This document shows positions 1 through 64,000 of a DNA stretch of 64,000 bases, piece after piece. Position numbers and translations under genes: made by a program. The DNA lies in the NCBI RefSeq assembly GCF_900142465.1, contig NZ_FRAX01000002.1:186001-250000 (forward strand), written 5' to 3'. Within the stretch, counting starts at the first letter, position 1. Every line of letters starts with the position of its first letter. The DNA comes from Fibrobacter sp. UWH6 (GTDB taxonomy: Bacteria > Fibrobacterota > Fibrobacteria > Fibrobacterales > Fibrobacteraceae). The notes beneath the pieces were generated by a model. That model saw only the letters and a list, made by a program, of their open reading frames with translations. It had not been told where the DNA came from and made no database searches.

Positions 1-114
1 GGCAGACGAACTTCCCGTCTGTTCAAGACGGATAATCTTCGTCAGGTTCTCGTAAGTCACCTTTGATAGTTTATCGCAAATTTCGCGAATCTTTTTCCAC
101 TGTTCAGAAGTCAT
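1..114 (-). CDS. N-terminal fragment of an unrecognised protein, cut by window edge
   Basis: A reading frame opens with ATG at 114 on the minus strand and stays open for 38 codons to the left edge. The visible product starts MTSEQWKKIREICDKL and looks like a soluble, amphipathic helical N-terminus with no signal peptide. Too little is visible to name a family. There is no strong Shine-Dalgarno site. The 58-bp gap to the azlD stop shows no clear terminator, so co-transcription with azlCD is possible but unproven. Confidence 0.5.
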   Translation of the reverse strand, partial: MTSEQWKKIREICDKLSKVTYENLTKIIRLEQTGSSSA

Positions 115-172
115 TTTTTACGGACAGTTAATTTTCGATTTATGGGGTAAAGTTAGAAGTGTACCGCAAACT

Positions 173-490
173 TTATAAAAACAATAAAAGGCCGTCTACA
201 CCAAGAACCGTAACACAAGCCACCACGGCAACGCCAACAAGACCCGCGCCAAACAAGGAAGCCACCACGGCAGCCACAAGAGCGCAGGCGCCAGAAAGTT
301 TGCTATCGGTTGAATAGAATATGGCAGGGACAGTCATGGCCGCAAGAACCGTGTAAGGCACATAAGCCAAAAAGGAACGCCAGAACGGGCTCTTCAATTT
401 TGACTTCAGCAGCACAAAGGGAACGGCGCGCAAAAGGTACGTCACCACAGCCATCACCGCCAGATACATAAAGTATAGCTTCAAGTTCAT
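173..490 (-). CDS. azlD: AzlD-type branched-chain amino acid exporter subunit
   Basis: Small integral membrane protein of 105 residues with three or four hydrophobic segments, the usual size for AzlD. In this family AzlC and AzlD together form an inner-membrane exporter for branched-chain amino acids and their analogues (established for Bacillus AzlCD and related BrnFE). The motif TYLLRAVPFVLL near residue 17 is typical. Its ATG overlaps the azlC stop codon as ATGA, so the two are translationally coupled. It is the downstream gene of the pair. Substrate is inferred from family only. Confidence 0.88.
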   Translation of the reverse strand: MNLKLYFMYLAVMAVVTYLLRAVPFVLLKSKLKSPFWRSFLAYVPYTVLAAMTVPAIFYSTDSKLSGACALVAAVVASLFGAGLVGVAVVACVTVLGVDGLLLFL

Positions 491-1188
491 GTTTCAGCCT
501 CCTCATCCTTGACAGGAAAAAGAGCCGCGCAAATCAGGGAAGCGATCAAGGCGCAGATGATAATGGCAAAGCCCACGGTAACACCGCTTAGGGCCGGCAC
601 AAACTTAAAGGCGAGACTACAGCCTATCGCGATAGCCACAGCAAGCATCGTCGGCTTATGTGCCTTCATCTGGGGAACCACGATGGCAATGAACATACCA
701 TACAGTGCAACCCCCAGGGCATTAGTCACAATAGCCGGTAAAATTTCGCCACATATGGCACCAGACAAAGTTCCCAGGGACCAACCTATATAAGGCAAGG
801 TGGCCAGGCCCAAAAAGTAAATCGGGGTGACCGGTTCCTTCTGTACCATGGAAACGGCATAAATTTCGTCGGTAATACCCATGGCCAGGAACAATCGCTT
901 TCCAGTACCGAAACTAGGCGCCACCTTCTGGGAAAGGGAAATGGCCATCAGGCTGTAACGCAGATTGATAAAGAAAGTCGCAATAGCCATTTCGATGAAT
1001 GTGCCTGCCGCATCAGCCATAATCTGCAAACCGGCAAACTGCCCTGCAGAAGTCAAGTTAGTCATGGAGATCAAGGTGACCAGAGGCCAAGTCAATAATT
1101 TGGACCCGGCAATGCCAAAAGAAAAGGATACGGCAAAATATCCAATTCCAATGGGAAGTCCGTCTTTTACACCTTTCGTAAATTTCAT
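487..1188 (-). CDS. azlC: AzlC-type branched-chain amino acid exporter, large subunit
   Basis: Multi-pass membrane protein of 233 residues matching the AzlC family (begins MKFTKGVKDGLPIGIGYFAV, a typical N-terminus). It is the large subunit of the AzlCD exporter and overlaps azlD by 4 bp. The ATG at 1188 is preferred over an in-frame start 54 bp upstream because family members begin at this point and the extra residues do not look like AzlC. About 15 bp upstream is the hairpin that ends the GH5 transcript read from the other direction of this spacer. Substrate (Leu, Ile, Val or analogues) is inferred from family. Confidence 0.88.
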   Translation of the reverse strand: MKFTKGVKDGLPIGIGYFAVSFSFGIAGSKLLTWPLVTLISMTNLTSAGQFAGLQIMADAAGTFIEMAIATFFINLRYSLMAISLSQKVAPSFGTGKRLFLAMGITDEIYAVSMVQKEPVTPIYFLGLATLPYIGWSLGTLSGAICGEILPAIVTNALGVALYGMFIAIVVPQMKAHKPTMLAVAIAIGCSLAFKFVPALSGVTVGFAIIICALIASLICAALFPVKDEEAET

Positions 1189-1202
1189 GAGGCCAAATAT
1201 AC

Positions 1203-1226
1203 AAAAATGCCCGCTATTTCTAGCGG
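1203..1226 (-). terminator. Rho-independent terminator of the GH5 gene
   Basis: On the minus strand the stem CCGCTA-GAAA-TAGCGG (1211-1226) is followed by GCATTTTTG. It lies 33 bp past the GH5 stop codon and just before azlC. Confidence 0.6.
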
Positions 1227-1258
1227 ACACTTCGTCTAACAAATTTAGGGAATGAAGA

Positions 1259-4200
1259 TTACTTCAGCATGATGCGCTTGGTCATGTTGGCAGAGCCAGC
1301 ACGGACGCGTACGATGTAGCTACCGCCAGCCAGAGTTTCCAGGGCAACATCGCAATTGACGTTGCGGAGACTCATCATGGGGCGACCCTGCATATCGAAC
1401 ACATCAACATTCACAAGGTCAGCACCACCAATCTGGAGGGTACGGCCATGGAGAGCCACAGACAGCGGATTAGCAACAACGGTATTCAGAGCGACGGTAG
1501 AAGCAGAAGAGCTGGGATCCTTGCTATCGCTGCTTGCCGGCGGAACAATCTTGAGACCATCGCACTTGAAGTTATCCACATAGAGGTAGTTGGGTTCAAC
1601 TTCAGCCTTGATTTCCCAGTGGAAAGCAGAAACCAGAGACTTATCCAGAACCACTTCAGCACCCCAGCCATCCTGTTCCAGGTCAGACCAGGCGATCTTG
1701 GCAGTAGTCCAGGAGGTAGAAGCCTTCATAGCAACCATATGGCGGTCATAATCAGTCAGAGCGCCCGTGCCATCACCCTTGAGGACAGCCTTGAAGTTAT
1801 GAGCGGAACCGATGTAGTCGTAAGAAATTTCGGTGCAGCTGGAAAGATCGTAGGCTTCATCTTCTTCGCCCAGGTTCAAACCGAGAGCCACATAAGGATC
1901 ATACTTGTTATCACCCTGATCCAGAACGACATCCTTAAGGCCAGCCATAGTGGTGGAACCGTTGGTTGCCGGGAAAATTACCACATAGCCACCATTTTCA
2001 GCGTCTTCTTCGTTAGCGAAGGTAGATGCGCCCTTGTCGCCCTTATCGTTGTAAGCGAACCAGTAGCCACCAGTGTAAGCCTGGTTGTCGCCATCTTCGA
2101 AGTCATCCACTACGCCTGCGGGGGTAGCAACAGTTGCGCTGCTTCCTGCTGTTGCAGAGCTGGAGGAACCGTTCTGGACAGCAGAGCTAGAAGAGGCACC
2201 CGCAGCAGCAACGGTCAACTTGACAACGACCTTTTCACCATTGATGGTCAGAGTTTCAGACTTGGAAGATGCCCATTCGGGAACAGTTCCAGAAATGGTT
2301 ACGGTACCGTTCTTTTCTTCAATTGTCAGGAAGGACAGGGCCCAGTCGCGACTGAAGGAAGTTACGCCGGTAATAGTAACAGTAGCGAAGGTACCGTTCG
2401 GAGCAACAGTCTGTTCCAGGTTACCGGAAACCTTGTAGCCGGCAGCGGTAGCACTGGAGCTATTAGCCACAACGGTGCTAGAGGAGGAGTTGGTAACGAC
2501 GGTACTGGAGGAGGAATTGCCAACGACAATGCTAGAGGAGGAGTTGGTAACGACGGTAGAGCTAGAGCTATTGTTCAAAACAGTAGAGCTGGAGGAATTA
2601 CCGGTGGTAGAGCCGGAACCAGCAACAGGCTTGATGGCCAGACCGTCGCAACGGACGTCGTCAATGTAGAGATAGTTGTAGGTGGGAGCGTCATAGGTCT
2701 TGTTAGCGTTTTCAATACCCTTCACTTCCCAGGTCAGCTTGTTAATGGTGTTCAATGCGGTAGAAATGCTGAAGTGAGTTTCCATTTCTGCCTTGCCCCA
2801 GTTTTCCTGGTCCAGATCTTCCCATGAAATTTCGGCCTTTGTCCAAGAACTCTGGGCCTTGAAGGCAATCTTATGGTAGTTGAAGTTTTCAACCTTGGAG
2901 GACTGAGCCTTGAAATTGTGTTCGGCACCCTTGTATCGGTAGCTGATAGACTTGCAGGAGGACAAGTCATAATCGGATTCGTCCTTGTTCAGCTTCACGC
3001 CGAGAGCTACATAAGGAGCATACAGATTCTTACCCTGAACCAGCTTAATGCCCTTGAGAGCCAGCATGCCCTTAGTGTCATCACCCTTCACCACAACCTT
3101 GAAACCGTCAACACCATCTTCATCCTTTTCAGGATCGTTGGTGATGGTAGATTCGCCGGCACCGTTATCGTCCTTGGAGTCATCGTAGGCATACCAGACG
3201 CCACCGGTAAAGGCATACTTGTCGCCATCTTCAAAGTCATCGATGTAGTCGGTATAGCCTGCGGCCATAGCGCTGCTGGAAGCAGTAGAAGAAGAGGTAT
3301 TCGGAGTAGAACCATTTACCCACGGGGCAGTCTTGTAGTTGTTCTGCAGCTGATTGTAGACATACTTACCAGAAGCAGAATAACCGTCTACGCTCCAGTT
3401 GGAAGGATTGGTGTAGTTACCCTGATTCATGAATGCGGAAGAGGTTTCGCCCTTGTTACTTACAGACCAGTTGCACCAGGAAATCTTCTTGCTATCCAGG
3501 TAGGTCATCCATTCATTGGACTTGGATTCGCTGACGGTACCGTCGCCGCTAGCTTCGGTAGTTCCCCATTCAGTAACAAAAACAGTCATACCATTCTGGA
3601 GAGCGGTATTGACACGACTCTTGAAGTTAGAGTAGCCGCTGTATGCACCATCGGAAACACCATGTTCCGTAGCGTAGAAATGGAACGTTACGGCATAGTT
3701 GTTGTCGTTAATGTCACCTGCGCTAACCTCTTCGGGATGAGCGGAGTACTGGCTGTTACCCACAATGACCAGATTGTCAGCTCCACCATTTTTACGGATC
3801 ACCGGAATGATTTCATTGGCGTAATTCTTGATAGTGTTCCACATCTTTTCGCCGGTGGGTTCGTTGAACACTTCGAAAATGACGTTAGGATACTTACCAT
3901 ATTTGGAGGCCATATGGGTGAAGAATTCCTTGGCCTCTGCAACTTCATTCTGAGCGTTGTGAGAATGGTAGTCGATAATGACGTAGATATCGTTACTGAT
4001 GGCAGCGTCAATGACGGTTTCGTCCAGAGACTTCCAATTGCTATTCAAATTAGTGCCGGTACCATGGGCGACACGGATAATTTCAATTTTCCAGTCGCGA
4101 ACCAGGGCGTCAATAACGTTCTTCTTATAGAAGTTGTAGCCCACATCCCAGGTATCCCAGAACATGCTCATACCCTTCAACTGAACCTTATCTCCGGTAT

Positions 4201-4309
4201 TAGCAGAATACAGGGCGGCATTTTTTGCCTGAAGTTTTCCGTAGTAGCTTACGGGTCCGGCAAAGGCTGCAGCTGCCATTACCAAGAGAGACACTAATAA
4301 TTTTTTCAT
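1259..4309 (-). CDS. Secreted modular GH5 cellulase with two CBM11-like modules
   Basis: Endoglucanase-type glycoside hydrolase of 1016 residues. The ATG at 4309 is chosen because it follows AAAGGA at good distance and starts a signal peptide (MKKLLVSLLVMAAAAFAG); an in-frame start 72 bp upstream lacks both. Order: signal peptide 1-17; GH5 catalytic domain about 20-330 with acid/base Glu150 in NEP and nucleophile Glu247 in TEWG, most like subfamily 2 endo-beta-1,4-glucanases; Ser-rich linker; a CBM11-like module (about 356-545, starting DDFEDGD); Ser/Thr/Val linker with repeated SSSSTVV units; an Ig-like domain (about 620-700); a second CBM11-like module (about 735-925); a C-terminal domain ending in GGSYIVRVRAGSANMTKRIM that resembles type IX/Por sorting domains. 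It probably acts on cellulose or mixed-linkage glucan at or outside the cell surface. Monocistronic, with its own promoter and terminator. Confidence 0.92.
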   Translation of the reverse strand: MKKLLVSLLVMAAAAFAGPVSYYGKLQAKNAALYSANTGDKVQLKGMSMFWDTWDVGYNFYKKNVIDALVRDWKIEIIRVAHGTGTNLNSNWKSLDETVIDAAISNDIYVIIDYHSHNAQNEVAEAKEFFTHMASKYGKYPNVIFEVFNEPTGEKMWNTIKNYANEIIPVIRKNGGADNLVIVGNSQYSAHPEEVSAGDINDNNYAVTFHFYATEHGVSDGAYSGYSNFKSRVNTALQNGMTVFVTEWGTTEASGDGTVSESKSNEWMTYLDSKKISWCNWSVSNKGETSSAFMNQGNYTNPSNWSVDGYSASGKYVYNQLQNNYKTAPWVNGSTPNTSSSTASSSAMAAGYTDYIDDFEDGDKYAFTGGVWYAYDDSKDDNGAGESTITNDPEKDEDGVDGFKVVVKGDDTKGMLALKGIKLVQGKNLYAPYVALGVKLNKDESDYDLSSCKSISYRYKGAEHNFKAQSSKVENFNYHKIAFKAQSSWTKAEISWEDLDQENWGKAEMETHFSISTALNTINKLTWEVKGIENANKTYDAPTYNYLYIDDVRCDGLAIKPVAGSGSTTGNSSSSTVLNNSSSSTVVTNSSSSIVVGNSSSSTVVTNSSSSTVVANSSSATAAGYKVSGNLEQTVAPNGTFATVTITGVTSFSRDWALSFLTIEEKNGTVTISGTVPEWASSKSETLTINGEKVVVKLTVAAAGASSSSAVQNGSSSSATAGSSATVATPAGVVDDFEDGDNQAYTGGYWFAYNDKGDKGASTFANEEDAENGGYVVIFPATNGSTTMAGLKDVVLDQGDNKYDPYVALGLNLGEEDEAYDLSSCTEISYDYIGSAHNFKAVLKGDGTGALTDYDRHMVAMKASTSWTTAKIAWSDLEQDGWGAEVVLDKSLVSAFHWEIKAEVEPNYLYVDNFKCDGLKIVPPASSDSKDPSSSASTVALNTVVANPLSVALHGRTLQIGGADLVNVDVFDMQGRPMMSLRNVNCDVALETLAGGSYIVRVRAGSANMTKRIMLK

Positions 4310-4352
4310 TTGAACATCCTTTGTTAATACACCAATCCCAAGGATCCGGCTC

Positions 4353-4381
4353 ATTATAGATTTACAAAGGACAAAACTCAA
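4353..4381 (-). promoter_or_regulatory. Sigma-70-like promoter of the GH5 gene
   Basis: On the minus strand TTGAGT (4376-4381), a 17-bp spacer and a perfect TATAAT (4353-4358) sit 44 bp upstream of the GH5 ATG. Assignment is by consensus only. Confidence 0.6.
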
Positions 4382-4428
4382 TACATATTTTGTTTACGTA
4401 ATAAAAAAAACGTATACGGAGGAATACA

Positions 4429-4746
4429 CCCCCGCCTCCAGAATGAAAAAAGCCCCGCTTTTTACAGCAGGGCGTTTTTAAGGGCTTTTGGAATTCCCCT
4501 TTTCAAGACTACATCATTTGACGGCTGGGTGGGAGTCTGGGGGCGGGTCTGCGCCCCGCCTCCAGAATGAAAAAAGCCCCGCTTTTTACAGCAGGGCGTT
4601 TTTAAGGGCTTTTGGAATTCCCCTTTTCAAGACTACATCATCTGACGGCTGGGTGGGAGTCTGGGGGCGGGTCTGCGCCCCGCCTCCAGAATGAAAAAAG
4701 CCCCGCTTTTTACAGCAAGGCGTTTTTAAGGGCTTTTGGAATTCCC
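4429..4746. repeat. Tandem 124-bp direct repeat, about 2.5 copies, each with a terminator
   Basis: The same block recurs with an exact 124-bp period: GAATGAAAAAAGCCCC begins at 4441, 4565 and 4689. Copies differ at only a few bases. Each holds a GC-rich palindrome (for example 4539-4560) and, on the minus strand, a hairpin GCCCTGC / GCGGGGC followed by TTTTTT (4446-4473, 4570-4597, 4694-4721). This fills the whole gap between the small secreted protein gene and the GH5 promoter; no gene is visible in it. Confidence 0.9.
4694..4721 (-). terminator. Rho-independent terminator (gene-proximal of three tandem copies)
   Basis: On the minus strand a 7-bp stem with G-U pairs and an 8-nt loop precedes a T6 run. 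It lies 30 bp after the stop of the 145-residue secreted protein. Two more copies follow at 4570-4597 and 4446-4473, giving three stops before the GH5 promoter. Confidence 0.75.
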
Positions 4747-4750
4747 TTAA

Positions 4751-5188
4751 TTAGTTTTCGTTGTTGCGCATTTCGGTCTGTTCGCGGTCCATAGTGTGCT
4801 GGAGGTATTCCTTGAAGTCACGGTCGATGTTCACGCCGTCGAAGTCAAGGTCATCGTTTTCCAACACGAACACTGCAGACGGGTTATCGAGCCAGCCGAC
4901 CACGTCCACGCCTTCGAGCTTCATGGACTTATCGCCAGCAGCCTGAGCGACGTATTCGATCTTGGACTTAGCGACCCAACCCTGACCGCAAGAACCCTTA
5001 ACGAGCACTTCGGTATCACCATCCTTAACGATGGTCAGTTCTTCGTTGAAGCCAGCGGTACAAACAACAGCGCCGCCATCCTTTTCCTTGGTCAGATCAA
5101 CGTCGCCAAGCTTGGACTTCACCTTCTTACCTGCGGCGAAAGACATTCCGACCATCAGGGCAAGAGCAATCAACAATACCTTCTTCAT
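4751..5188 (-). CDS. Small exported protein of unknown function, possible SH3-like fold
   Basis: A 145-residue protein with signal peptide MKKVLLIALALMVGMSFAAG, so probably periplasmic. The start at 5188 is preferred over an in-frame codon 30 bp upstream because it follows TGAGGAAG and opens the signal peptide. The segment LTIVKDGDTEVLVKG...GWVAKSKIEYV resembles bacterial SH3-like domains, which often bind peptidoglycan; this is a weak similarity by eye. The C-terminus is acidic, then ends in a polar tail (DREQTEMRNNEN). It is divergent from mltG with about 95 bp between. I do not recognise the family. Confidence 0.7.
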   Translation of the reverse strand: MKKVLLIALALMVGMSFAAGKKVKSKLGDVDLTKEKDGGAVVCTAGFNEELTIVKDGDTEVLVKGSCGQGWVAKSKIEYVAQAAGDKSMKLEGVDVVGWLDNPSAVFVLENDDLDFDGVNIDRDFKEYLQHTMDREQTEMRNNEN

Positions 5189-5283
5189 ATTCTTCCTCAG
5201 AAACAGGGTAAAATTCAATTATGCGATAGGAATATACCTTTTATTTTTCCCTTTTGTCATAATTTCTTTTAAATTTTTGCCGT

Positions 5284-6291
5284 ATGAAGAAGATTTTACT
5301 TTGTTTTACCCTAATTTTGGCCCTCGCAGCCGGTTTTGGAGCCTATTCCATCAACTCTAGACTCCAGGAAACGGCCCAAAACAAGACTTTAACCCTTATC
5401 GAAGTGCCCAAGGGCAGTTCCCCCACCAAGATTTTCCAAATTCTGCAGAAGAACGGAATCTGGTCTGATGAACTGGCATTCAAGATCATCTGCCACAAGC
5501 AGAAGCCCAATCTCAAGGCCGGTTGGTTCGAAATTCCCGCAGGTCTTACCCTTCCCCAGGTCCTGGCCATTATCGAAAGCGGCAAGAACGCCGTAAAAAA
5601 AGTGACCATTCCCGAAGGCCGAGCCAGCTGGGAGATTCCCGCATACCTGAAAAAGGCATTCCCCAACCTGGACGAGGACCGCTGGAACAAGTTGGTCCAG
5701 GACCCGAAGTTCGCCCAAAGCCTGGGCCTCGAAGCCAAGACTCTTGAAGGCTACCTGCTCCCCGACACCTATCCCTTCGCCATGGACGCCAACGAAGAGA
5801 CAATTTTGAAGCAGATGGTTGCCGCAAACCTGAAACTCCGCGACGAAATGCTCAGCAAGCCGCAGGCCATGTGGAAAACCCTGGGAACCTGGCACCGTGT
5901 TCTTACCCTGGCCAGCGTCGTAGAAGAAGAAACCGGCATTCCCGAAGAACGCCCCCTTATTGCAGGAGTCTTCCACAACCGCCTCCGCATCGGCATGCCC
6001 CTGGGCGCCGACCCCACCGTGAGGTTCATCTTCAAGAATCTGACCGGTCCCATCTATAAGAGCCAGTTGAACAGCGACAGCCCCTACAACACCCGCAAGT
6101 TCAAGGGACTGATGCCCGGCCCCATCTCCAACCCCGGACGCAAGGCCATCTACGCCGCCCTGAACCCGGCAAAGACCGAAGCCCTCTACTTCGTGGCCAA
6201 GGACGACGGCTCCATGACACACTTCTTCAGCAGCACCCTGGCAGACCACAACAAGTACAAGGACGTCGCCGCAAGAAACAGAGGCGAATAA
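5284..6291 (+). CDS. mltG: Endolytic peptidoglycan transglycosylase MltG (YceG)
   Basis: Inner-membrane-anchored lytic transglycosylase that cleaves nascent glycan strands and is thought to set strand length. The 335-residue protein has an N-terminal membrane helix (about 4-22), a LysM-like subdomain and the catalytic YceG domain. The catalytic Glu lies in LASVVEEETG (Glu214, matching Glu218 of E. coli MltG). Downstream family motifs are present: VFHNRLRIGMPLGADPTV, SPYNTRKFKGLMPGPISNPG and LYFVAKDDGSMTHFF. Length is normal for the family. A perfect hairpin follows about 40 bp after the stop. Confidence 0.96.
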   Translation: MKKILLCFTLILALAAGFGAYSINSRLQETAQNKTLTLIEVPKGSSPTKIFQILQKNGIWSDELAFKIICHKQKPNLKAGWFEIPAGLTLPQVLAIIESGKNAVKKVTIPEGRASWEIPAYLKKAFPNLDEDRWNKLVQDPKFAQSLGLEAKTLEGYLLPDTYPFAMDANEETILKQMVAANLKLRDEMLSKPQAMWKTLGTWHRVLTLASVVEEETGIPEERPLIAGVFHNRLRIGMPLGADPTVRFIFKNLTGPIYKSQLNSDSPYNTRKFKGLMPGPISNPGRKAIYAALNPAKTEALYFVAKDDGSMTHFFSSTLADHNKYKDVAARNRGE

Positions 6292-6332
6292 GTCCCTACA
6301 CAATTGTAAACACAATTCCCTTTTCACCCGCT

Positions 6333-6355
6333 AGCAATGGCCTCACGCCATTGCT
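6333..6355 (+). terminator. Perfect hairpin after mltG, possible terminator or MATE leader element
   Basis: AGCAATGGC and GCCATTGCT form a 9-bp stem with a 5-nt loop. The following ACGTTTGTTAT is only weakly T-rich, so termination is uncertain. It sits 12 bp before the MATE start codon. Confidence 0.4.
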
Positions 6356-6366
6356 ACGTTTGTTAT

Positions 6367-7692
6367 ATGCAAGTCAAAGACCGCTCCCTGCTCAGCCTAT
6401 CATGGCCCCTGTTCCTCACATTTGGAATCGCCACATTCCAGCCCATGATGGACAGTTGGTTTCTCTCTAGAACTTCTGAAACCGCGGCGGCAGGCGTAGG
6501 AGCCCTCGGTCCCCTGCTAGGAGCGTTATTCATGGCCATTACCGCGTTCTCCCAGGCGGGCGCAAGTATCGCTTCCCAGTTCCTCGGGGCAGAGCGCCCC
6601 CGTCAGGCTGGCACCACCCAGACCATGGTCCTCATAGGGAGCATCCTGCTGGGCATCGCCTTCATGCTCATCATCATCCCCCTAGAAGGAAACATCGTCC
6701 GATGGATGGGACTCTCCGGAGAGGCTGCCGGATACGCCCAGGAATTCCTTCACGTAGTCGCCTTCGGTTTCGCCTTCAGGTCCCTGCAGACTACACTGAC
6801 CGCCCTCATAGCTACCAATGGTCTAACCACCTGGAACTTGCTTGGAAACATTATCACCATCATTTCCAATGCGGCCATGAACGTCGTATTCCTGAACGGT
6901 TACTTCGGACTTCCCTGCATGGGCGTAAAGGGCGTGGCACTAGCCACCATGCTTTCCTGGGCGATTTCCTCTGGCATCCTGTTCTGCATCTTGCGCTATA
7001 AGGTTCACCATAAAATTAGACGTACCGATTTTAAGCGTTCCCGTATTATCCTTCCTGATTGGATCCGTATCGGTTTCCCCGCAGCCGTGGAGCCGGTCAG
7101 TTTCCAGATGTTCCAGGTAGTCCTTACAGCCATTATCGTTCACCTGGGAATCGTGTCCATGACCGCACGAATTTTCAGTGCCAACTTCGCCATGTTGGCG
7201 GTAATCCTTAGCGTGGGTCTCAGCAGCGGCAACCAGATTCTGGTGGCCCATCTGGTAGGAGCCCACGATTACCAGATGGCCAACCGTCGACTGCACCAGA
7301 GCCTTATTGCAGGTTGTTCCAGCGGGCTCATCGTCGCTATCATCGTCGCCCTCTTCGGAACAGAGTTGCTATCCCTCTACACCAACGACCCCGAGGTTCA
7401 GAGACTGGGCAAAATCTGCCTGTGGTGCGACGTTCTGCTGCAGCCGTTCAAGGCAGCCAACATGACCATAACCTCAGCGCTCCGTGCTTCAGGAGACTCC
7501 AAGTTCCCCGCCATCGTAGGCACCGCCATGATGTGGACTTGCGGCCTGGGAACCGCACTATTCCTCGGATTCACTTTAGAACTGGGCCTTGCAGGAATTT
7601 GGTTAGGCATGGCCGCCGACGAATGCTACCGCTCCATTGTCAACTATATCCGCTGGCGCGGCGGAAAGTGGAAAAACTTCGGCGTTGTATAA
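6367..7692 (+). CDS. MATE family multidrug/cation antiporter
   Basis: Membrane protein of 441 residues with about 12 hydrophobic segments in two similar halves, typical of MATE (NorM/DinF-like) exporters that use Na+ or H+ gradients. Family features are the N-terminal LSLSWPLFLTFGIATFQPMMDSWFLS and the second-half IRIGFPAAVEPVSFQMFQ. The ATG at 6367 (MQVKDRSLL) is chosen over one 30 bp upstream, which would put the start inside the preceding hairpin and add Cys-rich residues absent from the family. Substrate cannot be read from sequence. A strong terminator follows. Confidence 0.92.
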   Translation: MQVKDRSLLSLSWPLFLTFGIATFQPMMDSWFLSRTSETAAAGVGALGPLLGALFMAITAFSQAGASIASQFLGAERPRQAGTTQTMVLIGSILLGIAFMLIIIPLEGNIVRWMGLSGEAAGYAQEFLHVVAFGFAFRSLQTTLTALIATNGLTTWNLLGNIITIISNAAMNVVFLNGYFGLPCMGVKGVALATMLSWAISSGILFCILRYKVHHKIRRTDFKRSRIILPDWIRIGFPAAVEPVSFQMFQVVLTAIIVHLGIVSMTARIFSANFAMLAVILSVGLSSGNQILVAHLVGAHDYQMANRRLHQSLIAGCSSGLIVAIIVALFGTELLSLYTNDPEVQRLGKICLWCDVLLQPFKAANMTITSALRASGDSKFPAIVGTAMMWTCGLGTALFLGFTLELGLAGIWLGMAADECYRSIVNYIRWRGGKWKNFGVV

Positions 7693-7699
7693 AGCAAAA

Positions 7700-7723
7700 G
7701 GGTCTCTCGCGAGACCCCTTTTT
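7700..7723 (+). terminator. Terminator after the MATE gene
   Basis: GGGTCTC-TCGC-GAGACCC (7700-7717) followed by CTTTTTT. It lies between convergent genes and, preceded by AAAA on the plus strand, may also stop transcripts from the minus-strand patatin gene. Confidence 0.85.
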
Positions 7724-7735
7724 TACGTCATACAT

Positions 7736-10183
7736 TTAGAAAGAATAATTGCCGACACGGATAAAGTAACTGTAATCCGACAGATTCCTCAACTCTTTAA
7801 ACGAATCCTTGTCAACAATTCTATTCAATCCCATATACAGGACCATTGACTTGTAGACGAACCTTACCGCAGGTTCAACCACAAACTTATCTACATCAAG
7901 TTCTGCCAAGGGGCTGTCTTCAAAGTCATGGTAATAAGCAGCAAAAATCCAGGCACCTAGATGTTTTCCATGGACTCCACCATTAGCTCGCAACATACCA
8001 TATTCGTGGGAAGACAACTCACGGTTATACCATTCCGTCGACCAAGGGGTTGCCTGAGCATGCAGACGGTAAGCCAAATCCAGCGGGCCGCATTCGAACG
8101 ACTTGGGGGAAACATAGCCGAAACCATCTTCGTGATAGCGTTCAATTCCACCGGCAACACCAATACCCAGCGATACGTTGGGGTGAGGCGAATAGACCAG
8201 GCGACCATCAACAAGAATCTTCCAATAGATCGGCACAAGGTCCATGATGTCAAATCGATAACCGATAGATTCCATACCAGCCATCACATCAACACCGGCA
8301 CCATCTTCAGCAAACCACCCAGATTCACCAGACGATTCATAAGAGTAATGAAGCATGGGAGAAACCGGGTATGTTACGACTTCACCATTTCTATAATGCA
8401 AGGTGTCCAGCTCATAGGTCCTGCTTCCAAAAAGAAATTCTGCAGCAATCTTCTGGCGAGAATCTATTTCGTAATACATGGACAAGTTCAGATCCATACG
8501 TTCTTCATGGCCGACTTTTAAATTCCAGGGAAGACTGTTGTAATATGACCGCAGCGGTTGCAATCTAAGGAAAGCGAAATCCAGAGAAACGCCCCAACCG
8601 AGTCCCAACAATTTGGAAATATCAAGACGAGGCATCACACCATAGGAATTTCCACCCCAGAATCCAGCCAGAGTCAATTGCAGTTCCACATGATCAACAT
8701 AGCGAACAGAGCCTTCGGCATAGGCTTGGGGGCCAACTACGTTCGAGCCAAAACCGCCCACAGCAAGATCAAAAGTCGGATGCGATACCGTCTCTACAAA
8801 CAGATCCCCCGTTGCACCCATAAAGAAATCCAACGAGTCATAAGCCGGATTTTTCAGAATAGCTCCGGCAAAATCACGAGGGCCAGCCAAACCCGTATCC
8901 GCCTCGTTCCAGTAAGACCGCACAGCTGCATGAATAGACGAACGTAAACTGTCTAGCGACGGAGAAAAACGGAACCAGGATTTTGCAGCCGGTCTACGTC
9001 CATTCCCATAATCCACCTTGCGGGAGGACAACGCCGGGTGAGAAGTACGTCGCTGTTCTACGGCAGAAAAACCCGCCTGAATCCAGGCATTACGAGAAGT
9101 GTCAGAAATGGCATGGGAGCGAATTATCACCCCCGGCTGATTGGACAGCTGCGCAGATTCCATCTTACGAAGCAACCGATTCCGCACATCTCCGACAGGG
9201 GGATTTCTAAGAGGATCCGCAACAACGATAATAGACAATTCATCTAACCGATCTTCTGCAGGCAAGGCGTAAAACGGACAAAGTTCACCGGAAGCCCGCT
9301 TAACAGAAACATCACCATCGTTCCACCACAACGGCAGGGACTTTATGATTTCATCAACAGAACCCGAACGAAATTCCGCCGTGGCGTTCTCATCGCAACC
9401 CACCAGCGAAAACGGGCGTGCATATTGAATCGGCTGTCGATACAGACTTTCCTGAAACCTCAACTTGGCCAAAGCTCGTCCAGAAGGAACGGAGTCTCTC
9501 ACAAGGGGCTTTCTATTTTGAACAAGGTGACCGTCATCAGTCCTTGAAACAGAAAATCTTTTTCTCAACGAAGGAATTCCATCTTCCGACAAGGCCCATT
9601 CAAAAGCGTCACCACCTTCCTGCGAAAGGCCGGCGGTTTCCGCAGTCAAATTACGTCCCACATAAGGAGCGATGGTAGAGTCCAGCATGATTCTCTGGAT
9701 TTCATCTGGAGACACCCCCTTCGCCCACAGGGCACCAACCCAGGCGCCCCATGACGTAGCCACGACAGAATCCACAGGAATTCCAAATTCTTCTATAGCA
9801 TACAGAACACCTAGATGATACCAGGGAGAATGATCTCCACCTCCTAAATACAATACATTCTTGACCGTTTTAGGCAACGCCGGAGTCACCACTGCAGAAG
9901 AATCATTCACAATGGAGGCAGACGAAACAGAATCAGACGAAACCGGGCCCGCCAAAGCCGAATCCGTCGCAACGGAATCCATGACCGCGGAACCACGGGA
10001 AACAGAATCTACGGAAGAGGAATCCGTAAGAGCCATTTCCTGTGTTTCATCAAAAGGTAGCACGCCTTCCTGAGCGAAAGCTTCCGCTCCACCCCAAAAG
10101 GACAACGACAAAAAGGCGGCAATAAATGCCGCCCCGTTTAAAGAGCAGAATGCGTTAAGCCATGCGCGCAGGGTTAGCCGCAT
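7736..10183 (-). CDS. Patatin-like phospholipase with C-terminal outer-membrane barrel
   Basis: 815 residues. An N-terminal signal segment (about 1-38) is followed by a low-complexity Asp/Ser/Val stretch (50-98) and a patatin-like alpha/beta domain: glycine-rich oxyanion loop YLGGGDHSPWYHLGVL (112-127), nucleophile elbow ATSWG (Ser144; first Gly of GxSxG replaced by Ala), and a possible dyad Asp in WWNDGD. The C-terminal half looks like a beta-barrel ending in Phe, as in surface-antigen/BamA-like domains of PlpD-type proteins. It is probably an outer-membrane lipase or esterase. The start at 10183 lies inside the preceding gene but follows a near-perfect SD (AGAGGAGG, 8 bp away). It is last in a six-gene operon with an ABC exporter and two degenerate PilT-like ATPases. 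Confidence 0.85.
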   Translation of the reverse strand: MRLTLRAWLNAFCSLNGAAFIAAFLSLSFWGGAEAFAQEGVLPFDETQEMALTDSSSVDSVSRGSAVMDSVATDSALAGPVSSDSVSSASIVNDSSAVVTPALPKTVKNVLYLGGGDHSPWYHLGVLYAIEEFGIPVDSVVATSWGAWVGALWAKGVSPDEIQRIMLDSTIAPYVGRNLTAETAGLSQEGGDAFEWALSEDGIPSLRKRFSVSRTDDGHLVQNRKPLVRDSVPSGRALAKLRFQESLYRQPIQYARPFSLVGCDENATAEFRSGSVDEIIKSLPLWWNDGDVSVKRASGELCPFYALPAEDRLDELSIIVVADPLRNPPVGDVRNRLLRKMESAQLSNQPGVIIRSHAISDTSRNAWIQAGFSAVEQRRTSHPALSSRKVDYGNGRRPAAKSWFRFSPSLDSLRSSIHAAVRSYWNEADTGLAGPRDFAGAILKNPAYDSLDFFMGATGDLFVETVSHPTFDLAVGGFGSNVVGPQAYAEGSVRYVDHVELQLTLAGFWGGNSYGVMPRLDISKLLGLGWGVSLDFAFLRLQPLRSYYNSLPWNLKVGHEERMDLNLSMYYEIDSRQKIAAEFLFGSRTYELDTLHYRNGEVVTYPVSPMLHYSYESSGESGWFAEDGAGVDVMAGMESIGYRFDIMDLVPIYWKILVDGRLVYSPHPNVSLGIGVAGGIERYHEDGFGYVSPKSFECGPLDLAYRLHAQATPWSTEWYNRELSSHEYGMLRANGGVHGKHLGAWIFAAYYHDFEDSPLAELDVDKFVVEPAVRFVYKSMVLYMGLNRIVDKDSFKELRNLSDYSYFIRVGNYSF

Positions 10184-11159
10184 ACTTAGCAGCCTCCTCT
10201 TGCGTTACATAACCGGCTTTTACTAATTCCACAAGGCAGTCATCCATCAACAACATGCCGTCGGCGGCAGAGGCCGCAATAATCGAGGGCAGGGTATAAT
10301 GTTCGCCATTACGGATTCTTGATGCCACGTTCTGAGTACCGTAAAGAATTTCCCATGCAGGAACAGCACCATTACCTTCTGCGGCAGGAACAAGACGTTG
10401 CACGACAACGGCCTTGAGAACCGAAGCCAACATGTTACGAGCCAACCCGCGATTTTCCGGAGTTTCCGAAGAAAGCAGAGCCTCCAGCACGCCAACCGTA
10501 TTGCCCGCAGAAACATTAAGGACAACCAGGGCGCCGGCTTCCGCAGCTTTCAGAATAGGAATCAAGGACATGCCTTCAAAATCCCCAAGCCAAATCAAAT
10601 CAGTGCCGCTACGAAGTGCCTGGGCAATCTTGCTCTGGACATCACCTCGGGAGTCTTCAAGCACAAGGCTGTCGCCTCTTTTTACCTTCAGCTCTTCCTT
10701 GGGATTCAAAAGGCTAACACGCAAAATTTTGGATTGGCACAAGGCAGACACATAAGCGGTAGCTGTAGTTGTCTTGCCGCTACAGGCGGGACCGCCAAAC
10801 ACAACAAGACCGCCACTCAAGCTGAGAAGGCTAGACAGCATTTCAGGAACGCCAAGGGCAGAAAAATCCGGGCAATCCTCAAGAACGGGGCGGAACACCG
10901 CCGTATTCCCGAGAGCGGCACGGCAGTAGCGAACTCTCCAGCGGGAATTGCACCAGGGGCCACCAAGAATCATTCCGGACTCTCCGTCCATAGATCCCAA
11001 AAATTTTCTAAGCGTTCCAAATTCCGTTGCCGGAGCATCGGGAATGGCACAAACCTTGCCAGCCAGGCGAACCGCAGCAGGAGCACCTTCGGTAACAATC
11101 ACTTCACTAGCTCCGACCTGCAGAGCGTAATCCAACAGAGAATCAATTTCTGTAGCCAT
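10155..11159 (-). CDS. Degenerate PilT-like ATPase (short paralogue)
   Basis: 334 residues with PilT architecture: an N-terminal PAS-like part (about 1-105) and a RecA-like core. Walker A is intact (GGPACSGKT, 122-130, Lys129), but other catalytic boxes are changed relative to true PilT: no EDPIE Asp box, Walker B GEMRD replaced by GDFEG, and HTN of the His box replaced by SAG. It may bind nucleotide with weak or no turnover. ATG at 11159 is chosen because GGAGG lies 6 bp upstream; a GTG one codon earlier is too close. It follows its longer paralogue by 12 bp and overlaps the patatin gene by 29 bp. A canonical PilT is encoded separately at 26761-27828. Confidence 0.8.
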   Translation of the reverse strand: MATEIDSLLDYALQVGASEVIVTEGAPAAVRLAGKVCAIPDAPATEFGTLRKFLGSMDGESGMILGGPWCNSRWRVRYCRAALGNTAVFRPVLEDCPDFSALGVPEMLSSLLSLSGGLVVFGGPACSGKTTTATAYVSALCQSKILRVSLLNPKEELKVKRGDSLVLEDSRGDVQSKIAQALRSGTDLIWLGDFEGMSLIPILKAAEAGALVVLNVSAGNTVGVLEALLSSETPENRGLARNMLASVLKAVVVQRLVPAAEGNGAVPAWEILYGTQNVASRIRNGEHYTLPSIIAASAADGMLLMDDCLVELVKAGYVTQEEAAKYAANPARMA

Positions 11160-11171
11160 CACAAACCTCCA

Positions 11172-12782
11172 TTAATTTGTCGGACGATAAGAAGCGAAAC
11201 GACGACTATCGCAAGCACGTTTCCAAGCTTCTGCACCTTCAATGTAACCAGATTCAACGCACTTCTGCAAGGAATCATCCAAGGTAATACCCTGATCCTT
11301 CTGGCTCGAGATTGCCGCAGCCACCTGAGACACATCACCACGGCGTAACAAGTTGGCCATGGGAGAAGTCATCTTCATCGCTTCTGCAGCCAGGATCAAG
11401 CCCTGATTCTGGACGATGGGAATCAAGTGCTGAACGATAACACCCTTAAGCTGGTCAGCCAGAGTATTGGCAAAAGCAGTACGGTTGCTTTCGGGAACAG
11501 AAGACAGTAATCGAGAAAGCAGGGCGTGTACATTATTGCCATCCGTTACGGCAAACACCAGAGCGCCAGAATTAGAGGCACGCAACAGCAAGTCCAGTTC
11601 CTCGGCTGTTTCCAGGTGATCAAATAAAATTACATCGGCACCGCTGGCCATGGCGAGTTCAACGCCTTCAATACCAGAACGCACATGGAGTCCCACTTCA
11701 CGTTGAGCGATGGCACCACGAGGATTCTCCAGGAGACGTTCAATGGGCTTTTCAATCGTCTGGATGTATACATCACGGTTTGCGGCAATAGTCGACGCAA
11801 AAGTCGTCATGGTCGTGGAACGACCACTTGCTGCAGGGCCCGCAATCAAGACAAGACCGCTTGTCAAATCCGCAAACTGGTTACAGAATGCCGGCAGATA
11901 CAAATTCTCAAGGCTTGCAACTTCCGAGGGAATCACGCGAATGGAAATGCTAGGCGTGGTTCCGTTCCAGGTAACCGTAATGCGGGCTCGACCAGCACCC
12001 GCAAGACCAATAGTCTTGCTGAAGTTCTTGCCGACAATAATCTTGTAACCGTCAGAGAAACCCACAACAGCTTCATTCAGGCGGTCGTTGATGCGATCCA
12101 GATCCAGAACAGCTTCCGACGCAACGAACAGCCCACCGGATTGACGCATCACAACGGGACGGTTTGCAAACAGGTAAATATCCGTCGCATTAAACTTTCG
12201 GGCGAACGCAATCAGCTGAGACAAATTCGTCATTGGACGGATGGTCTCGGGAGCTTCAACTGCCTTACCCTCTCCAGTAGCCACGGCAAAACGAGCCGGC
12301 AACTTGCCATCATCCTCATCTTCGGCATTTTCATCATATTCTGTCTGAACCTGCACCGTGCTGATACTAGTAGCCTCAAGCCCCGTCACAGTCTCCACTT
12401 CCATATTGGTCGTAGAAGTCGTTTCTCCGTAAGGATTATTGCCTTCAATCTGAAGACCACCGGCATCATCCGAGGCAGAAGCTGAAGATTCACCAGGCTT
12501 CGAAGCCATAGTCCGCATAGACGGTGCGGAAACCTTCGCCGAGGTTGAAGATGCGGGAGCTTCCGCAGCAGGCGCAGCAGCATTTTCGGCAGCAGCCTTG
12601 GCTTCCAAATTCTTGACGAAGGCCAAAAGTTTGATGTACACAGGAGGCTGTAATACCCCGGCATCAACCAATACCTGGCCAATATCCTTCTTGTCTGTAA
12701 TTTCGCCCCAATGGGCCTGAATCTGAGCCTCGGACACCACCTTATTGTGAACGAGGACCTTTGCCATATACTGATTTCTCAT
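11172..12782 (-). CDS. Degenerate PilT/PilB-like ATPase with N-terminal extension and Arg in Walker A
   Basis: 536 residues: a short helical N-domain resembling T2SSE_N/MshEN (about 6-60), a long Ala/Ser/Glu-rich linker (60-180), a PilT-like PAS domain (about 185-300) and a RecA-like core. Walker A reads GPAASGRS (315-322), so the catalytic Lys is Arg321. The Asp box is EKPIE instead of EDPIE, Walker B is LFDHLE rather than GEMRD, and the His box has no His. I infer a pseudo-ATPase, perhaps a structural or regulatory partner of the next gene's product. It overlaps the ABC permease stop by 4 bp (ATGA) and has GAGGGAT upstream. Compared with canonical PilT (about 350 residues) it is much longer at the N-terminus. 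Confidence 0.8.
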   Translation of the reverse strand: MRNQYMAKVLVHNKVVSEAQIQAHWGEITDKKDIGQVLVDAGVLQPPVYIKLLAFVKNLEAKAAAENAAAPAAEAPASSTSAKVSAPSMRTMASKPGESSASASDDAGGLQIEGNNPYGETTSTTNMEVETVTGLEATSISTVQVQTEYDENAEDEDDGKLPARFAVATGEGKAVEAPETIRPMTNLSQLIAFARKFNATDIYLFANRPVVMRQSGGLFVASEAVLDLDRINDRLNEAVVGFSDGYKIIVGKNFSKTIGLAGAGRARITVTWNGTTPSISIRVIPSEVASLENLYLPAFCNQFADLTSGLVLIAGPAASGRSTTMTTFASTIAANRDVYIQTIEKPIERLLENPRGAIAQREVGLHVRSGIEGVELAMASGADVILFDHLETAEELDLLLRASNSGALVFAVTDGNNVHALLSRLLSSVPESNRTAFANTLADQLKGVIVQHLIPIVQNQGLILAAEAMKMTSPMANLLRRGDVSQVAAAISSQKDQGITLDDSLQKCVESGYIEGAEAWKRACDSRRFASYRPTN

Positions 12783-13588
12783 AGGAAATCCCTCCGGCTA
12801 AACCACCAGCTAGCGATGGCCAAGAAAACACCCACATAGCCAACGGCGTACACAGAATTCCAGAATACATACATATCCGGAAGAGCCACGCCATGAACCA
12901 CGTAACTTGTAACATTATAACGATAAAGGCCCGGGAAAACCGCGTGAATGACAACGGCAGCCTTTTCGAAAACTGCAGTAGAAGCCCCACTCATCTCGCC
13001 CATACGGCTAGCAAAGCGGACCTGTTCCAAAAGCTGATTGCTCAAGTGTCCCGCAAAATAGACACCCAGGGTAAACAGGGCGCTAAGCACAGTGCTGCTA
13101 AAGCTGCTGAACAACAAGGCCACCGCAATGACCACAGCCATCTCGCAGAAAATCAGGTAGATCGCAGTAAGCAGACTCAAAGTCGGCTCAGACCCGGTAG
13201 CCAGAAGCATCAGATAATAAATGCAAGTCAGGAGAGCCAGATGCACAGCCACCACAGCCAGCAGCCCAAAGTACTTGCCAACAATAAAGGAAGCTCGACT
13301 AATGGGCTTAGACAACAAGGTCAACACCGTACGTCCCTTGATTTCCTTCTGCACCAGGCTGATACCCACAAAAATGGAAATCAGGAGACCAGAAAGGCTC
13401 ATAACAGAAAGGGTTGTAGACTTGATCACGTAAGAGCGGTCAAAAACAGACCATTCACCAAGCACAATGCTGAACAAAGTGAGCGCGATAGCCAAGAAAC
13501 CGATATTATAAAGAATCTTGTCGCGAATGGATTCGCGGAAGGTATTGAGGGCAATAACGCCAATATGCTTAAACGTCTGCACGGGCAA
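12779..13588 (-). CDS. ABC-2 type transporter permease
   Basis: 269-residue inner-membrane protein with about six hydrophobic segments and an N-terminal cytoplasmic start FKHIGVIALNTFRESIRDK, typical of ABC-2/NatB-like permeases (exporters, including GldF-type proteins). The segment VQKEIKGRTVLTLLSKPISRASFIVGKY is the usual cytosolic coupling region. It overlaps the ATPase gene by 20 bp upstream and the pilT-like gene by 4 bp downstream, so all are coupled. Substrate is unknown. Confidence 0.9.
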   Translation of the reverse strand: MPVQTFKHIGVIALNTFRESIRDKILYNIGFLAIALTLFSIVLGEWSVFDRSYVIKSTTLSVMSLSGLLISIFVGISLVQKEIKGRTVLTLLSKPISRASFIVGKYFGLLAVVAVHLALLTCIYYLMLLATGSEPTLSLLTAIYLIFCEMAVVIAVALLFSSFSSTVLSALFTLGVYFAGHLSNQLLEQVRFASRMGEMSGASTAVFEKAAVVIHAVFPGLYRYNVTSYVVHGVALPDMYVFWNSVYAVGYVGVFLAIASWWFSRRDFL

Positions 13589-14480
13589 TCTCCTCTGTCA
13601 AAATATCTTCAAGACTGGGGCGCTTGTGTTCCATGCGTTCCACAGCGATTCCCTTTTCTAGGCAGTAGCGCAAGAGGCGATCACGAGCGGCCTCATCAGC
13701 ACAAATGCATTCCTGAGGATGACCTGCAGGGGTTACGCCCTCGGGCAACTCCGACTGGAGGATACCCTGACGGGTACGAACGTGGTATTCAACGCCGCAA
13801 GATTCCGTAATCTCGTCTACGGTACCTTCACGAACAATCTTACCATCTACAATCATGGCCACACGATGGCTGATACTTTCCACATCGCTGAGCAAGTGGC
13901 TGGAGTAGAAAATCGTTACCCCATCCTGGTTCAGCTGCTGGATTGCACCACGAACGTCACGACGGCCCATAGGATCGAGGCCGCTCATAGGTTCGTCCAG
14001 AATCAAAAGTTTGGGCTTACCGAGAATAGCCTGGGCAATTCCTACGCGCTGCATCATACCCTTTGAATATGAACGGAGGCGGCGGTCAATCCAGTCCTTG
14101 TCGGCATGCAAAAGTTCCAAGGCCCACTGAATACGCTTATCCAGTTCAACCCCATCCAGACCAACAAGCTTGCCATAGAACTTCAGAAGTTCTCGTCCAG
14201 TCAAGTAATCATAAAAATACGGCTGTTCAGGAGAATAGCCCAAAAAGGTACGACTCTTTACATCGCGGGGGCTAATACCGTTCACCAGCACCGTTCCGGA
14301 ATCAAAATTCAAAAGACCGGTCAGCACCTTGATGGTGGTAGACTTTCCGGCACCGTTAGGGCCAATAAAACCATAAATTTGACCCGGTTCCACAGAAAAG
14401 CTCACGTCCTTAAGGGCGAGCTTCGGTTTCATCAAGAAACCACTGCGGTAGGTCTTGTGCAAATTCTCAATTTTTATCAT
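13569..14480 (-). CDS. ABC transporter ATP-binding protein
   Basis: 303 residues. Walker A GPNGAGKST, Q-loop region LGYSPEQPYFYDYLTGRE, a variant signature YSKGMMQRVG in place of LSGGQ, Walker B LLILDEPMSGLDP and an H-loop (SSHLLSD) are all visible, so it should hydrolyse ATP. A C-terminal extension of about 70 residues is seen in drug and NatA-like exporters. It pairs with the overlapping ABC-2 permease. The start at 14480 is 12 bp after the stop of the small membrane protein. Exported substrate is unknown. Confidence 0.94.
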   Translation of the reverse strand: MIKIENLHKTYRSGFLMKPKLALKDVSFSVEPGQIYGFIGPNGAGKSTTIKVLTGLLNFDSGTVLVNGISPRDVKSRTFLGYSPEQPYFYDYLTGRELLKFYGKLVGLDGVELDKRIQWALELLHADKDWIDRRLRSYSKGMMQRVGIAQAILGKPKLLILDEPMSGLDPMGRRDVRGAIQQLNQDGVTIFYSSHLLSDVESISHRVAMIVDGKIVREGTVDEITESCGVEYHVRTRQGILQSELPEGVTPAGHPQECICADEAARDRLLRYCLEKGIAVERMEHKRPSLEDILTEEIARADV

Positions 14481-14492
14481 AAAAATCTCAAT

Positions 14493-14756
14493 CTAGTCTC
14501 GGGGACCAAAAGCCTTTTCTTCGGCCTCTTCAATCATGCGGCGACGTCGCTCCGCCTTTTCCTTCTTATTGATGACGAAATAAATGGCAGCACCAACAAG
14601 ATATACCACAACGCCAGAATAGAAAATAGGATTGATCGACTGACCTTCAAGGCCAGGAAACAAATTCAAAATTACACTATGCCCAAACAGGCTTAGCAGT
14701 ACAAACACGATGCCAAGTCCACGAAGTACATAGGTCGCAATCACAATTTTTCGCAT
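14493..14756 (-). CDS. Small membrane protein, two helices and a charged tail
   Basis: 87 residues with two predicted membrane helices (about 5-30 and 42-62) and a highly charged C-terminal tail (KKEKAERRRRMIEEAEEKAF), likely an alpha-helix in the cytoplasm. I do not recognise a family. GAGG precedes the ATG. It is first in the operon that continues with the ABC ATPase 12 bp downstream, suggesting a role linked to that exporter. Confidence 0.7.
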   Translation of the reverse strand: MRKIVIATYVLRGLGIVFVLLSLFGHSVILNLFPGLEGQSINPIFYSGVVVYLVGAAIYFVINKKEKAERRRRMIEEAEEKAFGPRD

Positions 14757-14805
14757 TTTAACCTCAATAACACCGCAATTTGCTTGCGGCTCTTTTCTTC
14801 CTTGA

Positions 14806-14834
14806 AAAATACACTTTTAAAAAAAGGATTGCAA
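14806..14834 (-). promoter_or_regulatory. Candidate promoter of the six-gene ABC/PilT-like/patatin operon
   Basis: On the minus strand TTGCAA (14829-14834), a 17-bp spacer and TATTTT (14806-14811) lie 50 bp upstream of the first start codon. The match to the sigma-70 consensus is moderate. Confidence 0.4.
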
Positions 14835-14885
14835 ACGAGAACATCCCTGAAATATGGGGAAATCGGGCAAAAAACTGCAAACTGG

Positions 14886-14920
14886 ATAAAAATCCCCGGT
14901 CTGCCGCGAGACCGGGGATT
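14886..14920 (-). terminator. Rho-independent terminator of the AspT/YidE-type transporter gene
   Basis: A perfect 12-bp stem, AATCCCCGGTCT with AGACCGGGGATT (14891-14920), has a 6-nt loop and is followed on the minus strand by TTTTTA. Confidence 0.88.
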
Positions 14921-14966
14921 AAGGGTTTCGATTGGAGGAGAACAAAGAACCTGTTTTCTAGATCCG

Positions 14967-16634
14967 TCACACGACGCTATAGAGAATAATGGCAAGTACC
15001 TGGCCACTCAAAATACGGAGCAGCATTGTTAACGGATACACAGAAGCATAGCCCACATTTACAGCTTCACTTCCAGAAAGGCCATTGGCAAAGGCAAGTG
15101 CCGGAGGATCGGTCATGGAACCAGCGATGGCACCGCACAGGCTCAGGTAATTTACCTTGAAAACCAGCTTGCCCACAATACCCGCAACCATCAAGGGGAT
15201 AAAGGTTATAAGTGCGGCAAGTCCCATGTAGTAAAAACCATCTCCCTTCAGTAACACGTCAAAGAACTTGATACCGGCATTGAGACCGACGCAAGTCAAG
15301 AACAAAGTAATACCAAGTTCTCGAAGCATCAAGTTTGCGCTTGCCGCCATAAAGAAATTCAGAGGGCCAATCTTACGAACTCGGGAAAGGATGATGGCAA
15401 TAACCAGCGGGCCACCAGCAAGACCAAGTTTCAGCGGGGTCGGCATTCCAGGAATGGTCAGGGGAATAGATCCAACGATAATTCCCAGGAAAATTCCAAC
15501 GAAGGCGGGAATAATTTCGGGATGTTCAAGAGCCTTCAGGGAATCACCCAGGAGCTTTGCTGCAGCATCTATACTTTCGCGAGGACCGACAACAAGAATC
15601 TTATCGGCAAATTTCAGACGGAGATCCAGACGACCCGTAAACTTGAATTCACCACGCACGACACGGCTTGCAGTCACACCGAAACGTTCAAGAGCCAGTT
15701 CGCCCAAAGATTTGCCCAGGACTTTCTTATTGGTCACAAGGATGCTTCGAGTTTCAAACTTGGAATCGTTTTCGGTAATCGGCTTCGACAGGCGGGTACC
15801 GATAATCTTTTCCATTTCGGCAACTGCTTCAGGGAAGCCCACAATGTGGAGGCAGTCGCCCTGCTGCAATTCCACCTTACCGTCGGGCATAGAAACATTG
15901 CCGTCGCGAAGGAGACGGGTAATAACAACGCCACTGGAGCGGATTCCCGGAATTTCCTTAATCTTGGAACCCAACAGATTCTTGTTATCCAGAGAAAGGC
16001 TGCAAGAAACGATATCCTTGCGGGTCGCTGCGATTTCAGAAGCATAATCATCTGCAGACTTTTGCGGATCCTGTCTGAAGAAGATTCGAATAAGAATCAT
16101 GACCAGAATGATTCCGAGAACGCCAAACGGATATGCAACAGCGTACCCAATGCCCGTCAGGGATGTGTCTGCCCCGGCCGCGACAAAGGCTGAATTTGCG
16201 GCTCCTAGGGAAGGCGTATTTGTGACTGCGCCACAAAGCATTCCAATGAGCACGGGTACGTTGTTATGCATATCCGTAAAGAAGTAAAGGCAGAGGGTGA
16301 CAATCACACCCATAAGCACAACGCTTACCGCCAAAATGTTAAGTACAAGGCCGTGGCGGCGGATGGAGTCAATAAAACCAGGCCCCACCTGCATACCAAT
16401 GGTGTAGACAAAAAGAATCAAGCCAAATTCCTGCATGAAGTGCAGAACATTCGGTTCAATGCGCAAGCCCACATGGCCCATCAAGATACCGACAAACAGG
16501 GCTCCCGCGCCGCCCAGGCTAACACCCTTGACCTTGATCTTTCCGATCATAAGGCCCACGGCAGCGGTGAAAGAGAGCACAACAACCTGCTGCGCTACAG
16601 AAGTACCGATAAAGAGATTAATTAGCCATTCCAT
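14967..16634 (-). CDS. AspT/YidE/YbjL-type putative antiporter with two TrkA-C (RCK_C) domains
   Basis: 555 residues: five or six N-terminal membrane segments, a central soluble part with two RCK_C-like domains (about 200-365), then a second membrane block. This duplicated layout is diagnostic of the aspartate:alanine exchanger superfamily (YidE, YbjL, AspT). Conserved features are GLILFVYTIGMQVGPGF in the first half and GLNAGIKFFDVL in the second. The soluble domains suggest gating by a small ligand. Exchanged substrates cannot be inferred; Fibrobacter is a succinate producer, but a dicarboxylate role would be guesswork. Monocistronic with a strong terminator. Confidence 0.9.
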   Translation of the reverse strand: MEWLINLFIGTSVAQQVVVLSFTAAVGLMIGKIKVKGVSLGGAGALFVGILMGHVGLRIEPNVLHFMQEFGLILFVYTIGMQVGPGFIDSIRRHGLVLNILAVSVVLMGVIVTLCLYFFTDMHNNVPVLIGMLCGAVTNTPSLGAANSAFVAAGADTSLTGIGYAVAYPFGVLGIILVMILIRIFFRQDPQKSADDYASEIAATRKDIVSCSLSLDNKNLLGSKIKEIPGIRSSGVVITRLLRDGNVSMPDGKVELQQGDCLHIVGFPEAVAEMEKIIGTRLSKPITENDSKFETRSILVTNKKVLGKSLGELALERFGVTASRVVRGEFKFTGRLDLRLKFADKILVVGPRESIDAAAKLLGDSLKALEHPEIIPAFVGIFLGIIVGSIPLTIPGMPTPLKLGLAGGPLVIAIILSRVRKIGPLNFFMAASANLMLRELGITLFLTCVGLNAGIKFFDVLLKGDGFYYMGLAALITFIPLMVAGIVGKLVFKVNYLSLCGAIAGSMTDPPALAFANGLSGSEAVNVGYASVYPLTMLLRILSGQVLAIILYSVV

Positions 16635-16667
16635 ATGTTTGATTGTATATTGATAAATGTTTAAGTG

Positions 16668-17198
16668 CTACTTCTTGATGCAACGAACAGAGTAGGCGAT
16701 ACTCTTGCTGAAATGTTCGTAGGAGATAGAATCATCCTTGATTCGAACCATAGTTCCGCGGGCATCGTCATAAGAATCTGCAGTCCAGAAGCTGGCGCTG
16801 ACACCTTCATCGGCAAACTTACCGTTACTAGCATAGCGATAACCGGCATTCAAGACATTAAGAACCTTAAGATCAACACCTTCAAAATCTGCCTGAGACG
16901 GCAAAGCCCAACCATCGGGACAAATTGTATTGGCGGACTCATAAGGATAGAGACGTCCATACTTTTCGCAGTTTTCATGATTGCTTCCATAGCAGAAGCT
17001 AGAATCAGAATCAAAGCGAGCCAGGTTTTCTGCCATCCAGACCTTATTACCAGTCTTTACGGTCTTGTAAGTTTTTTCCTGGCAAGTAAGAGTATTTGCA
17101 GACTCATTATAGTTGCAGGCATTGGCCTTGTCACAGGCGGTGAAGGTAAAGGCGGCAAAGGCTACAACGGCCATGGCAGCAACAAACCTGAGCTTCAT
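16668..17198 (-). CDS. FISUMP-domain lipoprotein
   Basis: 176 residues. The signal peptide ends in a lipobox (FTAC, Cys22), so it should be a lipoprotein. The rest is a single Fibrobacter succinogenes major paralogous domain (TIGR02145): YKTVKTGNKVWMAENL, YGRLYPYESA, CPDGWALPSQADF, and the C-terminal AYSVRCIKK. Function of the family is unknown; it is abundant on Fibrobacter surfaces by inference from its signals. AAGGAGA precedes the ATG. A TTGGCG / TAAAAT pair (17234-17261) may be its promoter. Confidence 0.9.
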   Translation of the reverse strand: MKLRFVAAMAVVAFAAFTFTACDKANACNYNESANTLTCQEKTYKTVKTGNKVWMAENLARFDSDSSFCYGSNHENCEKYGRLYPYESANTICPDGWALPSQADFEGVDLKVLNVLNAGYRYASNGKFADEGVSASFWTADSYDDARGTMVRIKDDSISYEHFSKSIAYSVRCIKK

Positions 17199-17428
17199 AA
17201 ATCAATCTCCTTAAGAGTTTTTTGACGATTAGAATTTTAAGAGCTCTTTTTACGGCGCCAAATCTAGAATCAACATTCCAGTTTGACTAATAATTTCTTC
17301 ATATCACATTGATAACTTTTTTTGATGATTACATAAAACTTTCATCAAATTTTATGATATTTCAATAATTAAATATTATCAATTAAAAACCTAGGAAATA
17401 GAAGACATAAGTTTTATATTTATTATTG

Positions 17429-18319
17429 ATGGAACTGACTCAGCTTAAATACTTTCTAGAAGTGGCACGCACTGAGCACGTCACTCAAAGCGCAAAAAAC
17501 CTTTGCATCGTCCAGCCAGCTCTCACCCAAGCCATACACAAATTGGAAGATGAGCTCGGTGTAGCGCTCTTCAAGACATCCGGCAGAAACATCAAACTTA
17601 CAGAAAGCGGAAAATTCTTTTACGAAAAGATGCTCCCCCTTTACGCCAACATGATGGAGCTGCCCGAACAACTGCGAGCCACAGCCAACAAGCAGAACAA
17701 CAATGTCAAGCTGAACGTTCTTGCGGCATCAACATTAATTACAAATGCCGTCATTGAATACAAGCAGAACAATTCCGACATAAACGTAGACCTTATCCAA
17801 AATGAAGAAACAAACATTTTCGACATTTGCGTAAGGACATACGCCACCTACAAACCGGAACTGGATAATACAAATAGCGACAAGACTTTCGTCCATTCCG
17901 AAAAAATTTTCTTGGCCGTTCCCAATACAGCCCAATACAAAAAGCTTAGTTCCATTTCCCTTCTCGATCTAAAAGATGAAAAATTCATCAGACTCTACGG
18001 ATCCAAGCAATACCGCAAAATCTGCAACGAACTTTGCGACAGAATCGGCTTCCACGCCAATGTCACTTTTGAAAGCGACAACGCAACCGCAATCAAGGAA
18101 GCGGTCGCCGCAGGTATCGGAGTGGGATTCTGGCCAGAACTTTCCTGGGGAAAGATGGATCACAAAAAGATTAAGCTCCTTGAAATTACGGACACCGAAT
18201 TCAAGCGAGATATCGTGGTTTCCTTGCGACGCAACAAACAGGACAATTCCAAGACGGAACAATTCTACAACTTCTTGACGAAATACATTCAGCAGAAGCA
18301 GACCCGCAAACGGAAATAG
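17429..18319 (+). CDS. LysR family transcriptional regulator
   Basis: 296 residues. An N-terminal winged HTH (1-60: MELTQLKYFLEVARTEHVTQ...QPALTQAIHKLEDELG) is followed by a dimerisation helix and a periplasmic-binding-protein-like effector domain (about 90-290). The ATG at 17429 is used; the TTG one codon earlier is not needed. It is divergent from the FISUMP lipoprotein across a 230-bp AT-rich gap, the usual arrangement for LysR control of a divergent gene, but no clear T-N11-A palindrome was identified. Target and effector are unknown. Confidence 0.92.
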   Translation: MELTQLKYFLEVARTEHVTQSAKNLCIVQPALTQAIHKLEDELGVALFKTSGRNIKLTESGKFFYEKMLPLYANMMELPEQLRATANKQNNNVKLNVLAASTLITNAVIEYKQNNSDINVDLIQNEETNIFDICVRTYATYKPELDNTNSDKTFVHSEKIFLAVPNTAQYKKLSSISLLDLKDEKFIRLYGSKQYRKICNELCDRIGFHANVTFESDNATAIKEAVAAGIGVGFWPELSWGKMDHKKIKLLEITDTEFKRDIVVSLRRNKQDNSKTEQFYNFLTKYIQQKQTRKRK

Positions 18320-18352
18320 CAAATCGTTCAAACAATCTCATCCAAAAAAAGT

Positions 18353-18376
18353 GCTCCACCTTGGTGGAGCCTTTTT
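18353..18376 (+). terminator. Terminator of the LysR gene
   Basis: GCTCCACC and GGTGGAGC form an 8-bp stem (18353-18370) followed by CTTTTTG. A-rich sequence before it may allow use in both directions between these convergent genes. Confidence 0.85.
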
Positions 18377-18409
18377 GATTTTATACAACGTTTTGCAACG
18401 TTAGGTATG

Positions 18410-19165
18410 TTAACCCTTAGTATGAATCGCAGCAGAGAATTCAGCAAGGAGTTTCGGGTCCTGGACCTTTTCCCACAGGGTGCCCGTCACGATGATATTT
18501 GCACCGGCAGCAACACGGACAGCAGCCGTTTGCGGATCCTTAATACCGCCACCAGTAATGATGGTCATTTCGGTTGCCTTGCGGGTGTAGGCAATATGTT
18601 CTACAGGAACGGGCTCTTCGGCGCCACTACCTGCTTCCAGATAGACATAGCGCATGCCCATGAGTTCTGCGGCAATGGAATTCACCATACTGAGCTTAGG
18701 CTTGTTAGCAGGTACCGGCATGGTATTGCTGATATATTCAACTGTAGTACGCTTGCCACTATTGATCAACTGATAAGCCGTAGGAATGGCTTCCATGTTC
18801 AGGGCACGAACCAAGGCACCACCACGAACCTGTTCATCGATCAGGTAGTTGGGATTGCGGCCACTAACCAAGGTCATGAACAGCATGGCATCAAAACCAG
18901 GAACAACTTGAGAAGCGCCACCCGGGAACAGGACAACGGGAAGATCCACATTAGCCTTAAGAGCAGCCACCTGTTTCGGCAAGGTGAAATTACCCAAATA
19001 GGAGCCGCCTACCAGCAGCAGGTCTGCGCCATTTTCAGCAGCCATGGCACCAGCCTTCACAAAGGCAGTCTCGTCTGATGTATCAGGATCCAGCAGCACA
19101 GCAAACAACGCACCGCGCTTTTCGATTTCTGCATTCAAACGAGCTTCAGTCTTACCGATTTTCAT
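18410..19165 (-). CDS. Geranylgeranylglyceryl/heptaprenylglyceryl phosphate synthase family (group II)
   Basis: 251-residue TIM-barrel enzyme of the GGGPS/PcrB family, which joins a polyprenyl diphosphate to sn-glycerol-1-phosphate through an ether bond. Visible motifs: Mg-binding DPD (26-28), glycerol-phosphate-binding YLEAGSGA (175-182), ITGGGI (203-208) and the C-terminal GANIIVTGT. The NPNYLID segment and length match group II enzymes known from archaea and Bacteroidetes-like bacteria. Prenyl length cannot be read by eye. No partner (G1P dehydrogenase, DGGGP synthase) lies in the window. It stands alone between convergent LysR and GH43. Confidence 0.92.
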   Translation of the reverse strand: MKIGKTEARLNAEIEKRGALFAVLLDPDTSDETAFVKAGAMAAENGADLLLVGGSYLGNFTLPKQVAALKANVDLPVVLFPGGASQVVPGFDAMLFMTLVSGRNPNYLIDEQVRGGALVRALNMEAIPTAYQLINSGKRTTVEYISNTMPVPANKPKLSMVNSIAAELMGMRYVYLEAGSGAEEPVPVEHIAYTRKATEMTIITGGGIKDPQTAAVRVAAGANIIVTGTLWEKVQDPKLLAEFSAAIHTKG

Positions 19166-19258
19166 AACACGCCTTAAAAGTAAAAGTACAGGTTCAATAT
19201 AGAACTTTTTACCTTTCTAGCATACTCCTTTCGCGTGCAACACGCCATTTAGAGAGTT

Positions 19259-21235
19259 TTAATGGACTCTCACAGAAGAACCGCCAGCACGAACCAGATA
19301 GCTTCCCTGACCAAGGTTTTTCAGACCAACCTTGCGACTAAAGCCTCGACGGACCTCGACCCCATTCAAATCAAAAACAGTCCAACGCATATCTCTTGAA
19401 AGTTCTACGGTTCGTGTAGTTCCATCATAGTGCATACCAGCAACGGATTTCACAGCAGAAATTCTTTCTAGAGAATCGCCCTCGGCTTCAGCCGCCTTAG
19501 AAAATTTGATGTTCCCGACCAGCAATTCCCCAGATAATCCAGAAGCAGTTACATAGAAATCCTGCACGCCTTTCAGCTCAGGCAAATCGGAGCACTTTAC
19601 GCTAACCCACTTGGAATCCCCACAAGACGTGGGAAGATCGCACTTGGAAATTTCATCGCCCTTTTTGCTTTCAGTTCTAATGGAAAGTGATCCTCCAGCA
19701 CAATTCTTCACTTCTACATGAACAGCAGGACCTGTAATAGAATCCGTAATGACATTCTCATAAATGGCGTAACCGCCATCCTTGATTGCCATCTGGTCAT
19801 TTTCATCTAGGCGAAGGCGAATACCATTATCAAATCCATTTGCAGGAATGGTATCGCGAATAATGCGGAGGAAGTCCAGTCGATCCAGTTCCCCATAGCT
19901 TTTACCCTTGGTAATTTCAACAAAGTTACTGCCACGTTTCAATTTGGCGGGAATATAGACCACAGACTTTTCTGGGAATTCACCCCAGGCTCCAGTAATG
20001 GGCAGCTTCACTTCGCGGGTCACGCCGTTAACATCCACAAAGTGGGAGCCTTCATCGGTCCAGTCATTGGCGTAACGATAGCGGATCAAGTAATCGCCAG
20101 CCTGAGGTATAATCATCGGCAGACGAATACGGCTGTCAGGTTCATTGATGTAGCCAACATACTCGCCGTTGGAAGCCTTGGAACTGCTTGAGATTTCCAC
20201 GTTGCTGAGAATTCCATGTTCCGCTTCGGCACTCAAATAACGTCCCAGAAACGGCTGACCGAGTTCAGGCCAGTTGTCTTCCGTATAGACAATGTCGCGA
20301 ACCTGGATCTTAGCTCGACCAGTATCGTTCTTATCGTAGTAATGATTCACAAAGCGCTGACGATTAATATCTTCAAAAGCTTCGCCACCGGCAGGTCCAT
20401 AATAGCGTCCGTAGCGTTGCAGCAAAATGGTGCCACCACCTTTCAGGGCCTGATTTCCGGAACGGTCCAAGTAAGGTCCCGTAATGGAATTAGCGCGGTT
20501 CACAACAGTCTTGTAGGAATTTCCATCAAGGTTAGCACCTGTCTTGCAGCAGTTATCCCAAGCCGTAAACAAGAAGTACTTGCCATTATGTTCAATGAGG
20601 CTAGCCCCTTCTACACCGGCACCACCACGGTTGGCGATATTAATTTGTTCCGCCCCCTTGGCCACCTTGCCTGTTTTCTCGTCAAGTTCAATGATGTGGA
20701 TTCCCGTACCCCAGGAGCCAAAGGCCATCCAGACCTTGCCTTGAAGGTCCTTTAGCACCGCCGCGTCAATGGCATTATAAGCGTCGTTCTTTACGGTATG
20801 AATCACCTCGCCCTGGTCCGTCCAACCATAACCAGGTTTCGTGGGATCGATTTCCTTGCTGGACATAAAGCCCATACCGGAAGAACGGATCCCCATTTCG
20901 GAACCGCAATAGTACACGCGGTATTCGCCACCAATGAAATGTATATCCGGCGCCCAGATATCGATCATGTTTGGCGCATAGGTATAAAGCCATTTCTCGA
21001 ACTGGGGCATGGCAGGTTCGCCTTTTTTCCAGTTCAAGGCATCTTCGGAAGTCTGCATCAGCAGATGGTTGTCCGTAGTCATCAAGGCGTACCCGTCTTC
21101 ATAACGGATAATGTCCGGATCATGGCCGGCCCACTGAGTTTCCTTGGCATACCAGTCAGCAGCCACGGCAGAAGAAACTGTAGATAAAAATGCCAACGCA
21201 AAAGCAGGTGCGTTCTTGGTGTACCCAAATCTCAT
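19259..21235 (-). CDS. Secreted GH43 arabinan endo-1,5-alpha-L-arabinosidase-like enzyme with CBM35/6-type modules
   Basis: 658 residues. The start at 21235 follows AAAGGA by 8 bp and opens a signal peptide (1-26). The five-bladed GH43 domain spans about 27-340: general base Asp39 in HDPD, pKa modulator Asp157 in YNAIDAAV, general acid Glu209 in GAGVEGASL; WAPDIHF and the context match arabinanases. A beta-sandwich carbohydrate-binding module like CBM35/CBM6 follows (about 345-470: YLSAEAEHG...YRYAND), then a second sandwich domain (about 480-600) and a C-terminal sorting-like domain (TVFDLNGVEVRRGFSRK...GQGSYLVRAGG) like that of the GH5 enzyme. It probably debranches or cuts pectic arabinan outside the cell; the exact substrate is inferred. 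Confidence 0.88.
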   Translation of the reverse strand: MRFGYTKNAPAFALAFLSTVSSAVAADWYAKETQWAGHDPDIIRYEDGYALMTTDNHLLMQTSEDALNWKKGEPAMPQFEKWLYTYAPNMIDIWAPDIHFIGGEYRVYYCGSEMGIRSSGMGFMSSKEIDPTKPGYGWTDQGEVIHTVKNDAYNAIDAAVLKDLQGKVWMAFGSWGTGIHIIELDEKTGKVAKGAEQINIANRGGAGVEGASLIEHNGKYFLFTAWDNCCKTGANLDGNSYKTVVNRANSITGPYLDRSGNQALKGGGTILLQRYGRYYGPAGGEAFEDINRQRFVNHYYDKNDTGRAKIQVRDIVYTEDNWPELGQPFLGRYLSAEAEHGILSNVEISSSSKASNGEYVGYINEPDSRIRLPMIIPQAGDYLIRYRYANDWTDEGSHFVDVNGVTREVKLPITGAWGEFPEKSVVYIPAKLKRGSNFVEITKGKSYGELDRLDFLRIIRDTIPANGFDNGIRLRLDENDQMAIKDGGYAIYENVITDSITGPAVHVEVKNCAGGSLSIRTESKKGDEISKCDLPTSCGDSKWVSVKCSDLPELKGVQDFYVTASGLSGELLVGNIKFSKAAEAEGDSLERISAVKSVAGMHYDGTTRTVELSRDMRWTVFDLNGVEVRRGFSRKVGLKNLGQGSYLVRAGGSSVRVH

Positions 21236-21304
21236 ATAGTCCATCCTTTCCCTAATCCACAAATAAATATAAACAAAAAAGAATCGCTAACCTGTAAATC
21301 CATG

Positions 21305-21340
21305 CAAAAAAAACAGACCCCCGCATTTCTGCAGAGGTCT
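21305..21340 (-). terminator. Terminator downstream of alaS
   Basis: On the minus strand AGACCTCTGC pairs with GCGGGGGTCT (10 bp with G-U pairs, 21315-21340), followed by GTTTTTTTT. It lies about 125 bp past the alaS stop and before the GH43 promoter region. Confidence 0.75.
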
Positions 21341-21426
21341 TGTTTAGTAGGAAGTAAAGAGTGAACAGTTATGAGCGTTGAGCTAGAGTTAGGCGCCTTC
21401 GGCGCGATTATTTACCTCAAAGGAGT

Positions 21427-21451
21427 CCCTCATACCTCGTACCTCATACCT
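21427..21451. repeat. Short repeated CTCATACCT motif
   Basis: CTCATACCT occurs twice, 15 bp apart, with CGTACCT between. It lies in the alaS 3' spacer near a small GCGCC-TTC-GGCGC hairpin. No function is apparent. Confidence 0.5.
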
Positions 21452-21465
21452 GCTCTCTCGTCTAA

Positions 21466-24108
21466 TTAGCCCAGCTTTGCACGGATCCAGTTGTTGGCGT
21501 CCTTGATAGCTGCGGAAATCTTTTCAGGTTCACGGGTACCGGCCTGAGCACGGTCCGGACGGCCACCGCCCTTACCGTTACATGCTGCGGCAAGATCACG
21601 GACCATGTCGCCAGCCTTGATGCCCTTAGCCTGAACATCCTTGCCCACGATAACGGCGATGGAACCAGCACCGTTTACCTTGTTAGCAATGACAGCCACG
21701 GCACCCTTGTCCAGCTTGTTCTGGATACCGTCCAGGAGTTCCTTGTACTTATCTTCCGGCATATCGAATTCGCGAACGTAGAGCATGACACCCATGACGT
21801 CGAGGCCGCCATTCAGAACGTCGCCAGCGATCATTGTTGCCAGTTCCAGCTTCACGGACTGGAGAGCCTTTTCAAGGGACTGTGTCTTTTCGAAGGACTG
21901 CTGGATACGATCCAGAACTTCGGCATCCTTACAACGGAGACGATCGCGGAGAGCATTTACAATCTGAGCACCAGCGCGAAGCATAGTCATAGCACCGCGG
22001 CCAGTAACAGCTTCGATACGGCGGACACCAGCAGAAACGCTGGATTCAGAAATGATCTTTACCATGCCGATGTTACCGGAATTGGAAACATGCAAGCCAC
22101 CGCAAAGTTCCTTGGAGAATTCTTCACCGCTTACGCCCATCTTCACAACGCGTACGGTATCGCCGTACTTTTCGCCGAAGAGAGCCATAGCGCCAGAAGC
22201 CTTAGCTTCGTCCACGCCCATGACGTCGGTGTGAACCGGCAGGCATTCCATGATCTTTGCGTTCACGATGTCTTCGACCTTCTGAATTTCTTCAGCGGTC
22301 ATGCCATTGAAATGAGTAAAGTCAAAGCGGAGGGAATCCGGAGTTACCAAGCTACCCTGCTGCTGTACGTGAGTGCCCAGCACTTCGCGGAGAGCGGCCT
22401 GAACCAAGTGAGTAGCGGAGTGGTTGCGACGGATGTCCATGCGACGTTCGTTGTCGACGGTAGCCATGAACACACCACCCATGGTCTGTTCGTTAGCTTC
22501 ACCCTTCACCACCTTGGCGCGGCAGAGAGCGGTGTCGTTCACCTTGACAGTATCAAATACGCTCAGTTCCAGGTCGGCAGAAACCAGCATACCCTTGTCG
22601 CCAACCTGGCCACCCATTTCGGCGTAGAACGGGGAAGTTTCAAGAACGATGGAAAGAACGCCCTTGTCTTCGCGGTAGCGGACAACCTTGGTTTCGCAGG
22701 CGGACAGTTCGTAGCCTACGAAGTTGGTAGAAGCTTCGGAATACTGAGTCCAGCCTTCGGTACCCATGGTGTTGATGCCCTGCTTCATGTTGGCGCGGGC
22801 ACGTTCCTTCTGTTCTTCCATGCACTTTTCAAAACCGGCTTCATCAATGGTGAGGCCCTTTTCTTCGGCGAGGATGCCAGTGAGGTCCGGCGGGAAGCCG
22901 TAGGTATCGTAAAGCACGAAGACCTTGTCACCCGGCACAACCTTGGCAGAACCCATTTCGGTAACGATGGCTTCGAAACGTTCGAGACCTGCATCCAGAG
23001 TCTTGATGAAGCGGTCTTCTTCGCTCTTGATCACTTCGGTCACGAAAGCCTGACGCTGACGGATTTCGGGGAAGGCTTCGCCCATGGTATCAGCAAGAAC
23101 CTGGACCAGCTTGTAAATGAAAGCTTCCTTCTGGCCGAGCAGGCGAGCAAAACGGCTTGCACGGCGGAGGATACGACGGAGCACATAGCCACGACCTTCG
23201 TTAGAGGGCAGAGCGCCATCAGCAATAGCGAAGGAGACTGCGCGGATGTGGTCGGCAATCACGCGGTGGGGGGTGCCGTTTTCGTCGTCAGTGTAAGGTA
23301 CGCCGGAAAGTTCGGCAACCTTGGAAATAATCGGGGTGAACACGTCGGTGTCGTAGTTGCTGCGCTTGCCCTGGAGGATAGCGCAGATACGTTCGAAGCC
23401 CATACCGGTATCAACGTTCTTGGCCTTCAGCGGAATGAGGGAGCCGTCGCTGATACGTTCATACTGCATGAACACATTGTTCCAGATTTCGATGTAGCGG
23501 TCGTTTTCGCCGTTCACGCCCAGGATAGGATCCTTGAAGGTTTCCATCTGGGTAGCAAGGTCGCCGCGGTCGTAATGAATTTCGGAGCAGGGGCCACAAG
23601 GACCGGTGTCGCCCATTTCCCAGAAATTGGAGTGAGCGTCGAAGCGCATGATGCGGTCATCGGGAAGACCGGAAACGTCCTTCCAGATCTGCCATGCTTC
23701 GTCATCATCCTGATAGACAGTTGCAAAGAGACGTTCCTTGGGAAGCTTCCAGACTTCGGTCAAGAGTTCCCATGCCCAGGCGATAGCTTCCTTCTTGTAG
23801 TAGTCGCCGAAGGACCAGTTGCCCAGCATTTCGAAGAAGGTGTGGTGGTAGTTGTCGCGACCCACAACGTCCAGGTCGTTATGCTTACCGGAAACGCGGA
23901 GGCACTTCTGGCTGTTGCATGCACGCTTCCAGCCCTTGGGATTGTCACCCAGGAAGATGGCCTTGAACTGGTTCATACCAGCATTGGTGAACATCAAGGT
24001 GGGGTCATCGTGAGGAACCACGGGAGAGCTACGGACGAACAGATGATCCTTGCTCTCGAAGAACTTAATAAAAGATTCGCGCACCTGCGCAGAAGTCATA
24101 GTAGGCAT
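21466..24108 (-). CDS. alaS: Alanyl-tRNA synthetase
   Basis: 880 residues, normal for bacterial AlaRS. It charges tRNA-Ala in the cytoplasm. Domains: class II catalytic core (about 1-250; LFVRSSPVVPHDDPTLMFTNAGM), tRNA-recognition helices (250-460), the editing domain with zinc ligands HSATH and CGGLH, and a C-Ala domain with GKGGGRPDRAQAG near the end. The start at 24108 follows AAGGGA by 6 bp. Single-gene unit. Confidence 0.98.
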   Translation of the reverse strand: MPTMTSAQVRESFIKFFESKDHLFVRSSPVVPHDDPTLMFTNAGMNQFKAIFLGDNPKGWKRACNSQKCLRVSGKHNDLDVVGRDNYHHTFFEMLGNWSFGDYYKKEAIAWAWELLTEVWKLPKERLFATVYQDDDEAWQIWKDVSGLPDDRIMRFDAHSNFWEMGDTGPCGPCSEIHYDRGDLATQMETFKDPILGVNGENDRYIEIWNNVFMQYERISDGSLIPLKAKNVDTGMGFERICAILQGKRSNYDTDVFTPIISKVAELSGVPYTDDENGTPHRVIADHIRAVSFAIADGALPSNEGRGYVLRRILRRASRFARLLGQKEAFIYKLVQVLADTMGEAFPEIRQRQAFVTEVIKSEEDRFIKTLDAGLERFEAIVTEMGSAKVVPGDKVFVLYDTYGFPPDLTGILAEEKGLTIDEAGFEKCMEEQKERARANMKQGINTMGTEGWTQYSEASTNFVGYELSACETKVVRYREDKGVLSIVLETSPFYAEMGGQVGDKGMLVSADLELSVFDTVKVNDTALCRAKVVKGEANEQTMGGVFMATVDNERRMDIRRNHSATHLVQAALREVLGTHVQQQGSLVTPDSLRFDFTHFNGMTAEEIQKVEDIVNAKIMECLPVHTDVMGVDEAKASGAMALFGEKYGDTVRVVKMGVSGEEFSKELCGGLHVSNSGNIGMVKIISESSVSAGVRRIEAVTGRGAMTMLRAGAQIVNALRDRLRCKDAEVLDRIQQSFEKTQSLEKALQSVKLELATMIAGDVLNGGLDVMGVMLYVREFDMPEDKYKELLDGIQNKLDKGAVAVIANKVNGAGSIAVIVGKDVQAKGIKAGDMVRDLAAACNGKGGGRPDRAQAGTREPEKISAAIKDANNWIRAKLG

Positions 24109-24191
24109 ATTGTGTCCCTTATTGTTTTTTCGGCGGAAAAGATAGAATTTTAGCGCACGATTTCGAGGACTCTTGTTCTAGGGATGCATAT

Positions 24192-24225
24192 AAAAATGCC
24201 CCGAGTCTTCTCGACGCAGGGCATT
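24192..24225 (-). terminator. Terminator of the GH16 gene
   Basis: AATGCCC (24195-24201) pairs with GGGCATT (24219-24225), with an inner CGAG/CTCG arm, followed by TTTTTA on the minus strand. Confidence 0.75.
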
Positions 24226-24254
24226 ATCTAGAGAGGATTCAACAAGAAGGGCTT

Positions 24255-25376
24255 TTACTTGGCTTCGCGAGTCATAAGAAGCTTGCAGTATCCATCTTCC
24301 ACGACCAAGTTTTCCTTTTTCAACATGACGTGTTCCATTTCCCAGTTACCGGCAGACCAGCGAGAGGCATCCAGTTCACCGTCAAAGTTGTCAGTCCAGG
24401 ATTCAGTGAAGGTCTTTGTTGCAGTGTCGTAAGAATAGACTCGAACATAGTCAATCCACTGAGCGACCGGACCATCAGCCAATTCTGCGCCAGTAAACTT
24501 GCCAACCCAGGATGCACTCTTGGAAGCCCACAAGTTGAAGCGCAAGGACTGTTCCTTAGTCATAAATTCGACCTGTCCCTTAGTCATTCCCAGAACATCA
24601 CGACGGACCTCGACACTATCAATTTCCCAGGAAATATATTCCGGAGTCCAGACCATGGCAAATAGGTGGAAATCTTCAGTAGCGTTGAAACCAAAGCCAG
24701 TCTTCGTTTCGGAAGTTTTCTTAGGATTCTTACGGCCACCTTCCACATCCGCTTCACGGGTAATCAAGTTAGCCTGCCACATGCCGGGATTAACACCAAG
24801 AACTTCAATATCAATTTCATTCCAGGGTTCATCGCCCAACATATAGGACGGATCATAGTAAAGGAACATGGAACTTACAGAACCAGGAATAGAGACCATC
24901 TTCATTCGAGCCTCAAAACGACCATATGTAAACTGATCCTTTCCAGTCAGTTCAGCCCCGTAATAATTATAGCTGTCAAAATCGGCCACTTCGACGGAAG
25001 CGTTGTTTGCATAGGTATTTTCAATCGTCAGGCGATAAGGTTCAGAAACCACCGGAGTTTCGCCGGGAGTCACAGGAGTTTCGCCAGGGACCACAGGGGT
25101 TTCACCAGGAACCACGGGAGTTTCGCCAGGGACCACAGGGGTTTCACCAGGATCCACGGGAGTTTCGCCAGGATCCACGGGAGTTTCGCCAGGATCCACG
25201 GGAGTTTCACCGGGAACTACGGGAGTTTCGCCAGGATTTGCGGGATCGTCCACGTTTCCAGAGGGATTCATAACAGCGCCCGAATCTGTCGGACTAGAGC
25301 TATCATCGGAACATGCAGTAAATGCGCAGAACATTACGCCTGCAGTGAGGAAGGGGAGAAGGATTTTGGATTTCAT
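24255..25376 (-). CDS. Circularly permuted GH16 beta-glucanase (lichenase-like) lipoprotein
   Basis: 373 residues. The signal peptide ends in a lipobox (FTAC, Cys22). Residues 48-110 are nine PGETPV(V/D/T) repeats, likely a stiff spacer from the membrane. The GH16 domain (about 112-373) has the ExDxE catalytic motif in WNEIDIEVLG (Glu187 nucleophile, Asp189, Glu191 acid/base). The segment that opens normal Bacillus lichenases (WTDNFDGELDASRW...) lies at the C-terminal end instead, the same permutation known for the F. succinogenes 1,3-1,4-beta-glucanase. Expected substrate is mixed-linkage beta-glucan or a related glucan. Unlike the classic enzyme it has its low-complexity repeats before the catalytic domain and appears membrane-anchored. 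Confidence 0.92.
   Translation of the reverse strand: MKSKILLPFLTAGVMFCAFTACSDDSSSPTDSGAVMNPSGNVDDPANPGETPVVPGETPVDPGETPVDPGETPVDPGETPVVPGETPVVPGETPVVPGETPVTPGETPVVSEPYRLTIENTYANNASVEVADFDSYNYYGAELTGKDQFTYGRFEARMKMVSIPGSVSSMFLYYDPSYMLGDEPWNEIDIEVLGVNPGMWQANLITREADVEGGRKNPKKTSETKTGFGFNATEDFHLFAMVWTPEYISWEIDSVEVRRDVLGMTKGQVEFMTKEQSLRFNLWASKSASWVGKFTGAELADGPVAQWIDYVRVYSYDTATKTFTESWTDNFDGELDASRWSAGNWEMEHVMLKKENLVVEDGYCKLLMTREAK
25047..25235 (-). repeat. Nine 21-bp in-frame repeats encoding PGETPV units
   Basis: Tandem 21-bp units within the GH16 lipoprotein gene, nearly identical at DNA level and varying mainly in the last codon (Val, Asp or Thr). The copy number could change by slippage without loss of frame. 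Confidence 0.92.
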
Positions 25377-25405
25377 GTTGTACCTCGCTGTTTCTTACAT
25401 GATTT

Positions 25406-25435
25406 AATATACCCTTCTGTGCCGCTAATAGCCAA
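25406..25435 (-). promoter_or_regulatory. Candidate promoter of the GH16 gene
   Basis: On the minus strand TTGGCT (25430-25435), 18-bp spacer, TATATT (25406-25411), 30 bp upstream of the ATG. Confidence 0.45.
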
Positions 25436-25501
25436 TAGACTTGAATATCAATAATAAATTTAGTGTATCAACAGAATCAAAATATCTAACTTTTAAAAAC
25501 A

Positions 25502-25531
25502 AAAAAACGCGGAACACGTCCGCGTTTTTTT
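25502..25531 (-). terminator. Terminator of the pilT-pilC operon
   Basis: ACGCGGA / TCCGCGT stem with 5-nt loop, flanked by A-run and T-run on both sides. It lies about 20 bp past the pilC stop. Confidence 0.88.
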
Positions 25532-25551
25532 GCTTTGACAAAACCCGTTTG

Positions 25552-26754
25552 TCAGCCCTTAACAGAGTCAGACATAGAGAACATGGGCATGTACATTGCA
25601 ATAAGCAAGCCACCCACGGCACCACCCAGGAACACGATGATCAAGGGTTCCATCATGCCCACCACGCCATCCACTGCGGCATCCACTTCTTCGTCGTAGA
25701 AGTCTGCAAGTTTCAGGAGCATGCCGCCAAGGTTACCGGTCTTTTCACCCACGCCCGTCATCTGAATCACCATGGGCGGGAACAGGTTGCATTCGGCCAT
25801 AGGTTCCGCAATGGATTTACCACCAGCAATACCGATGGAAATTCGACCGATGGCACGTTCCACAACTTTATTCGAAACAGTAGAGGCCACAACCTTCAAA
25901 GAATCCATCACAGACACACCAGCATTAAGCAAGGTGCCCAAAGTTCTAGCAAAGCTTGCAGTCGTGGACTTGATCTGAAGGTCTCCTAGCTTAGGAATTT
26001 TAAGCATCAGACCATCCCAGGCATACTTCGCCTTAGGAACTTTCATCGCCAACTTATAAGCCACAATGAGAATGACCACAAAAATACCCAGGAGCAAACC
26101 ATTATCGCGCAAGAAGTCAGAAATGTTCATCACCACCTGAGTCGGAGCAGGAAGTTCAGCATCAAGAGCGGCGAACTGAGCGGCGAAGGTGGGCACCACG
26201 AAAGTCATAAGTGCAATCACCACCAAGATACCCACGATGATCAACATGACCGGGTACGTCAAGGCTTTCTTCACCTTACGCTTCAGACGTTCGCCGTTTT
26301 CAAGAGTTTCGGCCAAACGGGCAAGAATGCCATCCAGAATACCACCAGCTTCACCTGCGGCCACCATGTTGGTATACAAGGTCGTAAAAACCTTAGGGTG
26401 CTGCGTCAGCGCATCAGCCAAGGAAGAACCACCGTTAATCGACTGAGTCACCTTATGGATCACAGTTTTCAATTCAGGATTTTCGCACTGTTCTTCCAAA
26501 ATGTTCAAGCACTGAAGCATAGGAAGACCGGCAGAACTCATAGACGAGAACATACGGGTAAAACGAGAAATATCGGCGGGCTTAATGCCAGAACCAATAT
26601 TGATCTTGATTTCCATGGGCTTCTTTTTCAAGCTCTCGATAATCAAGCGGCGACGCATCAAGAGGGCTTCAGCTTCTGCCTTATCCTTCGCCTCAATGGA
26701 GCCTTCAAATTTATTACCGGCGCTGTTGGTCGCCTTATACAGGAATTCTGCCAT
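25552..26754 (-). CDS. pilC: Type IV pilus/type II secretion inner-membrane platform protein (PilC/GspF)
   Basis: 400 residues with two T2SSF repeats (about 60-190 and 265-390), each followed by membrane helices; the first is AGLPMLQCLNILEEQ and the second AGVSVMDSLKVVAST. This is the polytopic platform on which PilB and PilT act. It lies 6 bp after pilT, so the two are one operon. No pilB, pilM-Q or pilin gene is in the window, so the rest of the machine must be elsewhere. Confidence 0.95.
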   Translation of the reverse strand: MAEFLYKATNSAGNKFEGSIEAKDKAEAEALLMRRRLIIESLKKKPMEIKINIGSGIKPADISRFTRMFSSMSSAGLPMLQCLNILEEQCENPELKTVIHKVTQSINGGSSLADALTQHPKVFTTLYTNMVAAGEAGGILDGILARLAETLENGERLKRKVKKALTYPVMLIIVGILVVIALMTFVVPTFAAQFAALDAELPAPTQVVMNISDFLRDNGLLLGIFVVILIVAYKLAMKVPKAKYAWDGLMLKIPKLGDLQIKSTTASFARTLGTLLNAGVSVMDSLKVVASTVSNKVVERAIGRISIGIAGGKSIAEPMAECNLFPPMVIQMTGVGEKTGNLGGMLLKLADFYDEEVDAAVDGVVGMMEPLIIVFLGGAVGGLLIAMYMPMFSMSDSVKG

Positions 26755-26760
26755 AACTTA

Positions 26761-27828
26761 CTACACTCCTTCCTTCACAAACAGCTGTTCCAGCTGATCC
26801 GGGCTGGGGGAACGAGACAAAGCTTCAAAGCGGTCCACCTTACGATTCTTAACCAAGTCGCAAAGACACATGTTCATGGTATTCATACCGAACTTCTGAC
26901 CAATTTCAATCATGGATTCAATCTGGTGAACCTTGTCGTCACGAATCAGTGAACGGATACCCGGTGTGACGTTCATGATTTCGTATGCCATTACACGGCC
27001 ACCGCCAATCTTCGGTACCAAGGTCTGACAAACAACGCCCTGAAGCACAAAGGAAAGCTGAGTTCGAACGGTCTGCTGTTCACCCTTGGGGAAAGCATCC
27101 ACCACACGGTTAATGGTCTGCACACAGGAGTTGGTATGCAGGGTTGCGAAAGCCAAATGGCCCGTTTCAGCAATGGTCAATGCAGCACGAATAGTTTCAA
27201 GGTCACGCATTTCGCCGATAAGCACCACGTCAGGGTCCTGACGGAGAGCCATCTTAAGTGCGCTAGCAAAGCTTACGGTATCACTTCCCACTTCGCGCTG
27301 GTTAATCATACAGTTCTGATGCTTGTGCAAAAATTCGATAGGATCTTCCACAGTCAAAATGTGATCGTGACGTTCCTTGTTAATCTTATCGATCATTGCA
27401 GCCAGGGTAGTAGACTTACCAGAACCCGTAGCACCGGTCACCAGCACAAGGCCAGAGGGACGCGTCGTAAATTCAGCCAGAATTTTCGGAAGGCCAAGAT
27501 CCTTAAAGGTCTTGATTTCCAGCGGAATAATACGCAAGGCAATCGCCACGCAACCACGCTGCAAATACGCATTGGCACGGAAACGAGCCAAGTTCGCAAT
27601 ACCAAAGGAAAAGTCGCATTCCTTGTTCTGTTCAAAAGACTTCTTCTGACCTTCGTTCATCAAACTATAGGTCATTCGCATAGTTTCATCCGGTTTCAGC
27701 TTGGTTTCACCAATAGCCGTAAGATTACCATGCAGACGAATAAGAGGAGGAGCTCCTGCTGTCAAATGCAAGTCAGAGCCACCACGTTTCACCATTTCAG
27801 CGAGAAGATCTTGAATATTGTATGCCAT
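26761..27828 (-). CDS. pilT: Canonical type IV pilus retraction ATPase PilT
   Basis: 355 residues with all catalytic boxes: Walker A TGATGSGKST (131-140), Asp box EDPIE (161-165), Walker B GEMRD (205-209) and His box HTN (231-233). This hexameric cytoplasmic ATPase powers pilus retraction (twitching, adhesion). ATG at 27828 is taken as start; a TTG two codons earlier is unlikely. It is divergent from the TlpA-like gene and heads the pilT-pilC operon. It is the reference against which the two degenerate paralogues at 10155-12782 stand out. Confidence 0.96.
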   Translation of the reverse strand: MAYNIQDLLAEMVKRGGSDLHLTAGAPPLIRLHGNLTAIGETKLKPDETMRMTYSLMNEGQKKSFEQNKECDFSFGIANLARFRANAYLQRGCVAIALRIIPLEIKTFKDLGLPKILAEFTTRPSGLVLVTGATGSGKSTTLAAMIDKINKERHDHILTVEDPIEFLHKHQNCMINQREVGSDTVSFASALKMALRQDPDVVLIGEMRDLETIRAALTIAETGHLAFATLHTNSCVQTINRVVDAFPKGEQQTVRTQLSFVLQGVVCQTLVPKIGGGRVMAYEIMNVTPGIRSLIRDDKVHQIESMIEIGQKFGMNTMNMCLCDLVKNRKVDRFEALSRSPSPDQLEQLFVKEGV

Positions 27829-27915
27829 ATCCAAGAATATAACATTATGTGCAAGTTTTTTTCACCCTATTTTTATCAAAATTCTTCCAAAAAACACTAT
27901 TTTAAGGATAGTAGA

Positions 27916-28422
27916 ATGAAAAAGTCTGGTTCCATAATAAAAATGATAATGTTTTCGCTGGCCACCTTATTGGTAGCCTGCGGTCATGATTCATTCCAGA
28001 CCATGCCTTCAAAAATTTCAGACTTCAAGGGGATCCTCATCGGGCAAAAGGACAGCATCACAAGCTATCGGACGCAAAAAGGAGAGGCAACCCTTATAGT
28101 CCTTACGGCATCATGGTGCCCCGCCTGCCAGGCAGAAGTTCCCAGCCTCAAGGAAATTTCCCTAGACTACACCAACAGGGGGCTTAAAATTCTGCTTATC
28201 AGCGAAGACGACTCCCCCACTATAGCAGCCCGATACAAAAAGAAGGCGGAACTCCCCTGGACAATGATTCACTGGAATTACGACATCATGAACGCCTTGG
28301 GAAATCCAGGCGTCCTTCCAGTCAGCTACCTCGTCAACCAACAAGATAGTATCGTCAAAGTGAACGTGGGCATTTTCGACAAAAAAGAAATGCGATATCA
28401 ACTAGATAAAATTCTGCGCTAG
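27916..28422 (+). CDS. Thioredoxin-like (TlpA/ResA-type) lipoprotein
   Basis: 168 residues. Lipobox LVAC after a membrane segment (about residues 10-22), then a thioredoxin fold with the redox pair in WCPAC (TlpA/ResA style CPxC), the insertion typical of TlpA, and the cis-Pro region GVLPVSYLV. A membrane-tethered periplasmic thiol-disulfide reductase or peroxidase-like role is likely. AAGGAT sits 8 bp before the ATG; an open frame continues upstream across pilT but is not coding. Its TAG stop overlaps the epmA stop on the other strand in a shared CTAG. Confidence 0.9.
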   Translation: MKKSGSIIKMIMFSLATLLVACGHDSFQTMPSKISDFKGILIGQKDSITSYRTQKGEATLIVLTASWCPACQAEVPSLKEISLDYTNRGLKILLISEDDSPTIAARYKKKAELPWTMIHWNYDIMNALGNPGVLPVSYLVNQQDSIVKVNVGIFDKKEMRYQLDKILR

Positions 28423-29399
28423 GCAACAGGGCTGGGGAACAAAATCACATCGGCGATTTCTTCCTTACCCATGGCAAGCATAAACAAACGGTCCAAGCCC
28501 AACGCGACGCCAGAACAGGCAGGCATGCCTGATTCTAGACCGGCCAAGAAATGTTCGTCGATCGGAGGCAGAGGCTTACCCATGGTCTTGCGGATTTCCA
28601 GGTCAGCATCAAATCGTCTGCGTTGCTCCACAGCGTCTGTCAGCTCGGTATATCCATTACAAAGTTCCACCTGATCTACAAACAATTCAAAACGCTTTGC
28701 CCAGGTGAGTCCTTCAGAATCCACATAGGTTTGAGCGAGAGCTGCCTGAGAGGGCGGATAATCCAGAATAAATTCAGGTCCGTTACTTGCAAGAGCCGGT
28801 TCAATTATAAAGACCATCAGATAATCCCACCAGTCTTCGCGGGACATGGACTGCATTTCGGGAACAGGAATTTCGCGAGTGCGGCAAGCCTCGGCAAAGT
28901 CCCCGAGATTTTTGCAGAAAGGGTCAACGCCGGCATAATTTTTAAAGGCATCGATCCAGCGGGTGCGACGAGCGTTTATGGGCTTTCCGAGAATTTCACT
29001 TACCAAAGCTTCCACTTCGTCCATCAGTTTTTCTTGAGGCCAGCCAACGCGGTACCATTCCACCATACTGAACTCATTGTTATGATGGCTTCCGAATTCA
29101 TCTTTACGGAAAGATTTTGCAATCTGGAAAATGTCGCCGAACCCGGCAGCCAGCAATCGCTTCATGTGGAATTCGGGGCTAGTCATCATGAAACGCAAAG
29201 GCTCACCAGCGGCACCCACCTGAAAATAATCCAGCTGGGGATCCGTTCCACCAGCGTTAGAAAGAGTGGGCGTTTCTACTTCAAGAGAACCTCGAGCAGT
29301 AAAGAATTCGCGGACCTTGTTCATCAGGGATTGACGTTTCAGCCAATTCTCTCGAGAACAGGTGGGAGCAAACGAAACGGGAGCCTTACCATCCATCAT
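28419..29399 (-). CDS. epmA: EF-P lysine-lysyltransferase EpmA (GenX/PoxA)
   Basis: 326 residues homologous to the class II LysRS catalytic core without the anticodon-binding domain, the EpmA layout. Motifs: class II motif 2 (FRKDEFGSHHNNEFSMVEWY), motif 3 (GVALGLDRLFML). It transfers beta-lysine to a lysine of elongation factor P, helping ribosomes through polyproline stretches; EpmB is normally also needed and neither EpmB nor EF-P is in this window. The ATG at 29399 is one base after the stop of the upstream FISUMP gene, so the genes are probably co-translated. Confidence 0.92.
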   Translation of the reverse strand: MMDGKAPVSFAPTCSRENWLKRQSLMNKVREFFTARGSLEVETPTLSNAGGTDPQLDYFQVGAAGEPLRFMMTSPEFHMKRLLAAGFGDIFQIAKSFRKDEFGSHHNNEFSMVEWYRVGWPQEKLMDEVEALVSEILGKPINARRTRWIDAFKNYAGVDPFCKNLGDFAEACRTREIPVPEMQSMSREDWWDYLMVFIIEPALASNGPEFILDYPPSQAALAQTYVDSEGLTWAKRFELFVDQVELCNGYTELTDAVEQRRRFDADLEIRKTMGKPLPPIDEHFLAGLESGMPACSGVALGLDRLFMLAMGKEEIADVILFPSPVA

Positions 29400-29400
29400 A

Positions 29401-30822
29401 TTATTCTTCCGTAGAAGCGGCATCACCGCCGGCAACAGGATTCATGACGCAACGGACAGACATGGAGAAAGCCTTGTCCACTGGCATAGAGGAAACTTCC
29501 TTATCGGTGCTGAACATAGATCGAGCCACACCGCGGCCATCACCAACGTCAGCATCAGTCCAGAAGTATGCGCCCTCACCCTGAATGACAGAGATGTTAT
29601 TCTTGTTGACATAACCGCCAAAGAGAACGGTAAAGGCGTAATCGTCAGAGCCATTGCTACGAAGTTTTTCGGCAGCTACATTGGCACCGCCGGCATAAAC
29701 TTCCAGCATTTTCCATTCGTCATCAGTAGAAAGGTGAGAACCTTCGGGGCAAGCCGCCTGAGCTCCATCATAGGAATAGAGACGTCCGAAGACCTTGCAG
29801 TTCTCTTCTTCTCCGTCATAACATTTAGACTTGTCTTCCATGACGTAAGCCAAGTTCTGTACAAACCACTTGGTACCATTAATGTCCTTCACCTTGTAGC
29901 TCTGGTTATCACGCGGATCCACAAATGTTTCAAAAACAGGGCAACGGGCTTCAAGTTCCTTGGAAGCTAGGATGGAATCCACCTGAGGTTGCCACATATA
30001 GCAGAAGCGGAAAAGCTCGCCACCGGGAAGAGCGGAACTGTCGGCCTTGTGCCTGTCAGCCCACTGGTTCACGTAGGAAACGCTGATTACAGAAGAATCG
30101 GGAATCGAAAGACCCTTGGCATTAGCCTGCATCAATTTTGCAAAAGGTTCCGCAGCGGACATGGGGACTTTCCAGAAGCCATCCACGATTCCATTACGGA
30201 GAGCCTCGTAAAGGGGAGACGGTTTAGAAATGGTGATCACCGTATCCACATAATGTTCGGGAACAGCATCGCAAACCGGTTTATGCTCCACGCCACGCAG
30301 GGTATCTGCCTGAGCCCAGCATTCCTCGATGCAAGCCTCGCGAGCCTTACCTTTCTTCGCGCAAGGAACCCAGAGGGTCGTGTCCACCTGTTCCTTCACA
30401 GGCTTCGCGTAAGCCTTAGTTTTCAAGGCGGACTTTGCCACGGAACCAAGAGTTTCAATGGCATTTGCATTTCCTGCCGTAGCATCGGCAATCAATTTGT
30501 TGGTCACCTTGAGACATGTTTCCATGTCCTTGCCATTGGAGCAGGCCTTGACACCATAGCCATACACAAACTGGTTGGGGCAACTTTCAAAAGATTCACC
30601 AGGCATGGCCTTAAAAATCTTTTCATAAACTTTTACGGCATCGTTGGGGGAAAGTTCACCGCAGTAAATTTCCTCAACTTGACCTTTTTTCACCATCTTC
30701 TGCACAGTAGCCACATCGCCTGCATCCACAGCGTCACGAAGTTCCTGTTGGGCAAAAGCAGTCGCTGCAAAAGACAATGCAAGCCCGGTCATAACAAAAA
30801 TGTTTTTACGTCTATAAACCAT
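29401..30822 (-). CDS. Exported protein with N-terminal helical region and C-terminal FISUMP domain
   Basis: 473 residues with a signal peptide (about 1-24, cut near TAFA-QQ). Residues 25-290 are mostly helical with several Cys; the opening LRDAVDAGDVATVQKMVKKG resembles one ankyrin-type repeat. The C-terminal part (about 300-460) is a FISUMP domain: YKVKDINGTKWFVQNLAY, FGRLYSYDGAQAACPEGSHL, DDYAFTVLFGGYVN, FSMSVRCVM. Function unknown; probably periplasmic or surface-exposed. It sits one base upstream of epmA, a link with translation that may be only transcriptional. Confidence 0.85.
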   Translation of the reverse strand: MVYRRKNIFVMTGLALSFAATAFAQQELRDAVDAGDVATVQKMVKKGQVEEIYCGELSPNDAVKVYEKIFKAMPGESFESCPNQFVYGYGVKACSNGKDMETCLKVTNKLIADATAGNANAIETLGSVAKSALKTKAYAKPVKEQVDTTLWVPCAKKGKAREACIEECWAQADTLRGVEHKPVCDAVPEHYVDTVITISKPSPLYEALRNGIVDGFWKVPMSAAEPFAKLMQANAKGLSIPDSSVISVSYVNQWADRHKADSSALPGGELFRFCYMWQPQVDSILASKELEARCPVFETFVDPRDNQSYKVKDINGTKWFVQNLAYVMEDKSKCYDGEEENCKVFGRLYSYDGAQAACPEGSHLSTDDEWKMLEVYAGGANVAAEKLRSNGSDDYAFTVLFGGYVNKNNISVIQGEGAYFWTDADVGDGRGVARSMFSTDKEVSSMPVDKAFSMSVRCVMNPVAGGDAASTEE

Positions 30823-30924
30823 ACCAATAACCCTTTAATTTTTTTCAGCCCCAAATATACAAAACACGGCTCTATAAGACATCAAAACAATTCTAAACAT
30901 TTTTCAATTTCTATTTTTGGACAT

Positions 30925-32163
30925 ATGATTGATGTAAAGTTTGATGCAGAAAAAATCCGTAGCGAATTTCCCATGCTCGTGGCAGGTGACAAGGAAGCTA
31001 AACCCCTGGCATTCCTGGATAGCACCGCCACCACCCAGAAGCCCGCATGCGTTATCGATGTCATGAACGACTTCTACCGAGAACACTACAGCTCCGTAAA
31101 GCGCGGCGTCTACCGTTTGAGCGCACGCACTACCGAGGCCTACGAAGCCACCCGCAAGAACATCGCCAAGTTTATAAACGCCAAGAGCGAAAACGAAATC
31201 GTCTTTACCCGCGGCACCACCGAAAGCATCAATCTGGTGGCCTGGAGTTACGGACGCAAGTTCTTTAACGAAAGCGATGAAGTTCTCATTAGCGGATTGG
31301 AACATCACGCAAACATCGTCAGCTGGCAAATCGTTGCCGAAATGAAGGGTGCAAAAATCAAGGTCATCCCGGTAAAGGACGATGGAGATTTGGATTTGGG
31401 TAAGCTACCGGAACTGCTAACCGAAAAAGTAAAGATGGTGGCCGTAACCCATGTAAGCAATGCCGTGGGCACGGTAAATCCCATCAAGGAAATTATTAAG
31501 ACCGTCCGCAGCAACGCTCCCCAGGCAAAGATTTTGATTGACTGTGCACAGAGTTCTTCCCACCTAAAGATTGACGTGCAGGAATTGGACTGCGACTTCA
31601 TCGCTTTTAGCGGACACAAGATGTACGGACCCACAGGAATCGGCGTTCTTTACGGTAAGTACGACGTGTTAGATTCTATGCCACCTTGGCACGGCGGTGG
31701 AGAAATGATCAAGAACGTCACCTTCGAAAAGACCACTTACGCAGATGTCCCTGAACGTTTTGAAGCAGGCACTCCCGCCATCGCCGAAGTCCTTGGTTTG
31801 GGCAAGGCTGTAGAATGGATTCAGGAAATTGGGCTGGACAATATCCGCGAACATGAAGAAAAGATTGTTGCATACGCTCTTGAGCAATTGGCAACCATCC
31901 CGCAGATCAAGGTGCTCGGCAACCCCAAGAATCGCGGAGCTTTAATCAGCGTAACTCTAGACGGAATCGCCGTCAGCGACGCCGCCATGATTCTCGATGA
32001 AGAGAACGTCGCTGTGCGCAGCGGCCACCACTGCGCTCAACCGGTCATGGACCGGTTCGGCGTGGATGCCACCCTCCGACTTTCCTTTGGCGTTTACACT
32101 CTAGAACGAGACGTAGACAGGTTCATCGCAGGAATTAAACGAGTCATTAGACTGTTCGCTTAA
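30925..32163 (+). CDS. sufS: Cysteine desulfurase, SufS type
   Basis: 412 residues, PLP-dependent. PLP Lys232 lies in FSGHKMYGPTGIG, catalytic Cys370 in RSGHHCAQP, both characteristic of group II (SufS) enzymes. It removes sulfur from cysteine for Fe-S cluster assembly. The open frame extends far upstream through the opposite gene, but homology begins at ATG 30925 (MIDVKFDAEKIRSEFP). No sufBCD or sufU is adjacent. It converges with a nucleotidase gene now 6.8 kb away; a bidirectional terminator follows immediately. Confidence 0.95.
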   Translation: MIDVKFDAEKIRSEFPMLVAGDKEAKPLAFLDSTATTQKPACVIDVMNDFYREHYSSVKRGVYRLSARTTEAYEATRKNIAKFINAKSENEIVFTRGTTESINLVAWSYGRKFFNESDEVLISGLEHHANIVSWQIVAEMKGAKIKVIPVKDDGDLDLGKLPELLTEKVKMVAVTHVSNAVGTVNPIKEIIKTVRSNAPQAKILIDCAQSSSHLKIDVQELDCDFIAFSGHKMYGPTGIGVLYGKYDVLDSMPPWHGGGEMIKNVTFEKTTYADVPERFEAGTPAIAEVLGLGKAVEWIQEIGLDNIREHEEKIVAYALEQLATIPQIKVLGNPKNRGALISVTLDGIAVSDAAMILDEENVAVRSGHHCAQPVMDRFGVDATLRLSFGVYTLERDVDRFIAGIKRVIRLFA

Positions 32164-32175
32164 TTAAAAAAGATT

Positions 32176-32198
32176 CCCCGACACCATAGGTGTCGGGG
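32176..32198. terminator. Bidirectional terminator after sufS
   Basis: CCCCGACACC-ATA-GGTGTCGGGG, a 10-bp perfect stem, followed by TTTATTTTC on plus and by AATCTTTTTT on minus. On the minus strand no gene now reads into it directly, consistent with a former partner having been displaced. Confidence 0.88.
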
Positions 32199-32213
32199 TT
32201 TATTTTCACTTCT

Positions 32214-32239
32214 AGATTATCTAATTCTGTTTTTTCCCT
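32214..32239. repeat. Left copy of direct repeat bounding the 32.2-39.0 kb island
   Basis: Matches 38973-38998 at 24 of 26 bases, including the perfect core AGATTATCTAATTCTG. The right copy is the 3' end of the nucleotidase gene (last codons and stop). See findings. Confidence 0.7.
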
Positions 32240-32276
32240 ACGCCCGCGGAAGGTCATCTCGGCGCTACAACCCTGT

Positions 32277-32305
32277 TTGTAAAAAAAAAATACACAAATT
32301 ATTTT
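32277..32305 (+). promoter_or_regulatory. Candidate promoter of the island operon
   Basis: TTGTAA (32277-32282), 17-bp A-rich spacer, TATTTT (32300-32305), 60 bp before the start codon. Moderate match. Confidence 0.4.
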
Positions 32306-32365
32306 TTTGCAGACGAATCATTTCTTGTTTCTTAAATTCATCCTCAATTTTTTAAGGACAAAGGA

Positions 32366-35300
32366 ATGAGAATGAAGGCGCACTGTATACAGCTTGCATT
32401 TGTGGCCATAGTTTGTGCAAAAGCATTTGCAGTCAATTTCCCGTATTCAGAATGGAACTTGGCAAACTATGAAGGTGCGTATGCCACGTTTAGTGACGGA
32501 CTTGTGTCTGTTGCGGATGGAGGTTCTGACTATTGGAATGTTCAATTGACTCGCAGGAATGTTGAACTTCAGGCAGGAAAAACCTATGAGCTGAAGTTCT
32601 TCTTGCAGGGCGTGGGAGCTCGTCGTTATACGGAGATCCGCATTGGCCGAGACGGCTTCCCTTATGATGCATTTGCTGATTTCGGTGAAGTTGTCGCTAG
32701 CGTGAATGGTCGTGAAATCACCAAGACCTTCAAAATGAATTCCGGCAATGTCAGCAACGCTCGCCTAGAATTCAATTTTGGCAAGAGTTCCGGGCTGGTT
32801 TATTTCTCGAACGTCAGCCTGAATTGCCTTGATTGTGGCGCCGTCCCCGTAGTCTCTGTTGATCCCAGTGGTAAATTTTCCTCTGCGACCGCCTTGAATT
32901 ACGTTGTCGTTGCTGAAGAGGTTGATCTTCGAGACGCGTCCATGGCCTTGGGCAATATCTTTGGGACTAAACTTGAACTTGGCGTAGAATCGGTTGTTTA
33001 CGGCGATGTTGATGCATCAAGAGAATGTTTCTTGCGCGACCGTTCCCGGGTTGATGGAAATTTGCGCTATGTGGTTCCGTGTACAGAACAGAAGAATGTC
33101 GTTGCAAAGAGCATGAGCTTGGCAAGGGTAGAGAAGCCTATTGTTGGCCTGCCTGAAGTTGGCTATGGTGTGGCTCCGGTATCCGTTGGTCTGGACGAAA
33201 CAATATCACTCCCTCCAGGTAAATACGGGGTGTTTTACGCCAATGCCCGGGCAAAGGTGCGCCTTTCTTCAGGCGTTTATTCCTTCCAAAAGATTTTTAT
33301 CGAGCCGGATGTCGAAATGAATTTTGATCTGAGCTCTGGACCGATTTCCATCTCCGTTGCTACGGATGTTCGTTTTGGTGACCGAAACCATCTTGACGTT
33401 TCTGGTGGCAATCCGAGCGAAATTTCTTGGAATATTGCTGGATCTACCGTTGATTTTGGTACTGATGGCAAGTATTTCGGAAAATTTATTGCTCCTGCTG
33501 CTTATGTGCGTATTCCGTCCAGATCTCACCTTGTTGGCGGCGTTTATGCTGCAAAGTTCCTGATGGAGCCGCAGTCTACGGTTTCTCAGGAACCGCGTGC
33601 AAATGAAATTTCCCATAGTGAAGAACACTTTGGTCCTTTCTTCAATCCGGGAATCTTCCGTTACAAATCAGTATTGCCGGTAACAGCATCTTCTGTCGAA
33701 ATGTTTGTGTATGTTGAAAATGCTTCGTATAAGATTAATGGAGCAAAGAATACAATCGTAGCCCTTCCATCTTCAAACGGGACGGTGAAAATTTCTGTGG
33801 CAAGAGATTTGATTTCTGGATTCCCTGCGGAGGCTTTCAGAAGTAGTTACGTTTTTGACTTTTCGAAGAGTGCTAACTATAGGATTTTCTGGAATCCTCA
33901 AACTTCGTGTAAGCAAGGCTGCGATGGAGCAAGTCTTGCAACCGCAGTGGATGATTTTGAAAAAGCCGTGGCTATCGCTCAAGCTACCGGTCGAGAAATC
34001 AACTTGCCCAAGGGATTATGGGACGTATCCCAAAATTTCAGCGAAGGAGTTGTTCCCTGGAAGGTCGGATTTGAACTTGTAGGATACACCGAAAGTATCT
34101 GGAATCTTGGCTCAGCAAATAATTTGCCGATAATTTTCTTGGGAGAAAATACTCATATTCAGATTGAGGGTAAATCCCCGCGATCTTTCACCGGCTTTAT
34201 GATCGGGAATGGCTCCAACGAAGAAAACGGCGGTGCTATAGCGTCCAATGCTCAAAGTTTGAAACTGAAGAATATTTTGTTCTCGGGCAGCAAATCAAAT
34301 AAAAATGGAGGTGCAATTTACTCTTCCGGCGACGTCAATATTGAAAACATCCACATTAAGAATAATTATGCAAAGGAAAATGGTGGTGCGATTTATGTTG
34401 ATGGAACTCTGAATGCAAAAAACGTGGTCATGAATAATAACTTTGTTGGAGGGAATGGAGGTGCAATTTACTCTTCCGGCGAGGCTAAGGCACAGAACGT
34501 TATATTGTGCCAGAACTTATCCGATAAGGATGGTGGTGCATGGTACGCTGCCGGAGGCTCCGTAAAAATGAGCAATGGAACTGTATTTGGGAATACAGGA
34601 AAACAGGGCCATGCAGCAATAGGCGGCAACGCTACTGGTGAAGTGTACAATTCGATTTTCTGGAAAAATATCGATGCAACTTGTTCCGTCGAAAAGTGCA
34701 AGAAGGAACTAAGCTCTTCGATTTCCGTTCATCACTCCATTACGGAGACCGTTTATAACGGCACAGGCAATATTGTAAAGGATCCTCTGTTCTTTAACGA
34801 AAGCACCCCTGCAGGGGACAAGGACTTTATGGATATGACTGCAGGATTGACTCTACAGGACGCTTCTCCCGCAATAGGGGCTGGCATCAAGGATGACTTT
34901 GTTTTGGATGCGGACATTCTGAATTTTGAAAGAGTAGAAAAAATTGATGTTGGCGCGTATATGTGGTATGATTTGAATTCGGATTATGTTTCGGGGCAAT
35001 TCATAAGAGGCTATTTCAAACCAGCCTTTAAGCAATATCCGGTTTTTTCAAAATTAGGCGATAAGTACGATATTTTTGAAAAGGGTAACGGAAGATATGC
35101 AAGAGTTTTGAGAAAAAAAGTACCTGTTTCTCGAGTCAAGGACATTTCAAAATTGGTTATAGAATTTACGTTGATTGCTGCAGATGGTTCTCCATACAAA
35201 ATTAATCCAATACGAATCCCTTTTTTCAAAAGCGATGAAAAAGATGGCTTCGCATACTTCCAGACAATCGTAAAAGACCCTGCAAGTCTTGGTTATTCAC

Positions 35301-35428
35301 CAGAGAATCATGGAAGAATGTTGATTTATACGTCTGATTATGGTAAGGTGGGTGAATATGGGGACGTTCAGGTCGTTCCTCTGTTGAATCAAGGCGATAT
35401 ATTGAAAGGAAAGGTTGTAGAATGGTAG
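32366..35428 (+). CDS. Large secreted beta-helix protein with PMP-type GGAI repeats
   Basis: 1020 residues with a signal peptide (about 1-22). Residues 23-155 look like a CBM4/9-type jelly roll (NFPYSEWNLANYEGAY...YELKFFLQG). A beta-rich middle part (160-480) follows, and about 540-800 is a parallel beta-helix with repeated NGGAIYSSG units (four copies plus variants) as in chlamydial polymorphic membrane protein repeats and pectate-lyase-like folds. The C-terminal 170 residues form a separate domain. It is probably a surface adhesin or carbohydrate-binding protein; no catalytic residues are evident. Start may be 32366 or the second ATG at 32372, which has better spacing from AAGGA. Base composition becomes clearly more AT-rich toward its 3' end. 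It overlaps the next gene by 7 bp. Confidence 0.82.
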   Translation: MRMKAHCIQLAFVAIVCAKAFAVNFPYSEWNLANYEGAYATFSDGLVSVADGGSDYWNVQLTRRNVELQAGKTYELKFFLQGVGARRYTEIRIGRDGFPYDAFADFGEVVASVNGREITKTFKMNSGNVSNARLEFNFGKSSGLVYFSNVSLNCLDCGAVPVVSVDPSGKFSSATALNYVVVAEEVDLRDASMALGNIFGTKLELGVESVVYGDVDASRECFLRDRSRVDGNLRYVVPCTEQKNVVAKSMSLARVEKPIVGLPEVGYGVAPVSVGLDETISLPPGKYGVFYANARAKVRLSSGVYSFQKIFIEPDVEMNFDLSSGPISISVATDVRFGDRNHLDVSGGNPSEISWNIAGSTVDFGTDGKYFGKFIAPAAYVRIPSRSHLVGGVYAAKFLMEPQSTVSQEPRANEISHSEEHFGPFFNPGIFRYKSVLPVTASSVEMFVYVENASYKINGAKNTIVALPSSNGTVKISVARDLISGFPAEAFRSSYVFDFSKSANYRIFWNPQTSCKQGCDGASLATAVDDFEKAVAIAQATGREINLPKGLWDVSQNFSEGVVPWKVGFELVGYTESIWNLGSANNLPIIFLGENTHIQIEGKSPRSFTGFMIGNGSNEENGGAIASNAQSLKLKNILFSGSKSNKNGGAIYSSGDVNIENIHIKNNYAKENGGAIYVDGTLNAKNVVMNNNFVGGNGGAIYSSGEAKAQNVILCQNLSDKDGGAWYAAGGSVKMSNGTVFGNTGKQGHAAIGGNATGEVYNSIFWKNIDATCSVEKCKKELSSSISVHHSITETVYNGTGNIVKDPLFFNESTPAGDKDFMDMTAGLTLQDASPAIGAGIKDDFVLDADILNFERVEKIDVGAYMWYDLNSDYVSGQFIRGYFKPAFKQYPVFSKLGDKYDIFEKGNGRYARVLRKKVPVSRVKDISKLVIEFTLIAADGSPYKINPIRIPFFKSDEKDGFAYFQTIVKDPASLGYSPENHGRMLIYTSDYGKVGEYGDVQVVPLLNQGDILKGKVVEW

Positions 35429-36960
35429 GAAAACTATTATTTTATTTTATTTTTGTTATTTTAATTTCTTGTTCTACAGGAACGGATACAGATGCAGGTC
35501 ATGCTGATGTGGTTGTTCTTGAGATTGTATATGATGATTTGGACAATCCCTCATCATCGTCTGATAATGGCCCCAAAAGAAGACATTCTTATTCCGGATT
35601 CTACAAAACGAATAATTTTAAGTGGGGTGTTGAATTAGCGAGTCTGTCCGAAAAAAGAGTACTGACTCACGCGTCCTATACATCTAGTGAAGAAGCTTCA
35701 ATGGAATGGTATGTCAGATGGAGTGTTCCTAGTATTTTGGAAGAATCAGAAAATTACAATGTTGTTCAAACATCGAATGAATATGAATATTTTCTATGCG
35801 ATGCGTCTCAGGAAGATATTGATGCTTCAAATTCTAATTTAATTCCAATCACTGGTGATATTTGCCGTATTGAAGAAAATGAAATTGAGAATGGAGAGAA
35901 GACATGTGGTATAATTGATTTGCGTGATTTCAGCGCATACAAAAAAATAGGATTGTGCCAATCATATGAAGACGGCCCCACAGTTTTACTGGCTGCAATA
36001 GAACCGCACGTATACGAACAAAGAAATATTTCTGTTAAAAATATAAAATTTGGAAAAACATCTACAAGGCCGTCAGATTTTAATGAAAAAGCTGTTGACA
36101 CGTTTAGGAGTGCTGTCGTGAACATTGAATTTGAAGACGTAGACTACGACATTTCAAAATTGAAAGAAATTGGCTTAGACAACGAAACTTATAGAAACGT
36201 AACAAACAGTTCTGGTGGATTTATATTCATTGCAGCCGGCGCGGAGAATAGTAGGTGTTATAAAAACATAAAAGATGATATTGAATATTTGAAAGAGTAT
36301 ACAAATAGGTATTTATTTCGCGACAATTCAATGGGAAATATGGCATCTGCGCTCGTATGGTCTGGAGCCCATCCAGTTCAGTATTGGACTTTTGAAAAAG
36401 ATGGATCTATTTGTTATGAAGGTTTGTTAGATTATCCAAAAAGAACGGGACAAGAGTATTTCATAGGAACAATAAATTCAAGAAAAGGGCAAGAATGCGG
36501 TTTTTTACTAGGGGAAAATAGAAAGATTCGATTTAACACTTCTTCCGGCTCGTGGGAGATTTACGGAGCCTATGGTGAAGATAAATGGTCTGACGACTTT
36601 TCCGAGATAGACCACGAGTGTCACATTATGTATGATCCGACTTCTAAAGATTGCGTATTGGATAGACATATTCCTTCAACATCAGTAGCCCTTACAAGTA
36701 ATTTAGGTAGCGGCTTTATAGCTATTTCGAAAGAAATGAAAAATAGCGTCATGTTGCACGAATTAGGACATACCCTAAAGCTGAGTGATACCGACCAAGA
36801 CAATAATTTAATGTTCTATAAACAACAATCTACACTTACAGCCAATCTCAGATATACTAAGATTAATGTTCGTGAAAATGATGAATTCGATATTTTTAAC
36901 ATGGAAGAATCTCAATGGAATTGTTTACACAACGATGCCGACTGTGCAGCGCCGTATTAA
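35422..36960 (+). CDS. Lipoprotein with metzincin-like zinc protease motif
   Basis: 512 residues. A short signal with lipobox LISC (Cys17) implies a lipid anchor. Near the C-terminus, HELGHTLKLSD (446-456) fits HExxHxxxxxD, with Met463 in NNLMFY seven residues after the third ligand, as in the Met-turn of metzincins such as snapalysin; the usual Gly after the second His is Lys here. The long region before it (30-440) is not recognised and carries several Cys. I infer a surface or periplasmic zinc protease, perhaps processing the beta-helix protein encoded just upstream (7-bp overlap). Strongly AT-rich codon use compared with the flanking core genes. Confidence 0.78.
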   Translation: MVGKLLFYFIFVILISCSTGTDTDAGHADVVVLEIVYDDLDNPSSSSDNGPKRRHSYSGFYKTNNFKWGVELASLSEKRVLTHASYTSSEEASMEWYVRWSVPSILEESENYNVVQTSNEYEYFLCDASQEDIDASNSNLIPITGDICRIEENEIENGEKTCGIIDLRDFSAYKKIGLCQSYEDGPTVLLAAIEPHVYEQRNISVKNIKFGKTSTRPSDFNEKAVDTFRSAVVNIEFEDVDYDISKLKEIGLDNETYRNVTNSSGGFIFIAAGAENSRCYKNIKDDIEYLKEYTNRYLFRDNSMGNMASALVWSGAHPVQYWTFEKDGSICYEGLLDYPKRTGQEYFIGTINSRKGQECGFLLGENRKIRFNTSSGSWEIYGAYGEDKWSDDFSEIDHECHIMYDPTSKDCVLDRHIPSTSVALTSNLGSGFIAISKEMKNSVMLHELGHTLKLSDTDQDNNLMFYKQQSTLTANLRYTKINVRENDEFDIFNMEESQWNCLHNDADCAAPY

Positions 36961-36974
36961 GGAGCAGATAGAAT

Positions 36975-38255
36975 ATGAAATATGTTTTGATTATACTCTT
37001 GTCGTTAATTACGTCAAATTTATTTGCAGCCGAAAAATGCATTTTTGATGCATTGGGAAATTGTAAAAAAAATGAGCAACCCAACGAATCAGTAAAAAAA
37101 ATAGTTCGCGAAAATGGAACAAAGAAGTATTACGTTTCTCCCTATACATATGCAGAAACAAACCAAAAGAAAGAATATCAAAAAATAGCACCTCGTAAGT
37201 CTGTAGGAAAAAAAAACTGGTATGAGGTTGACTGGAATCAGGGGGTAAAACTTTGCCCACAGAAAGATCAAAGGGGGCGTGTGAAAGACGGAATATGGAA
37301 AGTACGAGGTTCGTTCCATGTAGATTCCATGAATTGCGCTTTCATTGAAGGATCTCCTTACACCCGCAGCATCCTCGCCTTGTTCGCCCAGGACACAAAT
37401 GACTTGGCCCAGGCTGATTCAAGTTGGATTTTGGTGAATCAAACTATAGTGGAATTGACAGGAAAAAATTACAAAGTTTGGAAAAGTGAAGTTTGGGATA
37501 GGCATCGCAGAAGTGCAAGTAAATTCATTGAGGTTTCGTTGAATCAAGATTTGATTGTCGATAAAACTGAACTTCGTGTAAAAGATGTCTTGTGGCTGAA
37601 GAATGGCCGATCCAGAATTCGGTTTAAAGCGACCAACATTTACTATCCTGATCAAGACCCACTTAACATACTGGATTATCCGGCTCCGTCTGATATGGAT
37701 ATGTTGGAATATTCCTATTGGCGGTCTCAGGAAGACGGACTGGTCGACGTTTATAATACGGTTCCTGTAGAATCCGTAGACACCTCGAAAATCCTTTACG
37801 CAAGGAGCCGTAGCGATTTCTTCGTTAAAGTTTTTGATTCTACTGCCAATGGATATAGACTTCCCTTTGAATACGAATGGAGTGTCTTGCAAAATGGCGG
37901 AAAATCTACTGTTTTCTTTTGGGGCGATGATGCTGACGAAAAAGAATTGTCAAAGTATATGGACATAAAGCGAGGCGTTGGTCAAGAATTATGGGGTGTT
38001 TATCCTGTAAAACAGTTTAAACCCAACCCCTTCGGCTTGTACGATGTCTACGGGAATGCTGAAGAAGTTTACATGTATGCTGGCTCTCATGGGATTGCGT
38101 GGGGATACACTTGCGAAGGCTACGATACCATGAACATGGATATCGGACCATCCTGTGATTTTATAAACAAGTACAGAAGTAGAGTTCGAGGAACCAAGGA
38201 CACATGGGTGCCTGTCGGTCAAAGCGGCTATCGTCTGGTCCGTAAGCTAGAATAA
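36975..38255 (+). CDS. Exported formylglycine-generating-enzyme (SUMF1)-like protein
   Basis: 426 residues with signal peptide MKYVLIILLSLITSNLFAAE. The C-terminal half fits the FGE-sulfatase/SUMF1 fold: NGYRLPFEYEWSVLQNGG, FFWGDDADEKEL, FKPNPFGLYDVYGNAEEV and the closing GQSGYRLVRKLE. The paired copper-binding cysteines of true FGE are not seen near the C-terminus, so sulfatase activation is doubtful; a ligand-binding role is possible. AAGGAG lies 12 bp upstream, 14 bp after the protease stop. Third gene of the island operon. Confidence 0.8.
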   Translation: MKYVLIILLSLITSNLFAAEKCIFDALGNCKKNEQPNESVKKIVRENGTKKYYVSPYTYAETNQKKEYQKIAPRKSVGKKNWYEVDWNQGVKLCPQKDQRGRVKDGIWKVRGSFHVDSMNCAFIEGSPYTRSILALFAQDTNDLAQADSSWILVNQTIVELTGKNYKVWKSEVWDRHRRSASKFIEVSLNQDLIVDKTELRVKDVLWLKNGRSRIRFKATNIYYPDQDPLNILDYPAPSDMDMLEYSYWRSQEDGLVDVYNTVPVESVDTSKILYARSRSDFFVKVFDSTANGYRLPFEYEWSVLQNGGKSTVFFWGDDADEKELSKYMDIKRGVGQELWGVYPVKQFKPNPFGLYDVYGNAEEVYMYAGSHGIAWGYTCEGYDTMNMDIGPSCDFINKYRSRVRGTKDTWVPVGQSGYRLVRKLE

Positions 38256-38260
38256 AGACC

Positions 38261-38983
38261 TTGTTAAAGAAAATACTTCTCGTAAGTCTATTTTTCCTTG
38301 TAACCTTTTCTCATTGTGACGAAAGGTATAAGGACAGGCTTTTTGAGGTAAGCGTAACCAGGGATATCTTTTTTCAAACGATATCCCGTTCCTATGCAAA
38401 AGCATATGGTGTCCGCCTTGGAGTCGGGATCAGGTTTGTCAACTAATGTTACTCCAGTCCTGCATTTTTATCAAAACGCCTCCGATCTAAAAAAGCAAAA
38501 CCTACATTTTTATTTATACAAACCTAAAACGACACGTCGTAGCAAACTGTTCGATATTGCGATTCATTAGCTGCACGAGGATTCTTGGTAGCCAGCATTG
38601 AATACCGGCAAGGTATCGTTCTTCAAACAAAAAAAATGTGTTACTTGTTGATAGTTCTAATTTTAAACGAGCTGTCTCATGGGGAGCCGTTCTTGATTTA
38701 AATATGGTCAATAGGAAAAAATTACCTATTTTGTTGGTTCATGGTTCAGACGACCCCGTGATTCCTTTTAAGCATGGCGCGACGATGAACATGGACTCGT
38801 TAAAAGAAGATGCCGTTTTCCCTGGTTACAGGAATATTCGGTCATTTTTTTCAGTTCGTTTGAAAGTCCTGTTTTTTATAGTGGCAGCAGCCTAGATTCC
38901 GTACTTGTGCAAAATAGTATTTCTCATAAAACATTGTTTCTTAAAGGGGGGGGCATGAATTGTATAACGAAAAGATTATCTAA
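38261..38983 (+). pseudogene. Decayed alpha/beta hydrolase (esterase-like) gene
   Basis: Pieces of one hydrolase appear in order but in different frames. A TTG-initiated signal-peptide segment (MLKKILLVSLFFLVTFSHC... then FEVSVTRDIFF); a piece ending LHFYLYKPK (about 38442-38540); GFLVASIEYRQG (about 38577-38615), the strand before the nucleophile elbow; then LPILLVHGSDDPVIPFKHG (about 38722-38780), the acid-residue loop; and GGGHELYN, the catalytic His region, near 38945-38968. The GxSxG elbow itself seems deleted. The last two breaks fall in homopolymers, a T7 (near 38847) and a G8 (38946-38953). If the last two runs were corrected the C-terminal part would read through to TAA at 38981. Confidence 0.72.
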
Positions 38984-38998
38984 TTCTGATTCTTCCCT
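38973..38998. repeat. Right copy of direct repeat bounding the island
   Basis: Same 26-bp sequence as 32214-32239 with two mismatches. Here it covers the last codons and stop of the nucleotidase gene on the minus strand. Confidence 0.7.
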
Positions 38999-40520
38999 GG
39001 GATTTACGATATAGGTCAGGGATGGAATCCCCAAATTTCTTGACATAATCCGCAAGAACATCTGTATCAGTCGCGACATTGCCTATGAGAATCTTACTGG
39101 TCTTGAAGGCAGTAATCTCAGTCCCCTTCTTGGCTACATAAGAAGATGTTCCTACCGTATAGAGGCGTTCTAATTCTATGGGCGCAAAGTTGCCGGATTC
39201 ATCTTCAATCTGAACATCCCCCACCTTCATTTTAGAAGAAGAATTTATTTCGTAACGAAGGCCTGACACCTGCAAAAATCCACCAAATTCTTCAGGATAA
39301 TTTTTTGACCCCTGCTCCAGGGCCTCCACAATCTGACGTCCTGTAGCTTCAATCTTACAAATATCATTGAAAAAAGGAGACGCATCAAGAATGCTGTGGT
39401 AAGTAACCGCCCCCTGCGCAATCCCCCGGCGGATACCGCCTCCATTAGCAAGGCCAATCTGCGCACCAGTTGCAGTTCGGTAAGCATCGGCAACTAAATC
39501 TCCCAAATTGGTTTCGCCTTTCCGAACAAAACGTTCCCCACCCTTGTTGATGGTCAATTCAAATGGAGCCAGAGACAATTTTCTTTCAAATAGGTTTGCT
39601 TTCAATTGACTCAAACTATCTACAACAGCCTTCACTTTGCGGTTTTCTAAAACGGAACTATCTACAGAAATCAAGGTTGAATGAAAGCGACCATTACGAC
39701 CTATGTCCAGTTTACCAATATGCGAAAATTGCGTTCCAGTCTGACTTAGCAATACGGAATCGCCCTTAGCGTTAACCACCCACATTTCTTCAACGACAGA
39801 ATGCATGTGGCCATCCAACACGGCATCGATTCCGTCCGTATTTTCAATGAGGGATATAGAAGTTACCTTAGAATTTAGAGGGGGCAGCTCTCCTAAGTGA
39901 GAAAGAACAACAACATAGTCAGCGCCTTCCTTTCGAGCCTCATTCACAGCATTTTGAACAAGATTGTAGATTTCATTTTCATGAAAATGATAAAGAAGTT
40001 TTCCGTCATCATCATAAAACGCGTATGATTCCGAGACCAATGTTTCAGGGGTAAGCACCCCCACGAAAGCTATTTTCCTGGAACCAGCGTTCCTTATTAC
40101 ATAAGGTTTAAAAACAGGCGTAGTGGAACCGACTTTTGAAAAATTCACATTGACAATGTCCGCCTTCACATCTCTACTCAATTTCATCAAACGATCAACA
40201 GAAAAATCAAATTCATGATTGCCAAGAGTCACCACATCATAACCCACAGCGTTCATTAAATCTACGGAAAAGGTTCCCTTAGATATGGAACAAAAGGCTC
40301 CGCCCTGCAAAAAATCACCCGACGAAACCGTAAACACATAAGCCGTATCAGCAACAGCATCACGAATGCCAGACAATTTCACATAGCCATCTACAGCGCA
40401 GTGGACATCGTTATCGTAAATAATGACAATGTTTTTTTCGGGGGGCTGTGAAGTACAACCGAACAGTGCAAAAGAAATCACCCAAACCAGCAGCAACGTC
40501 ATTTTTGAGATGGCTTTCAT
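38976..40520 (-). CDS. UshA/5'-nucleotidase family metallophosphatase lipoprotein
   Basis: 514 residues. The start at 40520 (MKAISKM) opens a signal peptide with lipobox FGC. An N-terminal calcineurin-like phosphoesterase domain carries the dimetal motifs YDNDVH, SGDFLQGG, GNHEFDF, LSHLGE and DGHMHS; the C-terminal 5'-nucleotidase domain has NGGGIRRG and the substrate-stacking region. Expected role is hydrolysis of extracytoplasmic nucleotides or UDP-sugars. No terminator follows on the minus strand; the nearest suitable one is at 32176, on the far side of the island. Divergent from the zinc-finger membrane protein gene. Confidence 0.92.
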   Translation of the reverse strand: MKAISKMTLLLVWVISFALFGCTSQPPEKNIVIIYDNDVHCAVDGYVKLSGIRDAVADTAYVFTVSSGDFLQGGAFCSISKGTFSVDLMNAVGYDVVTLGNHEFDFSVDRLMKLSRDVKADIVNVNFSKVGSTTPVFKPYVIRNAGSRKIAFVGVLTPETLVSESYAFYDDDGKLLYHFHENEIYNLVQNAVNEARKEGADYVVVLSHLGELPPLNSKVTSISLIENTDGIDAVLDGHMHSVVEEMWVVNAKGDSVLLSQTGTQFSHIGKLDIGRNGRFHSTLISVDSSVLENRKVKAVVDSLSQLKANLFERKLSLAPFELTINKGGERFVRKGETNLGDLVADAYRTATGAQIGLANGGGIRRGIAQGAVTYHSILDASPFFNDICKIEATGRQIVEALEQGSKNYPEEFGGFLQVSGLRYEINSSSKMKVGDVQIEDESGNFAPIELERLYTVGTSSYVAKKGTEITAFKTSKILIGNVATDTDVLADYVKKFGDSIPDLYRKSQGRIRIR

Positions 40521-40562
40521 TTGCAGAAATATAACTAGATTTCGGGCATACCAGGAGAGCAC

Positions 40563-41378
40563 ATGTCAGAACAACAAGAAACTGTTCATATTCACATTAA
40601 GTCATTAGGACGAGCCGTGGAATTTCCGGTAAGAAGTTCCGAGACCTGCATGAAATGCAAGGGTACAGGCAAGAAAGACAAAAGGCCCTGCCCCTATTGC
40701 TGCGGCTCGGGACAGATCAAGATGCTGGATTGCATTCACTGTAGCGGAACAAAGGTCGCCACCAACGGAACAACCTGCAAGGGCTGCAAGGGAGAAGGCA
40801 TTCTCTCCGAAGTCAATACTCGAGAATTTTTGGACGCCCGCCAGTTCTGTGAAAACTTCAAGAAAAATCCCGCACGCACCATTTTGATTTGTCTCGCCTG
40901 CCTGCTGGTCCTGGGCATCTGCGCGCACATCATTTCTGGCTACGCATTCGTTTACTTCATGTTCCTAAAAACCTGGCCCTGCTACATTTCTCTTTTGGTA
41001 GGCCTGGGCGCAGGTTTTTACGTTCTGGTTTGCCTCAATAAGATGAACAAGGGTTCCTATCTGACCGCAACAACAAAAGGCTTAATCAGCGCAGGTGTCA
41101 TCGCCGTTTGGATTGCCGCCATCGCCATTCCCGGCCCCGTTACAGGGCGCTACTGGTGGATCGAAAAGGAAACCAAGAATACCATGAGCAGGGCACTCGC
41201 AGAGCAAGGCCTCGCCTGCCAAAGCGTAAAAGTTGACCACGCCAACGGTGATGATTACCATGCAATAGCAACGCTCTCTAACGGAAACGATATTAAAGTG
41301 ATTACACATTTCAAGGAAGAACGCGGACACGGCAACAAAATTGCGTACTCAATTTACGTGGAACCTGTAAAGCAATAA
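40563..41378 (+). CDS. Membrane protein with DnaJ-type zinc-finger domain
   Basis: 271 residues. The N-terminal part has four CxxCxGxG-type motifs (Cys29/32, 43/46, 57/60, 72/75; the third reads CIHCSGTK), the pattern of the DnaJ cysteine-rich domain, which binds two zinc ions and unfolded protein. No J-domain is present. Three hydrophobic segments follow (about 107-128, 138-158, 173-190), then a soluble C-terminal domain of about 75 residues. No signal peptide, so the zinc fingers should face the cytoplasm. A membrane-bound chaperone or assembly factor is plausible. Strong terminator downstream. Confidence 0.82.
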   Translation: MSEQQETVHIHIKSLGRAVEFPVRSSETCMKCKGTGKKDKRPCPYCCGSGQIKMLDCIHCSGTKVATNGTTCKGCKGEGILSEVNTREFLDARQFCENFKKNPARTILICLACLLVLGICAHIISGYAFVYFMFLKTWPCYISLLVGLGAGFYVLVCLNKMNKGSYLTATTKGLISAGVIAVWIAAIAIPGPVTGRYWWIEKETKNTMSRALAEQGLACQSVKVDHANGDDYHAIATLSNGNDIKVITHFKEERGHGNKIAYSIYVEPVKQ

Positions 41379-41396
41379 GCTTAAAGCATAAAAATA

Positions 41397-41429
41397 CCCC
41401 GGCACTTCACAAAAAGTGTCGGGGATTTT
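41397..41429 (+). terminator. Terminator of the zinc-finger membrane protein gene
   Basis: CCCCGGCACTT pairs with AAGTGTCGGGG (11 bp, one G-U) around a 6-nt loop, followed by ATTTTT. A-rich on the upstream side, so it may also serve glnN from the other strand. Confidence 0.88.
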
Positions 41430-41482
41430 TCGTTAGGCGCTTCGGCTCCGCTCAGCGACCTTCATAGCCGATAAAGTTCATC

Positions 41483-43609
41483 TTAATAGATGAACATCAT
41501 CTCTCTGTACTTGGGCAGGGGCCACATTTCGTCGGAGACGACCTTTTCGAGAGCATCTACAATCTTGCGGGTTTCTGCCATGGCAGCGAGAATGCCTTCA
41601 TGTTCACCGGCGAGAGCGATTTCAATCTTGGAGATTGCAGCAGTCAAATCGCGGCAGCCTTCACCCAGAGACTTCACGTAAACATCCACACCAGGGAAGC
41701 CCTGATTTAGAGCCATTTCGTTAGTCTTGAGGGCACAGGAGTAAGCCTCCACCACCTTGGGCAAGATAATATTCTTGGCCATGTCGCGGCAGATTTCACC
41801 TTCGATGCGAACGCGCTTGTGGTAATCTTCCACGTTCACTTCGTAACGGGATTCCATTTCCACGCGGTTCATGACACCATACTTTTCAAAGAGGGCAATG
41901 TTGGCTTCGTTCTTCAGAGCTTTCAACGCTTCCAGAGAAGTGCGGATGTTGGGAAGGCCGCGGCGTTCTGCTTCGGCAATCCATTCGTCGGTATAGCCGT
42001 TACCGTTGAAGATGACACGCTTGTGTTCCTTCACGATCTTCTGCAGAATCTTCTGGAGACCGGTGTGGAAATTCTTGTCATCCAACTTTTCCAGCTGTTC
42101 GGCAATCATGTCGAAAGCTTCAGCAACAATGGTGTTCAGCACAACGTTAGGTTCGGAGCAGCTCTGGCTAGAACCCGGTGCGCGGAATTCAAACTTGTTG
42201 CCGGTGAAGGCGAATGTACTGGTACGGTTACGGTCCGTAGCGTCGCGGGGCAACGGCGGCAAGCTGTCGGAACCAAGTTTCATGGCACCGGCCTGCTTAC
42301 TGGACTTGGGAGCACCCTGTTCCAACTGTTCAATCACGTCCATGAGCTGATCGCCCAAGTACATGGAGACAATGGCTGGAGGTGCTTCGTTAGCACCGAG
42401 GCGGTGATCATTACCAGCGCCTGCAGTAGTCATGCGGAGCAAGTCAGCGTGAGAATCCACAGCGTAGATCACTGCGCAAAGAGTGGTCAGGAACACTGCA
42501 TTTTCGTGAGGGTTGGTACCCGGATTCAGCAGGTTCGCGTTACCGTATGAAACACTCCAGTTGTTGTGCTTGCCTGAACCGTTCACGCCAGCGAAAGGCT
42601 TTTCGTGAAGGAGGCAAACCAAGCCGTTCTTGTCGGCCACATTGCGAAGCACTTCCATCACTTGCATGTTGTGGTCGCAAGCCAGGTTCACTTCTTCGAA
42701 CATGGGAGCCAATTCAAACTGTGCGGGAGCCACTTCGTTGTGGCGGGTCTTTGCGGGAATGCCTAGCTTCCACAATTCCATTTCAACTTCGTTCATGAAG
42801 TTTAGAATGCGGGCGGGAATCGAACCAAAGTAGTGGTCGTCCATCTGCTGATGCTTTGCAGGAACAGCACCGAACAGAGTGCGGCCAGCCTGGTACAGGT
42901 CCGGGCGCTGCAGGTAAAAACGCTTGTCGATGAGGAAGTATTCCTGTTCAGCACCGAGAGTAACAGTGGTCTTCTTCTTACCAGCCTTGAAGCAGCTCAT
43001 GAGGCGTTCGGTAGACTTGGAAAGAGCCTGCAGGGAGCGGAGCAGCGGAGTCTTCTTGTCCAGAGCTTCGCCCGTGTAAGAGCAGAATGCAGTAGGAATG
43101 CAGAGGGTGGCTCCGTTACCGTGACGCTTGATGAAAGCGGGGCTAGTGGGATCCCATGCAGTATAGCCACGAGCTTCGAAAGTGGAACGGATACCGCCGC
43201 TGGGGAAAGAGGAAGCATCCGGTTCGCCCACGATCAGGTTCTTGCCGCTAAAGACCATGATAGCATCGCAGCCACCGAGGCCATCCGGTTCCAGGAAGGA
43301 ATCGTGCTTTTCGGCGGTGGAGCCGGTAAGGGGCTGGAACCAGTGAGTAAAATGAGTAGCGCCGCGATCCATGGCCCACTTCTTCATGGCATGGGCAACT
43401 TCGCCGGCGATGTTCGGATCAAGGGGAGCACCCTGTTCGATGGTTGCAAGCAACTTCTTGCAGATATCCTTGGGCAGGTAAACCTTCATGGCGTTGGCGT
43501 TGAAAACGTCTTCACCGTAGTAATCCACATTGACGGTTTCGGCAGGCTTCACCGGAGCGGTCTTTGCCTTGGCGATTTCGTCGATGGTATTCTTTCTATA
43601 GGTGCTCAT
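41483..43609 (-). CDS. glnN: Glutamine synthetase type III
   Basis: 708 residues, the length of GSIII rather than GSI (about 450). Key family stretches: [18 protein letters not shown] near residue 83, [59 protein letters not shown] and [17 protein letters not shown]. It forms glutamine from glutamate, ammonia and ATP in the cytoplasm as a dodecamer. Divergent from a sigma-54 activator gene across a 315-bp spacer with possible operators, suggesting nitrogen control. Confidence 0.97.
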
Positions 43610-43924
43610 AATGTTTTTCCTTGTGTTCGGTTCCGCGTTGCGAAAACCGTTGTGAAGGCAAAATTAGGAACATCATAGACGCATTTCATCTGTTTTTTTT
43701 ATAAAAAAGCCTTCTTTTCATTACATTTTTGTAAAAAAGGTTAGATTTTTTACGTTTTAGTAAAACATCAAACAAAAATTATGTATATTTACGGCGTCAT
43801 TTGAGATTTTTTCTCTCCTAGAACATGCTGCACCGAGGGCAGAGTACTCCTAAAAAGTCCCTCGGTGCAGCAATTTTCATAACGGGCCACCCCGAACGGG
43901 ACCGAAAAGCCAAAAGGACAGCGA
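43610..43924. promoter_or_regulatory. Divergent regulatory spacer between glnN and the sigma-54 activator
   Basis: No gene visible. The left half is AT-rich and has two similar sites, TACATTTTTGTA (43722-43733) and TACGTTTTAGTA (43751-43762), both of the form TAC-N6-GTA and 29 bp apart. The right half holds a 14-bp perfect hairpin (43826-43872). No convincing -24/-12 sigma-54 promoter was found by eye. Confidence 0.4.
43826..43872 (+). other. Strong 14-bp hairpin in the leader of the activator gene
   Basis: TGCTGCACCGAGGG (43826-43839) and CCCTCGGTGCAGCA (43859-43872) are perfect inverted copies around a 19-nt loop. On plus it is followed by ATTTTC, too short for a confident terminator. It lies 52 bp before the GTG start. 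It could be an attenuator, small RNA or operator. Confidence 0.7.
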
Positions 43925-45070
43925 GTGGATTTTAACGCGCTAAAGACATCAGCTTTTGTCGAAATAGCGGACGTTCTCAAGACCGTCCGTAAGCGCGATT
44001 TGCAACTTGCAGAAGTCCAAAACATCCTTCAAAAGAATTTTAGCGTCGCAGAAAACCTCCACAACGAGGAATGCAATAAAATCCGTGACGTCATAGAAGG
44101 TAGATCCGGTGAACTCATTGGAAACACCAGCGAAATGCGCGAAGTTTCCAAGCAGGTCAAGCAAATCGCCCCCACCATCGCCGTCGTCCTCATCCGCGGA
44201 AACGCGGGCACCGGCAAGGAATACGTGGCGCGCGCCATCCATCAGACCTCCGACCGAAAGGACGGCCCCTTCGTCACCCTGAATTGCGATTCCCTGAACG
44301 ATTCCATCGCCAACAACTTCGAAACGGAACTTTTCGGCTACGAACGAGGAGCCTTCACAGGCGCCACCAACCGTCATTTGGGAAAGGCAGAACTTGCCGC
44401 CCGCGGCACCCTATTCCTGGACGAAGTCGGCAACCTCTCCCCCACCGCCCAAAAGAAATTACTCCAGTTCATCCAAGGGCAAAGCTTCAGCCGCCTCGGC
44501 AGCAACATCGTCCAGCACACCGACGTCCGCATCATGGCCAGTACCGGGAAAAATTTGGAAGCCATGATGCAGCAAGGGCTGTTCCGGGAAGACCTCTATT
44601 ACCGTTTAAACATCTTTCAGATTAACCTGCCCGACTTAACCCAAAGAAAAACGGACATTCTTCTTTTGGCGGACCATTTCATCGCCAAGATGAACTTGAA
44701 ATACGGTAAGAAAATCCTTCGTCTGAGCTCCCCCGCCATCGACATGCTCCTGAGCTACCACTGGCCGGGCAACGTCCGCGAACTGGAAAACTGCATTGAA
44801 CACGCCTGCCTCGTCACCACTGACGTGGCAATCAACGCCTACGACTTGCCACCAACACTACAAACAGACGTCACTAGCGGTTCAGCCCTTTTACCCGAAG
44901 GAACCGCCTCGCTAGAAACGCTTTTGGATTCCTACGAAAAAGAAATCATAACCGAGGCCCTCCGACGCAACAAGGGCAACATGAGCGCCGCCGGCAGAGA
45001 TCTAGACATCAGCCCCCGCGTAATGCACTACAAGATAAACCGTCTTGGAATCGAAATAGACAAAGGCTAG
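43925..45070 (+). CDS. Sigma-54-dependent transcriptional activator (NtrC/NifA family) without sensor domain
   Basis: 381 residues, starting with GTG preceded by AAAGGA. After a short helical N-terminus (1-60) comes the AAA+ domain: Walker A GNAGTGKE (92-99), the sigma-54-contacting GAFTGA (142-147), Walker B LFLDE (163-167), and the R-finger region LFREDLYYRLNIF. A Fis-type HTH closes the protein (about 340-381). Unlike NifA or NtrC it has no GAF or receiver domain, so it may be constitutive or controlled at expression level. Position next to glnN suggests control of nitrogen assimilation; this is inference. Confidence 0.9.
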   Translation: MDFNALKTSAFVEIADVLKTVRKRDLQLAEVQNILQKNFSVAENLHNEECNKIRDVIEGRSGELIGNTSEMREVSKQVKQIAPTIAVVLIRGNAGTGKEYVARAIHQTSDRKDGPFVTLNCDSLNDSIANNFETELFGYERGAFTGATNRHLGKAELAARGTLFLDEVGNLSPTAQKKLLQFIQGQSFSRLGSNIVQHTDVRIMASTGKNLEAMMQQGLFREDLYYRLNIFQINLPDLTQRKTDILLLADHFIAKMNLKYGKKILRLSSPAIDMLLSYHWPGNVRELENCIEHACLVTTDVAINAYDLPPTLQTDVTSGSALLPEGTASLETLLDSYEKEIITEALRRNKGNMSAAGRDLDISPRVMHYKINRLGIEIDKG

Positions 45071-45140
45071 ACCTAGCGATAGAACGTTTTTATAACTTTA
45101 CACTATTACATCAATTATCTAAATTAGCGGCGTAAACATA

Positions 45141-45312
45141 GTTTTTGTGCCCTGAAAAGCCTTAGAGAGAACTCCGGTGAAAATCCGGGACGGTCCCGCC
45201 GCTGTATGGGAGTACGAAACCGGCATAATTTCAAAACCAGTGGAAGGTAGCCAATCCCTCTGCGAAGGAGCCGGAAGTAGGACGATCCCCGAGTCAGAAG
45301 AACTGCAAAAAC
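45141..45312 (+). ncRNA. Cobalamin riboswitch
   Basis: Recognised by the conserved core: CCGGTGAAAATCCGGGACGG (P3/P4 region, 45174-45193), CCCGCCGCTGTATGGGAG (the B12-box region) and the 3' part CCCCGAGTCAGAAGAACTGC. The P1 arms GTTTTTGTGC (45141-45150) and GCAAAAAC (45305-45312) enclose it. It senses adenosyl- or other cobalamins and should repress the downstream uptake genes when vitamin is plentiful. The open frame running through it is not coding. Confidence 0.94.
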
Positions 45313-45355
45313 GGAAAACTTGTAGAGGATCGATGCGAGAGACATCCAACCCAAC

Positions 45356-45381
45356 AACCGCAATAGATGCGGTTCGTTTTT
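45356..45381 (+). terminator. Riboswitch expression-platform terminator
   Basis: AACCGCA / TGCGGTT (7-bp stem, 5-nt loop, 45356-45374) followed by CGTTTTTG, ending 6 bp before the receptor start codon. This implies control by premature termination. Confidence 0.72.
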
Positions 45382-45386
45382 GCGTT

Positions 45387-47408
45387 ATGCAGAAAACACG
45401 CCAAACGCTTTTTGCGTTTACGTTTTTTGCGTTTGCCTTGGGTGTAATCACTAGCATCACAAACGCAGCCGAAATACAGTATTTAGGGGTCTCCGAAATT
45501 GTCGAACCTCCCCCAACACCCGCCGATGTAGCCCCCAGTTACGAAGAAATCAAGCCCGACTCCTGGGAAGGCCGCGGACTTTCCGCAGCGGAAGTCCTTT
45601 CTGCACTCCCCGGCATTCAAAGTTACAAGCAAGGCGGTATGGGCAGCTTCCAGACCGTAAGTATCCGTGGCGTGGCGGCAAGAAACGTCTTGATTTGCAT
45701 TGATGGAGTTCCCGTCAACGACGCAGGTGGCGGAGCAGCCGATTTAGGCGTCATCGACTTAAACAACATCGAAAAAATCGAAGTCTACAAGGACCGCGTC
45801 CCCGCAAAGTTCGGCGGAGCAGGTCTCGGCGGAGCAATCAATTTCGTTACAAAATCAGCCATCCGCAAAAACGGAAGCAAAGGCACCACAGGGCGCATTC
45901 TCGCAACCATCGGTTCCCACAATTCTTTCGAAGGTTCTGCACAAGTTTCCGCAAGTCCCAAGGACAGCATTCAATTTTCCGCGACACTTTCCGCACGGCA
46001 CAGCGACAACGATTACGAATTCCTGAATCGAAACGGAACCGCCTACAACACGGATGACGATTTTACCGACAAACGGGAGAACGCCGAGTTCACGGAATAC
46101 TCCGGAAACCTGCAATACCGCATACTTCACAAGGGTGACTTCTTTTCTACGATTTCGGCCAGCGTCACCCATACCGAGTCAGGCAACCCGGGACACGAAA
46201 GTTCACAGACCAAGGTGGCCGAGTTCGTAGGCGACAACGCACAGGTTTCCTACCGTTTAGAGGCACCCATTTTGTGGCAGAGTCTCTTGCTAGAAGCTGG
46301 CGTTTCTGGGAAATTTGAAAAAAATGTTTCTGCATCCTATTACCCCCTGGATTACATCGGCTACAGTTACCCCGATTTTATCCACTACGGTTTAGCAGGA
46401 TACCGACTGATTCCTGAACTCACCGGCACGCTGATTCTCGACCGTTTCGAGAGTTCCGTACGGCTCGGCGCTTCCGCTGAAAAATGGGAAGCTCGCGGAA
46501 CTATCAAGGATTTTGGAATTGCACGTTATACAGGTTCCATCGCCGCCAACGGAGAATTCGCCCTTACGAAATGGCTAAGCCTCTTTGCAGAGGGAAACAT
46601 TCTCAAGACCAATGACGAAATTGATGGCGGAAAGTTCCTTATGCCTACAGGCACGGCAATTATCAGCGATGCGGAAGATCGAGACCTTTGTTTCGCAGGA
46701 ATGGTCCAGGCAAAATTCGGCAAGAAGGACGGTTGGTTTGGCGGAAACATCAGCATCGGTCGTTATTATAGACAACCTCAACTGATGGAACTTTACGGTG
46801 TGTACCAGGGAGTGCTTTCCAATCCCAAGTTGAAAGACGAAACCGCTGTTCGTTTTGAAGTTGGCGGATTTGTACAAAGTCCTTCCAAAAAAAGCACCCT
46901 ACGCGCCACTTACTTTGACACTCAATTGGAAAATGGAATTTTCTGGACCGTCAGCACAAACACAATGAAGGCTTTCAATGTAGATGACGCCAGTATTCAA
47001 GGCATCGAGCTGGAATTAAACAGCAGGCCCGCCAACTTCTTCGAGACCACAATCCGCGGCACAATCCAGGATCCAAGGGACGAAAGCAAGGTAAGAATGT
47101 ACAACAGCAAGATTTTGCCAAGCGAACCCGTACACAGCTACTATGTTGAAGGAAAGTTCTATTTGCCGCTGCACTTCGACTTGGCTCTTGACGTAAACTA
47201 TAGAACTCGGATTTACACAGACAGGTTAAACAAAACAAGGCAGCCCCCTGTCGCCAGGTATAACGCAGCACTGGGCTTCGCCCCCTGGGAAACCACCCGT
47301 TTGATTTTAGGCATTACAAATATTTCAGACGAAACCTACACAAACATTTTTGCCCCGAACCCCACTCCGGGTAGGGAATGGCATTTCACTCTTTTACAAA
47401 AATTCTAA
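45387..47408 (+). CDS. btuB: TonB-dependent outer-membrane receptor, BtuB-like (cobalamin)
   Basis: 673 residues. Signal peptide MQKTRQTLFAFTFFAFALGVITSITNA; plug domain about 50-158 (LSAAEVLSALPGIQSYKQGG, VSIRGVAARNVLICIDGVPV, NNIEKIEVYKDRVPAKFGGAGLGG); then a 22-strand barrel ending in WHFTLLQKF with terminal Phe. The ATG at 45387 lies right after the riboswitch terminator. Ligand specificity for cobalamin rests on the riboswitch, not on the receptor sequence. No classic TonB box is obvious. No btuC, btuD or btuF is adjacent; the next gene is a beta-propeller lipoprotein. Confidence 0.9.
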   Translation: MQKTRQTLFAFTFFAFALGVITSITNAAEIQYLGVSEIVEPPPTPADVAPSYEEIKPDSWEGRGLSAAEVLSALPGIQSYKQGGMGSFQTVSIRGVAARNVLICIDGVPVNDAGGGAADLGVIDLNNIEKIEVYKDRVPAKFGGAGLGGAINFVTKSAIRKNGSKGTTGRILATIGSHNSFEGSAQVSASPKDSIQFSATLSARHSDNDYEFLNRNGTAYNTDDDFTDKRENAEFTEYSGNLQYRILHKGDFFSTISASVTHTESGNPGHESSQTKVAEFVGDNAQVSYRLEAPILWQSLLLEAGVSGKFEKNVSASYYPLDYIGYSYPDFIHYGLAGYRLIPELTGTLILDRFESSVRLGASAEKWEARGTIKDFGIARYTGSIAANGEFALTKWLSLFAEGNILKTNDEIDGGKFLMPTGTAIISDAEDRDLCFAGMVQAKFGKKDGWFGGNISIGRYYRQPQLMELYGVYQGVLSNPKLKDETAVRFEVGGFVQSPSKKSTLRATYFDTQLENGIFWTVSTNTMKAFNVDDASIQGIELELNSRPANFFETTIRGTIQDPRDESKVRMYNSKILPSEPVHSYYVEGKFYLPLHFDLALDVNYRTRIYTDRLNKTRQPPVARYNAALGFAPWETTRLILGITNISDETYTNIFAPNPTPGREWHFTLLQKF

Positions 47409-47465
47409 CCTCCAAAACATTTCCCGTTCAAACCGGGAATGTCAACCCCCAAAAAAGGAAACGAC

Positions 47466-48926
47466 ATGAATCGCAAGATACTCACCCTCCTTACAGCAGC
47501 AAGCTTCGCCCTATTCTTCGGCGCCTGCGGCGACGACAACAGCGCATCCAGCAACGGTCCGGAAATTTCCTGCCTTGACAACGAGGACTGCCTAGACGAA
47601 GACCTTTCCAGTGCCGACGACGAGCCCACCTCTTCTAGCAGCAAGAAGGGCGACGCCAAGTCTTCCAGCAGCGTAAAGGATAGCAAGGACGAAAATAAGT
47701 CCAGTTCCTCCGTCAAGAAAGATAATGATGAAGGCAAGTCTAGTTCTTCTGAAACAAAGGACGACAAATCTTCCGATAGCAAGAGTGAATCCTCCAACAG
47801 CAAGGGCGATTCTTCTTCAAGCGAAACTCAGGAATCCAGTTCTTCCGAAGCTTCCGAATCTTCCTCCAGCGAAGAAGTAAAGCCTGTTGAATACGCAAAC
47901 ACCACCCCGAACCTGGCCGACCTTGAAGTTTCCGGCGACACTCTGTTCGCTGTGTTCCAGCGCCAGAACGCCGACTACAGCATTACTCACAATGGTCTGC
48001 TTGCCATGTATAAGTTGAGCGACGGCACCCTTTTGGACACCATCCAGCTTGCCACCAAAAATCCTTCCGCTGTGAAGGTTGCAGGTGGCAATGTCTATGT
48101 GGCAACCGCAGGTGCTTATGGTGCAGGCTACAGCCTCCCCGCCGACAACAACCGCGGCATCGAAAAGGTTGACCTTTCCAAGAAGACCTCCAGCCTCTTC
48201 ATTGCAGGAACAAAGTTGGGCGGTGGCGTCAACGATTTCGTTGTAGATGCCAAGAACAGCAAGGGCTATGCCTTGATTTATAATGCCTACGGAGTCACCC
48301 CGAAGATTGTGGAAATCAACCTTTCTGCAGGTTCTGTCATCAAGACCATCGGCGAAAGCGAGCTGAAGGATCCTGAAGGCAGTCTGGAATTTGACGCCAC
48401 CAAGGGTATCCTCTACATCGGCGAACGTTTCCTGGACTGGGACACCTTCGAAATGCACAACAACGTCTATGTCTACGACGGAACCACTCTGGAATACATT
48501 TCCGATCTCGATCCCGAACTTGAAGAATATCGTCAGCCCTACAGCATCAAGGCAATCAACGGCGTTCCCTATGTATTCGTTTCTGACTACAACACCGGTG
48601 CACTTTATGTTGATTACGCAGATTCCGAATCCGACGGTACCGACTTCTACCAGGATTCCAGGCTGGCCGCAGTAAACGGCGAGCTCTTCCTGATGGAACG
48701 TGGCGATGCAGCTACCATCGCAAAGATCAACACCGCAGACGGTTCCGCTACATGGCAGTCCATCGCCTCCGGCAAGAATCCCTACGACATGGTCGCCGCA
48801 AGTGCCTCCACCGCATGGGTCGCCTACTACGGCTCTCCCGTTTTGGAACTGATCAGCACCTCCAACGGTTCTTCCGTGAAGCTGATCGACACCAAGGAAT
48901 TCTGCGCCGTCAAGGTTGCAGACTAA
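47466..48926 (+). CDS. Beta-propeller lipoprotein, BtuG-like candidate
   Basis: 486 residues. The start at 47466 follows AAGGAA and opens a signal with lipobox FGAC (Cys). Residues about 45-140 are a long Ser/Lys/Glu-rich linker; about 145-486 is a repeated-blade region of YncE/quinoprotein type (LEVSGDTLFAVFQ, VKVAGGNVYVATAGAYG, ATKGILYIGERFLDW, AASASTAWVAYYG). In Bacteroides a surface beta-propeller lipoprotein, BtuG, captures vitamin B12 for BtuB. Here the same pairing occurs under a cobalamin riboswitch, 57 bp after btuB. That supports the same job, although direct homology to BtuG cannot be judged by eye. A terminator follows. Confidence 0.85.
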   Translation: MNRKILTLLTAASFALFFGACGDDNSASSNGPEISCLDNEDCLDEDLSSADDEPTSSSSKKGDAKSSSSVKDSKDENKSSSSVKKDNDEGKSSSSETKDDKSSDSKSESSNSKGDSSSSETQESSSSEASESSSSEEVKPVEYANTTPNLADLEVSGDTLFAVFQRQNADYSITHNGLLAMYKLSDGTLLDTIQLATKNPSAVKVAGGNVYVATAGAYGAGYSLPADNNRGIEKVDLSKKTSSLFIAGTKLGGGVNDFVVDAKNSKGYALIYNAYGVTPKIVEINLSAGSVIKTIGESELKDPEGSLEFDATKGILYIGERFLDWDTFEMHNNVYVYDGTTLEYISDLDPELEEYRQPYSIKAINGVPYVFVSDYNTGALYVDYADSESDGTDFYQDSRLAAVNGELFLMERGDAATIAKINTADGSATWQSIASGKNPYDMVAASASTAWVAYYGSPVLELISTSNGSSVKLIDTKEFCAVKVAD

Positions 48927-48966
48927 TTGCATAGACCCAGGTAAAACTGGTTAGGAGACAAGGAGG

Positions 48967-48996
48967 CCCTTCGAAAAAATCGAAGGGTTTCTTTTT
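48967..48996 (+). terminator. Terminator of the btuB operon
   Basis: CCCTTCGA-AAAAA-TCGAAGGG (48967-48987) followed by TTTCTTTTT. Confidence 0.9.
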
Positions 48997-49046
48997 ATTC
49001 AGAACGAACCGCCCTGCATTATTCTCAAAAATACGCTTTGTAAGTT

Positions 49047-49082
49047 AAACATCATCTTTTTGTAGCAAAAACAATGATGTTT
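49047..49082. promoter_or_regulatory. AT-rich inverted repeat upstream of etfB
   Basis: AAACATCAT (49047-49055) and ATGATGTTT (49074-49082), with inner TTTTTG/CAAAAA arms, form one long interrupted palindrome. TTGACC starts at 49081 and TTGACG at 49118, either a possible -35 element. Could be an operator for the etf operon. Confidence 0.4.
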
Positions 49083-49205
49083 GACCGATTTTTCGAATCC
49101 ATTTAAGAATTTCGACTTTGACGATTTCCACCAAAAAGGTACATTTGGCCCAAATAACATTAAACTAACCACTTGGCGGTTTGAACCCGCTAAAGAAATA
49201 TCATT

Positions 49206-50087
49206 ATGAGTCTAAAAATCGTTGTACTTGCTAAGCAAGTTCCTGACACACGAAACGTGGGTCCCGACGCCATGACGGAACAGGGTACCATCAATCGTGC
49301 TGCCTTGCCTGCAGTCTTCAATCCTGAAGACCTGAATGCATTGGAACAGGCCCTCCGTCTGAAGGACCAGTTCCCCGGCTCCACCATTTCCGTTGTGACC
49401 ATGGGTCTTCCCAAGTCTGCAGAAGTCGTTCGCGAATCTCTCTATCGCGGCGCTGACGAAGGCTTCGTCGTTACCGACCGTACCCTCGGCGGTGCAGACA
49501 CCCTGGCTACCAGCTACACCCTGGCTCAGGCCATCAAGAAGGTTGGCAACTACGACATTATCCTCTGCGGCCGTCAGGCTATCGATGGCGATACCGCACA
49601 GGTCGGTCCCCAGATCGCCCAGAAGCTGGGCCTTACCCAGGTGACCTACGCCGAAGAAATTCTTTCTCTCGACGAAAGCGCTCGCAAGGTCGTTATCCGT
49701 CGTCTTATCGACGGTGGCGTTGAAACCGTGGAAGCACCGCTCCCGCTGGTCGTGACCGTTAACGGTTCCGCAGCTCCCTGCCGCCCCCGCAACGCAAAGC
49801 GCGTCATGAAGTACAAGAACGCAACCGCAGTTGCCGAACGCGCTCCCGAAGCCGCAGAAAAGTATGCAGCCCTTATCGCAGAAAAGCCCTACCTGAACAT
49901 TGCTCAGTGGGGTGCTGCCGACATCGAAGCAGATCCTGCCCAGATCGGTAAGGCCGGTTCTCCGACCAACGTGAAGGCTGTGAAGAACATCGTGTTCAAG
50001 GCCAAGGAAAGCCGCACCCTCACCGCTAGCGATGAAGATGTGGAAGGCCTGATCAAGGAACTCTTAGAAGGAAAGATTATCGGTTAA
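49206..50087 (+). CDS. etfB: Electron transfer flavoprotein beta subunit
   Basis: 293 residues, FixA/EtfB family: MSLKIVVLAKQVPDTRNV at the N-terminus, AMP/FAD-binding LCGRQAIDGDTAQVGPQ near 120 and the C-terminal domain that wraps EtfA. With EtfA it forms a soluble flavoprotein that accepts electrons from acyl-CoA dehydrogenase. Four bases separate it from etfA. Whether this pair bifurcates electrons cannot be decided by eye. Confidence 0.96.
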   Translation: MSLKIVVLAKQVPDTRNVGPDAMTEQGTINRAALPAVFNPEDLNALEQALRLKDQFPGSTISVVTMGLPKSAEVVRESLYRGADEGFVVTDRTLGGADTLATSYTLAQAIKKVGNYDIILCGRQAIDGDTAQVGPQIAQKLGLTQVTYAEEILSLDESARKVVIRRLIDGGVETVEAPLPLVVTVNGSAAPCRPRNAKRVMKYKNATAVAERAPEAAEKYAALIAEKPYLNIAQWGAADIEADPAQIGKAGSPTNVKAVKNIVFKAKESRTLTASDEDVEGLIKELLEGKIIG

Positions 50088-50090
50088 CCT

Positions 50091-51119
50091 ATGAATAACG
50101 TATTTGTATATTGCGAAATTGAAGGGACTACCGTTAAGGACGTTTCCCTCGAACTGCTCTCCAAGGGCCGTAAGCTGGCCGACACCCTGGGTGTCCAGTT
50201 GGAATGCATTTGTGCCGCCTCCGGTATCGACGGCATCGAAAAGCAGGTTTTCCCCTACGGTGTCGACAAGGTTCATGTGTTCGACGCTGAAGGCCTCTTC
50301 CCCTACACCACCAATCCCCATGCTTCCCTGGTGATCAACCTGTTCAAGGAAGAACAGCCCCAGATCTGCCTCATGGGTGCAACCGTGATTGGTCGTGACC
50401 TTGGCCCCCGCATTTCTGCCGCCACCCACAGTGGTCTGACTGCAGACTGTACCGAACTCGAAATCGACAGCTTCGAAATGAGCATCGGCGGTGTCAAGAA
50501 GTTCTACGAAAATCAGCTTTGCCAGATTCGCCCGGCTTTCGGCGGTAACATCGTTGCTACCATCGTGAACCCGGAACACCGCCCGCAGATGGCTACCGTC
50601 CGCGAAGGCGTGATGAAGAAGGAAATCAAGGACCCGAACTACAAGGGCGAAGTCGTAAAGCACGACGTTGCCAAGTACGTTCCCGAAGCTGAATACGTGG
50701 TGAAGGTTCTGGAACGCCACGTTGAAGCCGCCAAGAACAACCTGAAGAGCGCACCCATCGTGGTCGCCGGTGGTTACGGCATGGGCTCCAAGGAAAACTT
50801 CGACATGCTGTTCGAACTGGCCAAGGAACTCCACGGCGAAGTTGGCGCAAGCCGCGCTGCAATCGACGCAGGCTTCGTTGCCGACCATGACCGTCAGATC
50901 GGTCAGACCGGTCTCACCGTTCGCCCCAAGGTTTACATTGCTTGCGGTATTTCCGGCCAGATCCAGCACATCGCTGGTATGCAGGATTCCGGCATTATCA
51001 TTTCCGTGAACAATGACCCGGACGCTCCGATCAATGCAATTGCTGACTACGTCATCAACGGCAACGTTGAAGAAGTGGTTCCCAAGTTAATCAAGTACTA
51101 CAAGGCAAACAACAAGTAG
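50091..51119 (+). CDS. etfA: Electron transfer flavoprotein alpha subunit
   Basis: 342 residues. The FAD-binding C-terminal domain is clear: VAGGYGMGSKENFDMLFELA, GASRAAIDAGFVADHDRQIGQTG, YIACGISGQIQHIAGMQDS and VSVNNDPDAPI-type residues near the end. It partners EtfB and binds the working FAD. It is followed after 10 bp by the acyl-CoA dehydrogenase, forming a three-gene operon. Confidence 0.96.
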   Translation: MNNVFVYCEIEGTTVKDVSLELLSKGRKLADTLGVQLECICAASGIDGIEKQVFPYGVDKVHVFDAEGLFPYTTNPHASLVINLFKEEQPQICLMGATVIGRDLGPRISAATHSGLTADCTELEIDSFEMSIGGVKKFYENQLCQIRPAFGGNIVATIVNPEHRPQMATVREGVMKKEIKDPNYKGEVVKHDVAKYVPEAEYVVKVLERHVEAAKNNLKSAPIVVAGGYGMGSKENFDMLFELAKELHGEVGASRAAIDAGFVADHDRQIGQTGLTVRPKVYIACGISGQIQHIAGMQDSGIIISVNNDPDAPINAIADYVINGNVEEVVPKLIKYYKANNK

Positions 51120-51129
51120 GTGAAGCTCT

Positions 51130-52839
51130 ATGGCAAATTTTTATACTGACCATCCAGAGATTAAGTTCAATATTGAAAGCAGCCCCTTGATGAACCGCAT
51201 TGTGGAACTCAGGGAAAATGGCTTTGCTAATGAAGAAAAGTCCGATTACGCTCCGGCCGACTACGCCGACGCAATCGACAACTACAACAAGGTTTGCGAA
51301 CTGGCTGGCGACATCGTTTCCAACGTGATCGCTCCCAACGCAGAAGCAGTTGATGCAGAAGGTCCTCATTGCGAAAACGGCCGCGTCCGCTACGCAAGCA
51401 AGACTTACGAAAACCTGGAAGCTACCGTAAAGGCAGGCCTTTGCGGCGTTACCATGCCCCGTCGTTTCGGTGGCCTGAACTTCCCCGTAACTGCTTACAC
51501 CGCCATTAACGAAATGATCGCTGCCGGCGATGCAGGTTTCGAAAACATCTGGTCCCTTCAGGACTGTATCGAAACTTTGTACGAATTCGGCGATGAAGAT
51601 CAGCGTTCCCGTTTCGTGCCCCGCATCTGCGCCGGCGAAACCATGTCCATGGACTTGACCGAACCCGATGCCGGATCCGACCTGCAGCGCGTTATGCTGA
51701 AGGCAACCTACAGCGAAACAGACAAGTGCTGGTACCTGAATGGTGTGAAGCGCTTCATCACCAACGGTGACTCCGACATTCACCTGGTTCTTGCCCGCTC
51801 TGAAGAAGGCACCAAGGATGGCCGCGGTCTTTCCATGTTCATCTATGACAAGCGCGACGGTGGCGTCGATGTTCGTCGTATCGAAAACAAGATGGGTATC
51901 CACGGTTCTCCGACCTGCGAACTGGTTTACAAGAACGCCAAGGCAGAACTCTGCGGCCGTCGCAAGTTCGGTCTCATCAAGTACGTGATGGCCCTCATGA
52001 ACGGAGCCCGTCTCGGTATCGCTGCACAGGCAGTGGGTATCAGCCAGGCTTCCTACGACGAAGCTCTCGCCTACGCCAAGGACCGTAAGCAGTTCAACCA
52101 GGCTATCATCAACTTCCCCGGCGTCTACGAAATGCTTTCCAACATGAAGGCTCGCCTGGACGCTGGCCGCGCCCTCCTTTATCAGACTGCTCGCTACGTC
52201 GACATCTACAAGTCTCTTGAAGATATCGAACGCACCCGCAAGCTCACTGACGAAGAAAAGGCTGAACTGAAGCTGTACAACAAGTTGGCATCTGCCGGCA
52301 CTCCGCTCACCAAGGGCATGAACGCCGAATACTCCAACATCAACAGCTACGACAGCATCCAGGTTCACGGCGGTTCCGGCTACATGCTGGAATACGCTTG
52401 CCAGCGCCTCTATCGCGACGCTCGTATTACCTCCATCTACGAAGGTACTACCCAGCTCCAGGTTGTTGCAGCCCTTCCGCACATCACCACCGGCACCTAC
52501 ACTTCCATGCTCGACGAACTGGAAGCAGCCGCTGTTGCACCGGAATTCGAAAGCCTCAAGGCCCGCGCAAAGGCTATGGACGACAAGTTCAAGGCAGCCA
52601 TCGACTACGTCAAGGCCGCTGAAAACAACGAGTTCCTGGACCTCTGCAGCCGCCGCCTGTACGAAATGGCCGGTAACTGCGTCATGGCACAGCTCCTCAT
52701 CCGCGACGCTTCTGCAAACGCAGAACTGTTCGGCAAGAGCGCCAAGGTTTACCTGAACCTCGCTGAAGCAGAAGTGATGAAGCACTCCAACTTCATCATG
52801 GGCATGACTGCAGAACAGATCGCTGACTACAAGGCTTAA
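51130..52839 (+). CDS. Acyl-CoA dehydrogenase with C-terminal extension
   Basis: 569 residues, longer than the usual 380, with an extra helical domain after about residue 450 as seen in a subgroup common in Bacteroidetes and relatives. Flavin/acyl-CoA motifs MSMDLTEPDAGSD (about 173-185) and the catalytic base Glu438 in SIYEGTTQLQ are present. It desaturates (or, in reverse, reduces) a CoA thioester, with EtfAB as electron partner; chain length is unknown. AGGTGA lies upstream. The 3' 720 bp recur at 59165-59890 with silent changes only. Confidence 0.94.
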   Translation: MANFYTDHPEIKFNIESSPLMNRIVELRENGFANEEKSDYAPADYADAIDNYNKVCELAGDIVSNVIAPNAEAVDAEGPHCENGRVRYASKTYENLEATVKAGLCGVTMPRRFGGLNFPVTAYTAINEMIAAGDAGFENIWSLQDCIETLYEFGDEDQRSRFVPRICAGETMSMDLTEPDAGSDLQRVMLKATYSETDKCWYLNGVKRFITNGDSDIHLVLARSEEGTKDGRGLSMFIYDKRDGGVDVRRIENKMGIHGSPTCELVYKNAKAELCGRRKFGLIKYVMALMNGARLGIAAQAVGISQASYDEALAYAKDRKQFNQAIINFPGVYEMLSNMKARLDAGRALLYQTARYVDIYKSLEDIERTRKLTDEEKAELKLYNKLASAGTPLTKGMNAEYSNINSYDSIQVHGGSGYMLEYACQRLYRDARITSIYEGTTQLQVVAALPHITTGTYTSMLDELEAAAVAPEFESLKARAKAMDDKFKAAIDYVKAAENNEFLDLCSRRLYEMAGNCVMAQLLIRDASANAELFGKSAKVYLNLAEAEVMKHSNFIMGMTAEQIADYKA

Positions 52840-52851
52840 TCGCTAGATGTC

Positions 52852-52889
52852 ATCCTGAATGAAGTCGCGAAAGCGACGAAATGAAGGAT
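52852..52889. repeat. REP-like palindrome after the acyl-CoA dehydrogenase
   Basis: ATCCT...AGGAT arms around GTCGC-GAAA-GCGAC (52864-52877). A related GTCATCC element with a different core follows the second gene copy at 59906. Confidence 0.5.
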
Positions 52890-52901
52890 CCAGCATTTAA
52901 A

Positions 52902-52936
52902 AGACCTTGACTCGCAAGAGTCGGGGCCTTTTTTCG
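52902..52936 (+). terminator. Terminator of the etfBA/acyl-CoA dehydrogenase operon
   Basis: GACTC-GCAA-GAGTC core extended by G-U pairs, followed by CCTTTTTT. Same position relative to the gene as the stronger terminator at 59938. Confidence 0.75.
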
Positions 52937-52948
52937 ATAGATAGTTAG

Positions 52949-53434
52949 CTATAACGAATCAAGCAAATCATTAAAAAGCTGTTCGCCAATATGTCGTCCG
53001 CTAGAACGCAGAGCATCTACAACACCGCGGATTTCATCTGCAGAAATAAAACTCTTTTTGTAGGCTGCGCGAAATATACCGATTGTCCCCATTATGTTGA
53101 AGCCGATATTTTTTGCAATTTGTCGAGCACGAACTTCATCAAGAAGCACAAGGTCAGCCTTTATTCGATCCGTAAGAATCAAGGCTTCGCTTTCACCGAG
53201 ATCAAGCCCTGTAGTACGTCTAAAAAGAGAAACCTCATCCGGATTGACATCCTGAATTCGAATGAATTCACAGCCCCGGACTTCATTCGCTTCTTCATAA
53301 AAATCGGAATTACTCGTTAGCTCAGCAAATACACCTTGAGGGATATAAACAACCCCAAAAAGTTTTTGAAGCAAATCTAATCGGTTGATTTTAAGAAGCG
53401 TTATAAGAGGAGTCGTATCAGATACAACTATCAT
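52949..53434 (-). CDS. PIN-like toxin (DUF3368 family)
   Basis: 161 residues. PIN-fold acidic residues can be placed: Asp6 in VVSDTTPLI, Glu38, Glu83 in LGESEALIL and Asp99 in VLLDE. DUF3368 proteins are predicted RNases paired with UPF0175 antitoxins. The ATG overlaps the antitoxin stop by 4 bp (ATGA). It is the first gene after the etf operon and marks the start of the accessory region. Confidence 0.88.
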   Translation of the reverse strand: MIVVSDTTPLITLLKINRLDLLQKLFGVVYIPQGVFAELTSNSDFYEEANEVRGCEFIRIQDVNPDEVSLFRRTTGLDLGESEALILTDRIKADLVLLDEVRARQIAKNIGFNIMGTIGIFRAAYKKSFISADEIRGVVDALRSSGRHIGEQLFNDLLDSL

Positions 53435-53718
53435 ACTTGAGCGGTCTCTTTTGCAACAAGGCGCTCGTATGTGGCAACATCTTCCTCAACCTCGCTCCAG
53501 GCCATATCAATATAAGGAATACCTTCCTTGGCGTACAGTTCAATAAGTTCCCACTTTGTGATGCCAAGAATTTCGGCTGCTCGACCATGGGATATGGTAA
53601 GGTTCTTTATAAACGGATGCAACATCATCGCTAACTGAACAAGTCCATCACCCGACTCGCTCGTAATATACGGTTCCATCGCCACGGGAACCTGAAGCTG
53701 AACAGTTGTCATTTCCAT
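53431..53718 (-). CDS. UPF0175 family antitoxin
   Basis: 95 residues. The centre GRAAEILGITKWELIELYAKEGIPY is the typical UPF0175 helix-turn-helix that should bind DNA and the PIN partner. GAGGT lies 6 bp before the ATG at 53718; a second ATG is two codons later. Antitoxin first, toxin second, overlapping, as in autoregulated toxin-antitoxin operons. Confidence 0.88.
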   Translation of the reverse strand: MEMTTVQLQVPVAMEPYITSESGDGLVQLAMMLHPFIKNLTISHGRAAEILGITKWELIELYAKEGIPYIDMAWSEVEEDVATYERLVAKETAQV

Positions 53719-53843
53719 AGAAATACCTCACCACTCAATATACAATATTATCGAACACAGCGCAAGACGCATGCATTCCTTGTTACCGATAATAGCGGAA
53801 GCTCTTTGAATGCGATAAGGCCGGTATGATTTTAGCAGCGATA

Positions 53844-54767
53844 CTACCTGTAATATTCTTCAGGTGTTTTTCCGTAGAATCGGTTAAAGTAATCGGAAAC
53901 GCCATTCCAATCAGGGTAAACAGTATCAACGGTCTTCCCAAGTAAATTAAGCTCTTCACGAATTCTTGTTTTTGCACTATACGGGATACGGATTTTGGCA
54001 AGGCGAATTTCAGTACCTTTGTTAGATTCTAGAGTGGCCAGATGAGTCTTGTCACCATCTATGCCAAAGAGAAGGAAGGCCCCCTGCTGCGACTTGATTC
54101 TTGGATTATCCAAAAGCGGATGAACGCAATAAATGGACTCCATATTATCCTTTTTTATCCATGGTCCAAAATAGGATTTTTCCGCCCTTATTTCATGCAA
54201 CAGATGTTTGATGCTGTCGTCCTCATTAAATGCGGTGCGAGCCGCTTCCTCTGTGGAACCAGACAAATGCCTTATATCAAGGTTATCATAATTGTAAAGC
54301 GCAATATTTGAAATCACGCTCACTACATCGGAATGCCAGTTGCGAACAGAATCCTTGTGAATTTCATAAACGAGTACGACAGAATCGCAATTATCACCCA
54401 CCTGAGACTTCGGATCATTATAAAGAGCGAAGAACAAGGATTGCAGAGAATCCAAAGAAACATCCAGCAAACGGGTGCGAATTCCATAATGCTGCATCAA
54501 GGAAAGCTTTTCAAAAGTCGTGGAGCAGCCTGCAAATTCATGAGCCAACCTGCGTTCGCATTCCCGGAATAGCGTAGATTCCCTATTGCCTTGTAGCCAG
54601 CCATCTCGCGCAATCCCCGGCGTTCCCGCTGACGTCCCATAATCCTGAGGCTCACCACGAAAATAGAGTTGAACATCTTCGCGATATCCCTCTACACCAT
54701 AGCGCGTAAAGGTTTTTAGCACTTCTAGGTAATCGGCTACAGAATAGATGTCGTAATAAGCAGACAT
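53844..54767 (-). CDS. FRG-domain protein
   Basis: 308 residues less one when started at ATG 54767. The FRG domain is clear: LYFRGE (34-39), ERRLAHEF and MQHYGIRTRLLDVS (91-104), then LFFALY. The domain's activity is not established; it is frequent in mobile and defence-associated genes. The C-terminal half is not recognised. Its ATG shares a base with the stop of the upstream small gene (TGATG), so the two form a coupled unit. Confidence 0.85.
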   Translation of the reverse strand: MSAYYDIYSVADYLEVLKTFTRYGVEGYREDVQLYFRGEPQDYGTSAGTPGIARDGWLQGNRESTLFRECERRLAHEFAGCSTTFEKLSLMQHYGIRTRLLDVSLDSLQSLFFALYNDPKSQVGDNCDSVVLVYEIHKDSVRNWHSDVVSVISNIALYNYDNLDIRHLSGSTEEAARTAFNEDDSIKHLLHEIRAEKSYFGPWIKKDNMESIYCVHPLLDNPRIKSQQGAFLLFGIDGDKTHLATLESNKGTEIRLAKIRIPYSAKTRIREELNLLGKTVDTVYPDWNGVSDYFNRFYGKTPEEYYR

Positions 54768-55117
54768 CAAGGAACCTCTACTTCCGTGATTGAATATTCA
54801 GATTCAGATTTTTCTGAGGCAAAGCGTCCTTCAATCGTCAGTTTTAACGGTTTCTTGTTGAGCATCGCCATGGCAAGGAGAATTCTTGCGATTTCACAAT
54901 CGGTTTTAATTGAATACGGTTTGCCAAGTTCCAACAGTTTGGAATTTTCGACATTTCCGTTATTTTCCAAAAGATTAAGAATTTCATCCTTTGACTTTTC
55001 GTAACGATGTTTGCCAACGCCGTTGAGAACGACCTTACCTTCGGAGATAATCTTAGTGACAATTGCGGTTATGGAGTATTTCACAAGATGTTTACTAGCG
55101 TTCGACTTTTTACTCAT
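54767..55117 (-). CDS. Small soluble partner of the FRG protein, unknown function
   Basis: 116 residues starting MSKKSNASKHLVKYSI. The start at 55117 has AAGGGTG upstream, whereas in-frame starts further up run into a GC-rich spacer. The product is mixed alpha/beta with no signal peptide: a Lys-rich beginning, a helical centre (DEILNLLENNGNVENSKLLELG) and a strand-rich end (KLTIEGRFASEKSESEYSITEVEV). I do not recognise it. Coupling to the FRG gene suggests the pair acts together. Confidence 0.65.
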   Translation of the reverse strand: MSKKSNASKHLVKYSITAIVTKIISEGKVVLNGVGKHRYEKSKDEILNLLENNGNVENSKLLELGKPYSIKTDCEIARILLAMAMLNKKPLKLTIEGRFASEKSESEYSITEVEVP

Positions 55118-55185
55118 TTCACCCTTCTTTATTATTACTGACATTTTGACAGGGCCGCCTGGCCTTGCGGCTTGGCGGCGGTTTT

Positions 55186-55213
55186 GGGCGGGGGCGCTAT
55201 GCAGCCCCGCCGC
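55186..55213. repeat. GC-rich intergenic palindrome
   Basis: GCGGGGGC and GCCCCGC around GCTATGCA within a GC-rich 95-bp spacer. Similar cores occur at 4539-4560 and 4663-4684 and at 58962-58986. Confidence 0.5.
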
Positions 55214-55239
55214 TAGGCTACCCACTGACCGTGGGGTGC

Positions 55240-58200
55240 CTAGTTAGAGTCCTGGAGACAACGAACGGAGTAACCGAAGTACTTACTGTAGTTGAGCATG
55301 CTGGCATAAACGTAGTAGTAGTGCAAGAACATGTAGTAGGCGGAGTAGCTACCGCTCCCGCTCTGAGAGGCAGACCAGAAGTAGGCGTAGTCGCCGGCAT
55401 CGTAGAAATGGCCACTGTTGCTTCTGTAGCCTGCAGGGAGCGCGGAGAAACCGTAATCGTCAGTTCCATTACCACTTTTCCAGCCATAAGTTGATTTCAG
55501 TTTAGTCGCTGCAACACTGGAACCAACTGTTTTCATTAGAGTTTCAAATTCAGAACTACTTGGTAAGTGCCAGCCCTCAGGGCATACGCCACGGACCACC
55601 CCACTAGCGCTACAAGTTTTATCATAGCCACACCCCTTTCCTGTAGTAGAGAACACTGCCGCCGAATCCATTGCCGCAGCCCAAGTATACAGACGACCGT
55701 ACTTGGCACAAGAGTCTGGATTATTGTTATAACAATAACTTTTGGCAGTTCCCTCATTATAATCATAGTTCAAGTTCTCGGCCATCCAGGTTTGAGACCC
55801 AATGGTCACTGTTCTATAAGTTTTATTATCTCGAGAATCCTTCACAATTCCAAATCTATTGAATATCCATTGATCCGAACACACCCACCGTTCTTCAACA
55901 GATTCATCAGATAATGTTGTAATTATTTTTCCTTGCGTATAACTTGTACAACCTAATTCCAGGTTAATTTCAGTAGCCGTTGCCGTTCTAAAGGAACCGT
56001 CATCACAGACATACTTGTTATCGGCATTTACAGCCCCGCTAACAATTGATCCATCCTTAGAGCAAGTGTAACCATAGGTATCGTATTCCAATGCGGTTGC
56101 TCTTGTCCAAGAGCTAGACTTACAGATATAATAGACACTCCCTGTTTCCGATACAGTCCCAGCATTGTAACTTGTACAACCTAATTCCAGGTTAATTTCA
56201 TCAGCCGTTGCCGTTCTAAAGGAACCTCCATCACAGACATACTTGTTATTGGCATTTACAGCCCCGCTAACAATTGATCCATCCTTAGAGCAAGTGGAAC
56301 CATAGGTATCGTATTCCAATGCGGTTGCTCTTGTCCAAGAGCTAAACTTACAAATATAATAGACACTACCTGTTTCCGATACAGTTCCATCATTTTTCGT
56401 TGTACAGGAGCCTAAGGCACATTCTACGATACTAGCAGTATTCCACTTGCCGTTCCTGTACACATACTTGGCGTCAGTAACGTTACCTTTCTTAACTTCG
56501 CCGGTAGTTCCCGACGACCAGCCGTAAGTATTTGCTTGCAGAGTGGTCAGGATTTTCCATTGGGTGCTTTCACATACATAATAGGTTCCCTGCTCATTTA
56601 CAATTGTCCTGGCATTACTTGCAGTACAAGATCCTAAAGTACTTTCTACGGTACTAGCGGCATTCCACGTGCTGTTCCTGTATACATACTTGGCATCAGT
56701 AATGTTACCTTTCTTAACTTCGCCGGTAGTTCCAGCGGTCCAGCCATAAGTATCAGCTTCCTCCAAGGTGGCCAAACTATTCCACTGGGTATCTTCACAT
56801 ACATAATAGGTGCCTTGGTTATTTTTAATTGTCTTAACATCACTTGCCGTGCAGGAACCCAGCGCACTTTCAACAGCATCGGCCTCAGTCCAGGTTCCAT
56901 CACGATATACATACCTAGCATCTGTAACATTGCCTTTTTTGACTTCGCCTACTGCACCGGCGGACCAGCCATAGGTGTCATACTCTATAGTCGTTGCTTT
57001 TTCCCAAATGTTAGATTTGCAGATGTAATATACATTGCCCGTCTTGTCCACGGTTCCAGATTTTGATGCCGTGCAGGAGCCCAAGGCATCTTCGACGGGA
57101 TTTACCTCAGTCCAGGCTCCGCCACGATACACATACTTGGCATCCGTATAGGCACCCTTCTTGACTTCACCGGTTTCGCCTGCGTCCCAGCCGTAGGTAT
57201 CGGCCTCCAGATTCGTAATCTTTTTCCAACTTGAAGATTTGCAGAGGTAATAGCTATTGACATTCTTGCTGTACTTATTTTTATTCTGCGCAATGACTCC
57301 GGAGCGGACACTGGTGCAGCCGCCCAGACCGTACACATTGTTCCAGAACATTTCCACCTGAGCCTCAAACCTCGGAACATCCAGAATATTCCAGGACTTC
57401 ACATTGGCACGGATTTCGTCTCCATCAATTTCGGTAGCAAAGTCAGCCATTACGGCCTTGGTAGAATCATCTTCCCAAGATCCGTCCTTTTCAATATCCG
57501 CAATAAAACGATCTATGGCGATTTTGATTTCCGTATCGGATCGATCGCCCAAAAACAGCAGGTTCAACATCATGAGGCTTGCGTTGGCGTAGTCCACATT
57601 GTCGTCTTCGCTATCTTCGAATACACTTAAATCTTCGCTATACTTGACTGTTGTCGGAAGTTCAAAGGCGGTCATGATTTCCTGGTCAGCCTGTTTCTTT
57701 GCGGCATAGACACTATAACCCTTACGGACCAGATACATGGCGCGTTTGTATTCCAGGTGAGTCAACAGGTTTATATTCACCTTGGTGCGAGAATCCGTTT
57801 TCAAATCGGTGAGGACAAACAGACTGATGGAATCCTTGGAGTATTCGCCAGTGACCTCATTCCTGTACTGACCACGAACTTCCACGCCGGCATAGGGAGA
57901 AATCAGGTTCACATTGGGAATAACGAAGTCGCCCTTGTTACTGCTGATTTCGTCTTCGTAAACCATTCCAGTCGGGTCCAGAGTTTCTTCGGAAAGTTCC
58001 CTCAGATAAACCGGAGAGCCAAACTTGAAGGGGCCCTTCTGAGCCACACCCAGGATGGAACGTTTCTTGACCACAAGATTTTCGTCTGTATATTTGTCCT
58101 TGTTGAAAGAACTGCTAGATTTTTCGCTTTCACTCGGAATGACACTTGAGGAACTAGCATCTATGGAACTGCTAGATTTTTCGCTATCGCTCTGAATGAC

Positions 58201-58530
58201 ACTTGAGGAACCGGGTGCCATAGAGCTACTGGATTTAGTTTCGTCATCAGAATCATCCGATTCGGAGAGGTCGATCCAGGAACCGTTTCTGCAAAGGTAG
58301 TCTGTCAGTTTTTCGGCTACATAAACGGTATCGCCTTCGCGCTCGCTGGTACAACGCCCCATTTCAACAAGAGTAGCCACTTCGCGACCATTATCCTCGT
58401 TATCCGCCTTTGACGAATTGCCGGAATCATCACCGCAAGCGAACAAAGCCGCAGCACTCAAAATGGCGGCACCTACTTTCAGCAAGTTCATTGCCACATG
58501 TTTCATTTCCGCATTCTTTTTCAAAGACAT
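55240..58530 (-). CDS. Very large FISUMP lipoprotein with tandem internal repeats
   Basis: 1096 residues; the start at 58530 follows GGAGG by 5 bp. Lipobox FAC after MNLLKVGAAILSAAALFAC. A Ser-rich linker (about 85-145) is followed by a mixed domain (150-400), then about seven repeats of 74-76 residues (about 400-910), each with TYGW...GEVKKG..TDAKYVYR..W and a Cys pair (GSCTAS...YYVC). The FISUMP domain closes the protein (about 930-1096: YRTVTIGSQTWMAENLNYDY, CPEGWHLPSSSEF, DDYGFSALPAGYR, GYSVRCLQDSN). Repeats are close to identical at DNA level. Probably a surface protein; the repeats may be binding units. Role unknown. Confidence 0.88.
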   Translation of the reverse strand: MSLKKNAEMKHVAMNLLKVGAAILSAAALFACGDDSGNSSKADNEDNGREVATLVEMGRCTSEREGDTVYVAEKLTDYLCRNGSWIDLSESDDSDDETKSSSSMAPGSSSVIQSDSEKSSSSIDASSSSVIPSESEKSSSSFNKDKYTDENLVVKKRSILGVAQKGPFKFGSPVYLRELSEETLDPTGMVYEDEISSNKGDFVIPNVNLISPYAGVEVRGQYRNEVTGEYSKDSISLFVLTDLKTDSRTKVNINLLTHLEYKRAMYLVRKGYSVYAAKKQADQEIMTAFELPTTVKYSEDLSVFEDSEDDNVDYANASLMMLNLLFLGDRSDTEIKIAIDRFIADIEKDGSWEDDSTKAVMADFATEIDGDEIRANVKSWNILDVPRFEAQVEMFWNNVYGLGGCTSVRSGVIAQNKNKYSKNVNSYYLCKSSSWKKITNLEADTYGWDAGETGEVKKGAYTDAKYVYRGGAWTEVNPVEDALGSCTASKSGTVDKTGNVYYICKSNIWEKATTIEYDTYGWSAGAVGEVKKGNVTDARYVYRDGTWTEADAVESALGSCTASDVKTIKNNQGTYYVCEDTQWNSLATLEEADTYGWTAGTTGEVKKGNITDAKYVYRNSTWNAASTVESTLGSCTASNARTIVNEQGTYYVCESTQWKILTTLQANTYGWSSGTTGEVKKGNVTDAKYVYRNGKWNTASIVECALGSCTTKNDGTVSETGSVYYICKFSSWTRATALEYDTYGSTCSKDGSIVSGAVNANNKYVCDGGSFRTATADEINLELGCTSYNAGTVSETGSVYYICKSSSWTRATALEYDTYGYTCSKDGSIVSGAVNADNKYVCDDGSFRTATATEINLELGCTSYTQGKIITTLSDESVEERWVCSDQWIFNRFGIVKDSRDNKTYRTVTIGSQTWMAENLNYDYNEGTAKSYCYNNNPDSCAKYGRLYTWAAAMDSAAVFSTTGKGCGYDKTCSASGVVRGVCPEGWHLPSSSEFETLMKTVGSSVAATKLKSTYGWKSGNGTDDYGFSALPAGYRSNSGHFYDAGDYAYFWSASQSGSGSYSAYYMFLHYYYVYASMLNYSKYFGYSVRCLQDSN
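55941..57330 (-). repeat. In-gene tandem repeats, units of 228 bp and 222-225 bp
   Basis: Two nearly identical 228-bp units begin at 55941 and 56169. Four related units follow with a conserved ACATACTTGG-type block at 56462, 56684, 56909 and 57131 (spacing 222, 225, 222). All spacings are multiples of three, so gain or loss of units keeps frame. Confidence 0.85.
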
Positions 58531-59094
58531 AACAGCCTCCATCGATTAAAATCCTATGGAGTTTTGCCTTGTTCAACAATGTAGAGCGTCAATTCGTATG
58601 GAAAAAGGACGTGGGTCGCGACATTTACCTAAACGGGGCTCTCGACAGCCTCAACACGATAAACGCAAACGACCCACGCCCCGAAAGGGCTGTTGTCCAT
58701 GGCTTGTACAGCCAAAAGACCAGCTTGAAAAAGCCGGCACGACAAACTGAAACATACTGCAAAAAAGCAGTATGCTTGCGTGAGCGTTCGCCTTGTCCCC
58801 GTGTTGTGAAATGGTCGAGATTTCGTTTAGAGAACAAGAGCAAAAACTCTATTTTCAACAAAAATAAATTAAAAAAACGTTTTTTCGCACAGAAAAGTTT
58901 ACAAAAGCCTTGGTTTTCCACAGTTTTAAGCAAGAGCGGATGGATGGGACAAGCCAGGCGTTGCGGGGCGGCGTTTGAGCCCCGCAGAGGGGGTAGCGGA
59001 AGACCCGGCCGGGTGGGTTTCGAAACTTTATTCCCGAAGGGAATGATTATAGGGACGGGGACGGGGCTGCAGCGAGGGGGAGACCTCCCCCACC
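58531..59094. other. 564-bp spacer without a credible gene
   Basis: Holds a hairpin CATACTGC-AAAAAA-GCAGTATG (58753-58774), an AT-rich stretch (58840-58900) and then a GC-rich stretch with palindrome TGCGGGGC / GCCCCGCA (58962-58986). Open frames here lack ribosome sites and sensible composition. It ends where the acyl-CoA dehydrogenase copy begins. Confidence 0.6.
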
Positions 59095-59890
59095 ACCTGC
59101 GAACTGGTCTATAAGAACGCTAAGGCAGAACTCTGCGGCCGTCGCAAGTTCGGATTTTATAGGTCCCGGCGTCTACGAAATGCTTTCCAACATGAAGGCT
59201 CGCCTGGACGCTGGCCGCGCCCTCCTTTACCAGACAGCTCGCTACGTTGACATCTACAAGTCTCTTGAAGATATCGAACGCACCCGCAAGCTTACCGACG
59301 AAGAAAAGGCTGAACTGAAGCTGTACAACAAGTTGGCATCTGCCGGCACTCCGCTCACCAAGGGCATGAATGCCGAATACTCCAACATCAACAGCTACGA
59401 CAGCATCCAGGTTCACGGCGGTTCCGGCTACATGCTGGAATACGCTTGCCAGCGCCTCTACCGCGACGCTCGTATTACCTCCATCTACGAAGGTACTACC
59501 CAGCTCCAGGTCGTTGCAGCTCTTCCGCACATCACCACCGGCACCTACACTTCCATGCTCGACGAACTGGAAGCAGCCGCTGTTGCACCGGAATTCGAAA
59601 GCCTCAAGGCCCGCGCAAAGGCTATGGACGACAAGTTCAAGGCAGCCATCGACTACGTCAAGGCCGCTGAAAACAACGAGTTCCTGGACCTCTGCAGCCG
59701 CCGCCTGTACGAAATGGCCGGTAACTGCGTCATGGCTCAGCTCCTTATCCGCGACGCTTCTGCAAACGCAGAACTGTTCGGCAAGAGCGCCAAGGTCTAC
59801 CTGAACCTCGCTGAAGCAGAAGTGATGAAGCACTCCAACTTCATCATGGGCATGACTGCAGAACAGATCGCTGATTATAAGAAGGCATAA
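59095..59890 (+). pseudogene. Truncated copy of the acyl-CoA dehydrogenase gene
   Basis: Block A (59095-59153) matches 51913-51971; then 11 unrelated bases replace 145 bp of the intact gene; block B (59165-59890) matches 52117-52839 to the stop. The junction shifts frame (net loss of 134 bp) and the N-terminal 261 codons are missing, so no full enzyme can be made. From ATG 59180 a 236-residue piece is open, keeping the catalytic Glu and C-terminal domain; it has no clear ribosome site. Its protein equals the parent except for one extra Lys near the end. Confidence 0.9.
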
Positions 59891-59905
59891 TCACGTCTAG
59901 GAGTC

Positions 59906-59925
59906 ATCCCCGCGAAGGCGGGGAT
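59906..59925. repeat. REP-like palindrome ATCCCCGC-GAAG-GCGGGGAT
   Basis: Perfect 8-bp arms with a 4-nt loop after the pseudogene, preceded by GTC as in the element at 52850. Confidence 0.6.
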
Positions 59926-59937
59926 CTCGCAAAACTT

Positions 59938-59973
59938 AAAAGACCTCGGCAGAAATGCCGGGGTCTTTTTTTG
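59938..59973 (+). terminator. Terminator after the dehydrogenase copy; first of two identical copies
   Basis: AAGACCTCGGC-AGAAAT-GCCGGGGTCTT, an 11-bp stem, followed by TTTTTTG. The same 32 bp recur at 61438-61469. Confidence 0.9.
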
Positions 59974-60027
59974 TACGCCGCATACTTAAGTAAATATCCG
60001 CAACTAATTTAATTTGCGGACGTTTAC

Positions 60028-60056
60028 TTGACAAAAATAATAAAATCAGGTATATT
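60028..60056 (+). promoter_or_regulatory. Strong sigma-70-like promoter of the AbiE operon
   Basis: Perfect TTGACA (60028-60033), 17-bp AT-rich spacer and TATATT (60051-60056), 20 bp before the start codon. Confidence 0.75.
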
Positions 60057-60058
60057 TT

Positions 60059-60070
60059 CTTACAGGTAAG
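60059..60070 (+). promoter_or_regulatory. Candidate operator palindrome in the AbiE leader
   Basis: CTTAC-AG-GTAAG lies between the -10 element and the start codon and overlaps the ribosome-binding AAGG. AbiEi proteins repress their own promoters through inverted repeats, so this is a plausible site. Confidence 0.4.
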
Positions 60071-60076
60071 GTTCAC

Positions 60077-60619
60077 ATGTTCTACAGTTACGAAGATTGC
60101 ATATCCAATTACGGTTCCAACCACTTTCTTGAGAAAGCGCTTCGTAACGGCAAGTTGTTTAAAGTAGAAAACGGGATTTATTCGGACTCTTCCACATGGC
60201 GGGAATTAGCCCTGGTAGCCTTCAAAAACAAAGACGCAGTCTTCACTATGGAGAGTGCATTTTATTATCACGGTTTAACCGACGTCGTTCCAGAACACTA
60301 CACTTTAGGAACCGATCGCGATTTCACAAAAATCCGAGACCAAAGAGTACACCAGTATTTTTTTCCAGACAATCTTCTAATGCTCGGCGTCGAAGAAAAA
60401 GAGGTTAACGGAGTTTCAATAAAAATCCACACAAAAGAGCGACTGCTAATCGAACTAATACGTCGTTCAAACAAGTTGCCTTTTGACTACTACAAAGAAA
60501 TCATGGGCAACTACAGGAATAAAATTTTTGAACTTGACGAGGAATGGTTCGAGGACAATGTTCCTAAATTTCCGGGATCAAAGAAAATTATGAATGCGAT
60601 TAGGTTGGAGGTTTTTTGA
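60077..60619 (+). CDS. abiEi: AbiEi-type antitoxin/transcriptional regulator
   Basis: 180 residues. An N-terminal winged-helix region (FYSYEDCISNYGSNHFLEKALRNGKLFKVENGIYS) and the core AVFTMESAFYYHGLTDVVPEHYTL are typical of type IV AbiEi antitoxins. It should repress the operon and counter the nucleotidyltransferase toxin. AAGG lies 5 bp before the ATG. Its stop overlaps the toxin start (TGATG). Confidence 0.88.
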   Translation: MFYSYEDCISNYGSNHFLEKALRNGKLFKVENGIYSDSSTWRELALVAFKNKDAVFTMESAFYYHGLTDVVPEHYTLGTDRDFTKIRDQRVHQYFFPDNLLMLGVEEKEVNGVSIKIHTKERLLIELIRRSNKLPFDYYKEIMGNYRNKIFELDEEWFEDNVPKFPGSKKIMNAIRLEVF

Positions 60620-61419
60620 TGATCAGTCTTGAGGAAGAAATTCAGAAGTGCGTAAGCCAAGGCTTTGCAGAAGAACAAGCCATTGCTAAAGTAGGGCAAG
60701 ATGTCATTCTGTACGCAATAAGCCGAAGCCACCTGAGTGAAAGTATAACCGTCAAAGGTGGCGTCGTAATGAGAGAATTGTCGCACAACAACCGCCGAGC
60801 CACGCAGGATATTGACATTGATTTCATTCGTTACTCCCTCGAGGAAGATTCCATAAGATCATTTATCAAGACATTGAACAATATTGATGGCGTATCTGTT
60901 TCTTTGGTAGGCCAGATGGAAGATTTGAAGCAACAGGATTACCACGGCAAACGGGTGTTCTTGAAATTATCCGATTCATTTGGCTTTGAAGTAACTAGTA
61001 AAGTCGACATTGGAGTTCATAAGCACATTGACATTTCGCAAGAAGAGTTCTGTTTCGACATTGCTTTGCAAAATGATTGCGTAAGCCTTTTAATAAATTC
61101 AAAGGAGCAGATGTTCTCCGAGAAATTACGTTCCTCGTTAAAGTTCGGCATTCATTCTACACGTTACAAGGATGTATTTGATTTGTTCTGGCTATCCAGA
61201 AACATCAACAAAGAAAAATTGCGAAGCTGCATGAATGAATTCATCTTTTCCGATGCGGGAATGAAAGAAAACTCAACGAGTGATGTCATCAAGAGAATCG
61301 AAAAGGTTTATGGAGACAAAAACTTTAGAAGACAAGTTGTCCGTTCAAAAAAGAATTGGCTCGACATTGATGACGACATGGCTTGTGACGGTCTAATTGA
61401 ATTTTTGCGTACGCTGTAA
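60619..61419 (+). CDS. abiEii: AbiEii-type nucleotidyltransferase toxin
   Basis: 266 residues. Nucleotidyltransferase signature: KGG (46-48) and TQDIDIDF with Asp64, Asp66 and Asp68, then KVDIG and the C-terminal helical part. AbiEii/MenT-like toxins transfer nucleotides to tRNA or other targets and cause growth arrest, giving phage resistance. ATG at 60619 is used (GGAGG 7 bp upstream); the TTG before it is ignored. Active-site residues are intact. Confidence 0.9.
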   Translation: MISLEEEIQKCVSQGFAEEQAIAKVGQDVILYAISRSHLSESITVKGGVVMRELSHNNRRATQDIDIDFIRYSLEEDSIRSFIKTLNNIDGVSVSLVGQMEDLKQQDYHGKRVFLKLSDSFGFEVTSKVDIGVHKHIDISQEEFCFDIALQNDCVSLLINSKEQMFSEKLRSSLKFGIHSTRYKDVFDLFWLSRNINKEKLRSCMNEFIFSDAGMKENSTSDVIKRIEKVYGDKNFRRQVVRSKKNWLDIDDDMACDGLIEFLRTL

Positions 61420-61437
61420 GTTTATCGAGCGAACGAG

Positions 61438-61469
61438 AAAAGACCTCGGCAGAAATGCCGGGGTCTTTT
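61438..61469 (+). terminator. Terminator of the AbiE operon; second identical copy
   Basis: Identical to the hairpin region at 59938-59969, followed by CCACG rather than more T. The two copies enclose the AbiE operon as direct repeats. Confidence 0.88.
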
Positions 61470-61553
61470 CCACGAGTTCTTTATTCTACTGGTAATTGAA
61501 ACGACATTCTTCCTTATAACTTTTTCACCGCATGTAAATCCCATTTTTTCACG

Positions 61554-63173
61554 TCACTTTACATAACTCGGCGACAGCGTACACTCCCACTCATCTCCCA
61601 CATATTCACACTCATAACCTTCTTCCAGACAAATAACCTCTCCGCCAATTTCTTTCTTAAAAAATTCTTCATCGCATTCAAATTCATTAGAGCCAATTGC
61701 GTGAGCATTCATCGGGAATATTATACATTCACTTCCATTCTTCTTATAAAAGCCTTCCTCACAGTCAAATCCCTGCAAATTATTTTCATGGGCATTCGCT
61801 GGCAAGTTTTCACATTCTTTTTGATTTTTCTTATAATACCCCTCATCACAGTCAAATCCCTGCGATTCATTTTTGTGAGAATTTGCAGGCAAATTCGCAC
61901 ACTCATATTGATTTACTGAATACTCTTTTTCACCGCAGTCATAAGGTTTCCTGCAATATCTAAAATTTCCGATTTGTACATCATCAAAACCGTCATCACA
62001 TGCATATCCAATAGAGTCAAGTCGATGAGCATTTTTCGGCAAGGATGCACATTCATATTGTGCTACAGAGTATTCTGCATCTTCACAAATATATGGCTTT
62101 CTGCAATACGGGATTTCGTTAATCTCGACTTTGTCAAAGCCATCATCGCATTCAAATCCAATCTTCTTATTCTTCTTTCGACGAGCATTTTTGGGAAGCC
62201 CCTGACATTCATATTTACTGACGAAAAACTCATCTTCACTACAGTCATAGGGCTTTATACAATCATAATCTTCGTAAAGCTTAACTTTATCAAACCCTTT
62301 TTTACAAGTAAAACCCACACCCTTGTTCTTCTTTGCATTTTCAGGAAGTTCTGCGCACGTCCATTTATCTACAGCATATTCAAATTCACCACAATCATAA
62401 GGCTTGCGACATTCTCCATCCTGATAGAAAAATCCCTTCTCACAGTTTTGCACCATGTTACCATTTTCATCAACATTATAATTTTTCACGCAGCGCAAAT
62501 AATTTGCAGAGGCTCCTCGATACACACGAACCGGACCTATTTCAAAATTATACCGATCTCTATATGCAGAATAATACACTACAGAGGCATCCTCAGCCTC
62601 TGTGGTAGAGAACGTCTCAATATGTTTAAAATCCTTATATAGATACCTTAGAGGGAACTCTCCTCTTTTTCCTGTTTTAAAAAAACGCGCCGCCGCTGTT
62701 GGGTCATCCTCTACATACCCCCTATAATATTCGGCACCAAGAATCATCAATTGACCGCCATATTTCAATCCAAACATTTTAGATGTTTCAAAACTTTCGC
62801 CTTCATTATAGGCAAATTCGCTAAGGGAATCAAATTCAGCAACTGTGGGAACATGCCATCCACTTGGGCAAATCCCCTGATGCATTCGCTTTACATAATC
62901 ATTAACATTTTCGTCATCATATGCTTTTTTTGCAGGTAGTTTCATTGCGGTATGCCACGGATACATTCGACCAAACTTTTGGCAATTACTTTCCTTACCG
63001 CCAAAACAGTAGGATGGAGATGCCTTGTACTTAAGATTTTCTGCCATCCACGTGTATTCCCCGATTTTAATGGTTTTATACTTCCTGCCATCGCGATTAT
63101 CAACAAGAGTTCCTGCAATTGAACAAGTAACACCCCAAAAGAGTAATGACACCAATAGTCGTTTTACAAACAT
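61554..63173 (-). CDS. FISUMP protein with C-terminal Cys-rich repeats
   Basis: 539 residues from ATG 63173 (AAAGGG upstream; an in-frame GTG at 63182 is less well placed). Signal peptide about 1-20. The FISUMP domain is N-terminal (about 22-250: YKTIKIGEYTWMAENLKY, FGRMYPWHTAM, CPSGWHVPTVAEFDSL), the reverse of the usual order. About 265-539 is a chain of six or more units of 30-50 residues with the pattern C...LP.NA......GF.C..GF, each with several Cys, likely disulfide-bonded extracellular modules. Strongly AT-rich. Function unknown; surface location inferred. Confidence 0.85.
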   Translation of the reverse strand: MFVKRLLVSLLFWGVTCSIAGTLVDNRDGRKYKTIKIGEYTWMAENLKYKASPSYCFGGKESNCQKFGRMYPWHTAMKLPAKKAYDDENVNDYVKRMHQGICPSGWHVPTVAEFDSLSEFAYNEGESFETSKMFGLKYGGQLMILGAEYYRGYVEDDPTAAARFFKTGKRGEFPLRYLYKDFKHIETFSTTEAEDASVVYYSAYRDRYNFEIGPVRVYRGASANYLRCVKNYNVDENGNMVQNCEKGFFYQDGECRKPYDCGEFEYAVDKWTCAELPENAKKNKGVGFTCKKGFDKVKLYEDYDCIKPYDCSEDEFFVSKYECQGLPKNARRKKNKKIGFECDDGFDKVEINEIPYCRKPYICEDAEYSVAQYECASLPKNAHRLDSIGYACDDGFDDVQIGNFRYCRKPYDCGEKEYSVNQYECANLPANSHKNESQGFDCDEGYYKKNQKECENLPANAHENNLQGFDCEEGFYKKNGSECIIFPMNAHAIGSNEFECDEEFFKKEIGGEVICLEEGYECEYVGDEWECTLSPSYVK

Positions 63174-63212
63174 ACTCAGCACCCTTTAGTCACCAAAGAA
63201 TTAGTTAAACAA

Positions 63213-63251
63213 GCCCCTGGAAGCGAGTTCAAAGTTGCAACTTCCAGGAGC
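63213..63251. terminator. Hairpin between FISUMP and GIY-YIG-like genes
   Basis: GCCCCTGGAAG (63213-63223) and CTTCCAGGAGC (63241-63251) pair with one mismatch (G-U on minus). T-run CTTTTTT follows on plus; on the minus strand, the direction of the genes, only TTGTTT follows. Direction of action is unclear. Confidence 0.5.
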
Positions 63252-63269
63252 CTTTTTTAGAAATAGATT

Positions 63270-63791
63270 TTATTTAATGTTGAGACATTTTTTGAAATTG
63301 GAAACATCTTCTGTTGGCTTTCCCGGCTTTTTGTCTCCGTGGATTCCTTCAATGGAAAATGTTGTTGATAGTTTCCTTACATTCAATAAATTTTTGTTGG
63401 CGTCCTTACACTTTTGTATAAGCAAAGTTTCGCAAGAATCTATTTCTTCTGGGCAACTTTTCCGATTGTTCAACACAACAAAATAGATTTGCAGCCCTGT
63501 TTTCGTTGCACAAGCAAGAAAGTCATTGAGCATAGCCTTCTTGTGCGTTGAAAAACACTCGTCCTTGAAGGAGGTGTTCGTTTTGCCAACATAAATCGGA
63601 GTAGACCCTTTTGTCACAGCATTTGCAAAAACATAGCAGCCTTTCTTATTAGCATACTCAGAGAAAGGTGCTGATCTCCATAATGCGGCATTAACATCTT
63701 TCAACTGAGAAATTGATACCGAGCCTCCCTTAATTTTCTTTGGAGCAGTGGGAACAGGGATAGGACCATGAATGGTGAATTTCACTGACAT
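63270..63791 (-). CDS. GIY-YIG nuclease-like protein
   Basis: 173 residues. GCYVFANAVTKGSTPIYVGKTN (about 52-73) fits the GIY-YIG core, with Tyr in YVGKT; SFKDECFSTHKKAML could supply the Arg/His region, though the expected Arg is not obvious. A catalytic Glu is not assigned. GIY-YIG domains occur in homing, repair and mobile-element nucleases. The ATG shares one base with the stop of the FISUMP gene before it (TAATG) and AAGGGG lies 8 bp upstream, so it is translationally coupled to it. Activity uncertain. Confidence 0.65.
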   Translation of the reverse strand: MSVKFTIHGPIPVPTAPKKIKGGSVSISQLKDVNAALWRSAPFSEYANKKGCYVFANAVTKGSTPIYVGKTNTSFKDECFSTHKKAMLNDFLACATKTGLQIYFVVLNNRKSCPEEIDSCETLLIQKCKDANKNLLNVRKLSTTFSIEGIHGDKKPGKPTEDVSNFKKCLNIK

Positions 63792-64000
63792 TAATTATTC
63801 CCCTTTTTTTCTGAATCAGCAAGACAACGAACTGATAAACCATCATTAAATGTGTGCCTCCCAAAAGAAGCAACATCCAAATAATCAAGCAATTCCATTG
63901 CTTCAGCTTTATCGTTCCTTGAATCTGTCGTCCAAAAATAGGCCGATTTCCCAAAATCATTTTTTACTGTTGAACCAGAAGGCAGAGCATTGAACCCTAA
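63791..64000 (-). CDS. C-terminal end of another FISUMP protein, cut by window edge
   Basis: The last 69 residues of a gene entering from the right: GFNALPSGSTVKNDFGKSAYFWT...GLSVRCLADSEKKGNN. The aligned features GFNALPSG, AYFWT and LSVRCL are the end of a FISUMP domain. The remainder lies outside the window. Confidence 0.82.
   Translation of the reverse strand, partial: LGFNALPSGSTVKNDFGKSAYFWTTDSRNDKAEAMELLDYLDVASFGRHTFNDGLSVRCLADSEKKGNN

Follow-up and report, generated by a model that had tools for sequence, protein, structure and literature searches.

The window analysed here is a stretch of 64,000 nucleotides from Fibrobacter sp. UWH6 (contig NZ_FRAX01000002.1). On its minus strand, between positions 14756 and 7736, it carries a six-gene operon, listed here from its first gene to its last together with the neighbouring features referred to below.

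14756-14493, minus strand: small membrane protein (87-aa ORF), first gene of the operon
14480-13569, minus strand: ABC ATPase (303-aa ORF)
13588-12779, minus strand: ABC-2 permease (269 aa, counted from TTG 13588)
12782-11172, minus strand: long PilT-like protein (536-aa ORF)
11159-10155, minus strand: short PilT-like protein (334-aa ORF, ATG at 11159)
10183-7736, minus strand: patatin protein (815-aa ORF)
7700..7717, plus strand: terminator-like hairpin separating the patatin gene from the convergent MatE gene (consensus match only)
14894..14911, minus strand: terminator-like hairpin upstream of the first gene, after the neighbouring Asp-Al_Ex permease gene (consensus match only)
25555..26754, minus strand: PilC-like platform gene (T2SSF; PF00482, 1.7e-63), lying upstream of the operon at a distance of about 11 kb
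26812..27822, minus strand: canonical PilT-like gene (contig 212812-213822 in one search, 213007-213816 in another), beside the PilC-like gene

The six open reading frames were found where the original prediction had placed them, each joined to the next by an overlap or a gap of about 12 bp: a 12-bp gap between the small membrane protein and ATPase genes, a 4-bp ATGA overlap between the permease and long PilT-like genes, a 12-bp gap from there to ATG 11159 and a 29-bp overlap between the short PilT-like and patatin genes. The 20-bp overlap proposed between the ATPase and permease genes holds if the permease starts at TTG 13588; by comparison with its relatives, GTG 13582 is the more likely start, because it gives a 14-bp overlap, as found at 57 of the 61 named loci. 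A consensus promoter scan was uninformative (6 promoter-like sites versus 7.3 expected) and yielded no promoter evidence, and terminator-like consensus matches numbered 21 in the region for 10.7 expected.

The six-gene unit is not specific to the strain but is present across several genera of the Fibrobacteraceae, fibre-digesting gut bacteria; F. intestinalis ATCC 43854, for instance, has it (L156). The patatin gene led to 67 named loci, of which 61 contain the complete set in the same order; the other six, which we scored as misses, lie on contigs cut too short. A homologue of the small membrane protein gene precedes the ATPase gene in 61/67 loci, and the 4-bp overlap between the permease and long PilT-like genes recurs in 57/61. 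The arrangement is therefore beyond chance, and a gene order restricted to this strain, for which the original prediction had allowed, is not what is found. Parts of the unit also occur on their own: one genus (g4) retains the ABC genes without the PilT pair, and the ABC genes, the PilT pair and the patatin gene are found apart in other lineages, as recognized by block profiles whose E cut-offs missed some true members. Family f4 likewise has patatin-like genes close to its ABC pair. These f4 genes match the patatin part of the profile only (positions 45-163 of 773) and, at one locus (L080), a LigT gene on the opposite strand separates the patatin-like gene from the ABC pair, which makes the case for an older link between the two a weak one. 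In the portions of the literature on Fibrobacter patatin, Fibrobacter PilT or F. succinogenes that were accessible, the operon was not described.

The first three genes encode a predicted ABC transporter. The small membrane protein, in which two membrane stretches can be read from the sequence, matches no Pfam family above cut-off. The ATPase (ABC_tran, E 2.5e-29) displays the motifs GPNGAGKST and LLILDEP, which we take to be an intact Walker A and an intact Walker B, and to judge by these motifs it is the sole intact ATPase among the six proteins; its median dN/dS is 0.031. Its best NCBIfam models, drrA (194 bits) and GldA (183 bits), both score below cut-off. The permease belongs to ABC2_membrane_2 (E 3.2e-8) and has a match in 144 of 167 genomes of the phylum, nearly all with one strong copy; its nearest solved structure, NosY only at E 0.02, is not informative.

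The next two genes encode proteins related to the pilus retraction ATPases PilT and PilU. Both match T2SSE (PF00437; E 9.7e-13 for the long and 3.4e-11 for the short protein) and score with TIGR01420 (pilT_fam) at 185.8 and 140.9 bits, respectively, under the 319.1 cut-off. The long protein is modelled (pLDDT 79) as a helical N-terminal domain, a low-confidence linker (residues 67-160) and a PilT core that aligns with PilT4 (6ojy_A) at a TM-score (target) of 0.92 in Foldseek; for the short protein, the PilT fold is recognized by sequence only (2gsz, E 9e-27). The two thus resemble PilT and PilU in the fold of the long protein's core and in being encoded as adjacent paralogues, and differ from them in the extra N-terminal domain and linker of the long protein. 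An MshEN (PF05157; c-di-GMP) domain at its N-terminus was suggested solely by a sub-threshold NCBIfam match (NF053729 on residues 9-51, 13.2 bits for a cut-off of 38) and was not adopted; MshEN was not among the best 25 of 48 families for 34 members of the long protein family.

The pair further differs from PilT and PilU in its catalytic motifs. In the long protein, the Walker A lysine is replaced by Arg in 64 of the 65 rows with letters at this position and is present in one, whereas the short protein retains it in 66/67; the structure alignment of the long protein took in 34 of its 67 rows. The Walker B glutamate is absent from both proteins (67 rows each), its position in the short protein being occupied by Asp in 59/67 and by Asn or Gly in 8/67, and the His-box histidine is missing from both, except for one row of the long protein, where the second position is His. 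By contrast, the genome also has canonical PilT copies in which this glutamate and the His box are present; the one beside the PilC-like gene (can_L004) has intact Walker A, Walker B and His-box motifs. An active PilT/PilU pair was rejected on these grounds, and the label of PilT-like pseudo-ATPases holds. Both proteins are nonetheless under purifying selection, with a median dN/dS of about 0.06 (0.061 for the short protein) over 18 disjoint pairs drawn from 76 close pairs. Loss of the motifs went further in two genera that kept the operon: both Walker A motifs are lost in genus g8 (L078) and the Walker A lysine of the short protein in genus g3 (L052), and in both genera the PilT-like proteins and the patatin domain lose motifs together. 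As to descent from the intact PilT pairs of other classes (p-AU 0.33), trees of 45 or 34 selected rows reject neither orthology nor a sister relationship of the two proteins.

The last gene encodes the patatin protein (Patatin, E 4.5e-9), which is modelled (pLDDT 81.6) as a low-confidence linker up to about residue 103, following a signal sequence recognized by eye, then a patatin domain (106-388), a POTRA domain (about 402-470) and a barrel (470-812) with 16 strands between residues 470 and 810 and a C-terminal Phe. Residues 106-388 of the model match PlpD (5fqu; Z 19.9, 24% identity). The model matches TamA (8us1) at Z 22.2, with TamA/BamA scores of about 20-22, and its residues 404-812 align with TamA 191-577, the extent of the POTRA part within TamA being our assumption. 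The patatin barrel proposed at the outset is thereby borne out, and the protein is, according to the model, a patatin-POTRA-16-strand Omp85 protein of the PlpD type. Of the 68 family members, 65 end in an aromatic residue (F, W or Y).

Like PlpD and FplA (type Vd), the family retains the nucleophilic serine (Ser144, 67/68). It differs from them by two conserved cysteines (Cys263 and Cys302), by being encoded together with an ABC exporter and PilT-like proteins and by the absence of the catalytic Asp motif. At the Asp position, Ser is found in 57/68, Asn in 6/68 and Asp in 1/68, and no DG[GA] follows the serine in 67/68, that of the sole exception sitting elsewhere; the structure alignment of the family took in 42 of the 68 rows. 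In a MAFFT alignment, the DGG of one canonical patatin (L227) falls on S298-G299-E300 and that of another (L225) falls elsewhere, so that L227 and the spacing are what fixes the precise Asp position. We therefore rejected an active phospholipase, given the missing DG[GA] motif; with the Asp lost, lipid cleavage is unlikely, which, at the level of sequence, argues against simple phospholipase-driven surface remodelling.

As predicted, the components span the cytoplasm, the inner membrane and the outer membrane within one conserved operon. The statement that it is not a known pilus operon was too strong, because elsewhere in the phylum the ABC genes sit in a neighbourhood like that of PilGHI in the Myxococcus pil locus. 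According to the accessible parts of two papers, pilA, pilG, pilH and pilI are contiguous in Myxococcus xanthus and PilGHI is required for T4P function (PMC5544727, PMC3724824). The Fibrobacterota ABC ATPase and permease (about 250-270 aa) are likewise co-encoded. In other classes of the phylum, the same single-copy ABC pair has a TPR-like gene after it, and at 8 of 20 deep loci examined a prepilin gene on the same strand comes next to them, the other 12 having no prepilin in the stretch looked at; PF07963 was confirmed in all six prepilin genes tested. Prepilin genes adjoin the TPR homologue at 6/6 loci of family f4, compared with 0/7 in Fibrobacteraceae/f2. No prepilin was found at any of 65 other scanned loci, nor at the window locus (Fisher 9e-10 for the adjacency contrast, the loci not being independent). 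Adjacency to prepilin genes was seen in lineages without the six-gene form, and the Fibrobacteraceae pair differs from PilGHI in lying away from pilin genes, joined to pseudo-PilTs and a PL-Omp85 protein. This comparison with PilGHI is one of gene neighbourhood, not of PilH/PilI sequence.

The distribution of the ABC genes points the same way. Outside Fibrobacteraceae, the TPR gene is present in 36 of 38 ABC-bearing genomes versus 1 of 18 ABC-lacking ones. The ABC pair also tends to vanish together with PilM, which is weak or absent in 15 of 23 ABC-lacking genomes versus 7 of 144 ABC-bearing ones, "weak" meaning a best E above 1e-14, a threshold set after the values had been seen; eight genomes have a good PilM despite missing the ABC genes. 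In independent pairs taken from an AlaS marker tree of 61 of the 167 genomes, 6.8 pairs went the same way versus 0.6 the opposite way (median p 0.04-0.07), a result that is not significant for genomes at least 85% complete (median p 0.125). A TIGR02538 (PilB) search matched 162/167 genomes and failed to tell T4P ATPases apart from those of T2SS. As for the canonical pilT-pilC genes, they were seen close to the operon only in the window genome and at locus L040, where they directly follow the patatin gene; a third locus (L038) has a nearby T2SSE gene of uncertain system. The genome paper on strain S85, in its accessible part, gives the complete pilus gene set as absent (PMC3079729), whereas other work, likewise seen in part, counted a full T4P set in Fibrobacter (PMC4704652); passages of both implicate pilin proteins in the grip of Fibrobacter on cellulose.

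Taken together, these data support, without proving, a link between the operon and pili. Of the three functions first suggested, a motility-linked one fares best, provided that it is understood as pilus-linked, the ABC pair lying near prepilin genes and being lost with PilM. We consider it an evenly balanced proposition that the operon extends, in Fibrobacteraceae, a pilus ABC transporter of the PilGHI type by pseudo-PilT scaffolds and a pseudo-phospholipase Omp85 protein and acts as an accessory device of the T4P system, probably as a helper of the pili with which these bacteria grip plant fibre. The core would be the transporter formed by the first three proteins, which holds the only intact ATPase and may move a substrate, or act conformationally, at the inner membrane. 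Two PilT-derived proteins would have joined the operon in Fibrobacteraceae and then lost their motor chemistry. Their most likely assembly is a ring or hetero-ring of PilT shape, which could bind the pilus platform or the transporter and serve as a scaffold, sensor or brake without ATP turnover. The patatin domain would be periplasmic, by analogy with PlpD. Since its serine is retained and its catalytic Asp lost, its most likely role is lipid binding or docking, not cleavage, and the protein could provide an outer-membrane foot for the system. We infer that the six proteins are in contact.

ABC2_membrane_2 exporters handle many substrates, and this broad range makes it conceivable, if rather unlikely, that the operon serves envelope lipid or lipoprotein export unrelated to pili, the ABC proteins exporting a lipid-linked substrate, the PL-Omp85 protein receiving it and the PilT-like proteins acting as cytosolic regulators. 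The patatin-like gene near the ABC pair in family f4 is in keeping with such a role, as is the action of Pseudomonas PL-Omp85 proteins on phospholipids reported in the accessible part of PMC11116518. However, lipid export leaves two PilT-fold partners unexplained, and both the lost Asp and the association of the ABC pair with prepilin genes and PilM speak against it. It is improbable that the PilT-like proteins are slow but real ATPases forming a second retraction motor, in which the short protein would bind ATP, use Asp in place of the Walker B glutamate and be activated by its long partner within a hetero-hexamer. The near-universal Walker A lysine and the frequent Asp of the short protein would suit this, and PilU is a PilT-dependent ATPase, according to the accessible part of PMC6762196; the Asn or Gly found in 8/67, the missing His box, the Arg of the long protein and the retention of the operon in genera g8 and g3 despite their Walker A losses argue otherwise.

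Still less probable is a transcript of convenience, with six genes of unrelated tasks sharing a promoter: the three blocks do occur separately, but their order and overlaps are retained at 61/67 loci over several genera, and the joint motif loss in genera g3 and g8 couples the PilT-like proteins to the patatin domain. A gliding or surface-export module of the GldA-GldF-GldG type is very improbable. The likeness is a generic one of ATPase and permease, with 183 bits for GldA and 21.8 bits for GldF (permease), far under the equivalog cut-offs of 402.6 and 288.5 (the TIGR03522/TIGR03518 pair), on which grounds a GldAFG gliding module was rejected; moreover, drrA outscores GldA on the ATPase, the operon has no GldG-like gene and Fibrobacter is non-motile, as stated in the accessible parts of PMC4704652 and PMC3079729.

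As a variant of the pilus-linked reading, and a long shot, the motor may have been swapped: the ABC transporter would have become the sole engine, and what was once a hexameric PilT motor pair would be an ATP-independent ring coupling the transporter's conformational work to the pilus platform and, by way of the dead patatin-Omp85 protein, to the outer membrane. If true, this would be an ABC-driven trans-envelope machine with which non-motile cells hold or pull plant fibre. In our judgement, secretion-type hexameric ATPases retained by selection after the loss of catalysis are a rare case. The operon is also relevant to the long-standing question of what PilGHI does and, being family-wide, it offers a concrete, deletable target for understanding how Fibrobacter cells adhere.

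The six-gene operon of the original prediction was confirmed as a unit of six genes on the minus strand (window 14756-7736) of a 3.92-Mb genome in 50 contigs. Counted from the small membrane protein gene, the first and fourth junctions are gaps of 12 bp; the second, third and fifth are overlaps of 14 or 20 bp, 4 bp and 29 bp, respectively. The Pfam and NCBIfam matches were ABC_tran, ABC2_membrane_2, T2SSE (twice) and Patatin, while the small protein matched no family of these collections above the cut-off. Because the flanking genes vary between genomes (alaS-pcrB, an epimerase gene, a gyrase/topoisomerase A gene and others), we set the limits of the unit at the small membrane protein gene (start) and the patatin gene (end). 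Other features of this part of the window are:

10113-10135, minus strand: terminator-like hairpin and T run, within the start of the patatin gene
16668-17198: short protein, presumably resembling a Fib_succ_major paralogous-domain protein
18413-19165: pcrB-like gene
21469-24108: alaS gene

The hairpin is a possible attenuator, from a scan expected to yield chance matches. The alaS and pcrB-like genes lie 4-9 kb upstream of the operon; at loci L038, L039, L042 and L046, it is immediately preceded by alaS and by a gene encoding about 250 aa.

Gene order is conserved outside this strain. Scanning the genome_contigs collection with a patatin alignment gave 67 loci, whose labels were Fibrobacter, Fibrobacteraceae, Fibrobacterales, Fibrobacteria or Fibrobacteres; the six genes occur in order at 61, and the other 6 start too close to a contig end. 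Of the 61, 57 have a 14-bp overlap between ATPase and permease and 57 a 4-bp overlap between permease and long PilT; short PilT and patatin overlap by 29 bp in 38. The long PilT-like protein was matched at E 1e-100 or better in 93 of the 111 genomes of the window's family. The most divergent carriers are genera g8 (locus L078) and g3 (L052); genus g4 retains the ABC genes, has no PilT pair and holds a patatin relative at another place (L086, L087, L097). Over 18 close pairs, the long and short PilT-like proteins had median dN/dS values of 0.066 and 0.061, against 0.031 and 0.032 in the two ABC proteins and 0.109 in the patatin protein, from which we conclude that they are functional and not in decay. 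The patatin genes of three genomes (G122, G079, G148) each have one in-frame stop within the matched stretch, due to assembly error or decay.

In the model of the long PilT-like protein (pLDDT 79), a helical N-terminal domain is followed by a low-confidence linker and then by a PilT fold, which superimposes on PilT4 (6ojy_A; TM on target 0.92, rmsd 2.2). Both canonical PilT genes of the window's genome retain Walker A, the Walker B Glu and the His box. In the long protein of the operon (67 rows, 65 with letters at Walker A), Arg replaces the Walker A Lys in 64 of the 65, the Walker B Glu position holds His in 54 rows and Glu in none, and the His box is gone, one row having His at its second place. 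In the short protein (67 rows), the Walker A Lys is retained in 66, the Walker B position holds Asp (59), Asn (7) or Gly (1), and the His box is absent. Both proteins have wholly lost Walker A in genus g8 (L078:7648-9952), where the six-gene order is intact and their end branches reach 3.8 and 4.2 changes per site; this loss makes ATP binding look dispensable in that genus. In other Fibrobacterota classes (L047-L056, e.g. L048:338-3077), PilT-like genes of the long and the short kind also stand side by side, distant from any ABC or patatin gene; their Walker A and Walker B Glu are mostly intact, and they may be the ancestors of the operon pair.

In the AlphaFold model of the patatin protein, residues from about 106 to 388 form the patatin domain, accompanied by a POTRA and a barrel of 16 strands. 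TamA (Z 22.2) and BamA match the region of the barrel, and PlpD (5fqu; Z 19.9, 24% identity) matches the patatin domain, which makes this a PL-Omp85 protein. The patatin domain of PlpD is periplasmic and relies on a Ser-Asp dyad, as described in PMC11116518. Here, Ser144 is retained in 67 of 68 rows ([GA]-x-S-W-G), and the catalytic Asp position, placed by alignment to a canonical patatin of the same genome (L227), holds Ser in 57 rows, Asn in 6 and Asp in 1. No DG[GA] occurs between the Ser and POTRA in 67 of the 68 proteins. The exact place of the Asp is less certain than its absence, since the DGG of a second canonical patatin aligned elsewhere. Cys263 and Cys302, retained in 63 and 62 of 68, possibly form a periplasmic disulfide adjoining the former active site. 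In genera g3 and g8, the PilT-like and patatin proteins lose motifs in parallel, a pattern that fits a joint structural role.

The permease was matched in 144 of 167 Fibrobacterota genomes, in single copy (split in one genome). In other classes, the gene after the ABC pair encodes a TPR-like protein with a membrane anchor and about 230 aa at 20/20 loci (the first six are homologous to one another), with a prepilin gene downstream on the same strand at 8 of the 20; all six prepilins tested contain PF07963. In family f4, the TPR gene is separated from the ABC pair and adjoins one or two prepilin genes (6/6 loci); tandem prepilin pairs adjoin it at L232, L233, L242, L244 and L245. A prepilin adjoined the TPR homologue at none of 7 Fibrobacteraceae/f2 loci, and the same pattern found none at the other 65 loci scanned. 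Outside the window's family, 53 of 56 genomes have either both the TPR and the ABC genes (36) or neither (17); 2 have ABC only and 1 TPR only.

PilM was weak in 15 of the 23 genomes lacking the ABC genes and good in 137 of the 144 carrying them. When descent was corrected for on a 61-genome AlaS tree, 6.8 of 12 independent pairs changed the same way vs 0.6 the other way (median p 0.07, or 0.04 when the traits were exchanged). Restricting the set to genomes with completeness of 85% or more gave 3.8 vs 0 of 7 (p 0.125). Within the window, about 11 kb separate the operon from the canonical pilT-pilC pair, and at L040 pilT-pilC stands immediately after the patatin gene; this closeness is not seen in most other genomes. 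According to PMC5544727 and PMC3724824, pilA, pilG, pilH and pilI are contiguous in Myxococcus xanthus, where motility by pili needs the PilGHI transporter, which is also regarded as essential for the translocation of pilin; PMC6060248 calls the experimental support thin.

The proposal of a lipid transport, surface remodelling or motility-linked device was borne out in part, and a pilus role is about an even bet. The most economical account would start from a PilGHI-type, pilus-associated ABC transporter, old in the phylum, which in Fibrobacteraceae would have acquired the PilT pair and the PL-Omp85 gene in a single translationally coupled operon. The ABC ATPase is its sole intact engine. In this proposal, the PilT pair would most likely form a ring at the base of the pilus that acts as scaffold or brake, and the patatin domain, on the outer membrane, would bind lipid or serve for docking.

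Follow-up and report, generated by a model that had tools for sequence, protein, structure and literature searches.

In Fibrobacter sp. UWH6, which belongs to a genus of plant-fibre degraders of the gut, an operon for exported proteins lies between the core gene sufS and a UshA-type 5'-nucleotidase gene, bordered by a 26-bp direct repeat whose right copy forms the 3' end of the nucleotidase gene. Our best reading of this locus, held at a probability of about one half, is that it arose by two nested insertions, in which the operon would have entered the end of an accessory nucleotidase gene by illegitimate insertion with a 26-bp target duplication. The window analyzed comprises 64,000 nucleotides of contig NZ_FRAX01000002.1 (positions 186,001 to 250,000), and all coordinates given without a genome or locus number refer to it (Table 1). 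All genome comparisons were made between species representatives, which carry G numbers below, with their loci given as L numbers.

Table 1. Features of the sufS locus and its insert
Feature	Position	Strand	Basis or remark
sufS, cysteine desulfurase, core gene, left anchor	30925..32163	+	TIGR01979, 560 bits
Bidirectional intrinsic terminator 3' of sufS	32176..32198	both	terminator scan; minus-strand tail AATCTTTTTT
CTAGATT, left border of whole sufS-to-DnaJ insert	32212..32218	+	in G036 sister empty site
Left copy of 26-bp direct repeat	32214..32239	+	repeat comparison, genome search
34-bp G+C-rich stretch between left repeat and operon	32240..32273		operon homology starts after it
Operon leader and promoter region	32274..32365	+	homology to G024 and G025 operon loci starts at GTTTGTAAAA
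I1, secreted protein with CBM_4_9 and polymorphic-outer-membrane-protein repeats	32366..35428	+	PF02018, PF02415, TIGR01376
I2, lipoprotein with HExxHxxxxxD, metzincin-like protease candidate	35422..36960	+	sub-threshold PF00413 and fragilysin matches
I3, secreted FGE-sulfatase-domain protein	36975..38255	+	PF03781, 42.6 bits
I4 pseudogene, relic of a BD-FAE (feruloyl esterase type) alpha/beta hydrolase	38256..38974	+	intact homologues match PF20434
Right copy of 26-bp direct repeat, overlapping nucleotidase gene 3' end	38973..38998	+	repeat comparison, genome search
UshA-type 5'-nucleotidase lipoprotein	38976..40520	-	PF02872, PF00149; accessory in genus
CTAGATT, right border, promoter region of DnaJ-like gene	40535..40541	+	in G036 sister empty site
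DnaJ-zinc-finger-like gene	40563..41378	+	weak PF00684, below cut-off

A direct repeat private to the locus

Comparison of the two repeat copies (AGATTATCTAATTCTGTTTTTTCCCT on the left and AGATTATCTAATTCTGATTCTTCCCT on the right) confirmed the 24 of 26 matches of the original prediction, with the first 16 bases identical and two differing positions, and the best ungapped 26-base match in shuffled 200-bp flanks was 17/26 and never higher; the direct repeat is real and far above chance. No third copy was found in the 3.92-Mb, 50-contig genome at up to three mismatches with two positions left free, and the 16-mer core, searched at up to one mismatch, was absent from 78 of 79 other genus genomes, the last giving a single chance-like match; the repeat is therefore private to this locus. 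As had been predicted, the right copy contains the last codons and stop of the UshA-type gene (TTA at 38976-38978, minus strand), the left copy sits directly past the bidirectional terminator of sufS, the terminator scan found no terminator-like site downstream of the nucleotidase gene, and the sufS terminator has the T6 on its minus strand. No known RNA families or tRNA genes were found at the insertion site. Two other identities for the repeat were tried and rejected: read as the C-terminus that the esterase gene once had (K-I-I-stop-F-stop-F, compared with KIIEFLF in G022), its score was matched by 30-39% of controls and its DNA similarity had a p of 0.07 or worse, leaving that origin unsupported; and a genome-wide search for an attachment family, made with the full repeat and with its 16-bp core, gave nothing beyond chance matches.

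An operon that recurs across the genus

The inserted genes I1, I2 and I3 form a co-directional operon for exported proteins, whose functions are assigned from domain matches, some of them below cut-off; the HExxH motif of I2 is conserved in six homologues. The esterase relic that follows carries several frameshifts, has lost internal stretches and is missing its last ~20 codons, and its homologues are intact (342-346 codons) in G018, G022, G024 and G008. A search for phage and defence genes gave no defence match, and PHROG matched only two families, one of FGE-domain type and one of nucleotidases with unknown function.

The same order, I1-I2-I3-esterase, was found in G024, G018 and G022, and I1 followed by a partner and then an FGE-type gene in six genomes (G025, G036, G069, G010, G026 and G027). 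Homologous operons occupy other chromosomal positions in G024, G036, G025, G069, G018, G022, G010 and G026, and their distribution marks the operon as accessory and recurrent in Fibrobacter. The I1 and UshA proteins share 50-59% identity with their nearest genus homologues, against more than 92% for SufS and GlnN in sister species, which argues that I1 and UshA were not inherited in place. In two sister species, G024 (L098) and G036 (L102, 3070-10959), the operon lies between aroD and clpP, an interval that is a second variable site. Separately, this interval was seen to hold a different gene in G082 and G025, and neither the operon nor that gene in UWH6, G064, G009 and G078. In G024 a 3' fragment of pgi (97 codons, PF00342; L098 10475-10768) borders the operon directly on its left, and on the operon's other side there seems to be an IS3-like transposase pair. 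Flanking repeats beyond chance were absent at seven other operon loci. A 64-bp direct repeat brackets the G010 operon (G010:C24:23847-23910 and 30713-30776); it was rejected as an operon-specific flank, being dispersed with several copies in the UWH6 genome, G026 and G025.

These relatives also delimit the insert. Upstream of I1, similarity to the operon leaders of G024 and G025 begins at 32274, and similarity of the esterase relic to G018 stops at 38974, where the right repeat starts; from these homology limits the inserted fragment is estimated to span about 32240-38972. The 34-bp stretch between the left repeat and the operon leader had no other match in the UWH6 genome or the compared loci.

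The nucleotidase gene as a possible earlier arrival

The original prediction described convergent core genes on either side of the island, which holds for sufS and fails for the UshA-type gene. A sufS gene was present in 61 of 61 genus genomes searched (G015 and G063, of low completeness, had only a paralogue or fragment), and SufS is 92-98% identical within the sister-species group. The UshA-type gene was present in 6 of 37 genus genomes in a first survey, with several more recovered by a wider DNA search, and no sister examined had it at the sufS site. Being rare in the genus and missing at this site in the sisters, it is accessory and itself an insertion. Its genus homologues are always only 53-59% identical to the UWH6 protein, and its closest relatives among the named genomes searched, mainly Bacteroidales and Clostridia, reach 45% or less. 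The likely start is the ATG at 40520, the longest open frame reaching 40562. The gene has a G+C content of 0.428 and a GC3 of 0.39, compared with a GC3 of 0.57-0.66 for sufS, the DnaJ-like gene, glnN and ntrC. The AT-rich character ascribed to the island stands, with a G+C content of 0.36-0.44 in the island region against 0.477 for the window, but it extends over the nucleotidase gene as well.

The sufS site is operon-less in six sister species. The DnaJ-like gene follows sufS at ~100 bp or less in G036, G024 and G078, and glnN follows directly in G064, G080 and G025, in all cases with neither UshA nor operon; the DnaJ-like gene is the right-hand neighbour that sufS originally had in several of the sister species. 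Neither copy of the 26-mer was found in the sisters examined at this site. Together with the homologous operons elsewhere in relatives, these empty sites uphold the prediction that the island is an insertion, and make it most likely that the repeat is a duplicated nucleotidase 3' end. Since the UshA-type gene is also accessory, the insert relative to the sisters extends further, from the sufS terminator at 32212 to the promoter of the DnaJ-like gene at 40541, with CTAGATT at both ends. This heptamer occurs once in the G036 empty site and may be part of a promoter.

Proposed nested insertions and competing explanations

We infer the order of the two events from CTAGATT, which is contiguous with the left repeat copy and not with the right; the left copy would then be the original nucleotidase end and the operon the second arrival. 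The heptamer thereby suggests that UshA came first and the operon later, though the signature is only 7 bp long and, on the left, depends on a gapped alignment with a single sister. In the proposed sequence of events, an accessory UshA-type gene would have entered the intergenic region between sufS and the DnaJ-like gene, leaving CTAGATT on both sides and its own 3' end against the sufS terminator. A 6.7-kb fragment with I1-I2-I3 and the truncated esterase gene would later have entered the 3' end of the nucleotidase gene, whereby 26 bp of target would have been copied to flank the fragment, the left copy representing the original gene end and the right copy now serving the nucleotidase. As to joining, we infer that a linear fragment was captured, either at a staggered break or through template switching, and that no element-borne recombinase took part; linear-fragment joining with 26 bp copied most likely explains this anatomy in the fewest steps, and ragged joins such as the pgi fragment at the G024 operon are expected of illegitimate recombination. 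Counting against the target-duplication reading are the length of 26 bp, which is long for simple end filling, and the two mismatches between the copies; nor is the duplication directly seen, as no compared genome carries the nucleotidase without the operon at the sufS site.

Site-specific integration, which the original prediction had likened the locus to, would cast the operon as a non-autonomous element that attached at the nucleotidase 3' end and was served by a recombinase in trans. The flanking 26-bp repeat, taken from a gene 3' end that leaves the gene intact, is what such an event would give, and 11 tyrosine-recombinase genes exist elsewhere in the genome, in a search that covered tyrosine recombinases (PF00589). 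However, profile searches found no recombinase among the island proteins, in agreement with the earlier remark that no integrase was visible, and the 372-kb contig carries no tyrosine recombinase, the nearest PF00589 genes lying on other contigs. Moreover, the presumed attachment sequence has no second site (save for the one-mismatch single match, its 16-mer occurs only at this locus), operons elsewhere have different flanks with no common repeat, and the esterase gene is cut off at the right border. From this mechanism one would expect a recombinase, a site used repeatedly or an element that ends cleanly; their absence leaves it unsupported, and we consider it quite improbable. Very improbable is the idea that a chromosomal recombinase targeting gene 3' ends moves the operon in trans as a non-autonomous mobile unit, one of several such integrase-free units in Fibrobacter.

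Homologous recombination would produce an identical topology, with an operon circle or transferred fragment recombining with a short pre-existing homology, so that the repeat would be crossover homology and not a target duplication. The 64-bp repeat at the G010 operon would fit such a process, but as a sequence dispersed through several genomes it need not be related; 26 bp is also short for RecA-dependent exchange, and with seven other operon loci devoid of flanking repeats beyond chance this route seems improbable. Also unlikely is a joint arrival, in which a single 8.3-kb segment, bounded by the two CTAGATT copies, brought operon, esterase relic and nucleotidase, and the left 26-mer was left over from a local rearrangement, e.g., a nucleotidase end duplicated and then deleted. 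Operon and nucleotidase are both missing at the site in all sisters examined, both parts have low GC3, and CTAGATT brackets the whole segment; yet the left 26-mer calls for an extra duplication and deletion, and no operon genes were found in the ~1.5-kb flanks of ten other UshA-type loci of the genus.

Relation to known systems and other variable sites

The proposed nested insertion with illegitimate joining has partial likenesses among described systems. Integrase-free genomic islets with flanking direct repeats likewise consist of accessory genes of lower G+C content between older neighbours, with a short repeat and no mobility genes; unlike in such islets, the UWH6 repeat is unique to its locus, the neighbour that supplies it is itself accessory, and the cargo is a recurrent operon seen elsewhere in the genus. 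As in integrative elements at gene 3' ends (tRNA genes, guaA), a copied 3' end of ~26 bp flanks the insert and leaves the gene intact, whereas the UWH6 insert has no recombinase, no recurring attachment site and a truncated border gene. Homology-facilitated illegitimate recombination, described in natural transformation and conjugation, needs a homologous anchor at one end (PMC3240628). It resembles the proposed event in involving a linear fragment, at least one non-homologous end joined illegitimately and odd junctions, and differs in that no anchor longer than 26 bp is seen in the UWH6 locus. Among the first matches listed for literature on Fibrobacter islands, none was directly relevant.

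On present evidence the locus reveals no new mechanism. It shows accessory surface-protein operons moving among Fibrobacter genomes without visible mobility genes, and with its clean breakpoints it can serve as a case of operon relocation without an integrase. When Fibrobacter genomes are compared, the intervals sufS-glnN and aroD-clpP deserve attention as variable sites. Between sufS and glnN, G082 and G009 carry other cargo; in the same interval of these two genomes, a 152-bp non-coding element (98.7% identical; L056 3518-3669 and L058 8726-8877) lies upstream of a HigA-like HTH gene, with no Rfam match and a folding no better than that of shuffles. Elsewhere in the window, an FRG-domain gene was observed at 53844-54770, and a low-G+C stretch at the right end holds, at 60077-61419, an AbiEii-type toxin gene (PF08843) with an upstream partner of 180 codons.
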